40,046 nucleotides of DNA, taken from NCBI GenBank assembly GCA_024641965.1, contig JAHECC010000002.1, positions 1 to 40,046 on the forward strand, in the 5' to 3' direction. A program made the position numbers and the translations under genes. This document shows positions 1 to 40,046 of this stretch, in pieces. Position 1 is the stretch's first letter; every line of letters begins with the position of its first letter. The notes below the pieces were generated by a model, which saw nothing but the letters and a program-made list of their open reading frames with translations, was not told the DNA's origin and did no database searches. This DNA is from Rubrivivax sp. (lineage in GTDB: Bacteria > Pseudomonadota > Gammaproteobacteria > Burkholderiales > Burkholderiaceae_C).

Positions 1-32
1 TGCGGGCCCACTACTCTTGCGGAAGGTTAAAT

Positions 33-1466
33 ATGCGCGACTATCTGAAGTTCTACATCAACGGTGCCTGGGTCGACCCGGCCACGCCGAAGAGCATCGA
101 CGTCATCAACCCCGCCACCGAAAAGCCGGCCGGTCGCATCTCGATGGGCTCGGCCGCCGACGTGGACAAGGCGGTGAAGGCCGCGCGCGCGGCCTTCGAG
201 ACCTGGTCGCAAAGCAGCGTCGACGAGCGCGTGGCGTTGTTCGAGAAGCTGATCGAGGAATACAAGAAGCGCTACGCCGACATGGCCGCGGCCATCACCG
301 AAGAGATGGGCGCGCCGGCCGTGCTGTCGCAAAAGGCACAGGCGGCGATGGGCGTGGGCCACCTGCAATCGGCGCTGGGCATCTTGAAGACCTACGCCTT
401 CCAGGAAAAGCGTGGCACCACGATGCTGGTGAAGGAGCCGATCGGCGTGTGCGGCCTGATCACGCCGTGGAACTGGCCGGTGAACCAGATCGCCTGCAAG
501 GTGGCGCCGGCGCTGGCCGTGGGCTGCACGATGGTGCTCAAGCCCTCCGAGATCGCGCCCTTCTCGGCGCAGATCTGGACCGAGGTGATGCACGCCGCCG
601 GCGTGCCTGCGGGCGTGTTCAACCTGGTCAATGGCGACGGCCCGACGGTGGGTGCGGCGATCTCCAGCCACCCGGGCGTGGACATGGTCAGCTTCACCGG
701 CAGCACGCGCGCCGGCATCGAAGTCGCGCGCAACGCGGCGCCGACGGTCAAGCGCGTGCACCAGGAACTGGGCGGCAAGTCGCCCAACATCATCCTGCCC
801 GACGCCGACATCAAACGCGCGGTGACGGCCGGCGTGCGCGGCGTGATGCAGAACAGCGGCCAGAGCTGCAACGCGCCCACACGCATGCTGGTGCCCAACG
901 CGAAAATGGCCGAGGCGCTGGCGGTGGCCAAGGAGGTCGCTGAAGGCACGACGGTGGGTGCGCCCGACAGCGGCGCGGCCATCGGCCCGGTGATCTCGGC
1001 CACGCAGTGGGACAAGATCCAGACGCTGATCGAACGCGGCATCGAGGAAGGCGCCAAGGTCGTCGCTGGCGGCCCCGGCAAGCCGAAGGGGCTGGAGACG
1101 GGTTACTACGTCAAGCCGACCGTGCTGGGGCCGGTGACCAATGACAAGACGATTGCGCGAGAGGAGATCTTCGGCCCGGTGCTGACGATCATCGGCTACG
1201 ACACGGTGGACGAGGCGGTGGCCATCGCCAACGACACGCCCTATGGGCTGGCGGCCTACGTCTCGGGCGGCGATCTCGAAGGTGCCCGCCAGGTGGCCTC
1301 GCGCCTGCGCGCCGGCCAGGTGAACATCAACAGCGCCACCACCGATTTGATGGCGCCCTTCGGCGGCTTCAAGCAGTCGGGCAACGGGCGCGAATGGGGC
1401 GACCACGCTTTCGACGAGTTCCTCGAAGTCAAGGCCGTGCTGGGCTACGAAGCCAAGAGCGCCTGA
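33..1466 (+). CDS. NAD(P)-dependent aldehyde dehydrogenase
   Basis: A 477-residue member of the aldehyde dehydrogenase superfamily, full length for the family. It oxidises an aldehyde to the carboxylic acid with NAD(P)+ in the cytoplasm. Visible family marks are the TPWNWP cofactor segment, the general base Glu245 in [10 protein letters not shown], the catalytic Cys279 in SGQSCN, and the late EIFGPVL motif. The ATG at 33 follows a GGAAGG ribosome site. It is the first gene in the window of a same-strand run with a fused beta-oxidation enzyme, an epoxide hydrolase and an acyl-CoA synthetase, so a role in turning an aldehyde intermediate into an acid for CoA activation is a reasonable inference. 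The true substrate cannot be read from the sequence. The family call is very secure. Confidence 0.95.
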
Positions 1467-1477
1467 AGCGGCTGCAT

Positions 1478-1505
1478 CCTCTCTCCCGCTGGTGCGGGAG
1501 AGGGG
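1478..1505. repeat. REP-like extragenic palindrome
   Basis: Between the aldehyde dehydrogenase and the next gene lies a perfect 9-base stem, CTCTCCCGC and GCGGGAGAG (1481-1489 and 1494-1502), around a TGGT loop, with further C/G pairing outside. No T-run follows, so it is not a standard terminator. Palindromes of this CTCTCCCGC type are scattered through intergenic regions of many Burkholderiales and Xanthomonadales. It may stabilise the upstream message or reduce expression of the downstream gene. Confidence 0.6.
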
Positions 1506-1536
1506 CCCTACAAAACAACAGCAGGAGACACCGGCC

Positions 1537-3603
1537 ATGGCCGCGATCAATCAAGTCATCGATCTGAGCGTCGACGACGGCATTGCCGTCATCACCTCGA
1601 ACCATGCGCCGGTGAACGCGCTGTCGGCGATCGTGCGCGACGGGCTCACGGCGGCCTTCGAAAAGGCGATCGCCGACGATCAGGTCAAGGCCATCGTGCT
1701 GACCTGCGCCGGGCGCACCTTCTTCGCCGGTGCAGACATCAGCGAATTCGGCAAGCCGGCGAAGGGTGCGTCGCTGCACGCGCTGTTCGACAAGATGGAA
1801 AGCGCGCCGAAACCCGTCATCGCGGCGATCCACGGCACCTCGCTCGGCGGCGGTTTCGAGACCGCGCTGGTTTGCCACTACCGTGTGGCCGTTCCTTCCG
1901 CCAAGGTGGGCCTGCCAGAGGTCAAGCTCGGCCTGCTGGCCGGTGCAGGCGGCACTCAGCGCTTGCCGCGTCTGGTGGGTGCGGCCAAGGCGCTGGAGAT
2001 GGTGACCTCGGGCGTGCCCGTGGGCGGCAAGGCGGCGCTCGGCGCCGGGCTGGTGGATGAACTCGTGGCCGAAGGCACCGACCTGCGCGCAGCGGGCATC
2101 GCGTTCGCGCGCAAGGTACTGGCCGAGAAGCGGCCATTGAAGAAGGTGCGCGACCGTGCGGTCGAGGGCGCCACGCCCGAACTGTTCGCAGAGTTTCGCA
2201 AAAAGAACGCCAAGGCCTTCCGCGGCTTCGAGGCGCCCGAGGCGAGCATCAAATGCATCGAGGCTGCGGCACGGTTGCCCTTCGACGATGGCAAGAAGTT
2301 CGAGCGCGAGGAGTTCACGAAACTCGTCGCCGGCGTGCAGTCACAAGCGCAGCGCTACATGTTCTTTGCCGAGCGCCAGGCGGCCAAGATCGACGGCCTG
2401 CCGGAAGGCACCGCGACGAGACCGGTGAAGAAGGTGGGCCTCATCGGCGCGGGCACGATGGGCGGCGGCATTGCGATGAACTTCCTCAACAAGGGCATCG
2501 CGGTGACGATCGTCGAGACGCAGCAGGCCGCGCTCGACCGCGGCTGCGCGACGATCCGCAAGAACTACGAGAACACCGCCGCCAAGGGGCGCATGACCCA
2601 GGACGATGTCGAGAAGCGTATGGCCGCGTTGTCGCCGACGCTGGACCTGCAATCGCTGGCCGATGCCGACCTGATCATCGAGGCGGTGTTCGAGAACATG
2701 CCCATCAAGAAGGAGATCTTCGCCAAGCTCGACGCCATCGCCAAGCCCGGTGCGATCCTGGCCAGCAACACCAGCTACCTGAATGTGGACGAGATCGCCG
2801 CGGCGACGAAGCGGCCGCAGGACGTGGTCGGCATGCACTTCTTCAGCCCCGCCAACGTGATGAAGCTGCTGGAAGTGGTGCGCGGCGCGAAGACCGCGCC
2901 CGACGTGCTGGCCACCGCGATGGAAGTGGGCAAGACCATCGGCAAGGTGGCGGTGGTGGCCGGCGTGTGCCACGGCTTCATCGGCAACCGCATGCTGGCG
3001 CAGCGCCAGGCGCAGGCGGCGGCCATGGTCCTGGAAGGTGCGATGCCTTGGGATGTGGACCGTGTGGCCTATGACTTCGGCTGGCCGATGGGGCCGTTCC
3101 AGATGAGCGACCTGGCCGGGCTGGACATCGGCTGGTCGAAGGAAACTTCGAAGGGCGCGACGATCCGCGAGCGGCTTTGCGAGATGGACCGGCGAGGCCA
3201 GAAGACGGGGGCCGGCTTCTACGACTACGACGCCAAGCGCAACCGCACGAATCCCCCGCTGGTGGAAAAGCTGATCCTCGACTTCGCGGCCGAGAAGGGC
3301 ATCCAGCGCCGCAAGATCGGCGACGAGGAGATCCTGCAACGGCTGGTCTATCCGATGATCAACGAGGGCGCGAAGATCCTCGAAGAGGGCATGGCGCAGC
3401 GCGCCAGCGACATCGACGTGGTGTGGATCTACGGCTACGGCTGGCCGGTCTATCGCGGCGGGCCGATGTTCTATGCCGACACCGTCGGCGCGGCCGATGT
3501 GGTGGCGGCGCTGAAGAAGCTGGCACCGGTGCTGGGCGAGGGCTTCACGCTGGCGCCACTGCTGTTGAAGACGGCCGAAGCCAAGGGCCGCTTCACCGGT
3601 TGA
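1537..3603 (+). CDS. fused enoyl-CoA hydratase / 3-hydroxyacyl-CoA dehydrogenase
   Basis: A 688-residue bifunctional beta-oxidation enzyme of the FadB/FadJ type. Residues 1 to about 190 are a crotonase domain, with the oxyanion-forming TSLGGG segment and the [17 protein letters not shown] stretch. From about 295 comes the NAD-binding 3-hydroxyacyl-CoA dehydrogenase domain ([11 protein letters not shown]). The catalytic His434 sits in GMHFFSP, followed by the C-terminal helical domains. It hydrates trans-2-enoyl-CoA and oxidises the 3-hydroxyacyl-CoA to 3-ketoacyl-CoA. An in-frame ATG exists at 1492, but it lies inside the REP-like hairpin. The ATG at 1537, preceded by AGGAGA, is the better start. 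No thiolase gene is visible beside it. Whether it should be called fadB or fadJ is not clear, so no symbol is given. Confidence 0.93.
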
Positions 3604-3609
3604 TGCAGC

Positions 3610-4758
3610 GTGACGAACGCTGCCCTGACTCCTTTCCGTATCGCGGCCACCGACGAGCAACTGGCGGACCTTAAGCGCCGCCTGAAGGCCACGCGCTGGC
3701 CCGATCCGGCCCCGGTGAACGACTGGTCACAGGGCCTGCCGCTGGCTTATGCGCAGGAGCTGTGCCGCTACTGGGCAGGCAACTATGACTGGCGCGCGCG
3801 CGAGGCGCGGCTGAATCGCTTCGATCAGTTCACGACGCCGATCGACGGCGTGCAGATCCACTTCATCCACGTGCGCTCGCCGCATGCGAAGGCGTTGCCG
3901 CTGCTGATGAGCCACGGCTGGCCGGGTTCAGTGGCCGAGTTTCACAAGATCATCGAGCCGCTGACCGACCCGACACGTTTCGGCGGCGATGCGGCCGACG
4001 CCTTCCACATCGTCTGTCCGTCGCTTCCCGGATACGGCTTCTCGGGCAAGCCCACCGAGATCGGCTGGAGCGTCGAGCGCATCGCGCGCGCCTGGCACGC
4101 GCTGATGCAGCGCCTGGGCCATGCGCACTACGTGGCGCAAGGGGGCGACTGGGGCTCGATGGTCACCACGGCCGTCGGCCTGCAGCATGCAGGGCCTTGC
4201 CTGGGCATCCACCTGACGATGCCGATCGTCGCGCCCGATCCGGCGACGATGCACGACTTGAGCGACAGCGAGAAGGCGATGCTCGCCGGGTTGAAGAAAT
4301 ACCGCGCCGAGGGCTCGGCCTACGCACGCCAGCAGGGCACGCGGCCGCAGACGCTGGGCTACGGCCTGGCCGACTCGCCGGCCGGCCAGGCGGCCTGGAT
4401 CGTCGAGAAGTACCAGGCCTGGATGGATTGCGACGGCCACCCCGAGAACGTGCTGACGCGCGACGAACTGCTCGACCAGGTGATGCTTTACTGGCTGCCG
4501 AATGCCGCCACCTCTTCGGCGCGGCTGTACTGGGAGAGCTTCGCCAAGGTCAATCGCGAGCCGCTGAGCTTGCCGGTGGGCATCAGCCTGTTCCCGAAGG
4601 AGATCTTCCGTTGCTCGCGGCGCTGGGCCGAGCAACGCTTCCAGAAGCTGATTCATTTCCGCGAGTTCGACAGGGGCGGGCACTTCGCCGCGCTCGAACG
4701 CCCCGAGGTGCTGGTGGATGAAATCCGCGCCTGTTTCCGGCCCCTGCGCCAGACCTGA
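3610..4758 (+). CDS. epoxide hydrolase, alpha/beta-hydrolase fold with EHN domain
   Basis: A 382-residue protein of the microsomal-type epoxide hydrolase family: an N-terminal EHN segment (about residues 5-110) followed by an alpha/beta-hydrolase domain. Visible catalytic parts are the oxyanion motif HGWPGS, the nucleophile Asp180 in QGGDWGS and the base His358 near the end (GGHFAALE). It adds water to an epoxide to give a diol. The start is GTG at 3610, six bases after the previous stop, so it is very probably co-transcribed with the beta-oxidation enzyme. The ribosome site is weak, which suggests translational coupling. Its place among acid- and CoA-processing enzymes hints at use of an epoxidised or alkene-derived carbon source. 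The substrate is unknown. Confidence 0.9.
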   Translation: MTNAALTPFRIAATDEQLADLKRRLKATRWPDPAPVNDWSQGLPLAYAQELCRYWAGNYDWRAREARLNRFDQFTTPIDGVQIHFIHVRSPHAKALPLLMSHGWPGSVAEFHKIIEPLTDPTRFGGDAADAFHIVCPSLPGYGFSGKPTEIGWSVERIARAWHALMQRLGHAHYVAQGGDWGSMVTTAVGLQHAGPCLGIHLTMPIVAPDPATMHDLSDSEKAMLAGLKKYRAEGSAYARQQGTRPQTLGYGLADSPAGQAAWIVEKYQAWMDCDGHPENVLTRDELLDQVMLYWLPNAATSSARLYWESFAKVNREPLSLPVGISLFPKEIFRCSRRWAEQRFQKLIHFREFDRGGHFAALERPEVLVDEIRACFRPLRQT

Positions 4759-4768
4759 GGTTCGACTG

Positions 4769-6316
4769 ATGCAAACCAACTTCGGCCAGTTCCTGCGCCG
4801 CCGCGCCTTCCTCAGCCCCGGCGTCGAGGCCATCGTCGAGCCCGCGGTCGGGCGCCGCCTGAACTTTCGTGAACTGAACGCGCGCTGCAACCGCGTGGCG
4901 CATGCGCTGACGGCGTCGGGAGTGGCGGCGGGCGATCGCGTGGCGCTGCTGTTGATGAACAGTGCCGAGTTCGTCGAGAGCTTCTTCGCGGTGGCGAAGA
5001 TCGGCGCCGTCAACGTGCCGCTGAACTGGCGGCTCGTGGCCGACGAACTGGAGTTCATCCTCAAGGATTCGGGCAGCACCGTGCTGCTGTACTCGGAAAA
5101 TTTCGCGCCGGTGGTGGCGGAACTGCAGCGTCGTGGCGGCAAGACCGACCTGCGCTGCTGGGTGCAGGTGGGCGGTGCGCCGCCGGCCTTCGCGCTGGAC
5201 TACGACGCCTGGAGCGGTGCGACGTCGGCGGACGAGCCCGAGCCCGCCGGCTTCGACGATGACCTGTTGTTCATCATGTACACCTCGGGCACGACCGGCT
5301 TGCCCAAGGGTGTGATGCACTCGCACCGCACGGTGATGTGGAGCGTGATGTCGGTCGGGGCCAGCGCGGACATGCACTACAAGGACCGCTACCTGACGGC
5401 GCTGCCGCTGTTCCATGTGGGCGCGCTGACGCCGACGATGGGCTGCATCCACCGCGGCTGCACGCAGGTGATCCTGAAGGCCTTCGACCCCAAGCTGGCC
5501 TGGGAGTTGATCCGCGACGAGAAGATCAACACCACGCTGCTGGTGCCGGCGATGCTGCAGTTCATGCAGGCCGCTTACGACAAGAACGTGCACGACGCGA
5601 GCACGCTGCGCTGGTGCCTGAGCGGCGCCGCGCCGGTGCCGGTGTCGTTGATCCAGGCCTATGCCGAGATGGGCGTCGAGATCCACCAGGTCTATGGGCT
5701 GACCGAAAGCTGCGGTCCCGGTTGCATGATCATGGGCGAGGACGCGATCACGCGCGCAGGCTCCACCGGCCGCGCCTACTTCTTCACCGACGTGCGCGTC
5801 GCTGACATCGACGGCCAGGACTGCGCGCCGGGCGAGCCGGGCGAGGTGCTGATGCGCGGGCCGCACAACATGCTCGGCTACTGGAACCGCCCCGACGCCA
5901 CCGCCGCCGCGCTGCGTGACGGCTGGCTGCACACCGGCGACATCGGCACGATGGATGCGGAAGGCTTCGTCACCATCCGCGACCGCATGAAGGACATGCT
6001 GATCTCGGGCGGCGAGAACATCTATCCGGCCGAGATCGAGAACATGCTGATGTCGCACCCACTGCTGGCCGATGCGGCGGTGATCGGGCTTGAGTCGCCC
6101 AAGTGGGGTGAGGTGCCGCTGGCGGTGGTGGTGCTGAAGAAGGACGCGCAACTCACCGAGGCCGAACTGCTGGCCTGGTGCAAGGGCCGGCTGGCGGGTT
6201 TCAAGCTGCCGAAGGCGGCGATCTTCAGCGCCGAGATTCCACGCAACCCCAGTGGCAAGATCCTGAAACGCGTGCTGCGCGAGCAATTCAAGTCACAGGT
6301 GCACGCGCCGGAATGA
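4769..6316 (+). CDS. AMP-binding acyl-CoA synthetase (class I)
   Basis: A 515-residue member of the ANL superfamily that joins a carboxylic acid to CoA through an acyl-adenylate. The P-loop-like motif YTSGTTGLPKG, the A5-type motif YGLTESCGPG, the HTGDIG motif and the C-terminal catalytic lysine region (PRNPSGKILKR) are all present. An upstream in-frame ATG at 4718 would overlap the epoxide hydrolase by about 40 bases. The ATG at 4769 has GAGG eight bases before it and gives the normal N-terminus, so it was chosen. It closes the four-gene plus-strand operon and faces a minus-strand lipoprotein gene 20 bases away. Chain length and ring preference cannot be told. Confidence 0.92.
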   Translation: MQTNFGQFLRRRAFLSPGVEAIVEPAVGRRLNFRELNARCNRVAHALTASGVAAGDRVALLLMNSAEFVESFFAVAKIGAVNVPLNWRLVADELEFILKDSGSTVLLYSENFAPVVAELQRRGGKTDLRCWVQVGGAPPAFALDYDAWSGATSADEPEPAGFDDDLLFIMYTSGTTGLPKGVMHSHRTVMWSVMSVGASADMHYKDRYLTALPLFHVGALTPTMGCIHRGCTQVILKAFDPKLAWELIRDEKINTTLLVPAMLQFMQAAYDKNVHDASTLRWCLSGAAPVPVSLIQAYAEMGVEIHQVYGLTESCGPGCMIMGEDAITRAGSTGRAYFFTDVRVADIDGQDCAPGEPGEVLMRGPHNMLGYWNRPDATAAALRDGWLHTGDIGTMDAEGFVTIRDRMKDMLISGGENIYPAEIENMLMSHPLLADAAVIGLESPKWGEVPLAVVVLKKDAQLTEAELLAWCKGRLAGFKLPKAAIFSAEIPRNPSGKILKRVLREQFKSQVHAPE

Positions 6317-6317
6317 G

Positions 6318-6331
6318 GCCGGCAACCCGGC
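6318..6331. other. short GC hairpin between convergent genes
   Basis: GCCGG and CCGGC pair around a CAAC loop in the 19-base gap between the acyl-CoA synthetase and the convergent lipoprotein gene. No T-run follows on either strand, so a terminator role is only a weak guess. Confidence 0.3.
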
Positions 6332-6335
6332 GGCG

Positions 6336-6926
6336 TCAGTTGCGGATGCGGGCCGATTTGGCGATCGACTCGGCCGCCACCACGCCCGTGGGGTAGAAGG
6401 CCAGGCGTGGTGCGGTGTAGGTGATGACGAAGAGTTCGCCGTTGCGCACCGCGCCCCAGCCGATGCCGCGCAGCCGCACGTCGTCCGCCCTGCGCACGCT
6501 GCTGAATTCGAAGCGGAATCCCGGCGTGTCGGCAAACGCGGCCGGCGCGACCAGGTCGAGCGTGAAGGACGAGCCACCGCGCGAGTACAAGCGCTCGAAC
6601 AGCGCGACGATTTCTGCAGTCTGCATGGTCGAGCGGTATTCCAGCGGCGCCTGCCCCTTGGGTTCCGTCGGGGTCGGCGCGAGCAGTGCGCCGTTCTTCA
6701 GCCCCACATAGAACTTCAAGGTGTCCACTGTGATGCCCTGCTGTGTCCAGGTGGGTACACCGTTGCCCTGATCACCTTCGAACTGGTTCCATGCCCGGTC
6801 CAGCTTGACGCTCAGACGCTCTTGCACGGTGACGTCGCCCGTGGCCACGCGCGATACCTGCGCACAGCCGGCCAAGCCGAGCGCTGCCACGGCCATGGCG
6901 GCCAGCAGAATGCGACGAAGTTTCAT
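6336..6926 (-). CDS. predicted lipoprotein, last gene of envelope trio
   Basis: A 196-residue protein that I do not recognise. Its N-terminus is a lipoprotein signal: a basic MKLRR start, a hydrophobic run and the lipobox LAGC with the acylated Cys21. No Asp follows the Cys (next residues are AQVS), so outer-membrane sorting is likely under E. coli rules. The mature part contains a polar beta-rich stretch without a known catalytic motif. Its start codon overlaps the stop of the M48 peptidase gene by four bases (ATGA), so the two are translationally coupled. It probably works with that peptidase in the envelope. Confidence 0.75.
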   Translation of the reverse strand: MKLRRILLAAMAVAALGLAGCAQVSRVATGDVTVQERLSVKLDRAWNQFEGDQGNGVPTWTQQGITVDTLKFYVGLKNGALLAPTPTEPKGQAPLEYRSTMQTAEIVALFERLYSRGGSSFTLDLVAPAAFADTPGFRFEFSSVRRADDVRLRGIGWGAVRNGELFVITYTAPRLAFYPTGVVAAESIAKSARIRN

Positions 6927-8068
6927 TTCGACTCCTCGAGATATTGACGGATCAGTCCGACGTCGGGCGCGTCCGGTGCCGCCTCCAGGTAGTTCTTCCA
7001 GGCCGCCCTGGCCGCGTCGCCCTGGTTGGCGGCGCGGTACAGCTCCGCCACCGAACGGTAGGTTTGTGCCGGCGCGTTGCCGGTGCGCAGTGCGGCCTGA
7101 AAGTCGATCCAGGCCAGATCGACATCGCCTGCAGCGGCGCGTCGTCGGCGCGCCTCACCGCGGAAATAGAGCAGCTCGGGTTGTTCGGGTTCGTTCGACA
7201 GCAGGCGGGTCAGCAGCACCACGCTCTCGTCGAGCCGGCCGCGCTTGATCTCCTCTTCCAGCAAGTCGAAGCGCACGGGCTTCAATTGCGCACGGAAGTC
7301 GTTCTCGCCAGTGCGGCCAGCTCCGTCACTGCCCAGACTCTGCAACGCGACGCGCCGTTCGTCCGAAGGCGGATGGGTGGCGAACAGCACGCTGTCCTGC
7401 GTCGGGTCGCCTGCCGGATTCGCTTTCAGCTCGGCCAGCAAATTGGCCCACACCTTGGCCGCTTCGCGCGTGTCGTAGCCGGCCGTGCGCATCAGCTGAA
7501 TGCTGATGCGGTCGGCATCACGCTCCTGGTCGCGCGAGAAGGCATAGGCGCCGCCCAGGGCCACCAACTGGCCGATCAGACCGTACACGCCGAGCGGGAT
7601 CATCACCGTGGCAAAGGCGGCGCGGGCCTTGGCGTCGCGCAGTCGTTCCAGCGAGTGGCGCTGCAGGTAGTGCCCGATTTCATGGGCCAGGATCGCGGCC
7701 AGCTGGGCTTCGTTCTCCATGCGCAGCAGCAGGCCGCTCCAGACCTGCATCATGCCGTTGGGCGCCATGCTGGCATTGAAAAAGGGCGTGCGCACCGCAT
7801 AGACACGGATGTCAGGGCAATGGCTGGCGCCAAGCCGGCAGGCCAGATCGCTGAGATAGTGCCCGAGCGGCTCGTCGCGCATGCGAAACGGGCTGCGGCG
7901 CAGCCTGGCCTCCTCGCGATCCATCAGCGCCCACAAGCCGCCTTCGTCGCTGGCGACGTCGGGGTGCGCGAAACGCGGGGGCACTTCCCAGGCAGTCTGC
8001 GCCGCCGCCAAACCGCCCAGTGCCGCGCAGTGCGCACAACCCCACTGCAGCCATCGCCGGCGCTTCAT
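6923..8068 (-). CDS. M48 family zinc metallopeptidase with TPR-like tail
   Basis: A 381-residue exported peptidase. An N-terminal signal (basic start, hydrophobic core ending near AAAQ at 21-24) is followed by an M48 domain. The zinc motif is HEIGH at 129-133 and the third ligand is probably Glu182 in QERDAD. The region after about 280 is rich in alanine-containing helices and looks like tetratricopeptide repeats, the layout of the periplasmic chaperone/protease BepA. BepA-like proteins monitor outer-membrane protein and LPS-transport assembly; applying that role here is inference. It overlaps both neighbours by four bases. The hydrophobic stretch at about 150-175 after the zinc motif is usual in M48 enzymes. 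Confidence 0.85.
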   Translation of the reverse strand: MKRRRWLQWGCAHCAALGGLAAAQTAWEVPPRFAHPDVASDEGGLWALMDREEARLRRSPFRMRDEPLGHYLSDLACRLGASHCPDIRVYAVRTPFFNASMAPNGMMQVWSGLLLRMENEAQLAAILAHEIGHYLQRHSLERLRDAKARAAFATVMIPLGVYGLIGQLVALGGAYAFSRDQERDADRISIQLMRTAGYDTREAAKVWANLLAELKANPAGDPTQDSVLFATHPPSDERRVALQSLGSDGAGRTGENDFRAQLKPVRFDLLEEEIKRGRLDESVVLLTRLLSNEPEQPELLYFRGEARRRRAAAGDVDLAWIDFQAALRTGNAPAQTYRSVAELYRAANQGDAARAAWKNYLEAAPDAPDVGLIRQYLEESK

Positions 8069-8799
8069 TTCACCGCCGGATAGCCGCTCATCAGGGCCTC
8101 GATCGACTCCTTGGCCGGGCCTGCCTCGCGCAGGTCGCCGAAGCCGCGCTGCAACTTGTTGAACCAGACCACATCGCCATTGCGAAGGTCGACCAGCGAC
8201 GCATAGCCCACCTGGACGCCGCCGCCGAGCGCCACGTGGCCCAGCGACAGAATGGCAACCGCCACGATGGCGGCCACGCGTTCCTGGCTGGCGTAGCTGT
8301 CGCGCACCCAGAAGAACAGCGCAAAGTCGGCGCCGGTCTTGTCACGCAACGCCTGCATGGCATTGCCGAAACTCCAGTTCAGTTGTCCGGCCTTGGTGGG
8401 CAGTTCCCACATCGGCCCGCCAAAGTGATGCAGCGCAATCGACTGTGCGACCGCAGCCTGCAAGGCCACCAGTTCGGCGAACTCATCGGCCTGCTCCGCG
8501 GTGATCGAAACGACCGCGACGCGCGCCTGCTCCTGGCGTGCGCGGATGGCCTCGTTCATGTGCTGCAAGGCGCCTTCGGTCCAGTCGGCCCTGGGCTCGG
8601 GGATGCCGCCGGCACTGAGTGAGTACAACTCCACGTCGATCGGCATCAGCAGCAACTTGTCGCTCACCCGCATGGAGATGAATCCCGGTGCGAGGTTTCT
8701 TGACTGCGCCACCGGCGCCGCTGCGCCCGACTGCGCTGTTGCGCCAGCAACTGCCAGCAGGAAGAAAGCCGCGAGGGCAAGGCGAAGTGTGCTCAGCAT
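8065..8799 (-). CDS. exported protein of unknown function, first gene of envelope trio
   Basis: A 244-residue protein with a cleavable signal peptide (hydrophobic from about 5 to 22, probable cut after ATA or AQS). The mature part has alternating hydrophobic strands and a glycine-rich hydrophobic segment (AILSLGHVALGGGVQVGYASLVDLRNGDVVWFN). That pattern, a strand reporting a lipoprotein-like DLRNGDVVWF motif, recalls CsgG/GNA1162-like envelope proteins, but I cannot assign the family. An in-frame ATG exists at 8916. The ATG at 8799 is preferred because GGGAGAGA precedes it and it places the signal peptide at the N-terminus. Its stop overlaps the start of the M48 peptidase gene. Confidence 0.75.
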   Translation of the reverse strand: MLSTLRLALAAFFLLAVAGATAQSGAAAPVAQSRNLAPGFISMRVSDKLLLMPIDVELYSLSAGGIPEPRADWTEGALQHMNEAIRARQEQARVAVVSITAEQADEFAELVALQAAVAQSIALHHFGGPMWELPTKAGQLNWSFGNAMQALRDKTGADFALFFWVRDSYASQERVAAIVAVAILSLGHVALGGGVQVGYASLVDLRNGDVVWFNKLQRGFGDLREAGPAKESIEALMSGYPAVK

Positions 8800-8966
8800 C
8801 AGGTCTCTCCCGGCAGACTCCAGAGCAACAAGCCAGCAGCCCAATCTGGCGCCGTAGGGGCCGATGATCTCTAGCAGTACGCAGACAAATTGTTGGCTTT
8901 TGCGGCTCGCGCGCATTGCCTTTCGTCAATGGAAAGCGGGGCTTCGAAGACCTGTGCTGGTCGGTT

Positions 8967-11210
8967 TCAGTGCCGAGCATCAAGGTCGGCCACCAGCACC
9001 GTGCAGACGATGCCGGCACGGCCGTTCTCGGCCCACTGCACGCTGCCGCCGAGCAGCTTGACGCGCTTGCGCACGCCGCCCAGGCCGAGGCCGTGCGCCC
9101 AACCGCTCGGGTCGCGGCCGATGCCGTCGTCTGCCAGGGTCAGGCGCAGGCGGCGGCCCTGCAGCGTGGCGACGACCTCGACGTGCATGGCGCAGGAATG
9201 CTGGATCGCGTTGCTGACCAGCTCGCGCAGCACGCGCGTCAGCGCAGACCACTGCGCCACGCTGAGCACGATGTCGCGATCGAACTGGAAGGTCCAGCTG
9301 AGCTCGATCTGCGCTGCCGCAAGACGCTGTGTAATGTCGGCCTTCCACTCCGCTGTGGCATGCGACAGACGCTGTTCGTTAGCGGCCAGCCCGCGCGTCA
9401 GCGTCTTCAGGTCCTTCAGCGTGTGCCGCAGGTAGTCCTCGATGTCCGGCGACGGAGCTTTGTACATCAGCGTCAGCAGCCGCGCGCCGATGTCGTCGTG
9501 CAGGTCCTGGGCGATGCGCGCGCGCTCCTCGTAGCGCCCGCGCTCGACGGCCATGTCGTAGGCCACGGCCCGCCGCAACTGTTCGACGACGCGATCGGTC
9601 AGTCTGGCGTCGTCGCGCGAGAACATTCGCTTACCGCCTGCGGCAAAGCGCAACAGGATCGCCATGTCGATCGGCGCGCCCTGGGCGGCATCGATTGTCG
9701 GCGCCGGCACCATCAGGGCCGAACCGCTTCCGAGAACGCGTGAACGATCGGCGCGCTGCTCAAGCATATGCACCTGCAGCGGTTCGAACAAGTCGCGCAG
9801 CAGCCGCGAGAGCTGTTGGGCGCTTTCGAGTGGTCGCGCCTCGACTTCGCGCAGCACCAGGTGCAACTTCTCGAACATGCGCTCAAGGCCGGGCATCTGC
9901 TGACCGCTCATTGGCGCCAGCAACCAGCTGCGTGCACCGGCATAGACCGCCAGCGAGAAGAACACGGCCACCGATAGCGACACGACCGGTGCCAAGGAAA
10001 AGACGGCGACGAAGAACAGGTCGAGCGCTATGGCGACGGCGCAGGTCCCGGTCAGCATCGCCAGCTCGCGCATCAGCGGCCGCGCACGCGAGAAAGTGGG
10101 CAGCAGCAGCGTCAATGTGGCCAGGAAGAGGTACCAGATCACCGAGCCGAAAGCCACGTCGCGCAGCGAGAGCGTTCCCTGGCCGCTGGCTACCACCACG
10201 GCCACGCTGAGCAGCAACAAGGTGGCCGTCGCAGCGCTGGCCAGGCGGCGCATCAACACCGCGAAGGGATTCGGCTCGATCCGGTACGACCACGACATCA
10301 ACCCGATGGTCAATGCACCGCATCCGACCATGCCGGCCTGGGTCCATGCCCAGCTGCCCGGAAGCCGGTCCGCCGCGGACAACGACAGCAGCACCATGCA
10401 GGCCATCCACGTGAGCGCTGCGATCCAACGACCGCCTGGAAGACGCAGCGGCTGCAGCGTCGCCAATTGGACCATCGCGGCGCCACTGAACAGGTCGAAG
10501 GTCATGCGCGCCAACAGACTGTGTTCGACGAATCCCGGGGGCAGCCCCAGGCCGGGCACAGTCTCGGTGCCGATGGCCAGCATGCTCCCAGCCTGACACA
10601 GCGCGATGACGAGATAGGGCAGGTTCTGGCCGTGCGGATGGGCCAGCACCACCGCCGCTCCGGCCATGACCAGCGAAAGTGCCAGGCCGGCGCACAGCCA
10701 GAAGACCGCCCCCAATCCGCCCAGGCCGCGCGATGCAGGGCTGATGCGCACTTGCCGGTCGGCGTCGAAGTGCAGCGTCACCGGGCCTTGGCTCAGCATC
10801 GACGTCAGGCGCTGCTGCGCCTCGATCAGCTGCAAGCGTCGTTCGTCGTCCACGGTCCAGCGTGGCGAACGTTGCAGCAATAAATCGTTTGCCACAAGTG
10901 TTTGGCCGCCGGCGCCGCTGACTTTGTCCAGGTGCGCACTGACCAAAGCACGCAATGTTGGCTGGCGGCTGGAGGCCAGTTCGATGTCGCCGTCGCGTTC
11001 TCGCAGCCAGGATGCATCGATGTAGGGCGTGGTGACCAGCGCGGCCAGCACCGTTGCGAACAGCAGCAACGCCACGATCGCCACCGGGGGGAGTCCCAGG
11101 CGCAGGCGACGCAGTCGGCGTTCTCGCGAAGCGCTGCGCTGTGGTGTCTGCGGAGGCATGTCGACCGGCATCCCCGTCAACGGCGCCATGGAGGCGTGGC
11201 GTGACGCCAT
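8967..11210 (-). CDS. polytopic sensor histidine kinase, HisKA_3 type
   Basis: A 747-residue membrane sensor kinase. One transmembrane helix near residue 45 is followed by an extracytoplasmic loop of about 110 residues. A block of roughly eight hydrophobic helices follows (about 165-425), then a GAF-like linker, a HisKA_3 phosphoacceptor helix with the His in AQDLHDDIGARLL, and an ATPase domain with N-box ELVSNAIQHS, DDGIGRD and GLGLGGVRKR. This arrangement is typical of NarX/ComP-like kinases that pair with LuxR-type regulators, and such a regulator gene lies 52 bases upstream. The signal is unknown; the helical block could itself be the sensor. The start at 11210 is uncertain, with in-frame ATGs 7 and 13 codons further in. 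Confidence 0.9.
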   Translation of the reverse strand: MASRHASMAPLTGMPVDMPPQTPQRSASRERRLRRLRLGLPPVAIVALLLFATVLAALVTTPYIDASWLRERDGDIELASSRQPTLRALVSAHLDKVSGAGGQTLVANDLLLQRSPRWTVDDERRLQLIEAQQRLTSMLSQGPVTLHFDADRQVRISPASRGLGGLGAVFWLCAGLALSLVMAGAAVVLAHPHGQNLPYLVIALCQAGSMLAIGTETVPGLGLPPGFVEHSLLARMTFDLFSGAAMVQLATLQPLRLPGGRWIAALTWMACMVLLSLSAADRLPGSWAWTQAGMVGCGALTIGLMSWSYRIEPNPFAVLMRRLASAATATLLLLSVAVVVASGQGTLSLRDVAFGSVIWYLFLATLTLLLPTFSRARPLMRELAMLTGTCAVAIALDLFFVAVFSLAPVVSLSVAVFFSLAVYAGARSWLLAPMSGQQMPGLERMFEKLHLVLREVEARPLESAQQLSRLLRDLFEPLQVHMLEQRADRSRVLGSGSALMVPAPTIDAAQGAPIDMAILLRFAAGGKRMFSRDDARLTDRVVEQLRRAVAYDMAVERGRYEERARIAQDLHDDIGARLLTLMYKAPSPDIEDYLRHTLKDLKTLTRGLAANEQRLSHATAEWKADITQRLAAAQIELSWTFQFDRDIVLSVAQWSALTRVLRELVSNAIQHSCAMHVEVVATLQGRRLRLTLADDGIGRDPSGWAHGLGLGGVRKRVKLLGGSVQWAENGRAGIVCTVLVADLDARH

Positions 11211-11262
11211 GGCAGCTGCCCGCTGCGTGCCTTTCAGCGCCGGCCGGTGCGCCGTCGCGGCG

Positions 11263-12000
11263 TCACACCAACCCCTGCTTGCTTGCCAGCACGGCGGCTT
11301 CGGCGCGACTGGAGACGTTGAGCTTCTTGTAGATCGACTTGATGTGGTCGTTGACGGTGAACCACTTGATGCCCATCAGCGAGGCGATCTCCTTGATCGT
11401 GAAGCCCTTGCTCAGGTAGGTCAGCACCTCGTTCTCACGCGGCGTCAGGCGCTCATGGTCGAGCGGCTTTTCGATCGGCACCGGACGGTTGCTCTGGAAG
11501 GCGCCCGCGGAATTGAAGCCAGAGTCGTGGGGTGCCGCGTCTCCATTGCCGCCGAAGCGGAAATGCGTCAGCAGCCGCCGTGCGATGGCCGGCGACAGCG
11601 GCGGTTGGCCGCGCACGATCTTCTGCAGCTCCTCGACCAGCACCTCGAATCGGTCTTCCTTCAGCAGGTAGCCGTCGGCGCCGCATTGCAGTGCCGGGAA
11701 CAGATGGTCGTCGTCGGAGTACAGCGTGGTCACGATCTTCGTGGCCGGGTAGTGCGCCAGTTCGGAAAGCAGTTCCATGCCGTTGCCGTCGGGCAGTTCC
11801 AGGTCCAGCAGCAACAGCTTGAAGGGGTCGACGCCATGCAGCCCCTGTGAGCCACCCGTCAGCTTGATCTGCTGGCGGGCCGCTTCCAGGTCGCCGGCTT
11901 CGGTGATGGCGATGGTGTCGCTGAAGCTCTCGCGCACCACGCGGCACAGAAAGCTGCGTGCCACCGGGTTGTCTTCGACGATCAGCACCTTCACCGCCAT
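11263..12000 (-). CDS. LuxR/NarL-family response regulator
   Basis: A 245-residue two-domain regulator. The receiver domain (about 1-125) has the acidic pair in VEDN (9-10) and the phosphoacceptor Asp66 in LLLDLELPDG. The C-terminal GerE/LuxR helix-turn-helix (about 180-240) contains LTPRENEVL, the turn GFTIKEIASLMGI and the recognition region WFTVNDHIKSIYKKL. The linker between them is long (about 50 residues). CAGGAG precedes the ATG at a suitable distance. It is co-oriented with the downstream kinase gene and is almost certainly its partner. Target genes cannot be deduced. Confidence 0.93.
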   Translation of the reverse strand: MAVKVLIVEDNPVARSFLCRVVRESFSDTIAITEAGDLEAARQQIKLTGGSQGLHGVDPFKLLLLDLELPDGNGMELLSELAHYPATKIVTTLYSDDDHLFPALQCGADGYLLKEDRFEVLVEELQKIVRGQPPLSPAIARRLLTHFRFGGNGDAAPHDSGFNSAGAFQSNRPVPIEKPLDHERLTPRENEVLTYLSKGFTIKEIASLMGIKWFTVNDHIKSIYKKLNVSSRAEAAVLASKQGLV

Positions 12001-12050
12001 CGGGCTGCTCCTGTTGCCGCTCCCATATCTGCGACAGCCATGCTAGCGCA

Positions 12051-13028
12051 TCACTCGTTGATCATCAGCACCTTGCCCTGCACCTGGCGCGTGGCCATGC
12101 GTGCATAGGCGGCCGGCAGCTCGCGCATCGGCAGGCGTTGGTCGATGGCCGGCTTGATCTTGCCTTCGGCATACCAGCGCGCCAGTTCGGCCATGCCCTT
12201 GGCGTTGTTTTCGGGCTCGTGGCGAACGAAGCTGCCCCAGAAGACGCCGACGACCGAGGCGCCCTTCAGCAGCGGCAGGTTCCAGGGTAGGGCAGGGATG
12301 CCGCCTTGCGCGAAGCCGATCACCAGGTAGCGCCCGCGCCAGGCGATGGAACGGAACACCTGCTCTGCCAGATCGCCGCCCACCGGGTCATAGACCACGT
12401 CGGGGCCCTTGCCGCCGGTCAACTCCTTCAGCGCCGCACGCATGTCCTGCGTGCCGTAGTTGATCGTGGCATCGGCGCCGAGCGACTTGCAGAATGCGCA
12501 CTTCTCGTCGGTGGAGGCGGCGGCGATGACCTTGGCGCCGGCCGCCTTGGCCACCTGGATCGCCGAAGTGCCGACACCGCCGGCCGCGCCAAGCACCAGC
12601 ACCGTCTCGCCGGCTTTCAGCTCGGCGCGGTCGATCAGCGCATGGTGCGAGGTGCCGTAGGTCAGCGCGAAGGCCGCGCCGTCCTCGATCGCAAAGCCCG
12701 GCGGCAGCTTCAGCACCTGCTTGGCTGCGACGATGGCGTGCGTGGCGAAACCGCCGGTCGAGCCCATCGCGGCCACCGCGTCGCCGACCTTCAGGTGCTT
12801 GACGCCTTCGCCGAGCGCGTCGATGGTGCCGGAGTATTCCGACCCCGGCACGAAAGGCAGTTCCGGCTTGGCCTGGTACTTGCCCTGCACGATCAGGATG
12901 TCGGGAAAGTTCAGGCTCGCCGCGCGGATGGCGATGCGCACCTCGCCCGCGCCGGGTTCGGGCGTGGGCACGTCCTTCCACTTCAGGTCGTCGTGGCCGG
13001 TGAGTGTTTCGCAGAACCAGGCTTGCAT
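12051..13028 (-). CDS. zinc-independent quinone oxidoreductase-like MDR protein
   Basis: A 325-residue medium-chain dehydrogenase/reductase of the quinone oxidoreductase family, which reduces quinones or enones with NADPH. It has an N-terminal GroES-like domain (to about 130) and a Rossmann domain with the glycine-rich AAGGVGT motif. The catalytic zinc cysteine/histidine set of alcohol dehydrogenases is absent. An ATG at 13070 is in frame, but the ATG at 13028 follows AAAGGA and matches the usual N-terminus (MQAWFCE). It is separated from the two-component genes by about 50 bases, so partial read-through into them is possible. It diverges from surE. Confidence 0.9.
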   Translation of the reverse strand: MQAWFCETLTGHDDLKWKDVPTPEPGAGEVRIAIRAASLNFPDILIVQGKYQAKPELPFVPGSEYSGTIDALGEGVKHLKVGDAVAAMGSTGGFATHAIVAAKQVLKLPPGFAIEDGAAFALTYGTSHHALIDRAELKAGETVLVLGAAGGVGTSAIQVAKAAGAKVIAAASTDEKCAFCKSLGADATINYGTQDMRAALKELTGGKGPDVVYDPVGGDLAEQVFRSIAWRGRYLVIGFAQGGIPALPWNLPLLKGASVVGVFWGSFVRHEPENNAKGMAELARWYAEGKIKPAIDQRLPMRELPAAYARMATRQVQGKVLMINE

Positions 13029-13099
13029 GCTGTCCTTTCGGGAATCGGGGGGTTCTTGCATCATAGGCAACTCGGCGGCCTGGCCACGCGAGGGCTGCC

Positions 13100-13105
13100 T
13101 ACAAT
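13100..13105 (+). promoter_or_regulatory. -10 element of surE, probably leaderless
   Basis: TACAAT ends six bases before the surE start codon and no ribosome site lies between them. A transcript starting 6-8 bases after the box would begin at or next to the ATG. I see no clear -35 box, so the call rests on the -10 match and its spacing. Confidence 0.45.
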
Positions 13106-13111
13106 GCGCCG

Positions 13112-13864
13112 ATGCGCATTCTCATCGCCAACGACGACGGTTATCTTGCCCCCGGATTGGCTGCGCTGGTGCGCGCCTGCGAGGGCCTTGGCGACATCGA
13201 TGTGGTGGCGCCGGAGCAGAACGCCAGCGGCACCTCGAACGCACTCACGCTGAACCGGCCGCTGTCGGTGTTCGAGGCCTCGGGCGAGCACCTCAAGGGT
13301 TTTCGCGTCGTCAACGGCACGCCGTCGGACTGTGTTCACGTTGCGCTGACGGGCCTGCTGCCGCATCGGCCCGACCTGGTGCTGTCGGGCATCAACAATG
13401 GCGCCAACATGGGCGACGACACGCTCTATTCGGGCACTGTGGCCGCGGCGATGGAAGGTTTTCTGTTCGGCATTCCGGCAATCGCGTTTTCGCAGGTGCA
13501 CAAGGGCTGGGGCGAGATCGACGCGGCGGCAGCCGCTGCACGCAGCATCATCGACCGCGTGCTTGCCGCCGGCAAACCGGCCGGCCCGTGGCTGTTGAAC
13601 GTGAACATGCCGAATGTGGCCGACGTAGCACGGTTGCCGCTGCGCATCACCCGGCTGGGTCGCCGCCATGCCAGCCAACCGGTGATCCGCCAGACCAACC
13701 CGCGTGGCGAGACCATTTATTGGATCGGGCCCGCGGGCGATGCCCGCGATGCCGGCGAAGGCACGGATTTCCATGCCACGTCCAACGGCATGATCTCGGT
13801 GACGCCGCTGCAGGTGGATCTGACCGACCATGCGTCGCAGGCGGACTGGTCGGCGCTGACATGA
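13112..13864 (+). CDS. surE: 5'/3'-nucleotidase SurE
   Basis: A 250-residue nucleoside-monophosphate phosphatase, normal length. The metal-binding Asp8-Asp9 pair in the N-terminal [10 protein letters not shown], the [10 protein letters not shown] segment and [23 protein letters not shown] are diagnostic. It removes phosphate from nucleotides and short polyphosphate in the cytoplasm, mainly under stress or in stationary phase. It starts the conserved surE-pcm-nlpD run. Its promoter-like TACAAT lies so close to the ATG that the message may be leaderless. Confidence 0.97.
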
Positions 13865-13913
13865 GTCCGGTGCGCCGCCGTACTGCGGTGCTCATGGGTC
13901 AAACAGGCCGCGA

Positions 13914-14732
13914 ATGAACGACAAGCCGGTGGTGCGAGGAGGGCGCTTCCCCCTCGGGCTCGAGCAGATGACGCCCGCGTCGGGGCCGAAACCGATGGAC
14001 ACGCTGCGCCCGCAGCGGCTGCTGCACCAGGCCGCGAGCGATGCGGCGCGCCAGCACCGGCCCAGTGGCCTGGGCCTGGATTCGGCGGCAGTGCGCGCGC
14101 GACTGGTGGAGCGGCTGCGTGTCGAACAGCATTGCCACGATGCCGTGTGCGAAGCGATGAAAACGGTGCTGAGGCATCACTTCGTCGATACCGCGCTGGC
14201 CACGCAGGCTTACGAGGACACCAGTCTGCCCATCGGGCTGGGTCAGACGATTTCCAAGCCGTCGGTGGTGGCGCGAATGCTGAGCCTGCTGCACGAGGGC
14301 CAGGGCGCACGTGCGCGTGGTGGCCTGGGCCGCGTGCTCGAGATCGGCACCGGCTGCGGCTACCAGACGGCGCTGCTGGGCCTGATGGCCACGCGCGTGC
14401 TTTCCGTCGAGCGGCTGAAGCCCTTGCATGACAAGGCTCGCCTCAATCTGGGTGAAGCCGCGCGTTCCCACATCCGCCTGGTCTACGGCGACGGCCGGCT
14501 GGGCCATGCGCCGAATGCACCCTACGACAGCATCGTGTCTGCTGCCGGCGGCGAGGATCTGCCCCCGGCCTGGCTGGAGCAACTGGCCGATGGCGGGCGG
14601 CTGGTCGCGCCGATGCAGGGGCGTGCCGGCACCGGTCAGGAACTGCTGGTGATCGACAGGCGCGGCGGAACCCTGAGCCGCTCGTTGCACGAGGCGGTGC
14701 ACTTCGTGCCGCTAAAATCCGGTATTGCATAG
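13914..14732 (+). CDS. pcm: protein-L-isoaspartate O-methyltransferase
   Basis: A 272-residue SAM-dependent methyltransferase that repairs isoaspartyl residues in aged proteins. The family marks are the GLGQTISKPSVVARM substrate segment, the SAM-binding VLEIGTGCGYQTALL and the later GDGRLG stretch. It is some 60 residues longer than the E. coli enzyme because of an N-terminal extension rich in Pro, Arg and His, which is common in related bacteria. The ATG at 13914 has only a weak ribosome site; later in-frame Met codons at residues 19 and 28 are possible alternatives. It lies 49 bases after surE. Confidence 0.95.
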   Translation: MNDKPVVRGGRFPLGLEQMTPASGPKPMDTLRPQRLLHQAASDAARQHRPSGLGLDSAAVRARLVERLRVEQHCHDAVCEAMKTVLRHHFVDTALATQAYEDTSLPIGLGQTISKPSVVARMLSLLHEGQGARARGGLGRVLEIGTGCGYQTALLGLMATRVLSVERLKPLHDKARLNLGEAARSHIRLVYGDGRLGHAPNAPYDSIVSAAGGEDLPPAWLEQLADGGRLVAPMQGRAGTGQELLVIDRRGGTLSRSLHEAVHFVPLKSGIA

Positions 14733-14747
14733 GGGGAAAGAGCGGGC

Positions 14748-15692
14748 ATGAGTCTTGTGCAGGCGATGGGGTTCCGGTGGCCCGGTCCGATTCTGATTGG
14801 GGTCGTGCTGGCGTTGGCCGGCTGTTCATCGACAAGTCGCAAGGCGCCGGTCGAAGAGCGCAGCACGGCGACGAGGCCTGCGGCTGCGGCTTCAGCGGCT
14901 TCCGCGCCCGCCGCCGCCCCGGCCGTTGCCATGGCGGCCTCGGCCGCAGCTTCGGCGCCACCCGCGCTGCCCGGTGCGGAAAACGCCGGCAAACCCGGCT
15001 ACTACATGGTCAAGCCGGGCGAGAACCTCAGGCGCATCGCGGCACAGAACGGGCAGGACTGGCGCGATGTGGCTCGCTGGAACAATCTCGAGAACCCGAA
15101 TGTCGTCGAAGTCGGACAGGTGCTTCGGGTGGTGCCGCCGGCCACTGAAGCGCGCGTCGCGCGCCCAGCGCCAACGCCAACGCCAACGCCAACGCCAACG
15201 CCAACGCCAACGCCAACGCCAACGCCAACGCCCACTCCAGGTGTGGTCGAGACCCGGCCCCTGGAATCGAAGCCCAGCCCCGCGCCGTCTTCGCAGACTC
15301 CACCGCCTGCTGCCGTGGACGTCGACGCGATTGCCTGGATCTGGCCCGCTGCCGGGCCCGTCATCGCGGGTTTCGATGAGGGCCGCAACAAGGGGCTGAC
15401 GATCGCCGGCAAGGCTGGCGATCCGGTGGTCGCCGCGGGCGACGGGCGCGTGGTCTACGCCGGTTCGTCGCTGCGTGGTTATGGCAACCTGGTCATCGTC
15501 AAGCACAACGAGGTCTTCCTGACGGCCTATGCACACAACCAGACGCTGCTGGTAAAGGACGATCAGGTGGTGTTTCGCGGCCAGAAGATAGCCGAAATGG
15601 GCTCCACCGATGCGCAGCGCGTGCAGTTGCACTTCGAGATCCGCCGCCAGGGCAAGCCGGTCGATCCGGCCCAACTGCTGCCGCCGCGCTGA
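14748..15692 (+). CDS. nlpD: NlpD-like LysM / degenerate LytM lipoprotein
   Basis: A 314-residue lipoprotein that, by family, activates cell-wall amidases at the septum from the periplasm. The signal ends in lipobox LAGC (Cys26). A LysM peptidoglycan-binding domain covers about 84-131, then a Pro-Thr repeat linker (142-161 and beyond), then an M23/LytM domain from about 215 to 310. In that domain the zinc motif is incomplete: the usual HxH pair reads QLH (VQLHFEIR), as in non-catalytic NlpD proteins. GGGGGAAAGAG before the ATG is a good ribosome site. The linker is encoded by ten perfect hexamer repeats. Unusually, rpoS does not follow. Confidence 0.93.
   Translation: MSLVQAMGFRWPGPILIGVVLALAGCSSTSRKAPVEERSTATRPAAAASAASAPAAAPAVAMAASAAASAPPALPGAENAGKPGYYMVKPGENLRRIAAQNGQDWRDVARWNNLENPNVVEVGQVLRVVPPATEARVARPAPTPTPTPTPTPTPTPTPTPTPTPGVVETRPLESKPSPAPSSQTPPPAAVDVDAIAWIWPAAGPVIAGFDEGRNKGLTIAGKAGDPVVAAGDGRVVYAGSSLRGYGNLVIVKHNEVFLTAYAHNQTLLVKDDQVVFRGQKIAEMGSTDAQRVQLHFEIRRQGKPVDPAQLLPPR
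15171..15230 (+). repeat. in-frame hexanucleotide microsatellite (CCAACG)x10
   Basis: Ten perfect tandem copies of CCAACG encode (Pro-Thr)10 in the NlpD linker. Gain or loss of units by slipped pairing would keep the frame and change only the tether length between the LysM and LytM domains. Confidence 0.95.
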
Positions 15693-15718
15693 AAGGCCGG
15701 GGGCGCTCGCCGCGATTC

Positions 15719-15746
15719 AGCGTTCCAGCGAAACGCTCCGCGTTTT
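15719..15746 (+). terminator. possible terminator after nlpD
   Basis: AGCGTT (15719-15724) and AACGCT (15732-15737) form a six-base stem with a seven-base loop. CCGCG and then TTTT follow. The stem is short and the T-run does not directly adjoin it, so this is a moderate to weak terminator. Confidence 0.4.
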
Positions 15747-15814
15747 CCTCAGGTGTTGAGCGCCGCAATGCTGGCTAGCATCGCGCGACTTTCTGGGCCG
15801 GTGTCCACCGCACA

Positions 15815-16690
15815 GTGCAATTCATCCAACTGATCATCAGTGGTTCCGCGCAAGGCTGCATCTACGGCCTGATCGCGCTGGGCTTCGTGCTGATCTACAA
15901 GGCCACCGAGACCGTCACCTTCGCCCAGGGTGACCTGATGATGGTTGGCGCATTTGCCGGTCTGGTGCTGATGACGCTGCTCGGCTTTCCGTTCTGGCTG
16001 GCGGTGCCTTGCTCGATCGCGGCGATGGCGTTGTTCGGCATCTTTGCCGAGCGCGTGGTGATCCGCCCGGTGCTGGGCCAGCCGGCGTTTTCGATCGTCA
16101 TGCTGACCATCGGCCTGGCCTACATCGTGCGCGGCCTGGTCACGATGATCCCGGTGATCGGTACCGAAACCCACACGCTGCCGGTGCCCTACAAGAACCT
16201 GACGCTGCGCGTGGGCGAACTGGTGCTGGCCTACGAACACCTGGCGGTGATCGGCGCCACCGCGGTGCTGTGCCTGCTGCTGTATGCGCTGTTCCGCTAC
16301 AGCAAGATCGGCATCGCCATGCAGGCCTCGTCGCAGAACCAGCTGGCCGCGTACTACATGGGCATCCCTGTGCAGCGCTTGAATGGCCTGGTCTGGGGCC
16401 TGGCGGCGGCGGTGGCCGCGATTGCCGGACTGCTGCTGGCGCCGATCACCTTCGTGCACGCCAACATGGGCTTCATCGGGCTGAAGGCCTTTCCGGCGGC
16501 GGTGGTCGGCGGCTTCGGCAGCCTGCCCGGCGCCATCGTCGGCGGGCTCATCATCGGCATCGTCGAGAGCCTGTCGGGCTTTTACCTGCCCGAAGGCTTC
16601 AAGGACATCGCGCCCTATGTCGTTGTGCTGATCATGCTGATGGTCAAGCCCAACGGCCTGTTCGGCGAGCAGTTGCGCAAGAAGGTATGA
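15815..16690 (+). CDS. livH: Liv-type ABC transporter permease LivH
   Basis: A 291-residue inner-membrane permease of the branched-chain amino acid (HAAT) importer family, with about eight hydrophobic segments. The C-terminal half carries the conserved KAFPAAVVGGFGSLPGAIVGG segment that contacts the ATPases. The start is GTG at 15815, giving the usual short cytoplasmic N-terminus (MQFIQLIISG). It begins a transporter cluster that also holds an acyl-CoA synthetase, so the imported compound may be an organic acid rather than leucine or valine. The 122-base gap upstream has no convincing promoter that I can point to. Confidence 0.93.
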   Translation: MQFIQLIISGSAQGCIYGLIALGFVLIYKATETVTFAQGDLMMVGAFAGLVLMTLLGFPFWLAVPCSIAAMALFGIFAERVVIRPVLGQPAFSIVMLTIGLAYIVRGLVTMIPVIGTETHTLPVPYKNLTLRVGELVLAYEHLAVIGATAVLCLLLYALFRYSKIGIAMQASSQNQLAAYYMGIPVQRLNGLVWGLAAAVAAIAGLLLAPITFVHANMGFIGLKAFPAAVVGGFGSLPGAIVGGLIIGIVESLSGFYLPEGFKDIAPYVVVLIMLMVKPNGLFGEQLRKKV

Positions 16691-16835
16691 CCCCTACCCC
16701 CCCCGCAGCGCCTTCGGCGCTCCCCCCCAGGGGGGCACCGCTGGCGGCCCGGCAAAGCCGGTTCCGCGGCGGCCGCACGATGTCAGTGTCGCTCGGTCGA
16801 ACCGGGTCTACGTCGTTGTCCGGGCGGGCCGCAGC
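16691..16835. repeat. GC-rich palindromic intergenic element inside the liv operon
   Basis: This 145-base spacer separates livH from livM, whereas the later liv genes overlap. It holds several hairpins: AGCGCC-TTC-GGCGCT, a run of seven C with AGG and six G, and CCGGC-AAA-GCCGG. Similar C-run/GCGCC palindromes recur between genes in Comamonadaceae and relatives, so it is probably a dispersed non-coding repeat. No T-run terminator is present. Confidence 0.6.
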
Positions 16836-17912
16836 ATGAGGTTCATCTTCAAGACCCGCTACGAGCAGGACATCGCCATCGTCAAGCACGGCGGCCAGGC
16901 CTTCTGGTACGGGCTGCTCGGTGTGTTCCTGCTGCTGTCGCCCTGGCTGCTGTCGGAATACATGCTGGCGCAGCTGATCTTCGTGCTGATCTATTCGGTG
17001 ATCGGCCTGGGTCTGATGCTGCTGTCGGGCTTTACCGGCCAGTTTTCGATCGGACATGCCGCCTTCATGGGCGTGGGCGCCTATGCGCAGGCGGTGCTGA
17101 GCAACGCCGGCTGGCCGTTCCCGCTGTCGCTGGCCTGCGCCGGCGGGTTGTCGGCCATTGTCGGCATCGCCATCGGTGTGCCGGCGCTGCGTGTCAAGGG
17201 CATCTACCTGGGCATCGCCACGCTGGCCTTCGGCTTCATCGTCGAAGAGGGCCTCGCGCGCTGGGAATCGGTCACCGGCGGCAATGCCGGCATGCACGTC
17301 AAGGATCCGTCGATCTTCGGCTGGAAGCTCGACAGCAATATCGAGTTCTACTTCCTGTGCTTGGCGGTGACCGTGGCCGCGACGCTGGCGGTGCTGAACC
17401 TGCTGCGCTCGCCCACCGGGCGCGCCTTTGTCGCGATCCGCGATTCGGAGATCTCGGCGCAGAGCATGGGCATCCACCTGGCGCGGTACAAGACCACGTC
17501 CTTCGCGCTGTCGGCGGCGCTGGCCGGCCTGGGCGGCGCACTTTATGCGCACAAGATCAAGTTCCTGTCGCCCGAGCAGTTCGGCATCCTGCAGTCGATC
17601 GACCTGCTGCTGATGGTCGTCATCGGCGGCCTGGGCTCGGTGCACGGCGCCTTTCTGGGCGCGATCTTCCTGATCACGATGCCGCAGCTGATCGCCATGG
17701 GCAAGGACTACCTGCCGCAGTCGGTGGGACAGTCGCCGGGGCTGCAGGCGGTGGTCTATGGCGCGGTGCTGGTCGCCTTCGTGATGTTCGAGCCGCATGG
17801 GCTGTACGGCCGCTGGCTGAAGATCCGCACCTACCTGCAGGTGTTTCCCTTCTACCGCGCCGGCATGTTCAAGCGGCAGAAGGCTTTCCAGAAGTCCGAC
17901 CGGCTGAAATGA
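16836..17912 (+). CDS. livM: Liv-type ABC transporter permease LivM
   Basis: A 358-residue second permease of the importer, with about nine to ten membrane segments. The conserved motif region GLMLLSGFTGQFSIGHAAFMGVGAYA and the ATPase-contact segment MVVIGGLGSVHGAFLGA are clear. The ATG at 16836 lies just after the palindromic spacer and its ribosome site is weak. The C-terminus (to 17912) overlaps the livG start by four bases (ATGA). It pairs with LivH to form the translocation channel. Confidence 0.93.
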   Translation: MRFIFKTRYEQDIAIVKHGGQAFWYGLLGVFLLLSPWLLSEYMLAQLIFVLIYSVIGLGLMLLSGFTGQFSIGHAAFMGVGAYAQAVLSNAGWPFPLSLACAGGLSAIVGIAIGVPALRVKGIYLGIATLAFGFIVEEGLARWESVTGGNAGMHVKDPSIFGWKLDSNIEFYFLCLAVTVAATLAVLNLLRSPTGRAFVAIRDSEISAQSMGIHLARYKTTSFALSAALAGLGGALYAHKIKFLSPEQFGILQSIDLLLMVVIGGLGSVHGAFLGAIFLITMPQLIAMGKDYLPQSVGQSPGLQAVVYGAVLVAFVMFEPHGLYGRWLKIRTYLQVFPFYRAGMFKRQKAFQKSDRLK

Positions 17913-18709
17913 CGACGCCCCTGCTCAGCGCCAGCCACCTGACCGTGCAATTCGGTGGCCTGGTCGCGGTCAACGATGTCAGCTTCGACGTCGAGCGCGG
18001 CGAGGTGTTCACGCTGATCGGCCCCAACGGCGCCGGCAAGACCACGGTGTTCAACCTGATCAGCCGCATCTACCAGCCCAGCGCGGGGGGCATCCGCTTC
18101 CAGGGTGAGGACCTGATCGCACAGCCGCCGCACGCGGTGGCCGCGCTCGGCATCGCGCGCACCTTCCAGAACATCGAGCTGTTCGAGTTCGCCAGCGTGC
18201 TGCAGAACCTGCTGATCGGCACGCACACGCATCGCCGCACTTCGCTGTGGCAGGACCTGCTGTTCACCGGCGCAGTGCGGCGTGCCGAGGTGCACGCTCG
18301 CAGGAAGGCCGAGGAGGTGATCGACTTCCTCAACCTGCAGCGCTACCGCGACCTGATGGTCGCCGGGCTGCCCTACGGCGTGCGCAAGGTGGTCGAGCTG
18401 GCGCGCGCGCTGTGCGCCGAGCCCAAGCTGCTGCTGCTTGACGAGCCGTCCTCGGGTCTGAACGTCGAGGAGACCGACGACATGGCCTGGTGGATCCAGG
18501 ACATCCAGCGCGATCTCGGCATCACCGTGCTGATGGTCGAGCACGACATGAGCCTGGTGTCGAAAGTCTCCGACCGCGTGCTGGCGATGAACCAGGGCGA
18601 GGTGCTGGCGCTGGGCACGCCCGACGAGGTGCAGGCGCATCCGGGCGTGATCGAGGCCTACCTCGGCTCCACCGACGATCTGTCGAGCCTGCGCAGGGTG
18701 GCCCAATGA
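17909..18709 (+). CDS. livG: Liv-type ABC transporter ATPase LivG
   Basis: A 266-residue ATPase of the importer. Walker A is GPNGAGKTT and Walker B is LLLLDEPSSGL. The signature region reads LPYGVRKVVELARAL rather than the canonical LSGGQ, which is usual for LivG-type subunits. It also has the Q-loop (ARTFQNIELF) and the C-terminal LivG tail ending in IEAYLGS. The reading frame is open much further upstream inside livM, but only the ATG at 17909 gives the family N-terminus. Overlaps of four bases with livM and with livF show tight coupling. Confidence 0.94.
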   Translation: MTTPLLSASHLTVQFGGLVAVNDVSFDVERGEVFTLIGPNGAGKTTVFNLISRIYQPSAGGIRFQGEDLIAQPPHAVAALGIARTFQNIELFEFASVLQNLLIGTHTHRRTSLWQDLLFTGAVRRAEVHARRKAEEVIDFLNLQRYRDLMVAGLPYGVRKVVELARALCAEPKLLLLDEPSSGLNVEETDDMAWWIQDIQRDLGITVLMVEHDMSLVSKVSDRVLAMNQGEVLALGTPDEVQAHPGVIEAYLGSTDDLSSLRRVAQ

Positions 18710-19500
18710 ACGGGTCGGACAGCCGCGACGCGGACGTCATCCTGGCGCTGGCCAACGTCGAGAGCGCCTACGGGCCGATCAAGGCCATCCGCGGCGTCAG
18801 CCTGCGCGTTCGGCGCGGCGAAATCGTCACCGTGCTCGGCAGCAACGGCGCCGGCAAGAGCACGATCCTGAAGACCATCTGCGGCATCATCGATCCGTCG
18901 CGCGGCAGCATCAGCTTCAAGGGCGAGACCATCACCGCGCTCGACCCGACGCTGATAGTGCGCCGCGGCATCAGCCACGTACCCGAGGGGCGCGAGGTGT
19001 TCCCGCTGCTGTCGGTGCGCGACAACCTTTTGATGGGTGCCTATACGCGCAACGACCGCGATGCCGTGGCGCGCGACATGCAGATGGCCTACGGCTATTT
19101 CCCGATCCTGCGCGAGCGTGCGTCGCAGGACGCCGGGCTGCTGTCGGGCGGGCAGCAGCAGATGCTGGCGATTTCGCGCGCGCTGATGGCCGCGCCCGAA
19201 CTGATGCTGCTCGACGAGCCGAGCTTGGGTTTGTCGCCGAAGCTCACGCGCGAGATCTTCGAAATCGTGGTGCGCATCAACCGCGAACGCGGCACGACCA
19301 TGCTGCTGGTCGAGCAGAACGCCAACATGGCGCTGAACGTGGCCGACCACGGCTACGTGCTCGAAAACGGGCGCATCGTCATGGACGACAGCTGCGCCGT
19401 GCTGCGCGAGAAGGAGGACATCAAGGAGTTCTACCTCGGCAAGAAGGACAGCGGCGTGCGCGGCGAGCGCCGGTGGAAGAAGAAGAAGACATGGCGGTGA
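18706..19500 (+). CDS. livF: Liv-type ABC transporter ATPase LivF
   Basis: A 264-residue second ATPase. Walker A is GSNGAGKST, the signature is LSGGQQQMLAISRAL and Walker B is LMLLDEPSLGLSP. It ends in an unusual lysine-rich tail (RRWKKKKTWR). That tail is read from the same AAGAAG-rich bases that act as the ribosome site of the next gene, whose ATG at 19491 lies inside livF. The overlap of ten bases ties its translation to that of the acyl-CoA synthetase. Confidence 0.94.
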   Translation: MNGSDSRDADVILALANVESAYGPIKAIRGVSLRVRRGEIVTVLGSNGAGKSTILKTICGIIDPSRGSISFKGETITALDPTLIVRRGISHVPEGREVFPLLSVRDNLLMGAYTRNDRDAVARDMQMAYGYFPILRERASQDAGLLSGGQQQMLAISRALMAAPELMLLDEPSLGLSPKLTREIFEIVVRINRERGTTMLLVEQNANMALNVADHGYVLENGRIVMDDSCAVLREKEDIKEFYLGKKDSGVRGERRWKKKKTWR

Positions 19501-21374
19501 ACGGCTCCCTTGACCCGCACCGCATCGTCCGCGGCGACGACTTCGGCTGGAAGTCCGACGTGCTGCCGTACCGCTCGATCCCGGAGTTGTTTCGCCTGCG
19601 CGTCGAGGAATTGGGCGAGTCGACGATGATGCGCCAGAAGGAACTCGGCATCTGGCGCGCCTACAGCTGGAAAGAGGTGGCGACGATCGTCGACCAGATC
19701 GGCGCCGGCATGGCGAGCCTGGGCTTCGAGCCGGGCGAGGTGGCCTCGGTGCTTTCCAACACCTGCCGCGAATGGGTCTGGTGCGACCTGGCCGTGCAGT
19801 CGGCGGGCGGCGTGTGCAACGGCATCTATCCCACCGACGCCGCGCCGCAGGTGGAGTTCCTGTGCGCCGATTCGCGCACCGTGATGCTGTTCGTGGAGGA
19901 CGACGAGCAGCTCGACAAGTACCTCGAAATCGCCGACCGCCTGCCGCTGGTGCGCCGCATCGTGGTCTTCGACATGGAAGGCCTGGGCGGCTTCGACGAC
20001 GCGCGTGTGATCAGCCTGGACCAACTGCGCGAGCTCGGCCGCCTGCACCTGAAGCAGCACCCGGAAGTGATGGCGCAGCGCCGCCGATCACGCAACCCGT
20101 CGGACGTGGCGGTGCTGGTCTATACCTCGGGCACCACCGGCCGCCCCAAGGGCGCGATGATCAGCCAGGACAACATCTGCGCGGTGCTGGCGTCGCTGTC
20201 GGCGACGCTGTACGAGGGCCTGCCGCGCGGCGGCGAGCGCATTGCGTTCCTGCCGCTGTGCCACATCGCCGAGCGCATGATCGGCGAGTTCGTGCCGCTC
20301 GAACGCGGCTCGGTGGTCAACTTCGTCGAAAACCCGGAGACGGTGTTCGAGGACCTGCGCGAGGTGCGGCCGCAGCTGTTCTTTGCCGTGCCCCGGGTGT
20401 GGGAGAAGATCTACTCGCAGGTGTCGATCGGCCTGAGCGAGGCCGACCGGCTGCAGCGCGCGGCCTACGCCTGGGCGGTGCGCGTGGGCAAGGAGCTCGC
20501 GCAGTGCACGCTCGACAAGCGCGCGCCGCCGGCGATGCTGCGCTGGCGCTATCAGCTGGCGCGCCGGCTGGTGCTCGACAACGTCAAGCGCATGATCGGC
20601 ATGGACCGCGTCGAGGTCGGCCTGACCGGCGCGGCGCCGATCTCGCCCGAGCTGATCCGCTGGTTCCTGGCGCTGGGCATCCCGCTGCGCGAAGGCTGGG
20701 GCATGACCGAGACCTGCGGTGGCGGCACGGTCACGCCGCGCGACGGCATGCGCCCCGGCAGCATCGGCCGGCCGGGCCCGGGCCTGGAGATGCGCATCGC
20801 CGAGGGCGACAACCAGATCCTGCTGCGCGGGCCGAACGTGATTCTGGGCTACCTGAACCAGCCGGAAAAGACCGCCGAGACGATCGACGCCGACGGCTGG
20901 CTGCACACCGGCGACGTAGGGCATGTCGACGACGACGGCTACTTCTACATCACCGACCGGATGAAGGACATCATCATCACCGCCGGCGGCAAGAACGTCA
21001 CCCCCAGCGAGATCGAGAACGATCTGAAGTTCTCCCCGTACATCACCGATGCGGTGGTGGTGGGCGACAAGCGCCCGTACCTGGTGGTGATCGTGATGAT
21101 CGACCAGGAAAATGTCGAGAAGTTCGCCCAGGACCACGACGTGCCCTTCGGCAACTACGCCAGCCTGACGCAATCTCGCGAGATCCAGACGCTGATCTGG
21201 GCCGAGATCGAGCGCGTGAACAAGAGCTTTGCGCGCGTCGAACAGATCAAGAAGTTCTACCTGCTGCAAAACCAGCTCACGGCCGAGGACGAAGAACTGA
21301 CGCCGACGATGAAGCTCAAACGCAAACTGGTCGAGAAGAAGTACGCCGAGGCGATCGAGGCGATGTACCGTTGA
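19491..21374 (+). CDS. long-chain-type (FAA1-like) acyl-CoA synthetase in the liv operon
   Basis: A 627-residue ANL enzyme of the long-chain acyl-CoA synthetase type, longer than the 515-residue synthetase at 4769. The motifs are VYTSGTTGRPKGAMIS, the A5-type GWGMTETCGGG, HTGDVGHVDDDGY and the C-terminal TPTMKLKRK around the catalytic lysine. The ATG at 19491 is preferred to 19473 because GAAGAAGAAG lies just before it. It is embedded between livF and the binding-protein gene, so the imported substrate is probably a carboxylic acid that is turned into its CoA ester on arrival. Aromatic, fatty and alicyclic acids are all possible. Confidence 0.92.
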   Translation: MAVNGSLDPHRIVRGDDFGWKSDVLPYRSIPELFRLRVEELGESTMMRQKELGIWRAYSWKEVATIVDQIGAGMASLGFEPGEVASVLSNTCREWVWCDLAVQSAGGVCNGIYPTDAAPQVEFLCADSRTVMLFVEDDEQLDKYLEIADRLPLVRRIVVFDMEGLGGFDDARVISLDQLRELGRLHLKQHPEVMAQRRRSRNPSDVAVLVYTSGTTGRPKGAMISQDNICAVLASLSATLYEGLPRGGERIAFLPLCHIAERMIGEFVPLERGSVVNFVENPETVFEDLREVRPQLFFAVPRVWEKIYSQVSIGLSEADRLQRAAYAWAVRVGKELAQCTLDKRAPPAMLRWRYQLARRLVLDNVKRMIGMDRVEVGLTGAAPISPELIRWFLALGIPLREGWGMTETCGGGTVTPRDGMRPGSIGRPGPGLEMRIAEGDNQILLRGPNVILGYLNQPEKTAETIDADGWLHTGDVGHVDDDGYFYITDRMKDIIITAGGKNVTPSEIENDLKFSPYITDAVVVGDKRPYLVVIVMIDQENVEKFAQDHDVPFGNYASLTQSREIQTLIWAEIERVNKSFARVEQIKKFYLLQNQLTAEDEELTPTMKLKRKLVEKKYAEAIEAMYR

Positions 21375-21402
21375 ACCCGTAGACCCCAACCCAAGGAGAC
21401 CG

Positions 21403-22566
21403 ATGATGAAACCGCTGTTTACCGCCATGGCCGCGACGCTGGCCTTGTGCGCCGGATCGGCGCAGGCCCAGCAGGGCGTGACCAAGGACGAGATCCTGGT
21501 CGGCACGATCCAGGACATTTCCGGCCCGTTGGCCGCTTTCGGCAAGGCCGTGCGCCAGGGCATGCAGTTGCGCGCGGACGAGATCAACGAGCAGGGCGGC
21601 ATCCACGGCCGCAAGATCAAGCTGGTGGTCGAGGACTCGGGCTACGACCCGAAGCGCGCAGTGCTGGCCGCGCAGAAGCTGGTCAATCAAGACAAGATCT
21701 TCATCATGGCCGGGCACATCGGCACGGCGCAGAACAACGCGGCCATGCCGATCCAGTTCGAGAAGAACGTGATCAACTTCCTGCCCGTGACCGCGGCGCG
21801 CGAAATGTACGAGCCGCTGAACAGGCTGAAGTATTCCTTCGCCGTGACCTACTACGACCAGATGCGCACCTGGCTGCCGAAGATGGTCAAGGACAAGGGC
21901 GCGAAGAAGGTCTGCGCGCATTACCAGGACGACGAGTTCGGCCTGGAGGTGCTGCGCGGCGCCGAAGCCGGGCTGAAGTCGATCAACATGGAACTGGTGG
22001 AAAAGACCTCGTACAAGCGCGGGTCCACCGACTTCTCGTCGCAGGTGGCCAAACTCAAGAGCGCCGGCTGCGATCTGGTGGTGATGGGCACCATCATCCG
22101 TGAAACCCTCGGCACCATCGGCGAGTCGCGCAAGACCGGCTTCAACCCGACCTTCCTGGGCTCCAGCGCGGCTTATACCGAGCTGATCCACAAGCTGGGC
22201 GGTCCGGCGATGAACGGCCTATACGCCTCGATGACGGCGCAGGTGCCCTACCTGGACGAGGCCGCGCAGCCGCTGCGCTTCTGGGCGACCAAGGCGAAGA
22301 CCAAGTTCAACGAGGACCCGACCGTGTTCACGGCCTACGGTTACACCATCATCGACACCTTCATCCAGGCGGCGCAGAAGGTGGGCCCGAACCTGAGCAC
22401 CGACACTTTCATCAAGGCGATGGACACGATGAGCCTGCCGCCCGACATCTTCGGCGCGCCGGCGATGACCTTCACCGCGACCAAACGGCTGGGAAGCGAC
22501 GCCTCGCGCCTGTCGCAGATCACTGATGGCAAGTGGAAGGTGGTGGCCGACTACGCGAAACCCTGA
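21403..22566 (+). CDS. livK: Liv-type ABC transporter substrate-binding protein
   Basis: A 387-residue periplasmic binding protein (Peripla_BP_6). The signal peptide is MMKPLFTAMAATLALCAGSA, cut near AQA/QQ. The mature start VTKDEILVGTIQDISGPLAAFG is typical of the family. AAGGAGAC lies ideally before the ATG. It is the last gene of the liv operon, 28 bases after the synthetase and followed by a strong terminator. The branched-chain amino acid label is by family only; the neighbouring synthetase suggests an organic-acid ligand. Confidence 0.92.
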   Translation: MMKPLFTAMAATLALCAGSAQAQQGVTKDEILVGTIQDISGPLAAFGKAVRQGMQLRADEINEQGGIHGRKIKLVVEDSGYDPKRAVLAAQKLVNQDKIFIMAGHIGTAQNNAAMPIQFEKNVINFLPVTAAREMYEPLNRLKYSFAVTYYDQMRTWLPKMVKDKGAKKVCAHYQDDEFGLEVLRGAEAGLKSINMELVEKTSYKRGSTDFSSQVAKLKSAGCDLVVMGTIIRETLGTIGESRKTGFNPTFLGSSAAYTELIHKLGGPAMNGLYASMTAQVPYLDEAAQPLRFWATKAKTKFNEDPTVFTAYGYTIIDTFIQAAQKVGPNLSTDTFIKAMDTMSLPPDIFGAPAMTFTATKRLGSDASRLSQITDGKWKVVADYAKP

Positions 22567-22588
22567 ACCCGCGGCGCGAAGGTGCCGT

Positions 22589-22619
22589 GACGGCCGCCCT
22601 TGAGGCGGCCGTCTTGTTT
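22589..22619 (+). terminator. rho-independent terminator of the liv operon
   Basis: A perfect ten-base stem, GACGGCCGCC (22589-22598) and GGCGGCCGTC (22604-22613), with a five-base loop is followed directly by TTGTTT. It lies 22 bases after the binding-protein gene. Confidence 0.85.
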
Positions 22620-22629
22620 GCAGCGCCTC

Positions 22630-22635
22630 GATAAT
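22630..22635 (+). promoter_or_regulatory. -10-like element of rlmD
   Basis: GATAAT ends seven bases before the rlmD ATG and no ribosome site intervenes, which fits a leaderless or nearly leaderless message. No clear -35 is seen; the terminator T-run is just upstream. Confidence 0.4.
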
Positions 22636-22642
22636 CGGCGCG

Positions 22643-24019
22643 ATGACGACGAGCGAATGGTTGACGGTCGAATCACTCGACCTGGACGCGCAGGGCGTGG
22701 CGCGCAAGAGCGACGGCAAGGTGGTGTTCATCGAGGGCGCGCTGCCCGGCGAGGAGGTCACCTGCAGCGCGGGCAAGCGCAAGAACAACTGGGAGCAGGG
22801 CACGATGACGGCGCTGCGGCGCGAGAGCGCGCAGCGCGTGCGCCCGGGTTGCCCGCACTTCGGCCTGCACGCCGGGGCCTGCGGCGGCTGCAAGATGCAG
22901 CATCTGCACGCGGCAGCGCAGGTGGCGGTGAAGCAGCGCGTGCTCGAGGACCAGCTGTGGCACCTGGCCAAGGTGAAGCCGGAGATCGTGCTGCGGCCGA
23001 TCGAAGGGCCGGCCTGGGGCTACCGTCATCGCGCGCGGCTGTCTGTGCGCCATGTGGCGAAGAAGGGGACCGTGCTGATCGGCTTTCACGAACGCAAGTC
23101 GCGTTACGTCGCCGACATGCAGGTCTGTCCGGTGCTGCCCGCCGCGGTGAGCGCGCTGCTGATGCCGCTGCGCGAACTGATCGGCGCAATGGAGCAGCGC
23201 GACCGCCTGCCGCAGATCGAACTGGCCTGCGGCGACGTGGTCACGGCGTTGGTGCTGCGCCACCTGGAGCCGCTGAGCCAGGCCGACCTGGCGCGGCTGC
23301 GCGAGTTCGCCACGCGCCACGCGGTGCAATGGTGGCTGCAGCCCAAGGGGCCCGACAGCGTGGTGCGGCTGGACGGCGACGACCGCGAACTGGATTACGC
23401 ACTGCCTGAGTTCGGGTTGCGCCTGCCTTTCCGGCCCACCGATTTCACGCAAGTGAATGCGGCCATCAACCGAGTGCTCGTCGGACGTGCATTGCGCTTG
23501 CTGGACCCGCAGCCTGCCGAACGTGTGATCGACTGGTTCTGTGGCCTCGGCAACTTCAGCCTGCCGCTGGCCACACGTGCCGGAGCGGTACTGGGCATCG
23601 AGGGCAGCGCGGTGCTGGTGCAGCGCGCCGGCGAGAACGCGGCCCGGAACAGTCTGGCGCAAAAGGCCAGCTTCCTACAGCGCGATCTGTTCGAGCTTTC
23701 GGCCGATGACCTGGTCGCACTCGGCGGGGCCGACCGGTGGCTGATCGATCCGCCGCGCGAAGGCGCCTTCGCGCTGGCCAAGGCGGTGGCCGAACTGCAT
23801 GCGCAGCCGCGGGCAGGGTGGTTGCCGCCGCGGCGCATCGTCTATGTCAGCTGCAACCCGGCGACGCTGGCACGCGATGCCGGACTGCTGGTGCATCAGG
23901 CCGGCTATCGCTGCAGCCATGCCGGCGTGGTCAACATGTTTGCGCACACCGCGCATGTCGAGAGCCTGGCGGTGTTCGATCTGCAGGCGGCGGACCTGAC
24001 GGGCATGCGCCAAGGGTAA
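22643..24019 (+). CDS. rlmD: 23S rRNA (uracil-1939-C5)-methyltransferase RlmD
   Basis: A 458-residue rRNA methyltransferase. The N-terminal TRAM domain (to about 60) is followed by an iron-sulfur cluster set: Cys70, Cys80 and Cys83 in [14 protein letters not shown], with a fourth Cys in MQVCPVLP near 160. The SAM-binding motif is [14 protein letters not shown], then DPPREGA, and the nucleophile Cys is in [12 protein letters not shown]. This set fits RlmD (RumA) and its paralogue RlmC less well, because of the TRAM domain and length. The gene stands alone between the liv terminator and the cupin gene. Confidence 0.93.
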
Positions 24020-24037
24020 GTCACAGGTGCGCAGGTA

Positions 24038-24055
24038 GTCACGGTCGTTACTATC
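24038..24055 (+). promoter_or_regulatory. predicted MarR operator upstream of the cupin gene
   Basis: GTCACGGTCGTTACTATC contains the imperfect palindrome GTCACG-GT-CGTTAC. Seventeen of its 18 bases recur in the same orientation at 30218-30201, upstream of the dehydrogenase/TRAP/marR operon. It ends 26 bases before the cupin ATG and includes TACTAT, a possible -10 box, so a bound repressor would block the promoter. The assignment to the local MarR protein is inference. Confidence 0.7.
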
Positions 24056-24081
24056 TGCGCCAGACGAACTCGACGACCCGG

Positions 24082-24891
24082 ATGCAAGCGGCCTACACCT
24101 ACGAACCCGGCGCGCGGGTGCACATCTTCGACGCACGTGATCTGCCCTGGCAGGACACCAGCGAGCCCGGACTGCGGCTCAAGCCGGTGCGCTATGACGA
24201 CGCCGCCGGCCACTATCTCGGCCTCGTTGGCTTCGCACCGCTGACGCGCAGCGGATTGCACCAGCACCAGGGAGTGGCGACCAGCTTCATCATCGACGGG
24301 AGCCTTTGCGACCATGCCGGCGAGGTGGGCCTGCACCAGGCGGGCATCAACCTGGCGGGTGCGACGCATGACGCGGTGTCCTACCAGAACACCCTGCTCG
24401 TGTCCCGGCTCGAAGGCCCGGTGCTCTACGCTTTCGAGCGCGGCGACGTCAGCGGGTTGCATGCCGGCTCGCGGCTGGCGGCCTTCGACAATCCGGCACC
24501 CGAGGTGTCACCGGACATCAACGTCAATGTGGATGCGTTGAACGCGCAGCAGACCGGCATCGAGCGGGTGCGCCGCCAGACGATCTTCGACTATGCCGGC
24601 ACCGGCAGCGCACACCGCTTCGTGCAGCTGGCGCTGGCGCCGGGCGCCGAATGCCCGGCCTGGCGCTGTACGCACCTGAGCGAGTTCTGGATTCGCGGCG
24701 GGCTGCTGCAGATCGATGGACGCACTGCGCATGCGAACTGCTTCGTGATCATCGAACCGGGCGCCACCGTTCGCATGGCCTCGCCTTTCGGTGCCTTGCT
24801 GCTGGCCTGGGCCGAAGGCCCGGAAGCCTGGCTGGACGAGGCGGCGGTCGGCCGCGCACGCGCGCAGCGCCTAAGCCTGTTCGGCTTCTGA
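24082..24891 (+). CDS. two-lobed cupin protein of the ChrR-like type
   Basis: A 269-residue cytoplasmic protein without a signal peptide. The first lobe (about 25-115) has His60, His62 and a late His96 in the GLHQHQG...GATHDA pattern, but the usual glutamate of the first cupin motif is replaced. The second lobe (about 165-255) keeps the order WRCTHLSEFWIRGG (His198, Glu201) but lacks the last histidine. Each half therefore has an incomplete metal site. Cupins of this kind include diketone and hydroxyacetophenone cleaving dioxygenases and the ChrR anti-sigma partner. The frame is open far upstream, but the ATG at 24082 gives the family-like start. It meets marR tail to tail with a 21-base overlap. 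Confidence 0.75.
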   Translation: MQAAYTYEPGARVHIFDARDLPWQDTSEPGLRLKPVRYDDAAGHYLGLVGFAPLTRSGLHQHQGVATSFIIDGSLCDHAGEVGLHQAGINLAGATHDAVSYQNTLLVSRLEGPVLYAFERGDVSGLHAGSRLAAFDNPAPEVSPDINVNVDALNAQQTGIERVRRQTIFDYAGTGSAHRFVQLALAPGAECPAWRCTHLSEFWIRGGLLQIDGRTAHANCFVIIEPGATVRMASPFGALLLAWAEGPEAWLDEAAVGRARAQRLSLFGF

Positions 24892-25338
24892 CAGCGCTGC
24901 GATCAGGCTGTCGACGGTGCGCTCCATCTGCTGCAGGTCGGCTGCCGCGACCTTGCCGAAGAGCTGTGTCTCGCGCGACCGGGCGTGCATGCCGATGGTC
25001 TTGAACAGCGCCAAACCAGCCGGGTTCAGCCACAACAACGTTCGCCGCGCGTCGGCGGCATCGGGTTGCCTGATCAGCCGCTGATGGCGGCTGAGCGCCG
25101 TCACCGCACGGCTGATGCTCATCTTGTCCAGCCCGGTGATGTCGGCCAGGTCGCGCGCCGCCACACCGGGATGGCTGGCCAGCACCACCATCACGCGCCA
25201 CTCGTTCAACGACACCTGGTGCTTGCGCGCCAGCGTCTCGGTGAAGGGGCGCGCGGTCAGGTTGACCACGCGCACCAGCTTGAAGAACAGCGAACTGTCG
25301 ATCGGCAGCGCGGCCGCTTCGCGCCGGGCTAGTTTCAC
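24871..25338 (-). CDS. MarR-family transcriptional regulator
   Basis: A 155-residue winged-helix regulator. The DNA-binding region runs from about 45 to 105: LNEWRVMVVLASHPG, the helix-turn-helix ARDLADITGLDKMSISRAVTAL with recognition helix at about 71-85, and the wing (DAADARRT, 93-100). N- and C-terminal helices would form the dimer. The frame is open upstream, but the GTG at 25338 forms a GTGA overlap with the stop of the TRAP binding-protein gene, matching the coupling seen at dctQ. It is the last gene of the operon and probably represses both the operon and the convergent cupin gene through the two matching 18-base sites. Confidence 0.9.
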   Translation of the reverse strand: MKLARREAAALPIDSSLFFKLVRVVNLTARPFTETLARKHQVSLNEWRVMVVLASHPGVAARDLADITGLDKMSISRAVTALSRHQRLIRQPDAADARRTLLWLNPAGLALFKTIGMHARSRETQLFGKVAAADLQQMERTVDSLIAALSEAEQA

Positions 25339-26363
25339 GCCTTGCGCGATTTCTCGACCACGACTTCGATCTTGCTGACCAGCGCGGCGTTGGTCTGCAC
25401 CTTCCAGCGCGAGTAAACGCGCCGGCAGGCAATGCGCCACTGCTCGGCTTCTGCGGGCGTGGGGATGTGCACGTCCACGCCCAGCGCGCGCACCGCTGCC
25501 ACGTCTTCGTTGAAGAGCGTGCGCACCAGTGCGATCTGCTGCTTGGCGGCGTCCTGCGCGGCCTCGCGCACGATCTTCTGGTCGGCCGGCGTCCACGAGG
25601 CCCACACCGGGCCGGCAATGGCGAACAGCAGGATGTCGTTGGAGTAGTTCCACTTGGTCACGTACTTCTGGCCCAGCGTCTGGATCTTCGCCTTCAGGAA
25701 GACCTCGAGCGGATTTTCCTGCGCATCCACCGCGCCCGAGGCCAGCGCGGGCTGCGCGTCGGCCCAGCTCATGAAGGTCGGGTTGGCGCCCATGCCGCTC
25801 ATGATCTCGCCGTACATCGGGCTGCCGACCACGCGCACCTTGATGCCGCTCAGATCATCGGGCTTGATCAGCGGCCGCTTGGAGTTGCTGATCTGGCGGT
25901 AGCCGGTTTCGCCCATCGACAGCGGCTCGGCGCCGGCCTTGCGCACCAGGTCGAAGTAGTCCTTGACCACCTCGGGGTTGTTGATGACCGCGTCGTAGGC
26001 CTTGTGGTCCGGCAGGATGAAGGGCAGGGTGAACACGCCCAGTTGCGGAACCGTGCCCGACCAGTTGATCGGCGCGCCGCACAGCACGTCGATGATGCCC
26101 TGGCGCATGGCCGAGAACTCACGGTCCTGCTGCCCCTGCACCAGGCTGGCACCGGGGTACTGCTTGATGTTGATGCGCCCGTTGGTGCGCTCGCGCACCA
26201 GCGTCAGGAAGATCTCGCCGCCCTTGCCCCAGGCAAAGGCTGGCGGCACCACGGTGCTCATCTTGTACTCGGCCTTGTACGCGGTTTGCGCGAAGGCGAA
26301 GCGCGGAATGCCCAGCGTGGCGGCGCTGCCGCCGGCGAACTTGATCAGGTCACGACGTTGCAT
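25335..26363 (-). CDS. dctP: TRAP transporter solute-binding protein DctP
   Basis: A 342-residue periplasmic binding protein. The N-terminus MQRRDLIKFAGGSAATLGIP has a twin arginine followed by LIKF, so Tat export is likely, with a cut near FAQ. The middle segment KVRVVGSPMYGEIMSGMGANP includes the Arg that clamps a carboxylate in most DctP proteins, and VDAQENPLEVF is the usual later motif. It delivers an organic acid to the DctQM membrane part. The frame is open upstream into dctM, but the ATG at 26363 is the only one that gives a signal peptide. The ligand is unknown. Confidence 0.93.
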   Translation of the reverse strand: MQRRDLIKFAGGSAATLGIPRFAFAQTAYKAEYKMSTVVPPAFAWGKGGEIFLTLVRERTNGRINIKQYPGASLVQGQQDREFSAMRQGIIDVLCGAPINWSGTVPQLGVFTLPFILPDHKAYDAVINNPEVVKDYFDLVRKAGAEPLSMGETGYRQISNSKRPLIKPDDLSGIKVRVVGSPMYGEIMSGMGANPTFMSWADAQPALASGAVDAQENPLEVFLKAKIQTLGQKYVTKWNYSNDILLFAIAGPVWASWTPADQKIVREAAQDAAKQQIALVRTLFNEDVAAVRALGVDVHIPTPAEAEQWRIACRRVYSRWKVQTNAALVSKIEVVVEKSRKA

Positions 26364-26398
26364 GCTTGTCTCCTTGTTGACGTTGATGGAATGAATGC

Positions 26399-27697
26399 TC
26401 AGTAACCGAGCACGTGCGGCAGCCACAGTGCGATCTGCGGCATCAGCGCGACGGCAATCGCGGCGAGCGTGAAGCTGGCCACCAGCCAGCTGACGTGAGG
26501 GATGGTCGTTTCGATGCGCACCTGCGCCAGCCGGCACGACACCATCAGGTTCACCGCCAGCGGCGGCGTGAACTGGCCGATGGCAATGACCATCGTCAGC
26601 AGCACACCGAACCATACCGGGTCCCATTTGAAGGCCAGCATCAGTGGGTACAGCAGCGGCAGGAAGATCAGGAAGATCGATACACCGTCGAGGAACATGC
26701 CCACCACCAGCAGAAGCGCCAGCAGCACCAGCAGCGCGCCTGCGCTGCCGATGCCGCTGCTGCGCACGGCGTGCACCAGGGGATCGGCCAGACCCAGCGT
26801 GTTCACCGAATAGGCGAAGATACCGGCCAGCGCCATGACCACCATGATCACCGCCGAGGTCTCGGTGGCCACGCGGAAGATGTCGTATAGATCGCCCCAG
26901 CCCATGCTGCGGTGCACGACCATGCCGACGAACAGTCCGTAGGCCGCAGCCACTGCGGCGGCTTCGGTGGGTGTGAACCAGCCCACGCGCATGCCGCCGA
27001 GGATCAGCACCGGCGCGGCCAGGCCCCACGAGGAGCGGCGCAGGCTGGCCCAGAAGGGCGGGCGCGGCAGGTCGCACTCCAGCGTGCCGTAGCCGTGGCG
27101 CCGCGACAGCCAAACGGCGGGCACGATCAGCGCCAGCCCGGCCAGCAGGCCGGGAAACATGCCGGCAGCAAACAGCGCCGGCACCGACGCGCCAGGCACC
27201 GACACGCTGTAGACGACGAAAGCGATCGACGGCGGAATGAGGATGTCGATGGCCGCGGCGGCACCGACGACGCTGGCCGAGAAAGGCGTCGGGTAGCCGG
27301 CTCGCGCCATGGCCACGATCATCACACCACCCACGGCAGCGGCGGTGGCTGGGCCCGAGCCCGAGATGCCGCCCAGCAGCATCGCCACCAGCACCGCCAC
27401 CATCGGCAACATGCCGGCCGAGCGGCCGACGCAAGCCACGGCAAAGTCGACCAGCCGCTGGGCCACACCGGACCGCTCGAAGATGGCGCCGACCAGCACG
27501 AACATCGGCAACGCCAGCAATGGATACTTGGCGATGCCGGCCTGCATGTTCTGCGGCGCAGCCAGCAGGCCCCACCACTGGGAATCAGTATTCGCCCAGG
27601 CGATCGCCACGACGCCGCCCAAGCCGAGCGCCGCGCCGATGGGCACGCCGGCGAGCATCAGCGCGATGAACATCATGAACAGCGTGAAGCCGATCAT
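26399..27697 (-). CDS. dctM: TRAP transporter large membrane subunit DctM
   Basis: A 432-residue integral membrane protein with about 12 hydrophobic segments, the sodium-driven channel of the TRAP importer. The segments GGISGSGPATAAAVGGVMI and AAAAIDILIPPSIAFVVYSV are family landmarks that line the ion and substrate sites. The ATG at 27697 overlaps the dctQ stop (ATGA). The gap to dctP is 35 bases. Confidence 0.94.
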   Translation of the reverse strand: MIGFTLFMMFIALMLAGVPIGAALGLGGVVAIAWANTDSQWWGLLAAPQNMQAGIAKYPLLALPMFVLVGAIFERSGVAQRLVDFAVACVGRSAGMLPMVAVLVAMLLGGISGSGPATAAAVGGVMIVAMARAGYPTPFSASVVGAAAAIDILIPPSIAFVVYSVSVPGASVPALFAAGMFPGLLAGLALIVPAVWLSRRHGYGTLECDLPRPPFWASLRRSSWGLAAPVLILGGMRVGWFTPTEAAAVAAAYGLFVGMVVHRSMGWGDLYDIFRVATETSAVIMVVMALAGIFAYSVNTLGLADPLVHAVRSSGIGSAGALLVLLALLLVVGMFLDGVSIFLIFLPLLYPLMLAFKWDPVWFGVLLTMVIAIGQFTPPLAVNLMVSCRLAQVRIETTIPHVSWLVASFTLAAIAVALMPQIALWLPHVLGY

Positions 27698-28182
27698 GCT
27701 TCGCTACCCGCGTCTGCCCGCGCCGCGCTCCAGGCCACACCTGCTGAACGCAAGGTGATGGCGGCGCACAGCAACGGGGAGAAGGCAGTGAACCACCAGC
27801 GCGGCACGCCCATGCCCATCGAGGTCTCGGCGTAACGGATCTCGTCGGCCACGACGCGGCCGAAGAGCACGGTCAGCAGCGCGAACAAGGCGGCCGTGGT
27901 GCACGCGGCAAACACCTTGAGGCGCTGGCGACGCAGCCGGTCACCGCCGTCGTAGAGCACCTCGATGCGGATCTGCCGGTCGCGCGCGGTGGCCGCACTG
28001 GCGCCGGCCAGCGTCATCACCACCATCAGGAAGACCGAGATCTCCTCGGTCCAGGCGAAGGACTGGTCGGTGAAGTAACGTGTCAGCACGTTGAGCAGCG
28101 TGATCAGCAGCAACAGCACCATGCAGGCCACGGCCAGCCCTTCCTCCAGCACCAGGGGCATGAGCGGGCGGTCGCGACTCAC
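27694..28182 (-). CDS. dctQ: TRAP transporter small membrane subunit DctQ
   Basis: A 162-residue protein with four hydrophobic helices (from about residue 15). It includes the motif LLLITLLNVLTRYFTDQSFAWTEEISVFLMV, typical of small TRAP subunits, with the Arg-Tyr-Phe and Trp-Thr-Glu-Glu signatures. The GTG at 28182 overlaps the stop of the E1 beta gene (GTGA); an ATG seven codons later is the alternative. A 3' overlap with dctM confirms coupling. The order dctQ-dctM-dctP differs from the common dctP-Q-M order. Confidence 0.9.
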   Translation of the reverse strand: MSRDRPLMPLVLEEGLAVACMVLLLLITLLNVLTRYFTDQSFAWTEEISVFLMVVMTLAGASAATARDRQIRIEVLYDGGDRLRRQRLKVFAACTTAALFALLTVLFGRVVADEIRYAETSMGMGVPRWWFTAFSPLLCAAITLRSAGVAWSAARADAGSEA

Positions 28183-29144
28183 GCCATCAGTTCCAGCGCC
28201 GCGCTGACGATGGCGGCAGGGCGCACGCGAGCGGCTTCTTCCAGGTTCGCCGCATACCCCACCGGTATGCGCGGGGCTCCGACGCGGCGCACGCGGCAGC
28301 CGACGGCTTCGGCCGCGCTGGCGGCAATCTCGGCGCCGAAGCCGGCGGCCTGCACCGCTTCGTGCGTGACCATCAGCCGGCCGGTGCGCGCCGCCGATTC
28401 GAACACCGCATCGCGGTCCCAAGGCCAGAGCGTGCGCAAATCAAGCAGATCGACCTGCACACCGTGTTCGGCAAGTGTGGCGGCCGCTTCCGCGGCCCAA
28501 TGCATCTGGCGCGACCAGCTCACCAGCGTGAGGTCAGCTCCCGCGCGCCAGCGGCGCGCCTGTCCCAGCCGGGTGTGTTGCGCTGGGTCGAAATCGGCAC
28601 TCATGCCCCACAGTTCCTTGTGCTCCATGTAGATCACCGGGTCACCGCAATCCAGCGCCGCGTGCAGCAGGTCGTGGTTATCCTGCGGCGTGCTTGGGCA
28701 TACCACGACCACGCCCGGTAGGTGTGCAAACCAGGATTCGAGCGATTGCGAATGCTGTGCCGCCGAAGCCGACCACATGCCGATCGGCAACCTGGCAACC
28801 AATGGCACTCGCCCCTGGCCACCGAACATGAAGCGGTTCTTGGCCGCCTGGTTGACGATCTCGTCCATTGCGCACAAGGCGAAATCGACGACGCGCATCT
28901 CCACCACCGGCTTGAGCCCGGCCAGGGCCATGCCGACACCCGCACCCATGATGGTGGCCTCGGAGATGGGCGTGTCGATGATGCGCTGTGCGCCGAAGCG
29001 CGCCTGCAGCCCCGCGTACTGGCCGAAGATGCCGCCGCGGCCGACATCTTCGCCCAGCACGACGACGCGCGAGTCGTCGGCCATGGCGCTGGCTAGCGCG
29101 GTACACGCAGCCTGGGCGTAGGTGATCGGTGCGGCGCTTTGCAT
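28179..29144 (-). CDS. 2-oxo-acid/acetoin-type dehydrogenase E1 beta subunit
   Basis: A 321-residue transketolase-like subunit. The thiamine-activating glutamate is probably Glu32 in LGEDVGRGG, followed by the phosphosubunit-like DTPISEATIMGAGVGMAL segment, and a C-terminal domain (MVTHEAVQAAGFGAEIAA). With the alpha subunit it should form an alpha2beta2 E1 that decarboxylates a 2-oxo acid or cleaves acetoin and passes the acyl group to a lipoyl E2. No E2 or E3 gene is in the window. The closest common relatives are AcoB, PdhB and BkdA2 types, which I cannot tell apart. Confidence 0.92.
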   Translation of the reverse strand: MQSAAPITYAQAACTALASAMADDSRVVVLGEDVGRGGIFGQYAGLQARFGAQRIIDTPISEATIMGAGVGMALAGLKPVVEMRVVDFALCAMDEIVNQAAKNRFMFGGQGRVPLVARLPIGMWSASAAQHSQSLESWFAHLPGVVVVCPSTPQDNHDLLHAALDCGDPVIYMEHKELWGMSADFDPAQHTRLGQARRWRAGADLTLVSWSRQMHWAAEAAATLAEHGVQVDLLDLRTLWPWDRDAVFESAARTGRLMVTHEAVQAAGFGAEIAASAAEAVGCRVRRVGAPRIPVGYAANLEEAARVRPAAIVSAALELMA

Positions 29145-29156
29145 CGGGTCTTCGAA

Positions 29157-30140
29157 TCAGTACCAGCGGCCGCCGCCGGTGTCCTGTACGTCGGTGAACG
29201 CCGTGTCGGCATCGGGCCAGGGAGCGGCCGACGCCACTTGCTGGGCATTTTCGATCTCCGCCCGGGCGGCGCGCCGCATTTCATCGAGTTCCTGCGGGTT
29301 GCCGCCACGCGCCAGCCAGGTCGCTGCGGCACGCTCGATCGGGTCGGTCAGAAGGGCGTCGGCCAACTCTGCGGGGTCGCGGTAGGTGGCCGGATCGACC
29401 GACACATGGCCCTTGAAGCGGTAGGTCACGGCATGCAGCAGACGCGGGCCGTCGCCGCCGCGCACGGCGTCGAGCAGGCGCTGTGCCAGCTCGCACACCG
29501 CCTCGACGTCGTTGCCGTCGACGGTCTGCGCGTCGACACCCAGGCTCAACGCGCGCGCCGCAGCGCCGGCGCCGGCGGTGGTCGTGGCGCTGGCCGTGGT
29601 CGCCGACCAGCGGTTGTCCTCGCATACGAAGAGCACCGGCAGCCCATAGCTGGCGGCCCAGTTCAAGGCTTCCAGGAAGGGGCCGCGATTGATGGCGCCG
29701 TCGCCGAAGAAGCAGGCCACGATATCGGACTTGCCACGCAGCTTCAGCGCATGGGCCGCACCCACGGCGATCGGCAGGCCGGCGGCGACCACGCCGTTGG
29801 CACCGAGCATGCCCACCGAGAAGTCGGCAATGTGCATCGAGCCGCCTTTGCCGCCGTTGCTGCCGCTGGCGCGGCCGTAGAGTTCGCACATCATGCGCAC
29901 CGTGTCGGCGCCCTTGGCCAGCGTGTGGCCATGACCGCGATGCGTGGATGTCAGCAGATCGCTGCGCTGCAGGTGGAAGCACACCCCAGCGGCCACCGCC
30001 TCCTGCCCTGTGGACAGGTGCAGCGGGCCGCGCACCAGTGCCTGCGGGCCGGCGCTCTGCCCGAATGCCGCTACGCCGCCCTGGCTGGCGCCTTCGGCAG
30101 CGTCCTCGAACGCGCGGATGCGTAGCATCGTGTCGAGCAA
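29157..30140 (-). CDS. 2-oxo-acid/acetoin-type dehydrogenase E1 alpha subunit
   Basis: A 327-residue thiamine-diphosphate subunit. The cofactor motif begins GDGAIN at 146-151 and closes with CEDNRW near 173-178. Other E1 alpha marks are STHRGHGHTLAKG, GKGGSMHIAD and YRFKGHVSVDPATYR. The start is uncertain. TTG at 30140 gives MLDTMLRIRAFED. The first ATG (30128) would cut into the conserved start, while the same frame continues upstream with family-like residues (RLRDLLDTML) but no ATG or GTG. It is the first gene of the dehydrogenase/TRAP/marR operon, 12 bases before the beta gene. Confidence 0.9.
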   Translation of the reverse strand: MLDTMLRIRAFEDAAEGASQGGVAAFGQSAGPQALVRGPLHLSTGQEAVAAGVCFHLQRSDLLTSTHRGHGHTLAKGADTVRMMCELYGRASGSNGGKGGSMHIADFSVGMLGANGVVAAGLPIAVGAAHALKLRGKSDIVACFFGDGAINRGPFLEALNWAASYGLPVLFVCEDNRWSATTASATTTAGAGAAARALSLGVDAQTVDGNDVEAVCELAQRLLDAVRGGDGPRLLHAVTYRFKGHVSVDPATYRDPAELADALLTDPIERAAATWLARGGNPQELDEMRRAARAEIENAQQVASAAPWPDADTAFTDVQDTGGGRWY

Positions 30141-30200
30141 GTCGCGCAGCCGCGTCTGAGTCGAAGGTTCCAGCAGGGTGTCCGTCGTGAATGCAGCGGC

Positions 30201-30218
30201 GATAGTAACGAACGTGAC
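30201..30218 (-). promoter_or_regulatory. predicted MarR operator upstream of the dehydrogenase/TRAP/marR operon
   Basis: Read on the minus strand this is GTCACGTTCGTTACTATC, identical to the site at 24038-24055 except for one base at the palindrome centre (GTCACG-TT-CGTTAC). It ends 60 bases before the TTG start of E1 alpha and contains the same TACTAT. Two such sites flanking the genes of one MarR regulator are strong circumstantial evidence for its operator. Confidence 0.7.
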
Positions 30219-30261
30219 CTTATCGTCGCGTCATGGCAAACCCTCAACGCCGCGCCCGGCC

Positions 30262-30293
30262 CAGAAAACGGAAAACGGAGCCCGAAGGCTCCG
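30262..30293 (-). terminator. rho-independent terminator of the Bax-inhibitor-like gene
   Basis: On the minus strand CGGAGCC, a TTCG tetraloop and GGCTCCG form a seven-base stem followed by TTTTCCGTTTT. It lies 26 bases after the gene and upstream of the E1 alpha operator. Confidence 0.85.
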
Positions 30294-30318
30294 CTCTTGG
30301 GTCAGGGGCGCTGCGTGC

Positions 30319-31014
30319 TCAGTCGCTGCTGCCGCCGAAGATTCCGAGCAGCGCCAGCAGGCTCTGGAACACGTTGTAGATGCTCAGGTAGACACCCAGC
30401 GTGGCGGTGATGTAGTTCGTCTCGAGGCCGTCCTTGACACGCTTCAGGTCGTGCAGAATGAAGGCCGAGAAGATGCCGATGGCCATGACCATCAGCGTGA
30501 TCATCAGCGCGCTCGACTGGATGAAGAAGTTGGCGATCATTGCCACGAGCAGCATGATCGCGCCGATGAACAGCCACTTGCCCATCGACGACAGGTCGCG
30601 CTTGATGATGCTCGACAGCGAGGCCATGCCCAGGAAGATCGCACCGGTGCCGGCAAAGGCGGTCATGATCAGGCTGGCGCCATTGCTCATGCCGAGCACT
30701 GCACCGACCAGACGCGACAGCATCAATCCCATGAAGAAGGTGAAGGCCAGCAGCACCGGGACACCGGCGGCCGAGTTCTTGGTCTTCTCGATGGCGAACA
30801 TGAAGCCGAAGGCTCCGCCCAGGAACACCATCAAGCCGATGCCCGGCGACATGGCGGCGGCGATGCCGGTGGTGACGCCAATCCATGCGCCCAGTACCGT
30901 GGGCACCATCGACAGGGCCAGCAGCCAGTAGGTATTGCGCAGGACGCGATTGCGCTGTTCGGTCAACGCGCCCGAGCCGACGTAACCGGTGGCGGTAGGC
31001 AGGCTTTGGTTCAT
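30319..31014 (-). CDS. Bax inhibitor-1 / YccA family membrane protein
   Basis: A 231-residue inner-membrane protein with seven hydrophobic helices. Family features include the N-terminal LRNTYWLLALSMVPTVLGA, the middle FFMGLMLSRLVG and the C-terminal SAFILHDLKRVKDGLETNYI with the acidic and His-Asp residues placed as in BI-1 proteins. It ends QSLLALLGIFGGSSD. Bacterial members such as YccA interact with FtsH and restrain its proteolysis, and ftsH is about 8 kb away in this window; a functional link here is inference. It has its own promoter and terminator. Confidence 0.93.
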   Translation of the reverse strand: MNQSLPTATGYVGSGALTEQRNRVLRNTYWLLALSMVPTVLGAWIGVTTGIAAAMSPGIGLMVFLGGAFGFMFAIEKTKNSAAGVPVLLAFTFFMGLMLSRLVGAVLGMSNGASLIMTAFAGTGAIFLGMASLSSIIKRDLSSMGKWLFIGAIMLLVAMIANFFIQSSALMITLMVMAIGIFSAFILHDLKRVKDGLETNYITATLGVYLSIYNVFQSLLALLGIFGGSSD

Positions 31015-31068
31015 GTGATCAATCTCCAGGGGTGGTGGTTGAGGACAGCGGATAGACCCGCGGGGCGC

Positions 31069-31097
31069 ATTCTAGTTCCCCACCGTTTCGCTCGGAA
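31069..31097 (-). promoter_or_regulatory. sigma-70-type promoter of the Bax-inhibitor-like gene
   Basis: On the minus strand TTCCGA (31097-31092) and TAGAAT (31074-31069) are spaced by 17 bases. The -10 match is good and the -35 is poor. A message would have a leader of about 50 bases containing GGAGA before the ATG at 31014. Confidence 0.5.
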
Positions 31098-31187
31098 TTG
31101 AAGTTTTTTTGACTTCGGGCCGCGGCCTCGGATGCCTGGCAGGCTCCGGGGCGACCCGCAGCGGGCTTCGTCGGCCGGCCCAGCGGC

Positions 31188-31193
31188 TACAAT
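31188..31193 (+). promoter_or_regulatory. -10-like element upstream of carA
   Basis: TACAAT lies about 120 bases before the preferred carA start. The -35 region is not convincing. If used, transcription starts near 31200, which rules out the upstream TTG at 31194 as the start of carA. No pyrimidine-type attenuator is evident in the leader. Confidence 0.4.
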
Positions 31194-31313
31194 TTGCCTG
31201 CAAACCTGCAGACCCCGTCGTCCAGGCGAAGCCCCCCCGAACACTGGAATCCGCGATCCCCGCAAGGGCCGGCAGAGGGCTTCGCTGAGCGCGCGAAACC
31301 CGGAGTGCCTTCC

Positions 31314-32466
31314 TTGCTGCCCGTCCTGCCTCCCGCCTTGCTTGTACTCGCAGACGGCACGAGCTTTCTCGGCCATGCCGTGGGTGCCACCGGTCACACC
31401 GTTGGTGAAGTCGTGTTCAACACCGCGCTGACCGGCTACCAGGAAATCCTCACCGACCCTAGCTACTGCCGGCAGATCGTCACGCTGACCTATCCGCACA
31501 TCGGCAGCTATGGTGTGAACGACGAGGACGTCGAGTCCGCCAAGGTGCACGCCGCGGGGCTGGTGATCAAGGACCTGCCGCGCCGCGACTCGAACTTCCG
31601 GCGCACGCTGGGGCTGCAGGACTATCTGCGCAACGAGGGCGTGGTGGCCATCGCCGGAATCGACACGCGCCGCCTGACACGCGTGCTGCGCAGTCGCGGT
31701 GCACAAAATGGCTGCATTGTCGGCTACGAGCCGGGCACGGTGGTGGGCGAGACCCAGGTGGCCGAGGCCCAGGCACGTGCCGCCGCTGCGCCGAACATGG
31801 CCGGGCTGGACTTGGCGCAGCTGGTGTCGGCGGCCCACGCCTATCCATGGACACAGACGGAATGGGCGCTGGGCCAGGGGCATGGCAAAGCCGCCAGCGA
31901 GCGCTGGCATGTGGTGGCCTACGATTTCGGCGTCAAGCGCAACATCCTGCGCATGCTGGTCAGCCGGGATTGCCGCGTCACGGTCGTGCCGGCGCAAACC
32001 AGCGCGGCCGACGTGCTGGCGCTCAAGCCCGACGGCATCTTTCTGTCCAACGGCCCCGGCGATCCGCAACCCTGCGATTACGCCATCGAGGCCACGCGCA
32101 CGCTGATCGATCAGGGCCTGCCCACCTTCGGCATCTGCCTGGGCCACCAGATTTTGGCCTTGGCCTCGGGCGCACGCACCTTCAAGATGAAGTTCGGCCA
32201 CCATGGTGCCAATCATCCGGTGAAGGATCTCGACAGCGGGCGTGTGTCGATCACCAGCCAGAACCACGGCTTCGCGGTGGACGAGGCCTCGCTGCCCGCG
32301 AACCTGCGCGCCACCCATGTGTCGCTGTTCGACGGCACCCTGCAGGGCCTGGCGCGCACGGACCGGCCAGCCTTCTGCTTCCAGGGCCACCCGGAAGCCT
32401 CACCCGGCCCGCACGACATCGGCTACCTTTTCGACCGGTTTACCGCGCTGATGGCGGAGCAATCAA

Positions 32467-32474
<8 letters not shown>
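31314..32474 (+). CDS. carA: carbamoyl-phosphate synthase small subunit
   Basis: A 386-residue glutamine amidotransferase subunit that hydrolyses glutamine and feeds ammonia to CarB, for arginine and pyrimidine synthesis. The N-terminal CPSase_sm_chain domain begins [13 protein letters not shown]. The class I amidotransferase domain has the nucleophile Cys at about 275 in FGICLGHQ, and the His/Glu pair in [11 protein letters not shown]. The frame is open to 31194, but the extra residues look non-coding. The TTG at 31314 with GGAG eight bases before it gives the normal length; GTG at 31305 is the alternative. It overlaps carB by eight bases. Confidence 0.95.
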
Positions 32475-35721
<3,247 letters not shown>

Positions 35722-35737
35722 AATCGGGTTGGTTGCA

Positions 35738-35794
35738 CCGCCGCTGCGGTCCGTTTGTCCGAACAAACAGGTCCGAAGCGGCGGTTTCCTTTTT
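35738..35794 (+). terminator. terminator/attenuator hairpin in the greA leader
   Basis: CCGCCGCT (35738-35745) pairs perfectly with AGCGGCGG (35777-35784). Inside it GTTTGT and ACAAAC form a second six-base stem around CCGA. The outer stem is followed directly by TTTCCTTTTT. I see no promoter between this hairpin and the greA ATG 18 bases later, so greA must be read through it. Confidence 0.7.
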
Positions 35795-35812
35795 CCCCCA
35801 GCAAAGTCCACC

Positions 35813-36289
35813 ATGAGCACCATCCCCCTGACACGACGCGGCAGCGAAATGCTCAAGGAAGAACTGCAACGGCTGAAGTCGGTCGAGCGCCATGCCGTGA
35901 TTCAGGCGATTGCCGAGGCGCGCGCGCAAGGCGACTTGTCGGAGAACGCCGAATACGAAGCGGCGAAGGACAAGCAGGGCTTCATCGAAGGCCGCATCCT
36001 CGAAATCGAGGGCAAGCTTGCCGCCGCGCAGGTCATCGACCCCTCAACGCTCGATGCCGACGGCAGGGTCGTGTTCGGCTGTACCGTCGATCTGGAGGAC
36101 GAATCCTCCGGCGCTCGGGTGACCTATCAGATCGTCGGCGACGACGAGGCCGATCTGAAGCTCGGCCTGATCTCGATCAGCAGCCCGATCGCGCGCGCGC
36201 TCATTGGGCGCAGCGCTGGCGACGTGGCCGAGGTGCGCGCGCCCGGTGGCCTGAAGACCTATGAGGTCATCGAGGTACGTTACCTCTGA
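35813..36289 (+). CDS. greA: transcription elongation factor GreA
   Basis: A 158-residue protein, exactly the usual length. The N-terminal antiparallel coiled coil (about 10-75) carries the acidic tip [15 protein letters not shown] that enters the RNA polymerase secondary channel and stimulates cleavage of backtracked RNA. The C-terminal FKBP-like domain ends in [17 protein letters not shown]. The ATG at 35813 was chosen over an open frame upstream because it gives the standard [10 protein letters not shown] start. Its stop overlaps the next start (TGATG). Confidence 0.97.
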
Positions 36290-36720
36290 TGACGGCACGC
36301 TGGGCTCGCGTGCTGCCCGGGCTGTGGGCCGGGCTGCTGCTGTGCATCGCGCTGATCGCCACGCCCGCGGTTTTTGCCCTGCTGCCCAGAGCCGATGCGG
36401 GCACGGTCGTGTCACGCATATTCGCGCACGAAGCCTGGCTGAGCCTGGTGCTGGCGGGGCTGCTGTTGCTGTCGGAGCGAACGCGCCGAACGCGCATGTT
36501 CGAGCCACCGCAAGGCGCGGCTGCCGGCAACAAGCCGCTGCTCTGGGGTACGGTACTGTGCACGTTGCTGGGCTACTTCGCCGTGCATGGGTTGATGCCT
36601 GCGGCGCGCGCGGGGCAGGGGCCCTTCAGCTTCGGACAGCTTCACGCCGTGAGCACGGCGTTCTATGGGTTGAAGACCCTGCTGGTCCTGGTGCTGGCCT
36701 GGCGCGCGAGCGCTGCGTAG
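36289..36720 (+). CDS. DUF4149 family membrane protein
   Basis: A 143-residue inner-membrane protein with about four hydrophobic helices (10-30, 48-62, 82-102, 122-140). The pattern of a helix pair with ATPAVFALLPRADAG and the late FGQLHAVSTAFYGLKTLLVL matches DUF4149, whose function is unknown. It overlaps greA by one base and is certainly co-transcribed with it. It sits between greA and yhbY, a placement shared by many betaproteobacteria. Confidence 0.85.
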   Translation: MTARWARVLPGLWAGLLLCIALIATPAVFALLPRADAGTVVSRIFAHEAWLSLVLAGLLLLSERTRRTRMFEPPQGAAAGNKPLLWGTVLCTLLGYFAVHGLMPAARAGQGPFSFGQLHAVSTAFYGLKTLLVLVLAWRASAA

Positions 36721-36739
36721 GCTTGCCTGCGGGACGACT

Positions 36740-37213
36740 TCAGTCGACGCCCTTCTTCTTCACGCTGGTCACGCGCGGTTTCGCACGCTTGATCGAACCA
36801 CCCGCGGTGACGCGCTGGTTGCCGAAGACCTTGACCTTCTTGATCTGCGGACGGTGGTTTCCGCTTTTCGAGAACTTCAGGATCTTCACCACGCGCGGAC
36901 CGGGCATCTGCGCCTCGCGCACCGGCTTTTCGGGTGCGACGGGCGGGCGCCACAGCACCAGCAGCTTGCCGATGTGCTGCACGGCACCGGCGTTCAGCGT
37001 CTCGGCCAGCTGTTGCAACGCCTGCATGCGCTGATCGCGCGAATCCGAGAACATGCGCACCTTGATCAGACCATGTGCGCGCAGCGCGGCGTCGGCCTCC
37101 TTCAGCACCGCCGCCGTCAGGCCGTCGGTACCGACGAGCACCACCGGGTCGAGGTGATGGGCCTGGCCGCGCAGGTCCTTGCGTTCGGCGGGCGTCAACT
37201 GTAGAGAGGGCAT
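36740..37213 (-). CDS. yhbY: YhbY family (CRM domain) RNA-binding protein
   Basis: A 157-residue protein with an N-terminal CRS1/YhbY domain (about 3-97): [49 protein letters not shown], then a basic Lys/Arg-rich tail of some 60 residues that E. coli YhbY lacks. YhbY-type proteins bind pre-50S ribosomal particles. It diverges from rlmE, another 23S rRNA factor, across only 20 bases. No ribosome site precedes the ATG, and GATAAT ends six bases before it. Confidence 0.93.
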
Positions 37214-37218
37214 GCCCG

Positions 37219-37225
37219 TATTATC
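37219..37225. promoter_or_regulatory. overlapping divergent -10 elements of yhbY and rlmE
   Basis: The bases TATTATC read as TATTAT on the plus strand (nine bases before the rlmE ATG). On the minus strand they read as GATAAT (six bases before the yhbY ATG). The spacer is just 20 bases and has no ribosome site on either side, so both genes may have leaderless messages and compete for this site. Confidence 0.5.
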
Positions 37226-37233
37226 GCCGCGCG

Positions 37234-37911
37234 ATGAAGATCAACACCAAGAGCCGGAAGGTCAACAAGGCCTGGTTGAACGACCATGTCAACGACCCCT
37301 ACGTCAAGCTGGCGGCGAAGGAGGGCTACCGCGCACGCGCCGCCTACAAGCTGAAGGAGATCGACGAGGCGCTGAACCTGGTGCACCCCGGCCAGCTGGT
37401 GGTGGACCTGGGCTGCGCACCGGGGGCCTGGAGCCAGTACCTTCGGCGGCGCTTCGCACCCAGGCAGGCGGGGTCGGGTGGTGCTGCGACGGGTGATCTG
37501 CACGGCCGTATCGTGGCGCTGGACCTGCTGGCATTCGAGCCGGTGGACGGCGTGCACTTCATTCAGGGAGACTTCCGCGACGCGGCCGTGCTGGCCCAAC
37601 TGGAGGCGCTGTTGGAGGGTCAGGGTGTGGACCTGGTCGTATCCGACATGGCCCCGAACCTGTCGGGAATTGCCTTGGCCGACGCTGCGCGCATGGCCGA
37701 CCTGGTCGAATTGGCGGTGGACTTCGCACAGCGCCACCTCAAGCCCGACGGTGCACTGGTGTGCAAGGTGTTCCACGGCAGCGGTTACAGCCAGCTCGCC
37801 AAGCTGTTCAAGGACAGCTTTCGCAGCGTCAGGCCGATCAAGCCGAAGGCCTCGCGTGACAGGTCGTCTGAAACCTTTCTGGTCGGCCTGGGTCTGAAAC
37901 CGCAGAGGTAG
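37234..37911 (+). CDS. rlmE: 23S rRNA (uridine-2552-2'-O)-methyltransferase RlmE
   Basis: A 225-residue FtsJ/RrmJ-type enzyme that methylates U2552 in the 50S A loop. The K-D-K-E catalytic set is visible: Lys39 in [10 protein letters not shown], Asp in VVSDMAPN, Lys in LVCKVFHG and Glu in [11 protein letters not shown] binding is by [16 protein letters not shown] short insertion rich in Gly and Ala (around 75-90) is tolerated in this family. The frame is open upstream into yhbY territory, but the ATG at 37234 gives the family start. It precedes ftsH, the usual order. Confidence 0.96.
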
Positions 37912-38005
37912 CGCGCCTGCAAGGGTCGACGCAGCGCGGCGGAATGCACGCGATGTACCCGTGGAATGAGACATCCGCGCCGTGGGGCCACAGGCTTGTC
38001 TGCAC

Positions 38006-38011
38006 TAGAAT
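38006..38011 (+). promoter_or_regulatory. -10-like TAGAAT upstream of ftsH
   Basis: TAGAAT lies 77 bases before the ftsH GTG in a 177-base gap. No good sigma-70 -35 or heat-shock (sigma-32) pattern is apparent, so this is only a candidate. Confidence 0.3.
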
Positions 38012-38088
38012 CGACCCCATATGCCGTGGAATCCGGCTCAGGCGTATGGCCCTCGGCCGGCGCACGCCAAAGTGGAATAGGAGCCCCG

Positions 38089-39990
<1,902 letters not shown>

Positions 39991-40019
39991 GCGACCGTGC
40001 AGGGGGCTATCCATCAAGT

Positions 40020-40039
40020 GGGGCTGCGGCCCCGCTTTT
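40020..40039 (+). terminator. small terminator after ftsH
   Basis: GGGGC and GCCCC pair around TGCG, then GC and TTTT. The stem is only five base pairs, so termination is likely partial. The window ends seven bases further on. Confidence 0.5.
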
Positions 40040-40046
40040 GCGTTGC

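Follow-up and report, generated by a model that had tools for sequence, protein, structure and literature searches.

Gene content of the locus and its two matching sites

The window, by which we mean the whole stretch of 40,046 bases analysed here, encodes a cupin protein on the plus strand and then, on the minus strand, E1 alpha, E1 beta, DctQ, DctM, DctP and MarR, exactly the gene content read by the initial annotation. The features are:

24014..24023, plus strand: weak copy of a second box, GGGTAAGTCA, 4/6 positions of GGG-N4-CCC
24038-24055, plus strand: predicted MarR operator 1, GTCACGGTCGTTACTATC, upstream of the cupin gene
24049-24054, plus strand: TACTAT, likely -10 box of operator 1
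24082..24891, plus strand: cupin protein of 269 aa with a Cupin_7/ChrR-like domain (residues 15-107)
24871..25338, minus strand: MarR-family regulator of 155 aa, encoded last in the operon
25335..26363, minus strand: DctP, TRAP solute receptor
26399..27697, minus strand: DctM, TRAP large permease
27694..28182, minus strand: DctQ, TRAP small permease
28179..29144, minus strand: E1 beta, thiamine-diphosphate dehydrogenase subunit
29157..30188, minus strand: E1 alpha, open frame, start codon uncertain
30218-30201, minus strand: predicted MarR operator 2, GTCACGTTCGTTACTATC, upstream of E1 alpha and the operon
30207-30202, minus strand: TACTAT, likely -10 box of operator 2
30234..30243, minus strand: second box, GGGTTTGCCA, 5/6 positions, 25 bp upstream of operator 2
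30272..30297, minus strand: terminator-like hairpin between the Bax1-I gene and the operon

The hairpin separates the Bax1-I gene from the operon, which therefore probably has its own promoter; four terminator-like sites were found in the stretch against 2.3 expected. No ATG lies within 60 nt of operator 2 in the window for E1 alpha, and a TTG at 30140 is one candidate start. At the other end, marR and the convergent cupin gene overlap by 21 bp at the marR 3' end. The regulator carries a MarR winged-helix domain (PF12802, 39.1 bits, cut-off 27; PF01047, 31.7 bits, cut-off 24.6). Its best NCBIfam match is HpaR (TIGR02337); the score of 41.8 bits is below the cut-off of 121.2, and membership was rejected. 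The domains of E1 alpha and beta match E1 enzymes of the 2-oxoacid/acetoin dehydrogenase type, and the operon's six genes and the cupin gene include no E2 or E3 partner. With DctP, DctQ and DctM all there, the TRAP transporter is complete. In the PDB, the TRAP receptor 4P8B is the sole match to DctP at E <=1e-30 (7e-112, residues 2-338); we take it to be H16_A1328 of Ralstonia eutropha with 2-acetolactate bound. A review passage gives 2-acetolactate as a TRAP ligand, with the protein unnamed there (PMC5812351). An AlphaFold model of DctP from a 3-sequence alignment was set aside (mean pLDDT 35). The cupin gene is oxygenase-like, and DAD and Dke1 are cupin dioxygenases that cleave diketones or ketones. 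The cupin protein gave no PDB match at E 0.1, and a profile of 12 cupin homologues matched ChrR only (E 0.036).

The two 18-mers differ by one base, lie at the positions and on the strands first described, and are each directed towards the gene downstream, with their starts 6.2 kb apart. With a matrix built without the window, operator 1 scores 30.3 bits and operator 2 30.9 bits. Chance had been judged very unlikely, and this holds: with up to three mismatches, GTCACGNTCGTTACTATC matches at three places in the 40,046-base window where 0.02 would be expected; the additional one (8503-8520) has three mismatches. No third copy had been noticed at first, and in the whole genome (4.42 Mb, 342 contigs) a match with 0-1 mismatch occurs nowhere else and a single one has two mismatches (C273:12745-12762). 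The palindrome GTCACG-NN-CGTTAC is present as described; its symmetry is not perfect, one base pair being off.

Conservation of the pair and association with a MarR subclade

We compared 18 loci with a MarR orthologue (tblastn identity of at least 50%), the window among them. The sites travel with the genes: in these loci, which belong to one family, several of them to the same genus, and in which sites were initially picked by pattern, the motif precedes the operon in 17/18 and the cupin gene in 11/11 that have one, all 11 also carrying the operon-side motif. The layout of an autoregulated local regulon, with an operator before the regulator's operon and another before a second unit, is thus conserved, and co-occurrence within one cluster is partly co-inheritance. 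Where the E1 genes are absent, the site sits before dctQ. In L039 it is found in the promoter of marR itself; this locus has MarR and its operator, and no E1, TRAP or cupin gene was seen within the 11.4 kb examined. The exception is L038, which has E1 genes and a MarR (52%, helix LDKMAVSR) with a degenerate site of 10.1 bits. When the matrix for each locus was built without the locus's own group, a known site was the top-scoring place in 17/17 loci. In every one of the 11 loci with two promoters, the known pair took the top two scores (20.6 bits at the lowest, with no other place above 8.2); for some of these sites the score came from the palindrome's opposite strand. A second well-scoring place was present in four loci that lack the cupin gene (L083, 19.6; L085, 25.6; L086, 20.5; L037, 9.5 bits).

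The motif does not occur widely. Its exact form, defined by 14 positions, is found in 10/250 family genomes, and each of these 10 carries the MarR gene; an element common to the whole family was rejected on this count, and 6/16 MarR-carrying family genomes have no exact match. Exact matches fill 20 rows, in some cases with both strands of a single site counted: the MarR cluster accounts for 16, a dispersed repeat for three (G071), and the last is found some 100-115 bp ahead of a second MarR gene (G176). Further afield, five remote MarR genes (33-35% identity; L041, L042, L078, L072, L073) share the DKMxxSR helix motif, and the promoter region of each holds the same operator; two of the five belong to another family. 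No other cluster genes were found beside them in the stretches examined; in L042 and L078 the divergent gene encodes a glyoxalase-family protein. Two homologues with other helix letters (HPMNVSR in L040; L012) show no motif near MarR. Since the remote DKMxxSR MarR genes keep the operator with no other cluster genes found adjoining, MarR is the shared factor.

Another transcription factor might bind the motif, with MarR as a bystander perhaps acting on a GGG-N4-CCC box further upstream. That box is conserved too (21/28), and in L040, whose MarR gene is non-DKM, GGGTTTACCC lies near the start of that gene. Against this, the motif is kept with DKM-helix MarR genes where other cluster genes were not found (L039 and the five remote loci), and visual inspection of L041, L042 and L078 shows no GGG-N4-CCC box at that spacing in the marR-side promoters. 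We consider a bystander role very unlikely.

A candidate third target in the genome (C273:12746-12762, one mismatch to GTNACGNNCGTTACNAT, 26.7 bits) was not counted. It lies between a glgB-like gene, read as glgB from its sequence and presumably so, and a PF00144 hydrolase gene. In 15 genomes outside genus g72, matches with at most one mismatch away from MarR genes numbered 11 against 49 for a backwards control, and because these are fewer than the control the site is not taken as a target.

Motif shape, -10 overlap and the second upstream box

In relatives the motif extends to about 20 bp, ATN-GTNACG-NN-CGTTAC-NAT, and a palindromic operator of 16-20 bp, as expected of the MarR family, is thus present in the promoters by computation. 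The left half is exactly GTAACG in 12/28 sites and the right half exactly CGTTAC in 25/28; of the 28 sites, 27 and 28 keep the gene-side arm, 12 and 19 the distal arm. The proposed overlap with a -10 box is supported, TACNAT being strongly kept on the gene side only (28 sites). An ATG follows TACNAT by 5-7 nt in 7/28 sites; a spacing of about 6 nt was not seen for the window's own genes, and no sigma-70 hexamer pair lies near the window sites. TACNAT is -10-like and among the best-kept parts, as a conserved promoter element with a palindrome and no regulator would have it, but a bare -10 was rejected and this reading is extremely improbable, as the distal GTNACG outside the -10 is conserved too (G and T in 23/23 sites counted, L038 dropped) and 240/250 family genomes lack the exact motif.

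A second box resembling GGGNWWNCCC stands at fixed spacing upstream of the operator in 21/28 sites, where about 1/28 would be expected by a hand estimate from base composition. Its centre is about 42 bp before the predicted start. This second box suggests an activator, and the copy at 30234..30243 is possibly an activator site. The stricter GGGNWWNCCC gave 38 matches in 481 kb of loci against 75 expected from composition, so the pattern is not enriched overall. An operator-like palindrome may also have spread in a short extragenic repeat of one genus (three genomes counted). A two-input module, with an activator at GGG-N4-CCC, MarR over the -10 and, in some species, leaderless mRNAs, together with one genus having decoy or recruiting repeats, is a further reading that we regard as a long shot. 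If true, the extragenic repeat would supply dozens of decoy or recruiting sites.

Proposed regulation and known systems

The sites, their pairing and conservation, the link to the MarR clade and the -10-like position come directly from computation; the paired 18-mers are very probably on/off switches bound by this MarR. The split regulon proposed in the initial annotation is, as a prediction from sequence, well supported by the comparison. We put the probability at roughly 0.85 that both 18-mers are one operator of the MarR encoded at 24871-25338, which would repress both promoters and be released by a ligand. A MarR dimer would bind ATN-GTNACG-NN-CGTTAC-NAT, whose gene-side arm TACNAT would serve also as the -10 box. 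Ligand-free MarR would block RNA polymerase at two promoters, that of the cupin gene and that of the six-gene operon to which marR itself belongs; since the gene-side TACNAT is kept and -10-like, repression by blocking the polymerase is likeliest. The ligand is probably the acid imported by the TRAP transporter or its product, and its release of MarR would therefore raise uptake, E1 enzyme, cupin protein and repressor together. An activator at the upstream GGG-N4-CCC box may be needed in addition.

It is unlikely, though the best placed of the alternatives, that MarR binds both sites as an activator or as an always-bound dual regulator instead of a simple repressor. The missing sigma-70 hexamer pair at the window promoters would fit, as would BhbR2, described as a MarR activator that remains bound when its inducer is present (PMC12016517). 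However, BhbR2 is described there as protecting -22 to -43, while the operator here overlaps the -10-like TACNAT, and activation is disfavoured because a dimer in that place should block polymerase.

With repression by MarR as the preferred reading, the system is a real and fairly ordinary local control circuit. A sharp operator motif is now available for the DKMxxSR-helix MarR subclade, usable for predicting the targets of other MarR genes having the same helix; in the open-licence literature searched, no published operator was found for this subclade. No paper on the operon or motif was among the matches listed in that literature, an absence that is not proof. A TRAP importer, an E1-type dehydrogenase and a cupin protein in one regulon narrow the search for a common substrate. 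A two-site pattern spotted by eye can prove sound.

Known systems offer partial parallels. AmnR of Burkholderia xenovorans LB400 is likewise a MarR-type predicted repressor at a catabolic operon, that of the 2-aminophenol genes, and its predicted operator TAG(G/T)ACGTATACGTACTA, between amnR and the amn cluster, is palindromic with ACG/CGT inner letters as here, whereas half-site spacing and letters differ (PMC3790839). BhbR2 of Pigmentiphaga kullae H8 is likewise a MarR-family regulator of a catabolic operon but, unlike the regulator proposed here, is an activator; its site, TTGATT-N5-AATCAA, lies at -22 to -43 (PMC12016517). The motif is new, and the local MarR regulon is of a known kind.

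Paired predicted operators and the genes they precede

The paired sites in the window are real and well conserved, and the sequence most likely specifies a MarR repressor with two predicted operators. Re-checking of the window sequence places both 18-mers exactly where the initial annotation had put them, and the genes it claimed, a cupin gene and a dehydrogenase/TRAP/marR operon, are confirmed by translation and Pfam:

24038-24055, plus strand: 18-mer before the cupin gene
24082-24891, plus strand: cupin gene, 269 aa, ChrR-type Cupin_7 domain
Minus strand: six-gene operon encoding E1 alpha, E1 beta, DctQ, DctM, DctP and MarR (marR at 24871-25338)
30218-30201, minus strand: 18-mer before E1 alpha
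30297-30272: terminator-like hairpin between the operon and the upstream Bax1-I gene

The convergent cupin and MarR genes overlap by 21 bp. At up to 3 mismatches to the 18-mer pattern the window holds 3 matches, against 0.02 expected, and in the 4.42 Mb of genome sequence covered the two sites are the only matches with 0-1 mismatch, one further place having 2. An operator-like site with one mismatch is found in the same genome (G000) at C273:12746-12762 (L003/L043:7747), between a gene that by eye is glgB-like and a PF00144 hydrolase gene; matches of this kind are not more frequent than in the control.

Conservation of the predicted operators with the genes and the putative repressor

Of 250 family genomes, 16 have a match to the MarR protein at E 1e-15; a search of 399 genomes, a sample overlapping the former, gave 18 at E 1e-25, and one of 349 genomes sampled across the order gave 3 at E 1e-15, own genome counted. 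The 399-genome search gave no match in the five other listed genomes of the window's genus. We compared the regions around MarR matches, plus L010 (a Rubrivivax MAG) and L011 (an Ideonella MAG), and counted as orthologous those with at least 50% tblastn identity, that is 18 loci: the window, L010, L011, L029-L039 and L083-L086. L040 (40% identity) was excluded from the counts.

Conserved pairs of sites that move with the genes, the support looked for by the initial annotation, are indeed present: the operon-side operator occurs in 17 of the 18 orthologous loci, the exception being L038 (best score 10.1 bits), and the cupin-side operator in all 11 cupin-bearing loci. In L031 the cupin-side copy is a weak one, with 3 mismatches. 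The operator precedes dctQ in L010, L031, L032, L036 and L084, where E1 genes were not found in the stretch examined, and marR in L039, where MarR is the sole cluster gene found. In the window and L010 rlmD adjoins the cupin side, whereas TctC receptor genes lie beside or near the cluster in L029, L031 and L039, the three other loci scanned for neighbours. Thus, the sites accompany the genes and not a genomic place.

Sites were chosen by pattern first and then scored with a 20-bp weight matrix from which each group was left out in turn (groups being genus handles, with L010 as a separate group). The top-scoring place was a listed site in 17/17 loci, and in the 11 two-promoter loci both listed sites were the best two (minimum 20.6 bits, next at most 8.2). 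With a window-free matrix the window sites reach 30.9 and 30.3 bits, and the runner-up 4.8 bits, the opposite strand of the same two sites set aside. Four cupin-less loci have a second scoring place (L083, 19.6; L085, 25.6; L086, 20.5; L037, 9.5 bits). A palindrome TTAGTAACTATTGATACTAA lies near the marR 3' end at L083:9681 (19.6-22.3 bits) and is not among the top places of other scanned loci. The motif is not spread widely without link to these genes, the outcome that had been named as contrary to a shared regulon: just 10 of the 250 family genomes contain GTNACGNNCGTTACNAT as an exact match, and each of them is one of the 16 MarR carriers (the remaining six lack it), while its backwards control occurs in 7 of 250, none a MarR carrier. 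Part of this agreement between motif and MarR is co-inheritance, because the sites lie within the cluster.

All 18 MarR orthologues carry DKMxxSR in what, judged by the MarR fold, is the probable recognition helix. This helix motif is also found in five remote MarR genes (33-35% identity), each with the operator motif in its promoter region; three belong to the window's family (best scores: L041, 20.7; L042, 26.9; L078, 30.6 bits), and the other two come from a different family of the order, from two genomes that share a genus (L072, 32.6; L073, 26.9 bits). No other cluster genes were found in these five stretches, of which L072 and L073 span just 3.4 kb. Divergent genes encode a glyoxalase-family protein in L078, and in L042 such a protein together with a FAD-binding hydroxylase-like protein. 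The motif was not found near MarR in L040 (helix HPMNVSR; best-scoring place 15.0 bits, 2.3 kb from MarR) or L012 (23%), and in G201, a genome with a cupin homologue (47%) and no MarR match, nothing exceeded 6.5 bits in 18 kb. Near the start of the L040 MarR gene, which has no GTAACG operator nearby, GGGTTTACCC lies at L040:10403.

Operator-like palindromes, mostly GTCACG-NN-CGTGAC, are numerous in three genomes of one genus (G071, 49; G594, 55; G717, 65 matches at up to 1 mismatch on both strands, true operators included; control 1-3 per genome), at L074-L076, L102-L121, L085:9342 and L086:9063. The 49 matches of G071 correspond to 23 stretches read. Of these stretches 20 have a GATTGC-type tail; 18 show the short form with a hairpin and 4 a longer variant. 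Many of the copies, judged by eye, come after stop codons in the manner of REP-like elements, among them those downstream of the E1 beta genes of L085 and L086. Two genomes, both of one genus, carry a second E1 alpha/beta pair downstream of marR (L011:11411-13401, L083:9858-12199), 33-38% identical to the window's pair.

Promoter anatomy

The A and T of the gene-side arm are kept in 27 and 28 of the 28 operator sites compared, those of the distal arm in 12 and 19. The -10 consensus is TATAAT, with which TACNAT agrees at 4/6 positions. This fit and the better-kept gene-side arm speak for the proposed overlap with a -10 box. A scan of 23900-30400 gave no sigma-70 hexamer pair. In 7/28 sites an ATG follows TACNAT by 5-7 nt (cupin of L010, L030, L032, L034 and L035; E1 alpha of L033 and L034), and by eye the spacing is equal before marR in L041 and L042. 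This spacing, absent at the window's own genes, suggests leaderless mRNAs. In 21/28 sites a second conserved box, GGG-N4-CCC, matching in at least 5 of its 6 letters, stands 24 or 25 bp upstream of the operator, where about 1 of 28 is expected by chance (hand estimate); the window's box is good before E1 alpha (5/6) and weak before cupin (4/6). If TACNAT is the -10 element, the box is centred near -42, the binding place of class II activators, and it is possibly such an activator site.

Predicted function and known systems

DctP has one strong PDB match, 4P8B (E 7e-112), presumably the Ralstonia eutropha receptor with bound 2-acetolactate. Together with the E1 pair and the cupin, this allows a reasonable guess, made with low confidence, that substrate and inducer may be a 2-hydroxy-3-oxo acid or a related ketone. 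2-Acetolactate appears among TRAP ligands in an excerpt of a review (PMC5812351). The MarR protein is not HpaR. No such regulon is named in excerpts of two comparative regulon papers (PMC5343134, PMC6449761). In the standard case, as an excerpt of one report describes it, a MarR repressor binds a palindrome over promoter elements (PMC12016517). The operators given in the excerpts for AmnR, TAG(G/T)ACGTATACGTACTA (PMC3790839), BhbR2, TTGATT-N5-AATCAA (PMC12016517), and MhbR, ATTGTTTCACAAACTAAT (PMC3572157), all differ from the window motif. The motif and the regulon appear to be new; the kind of system is already known.
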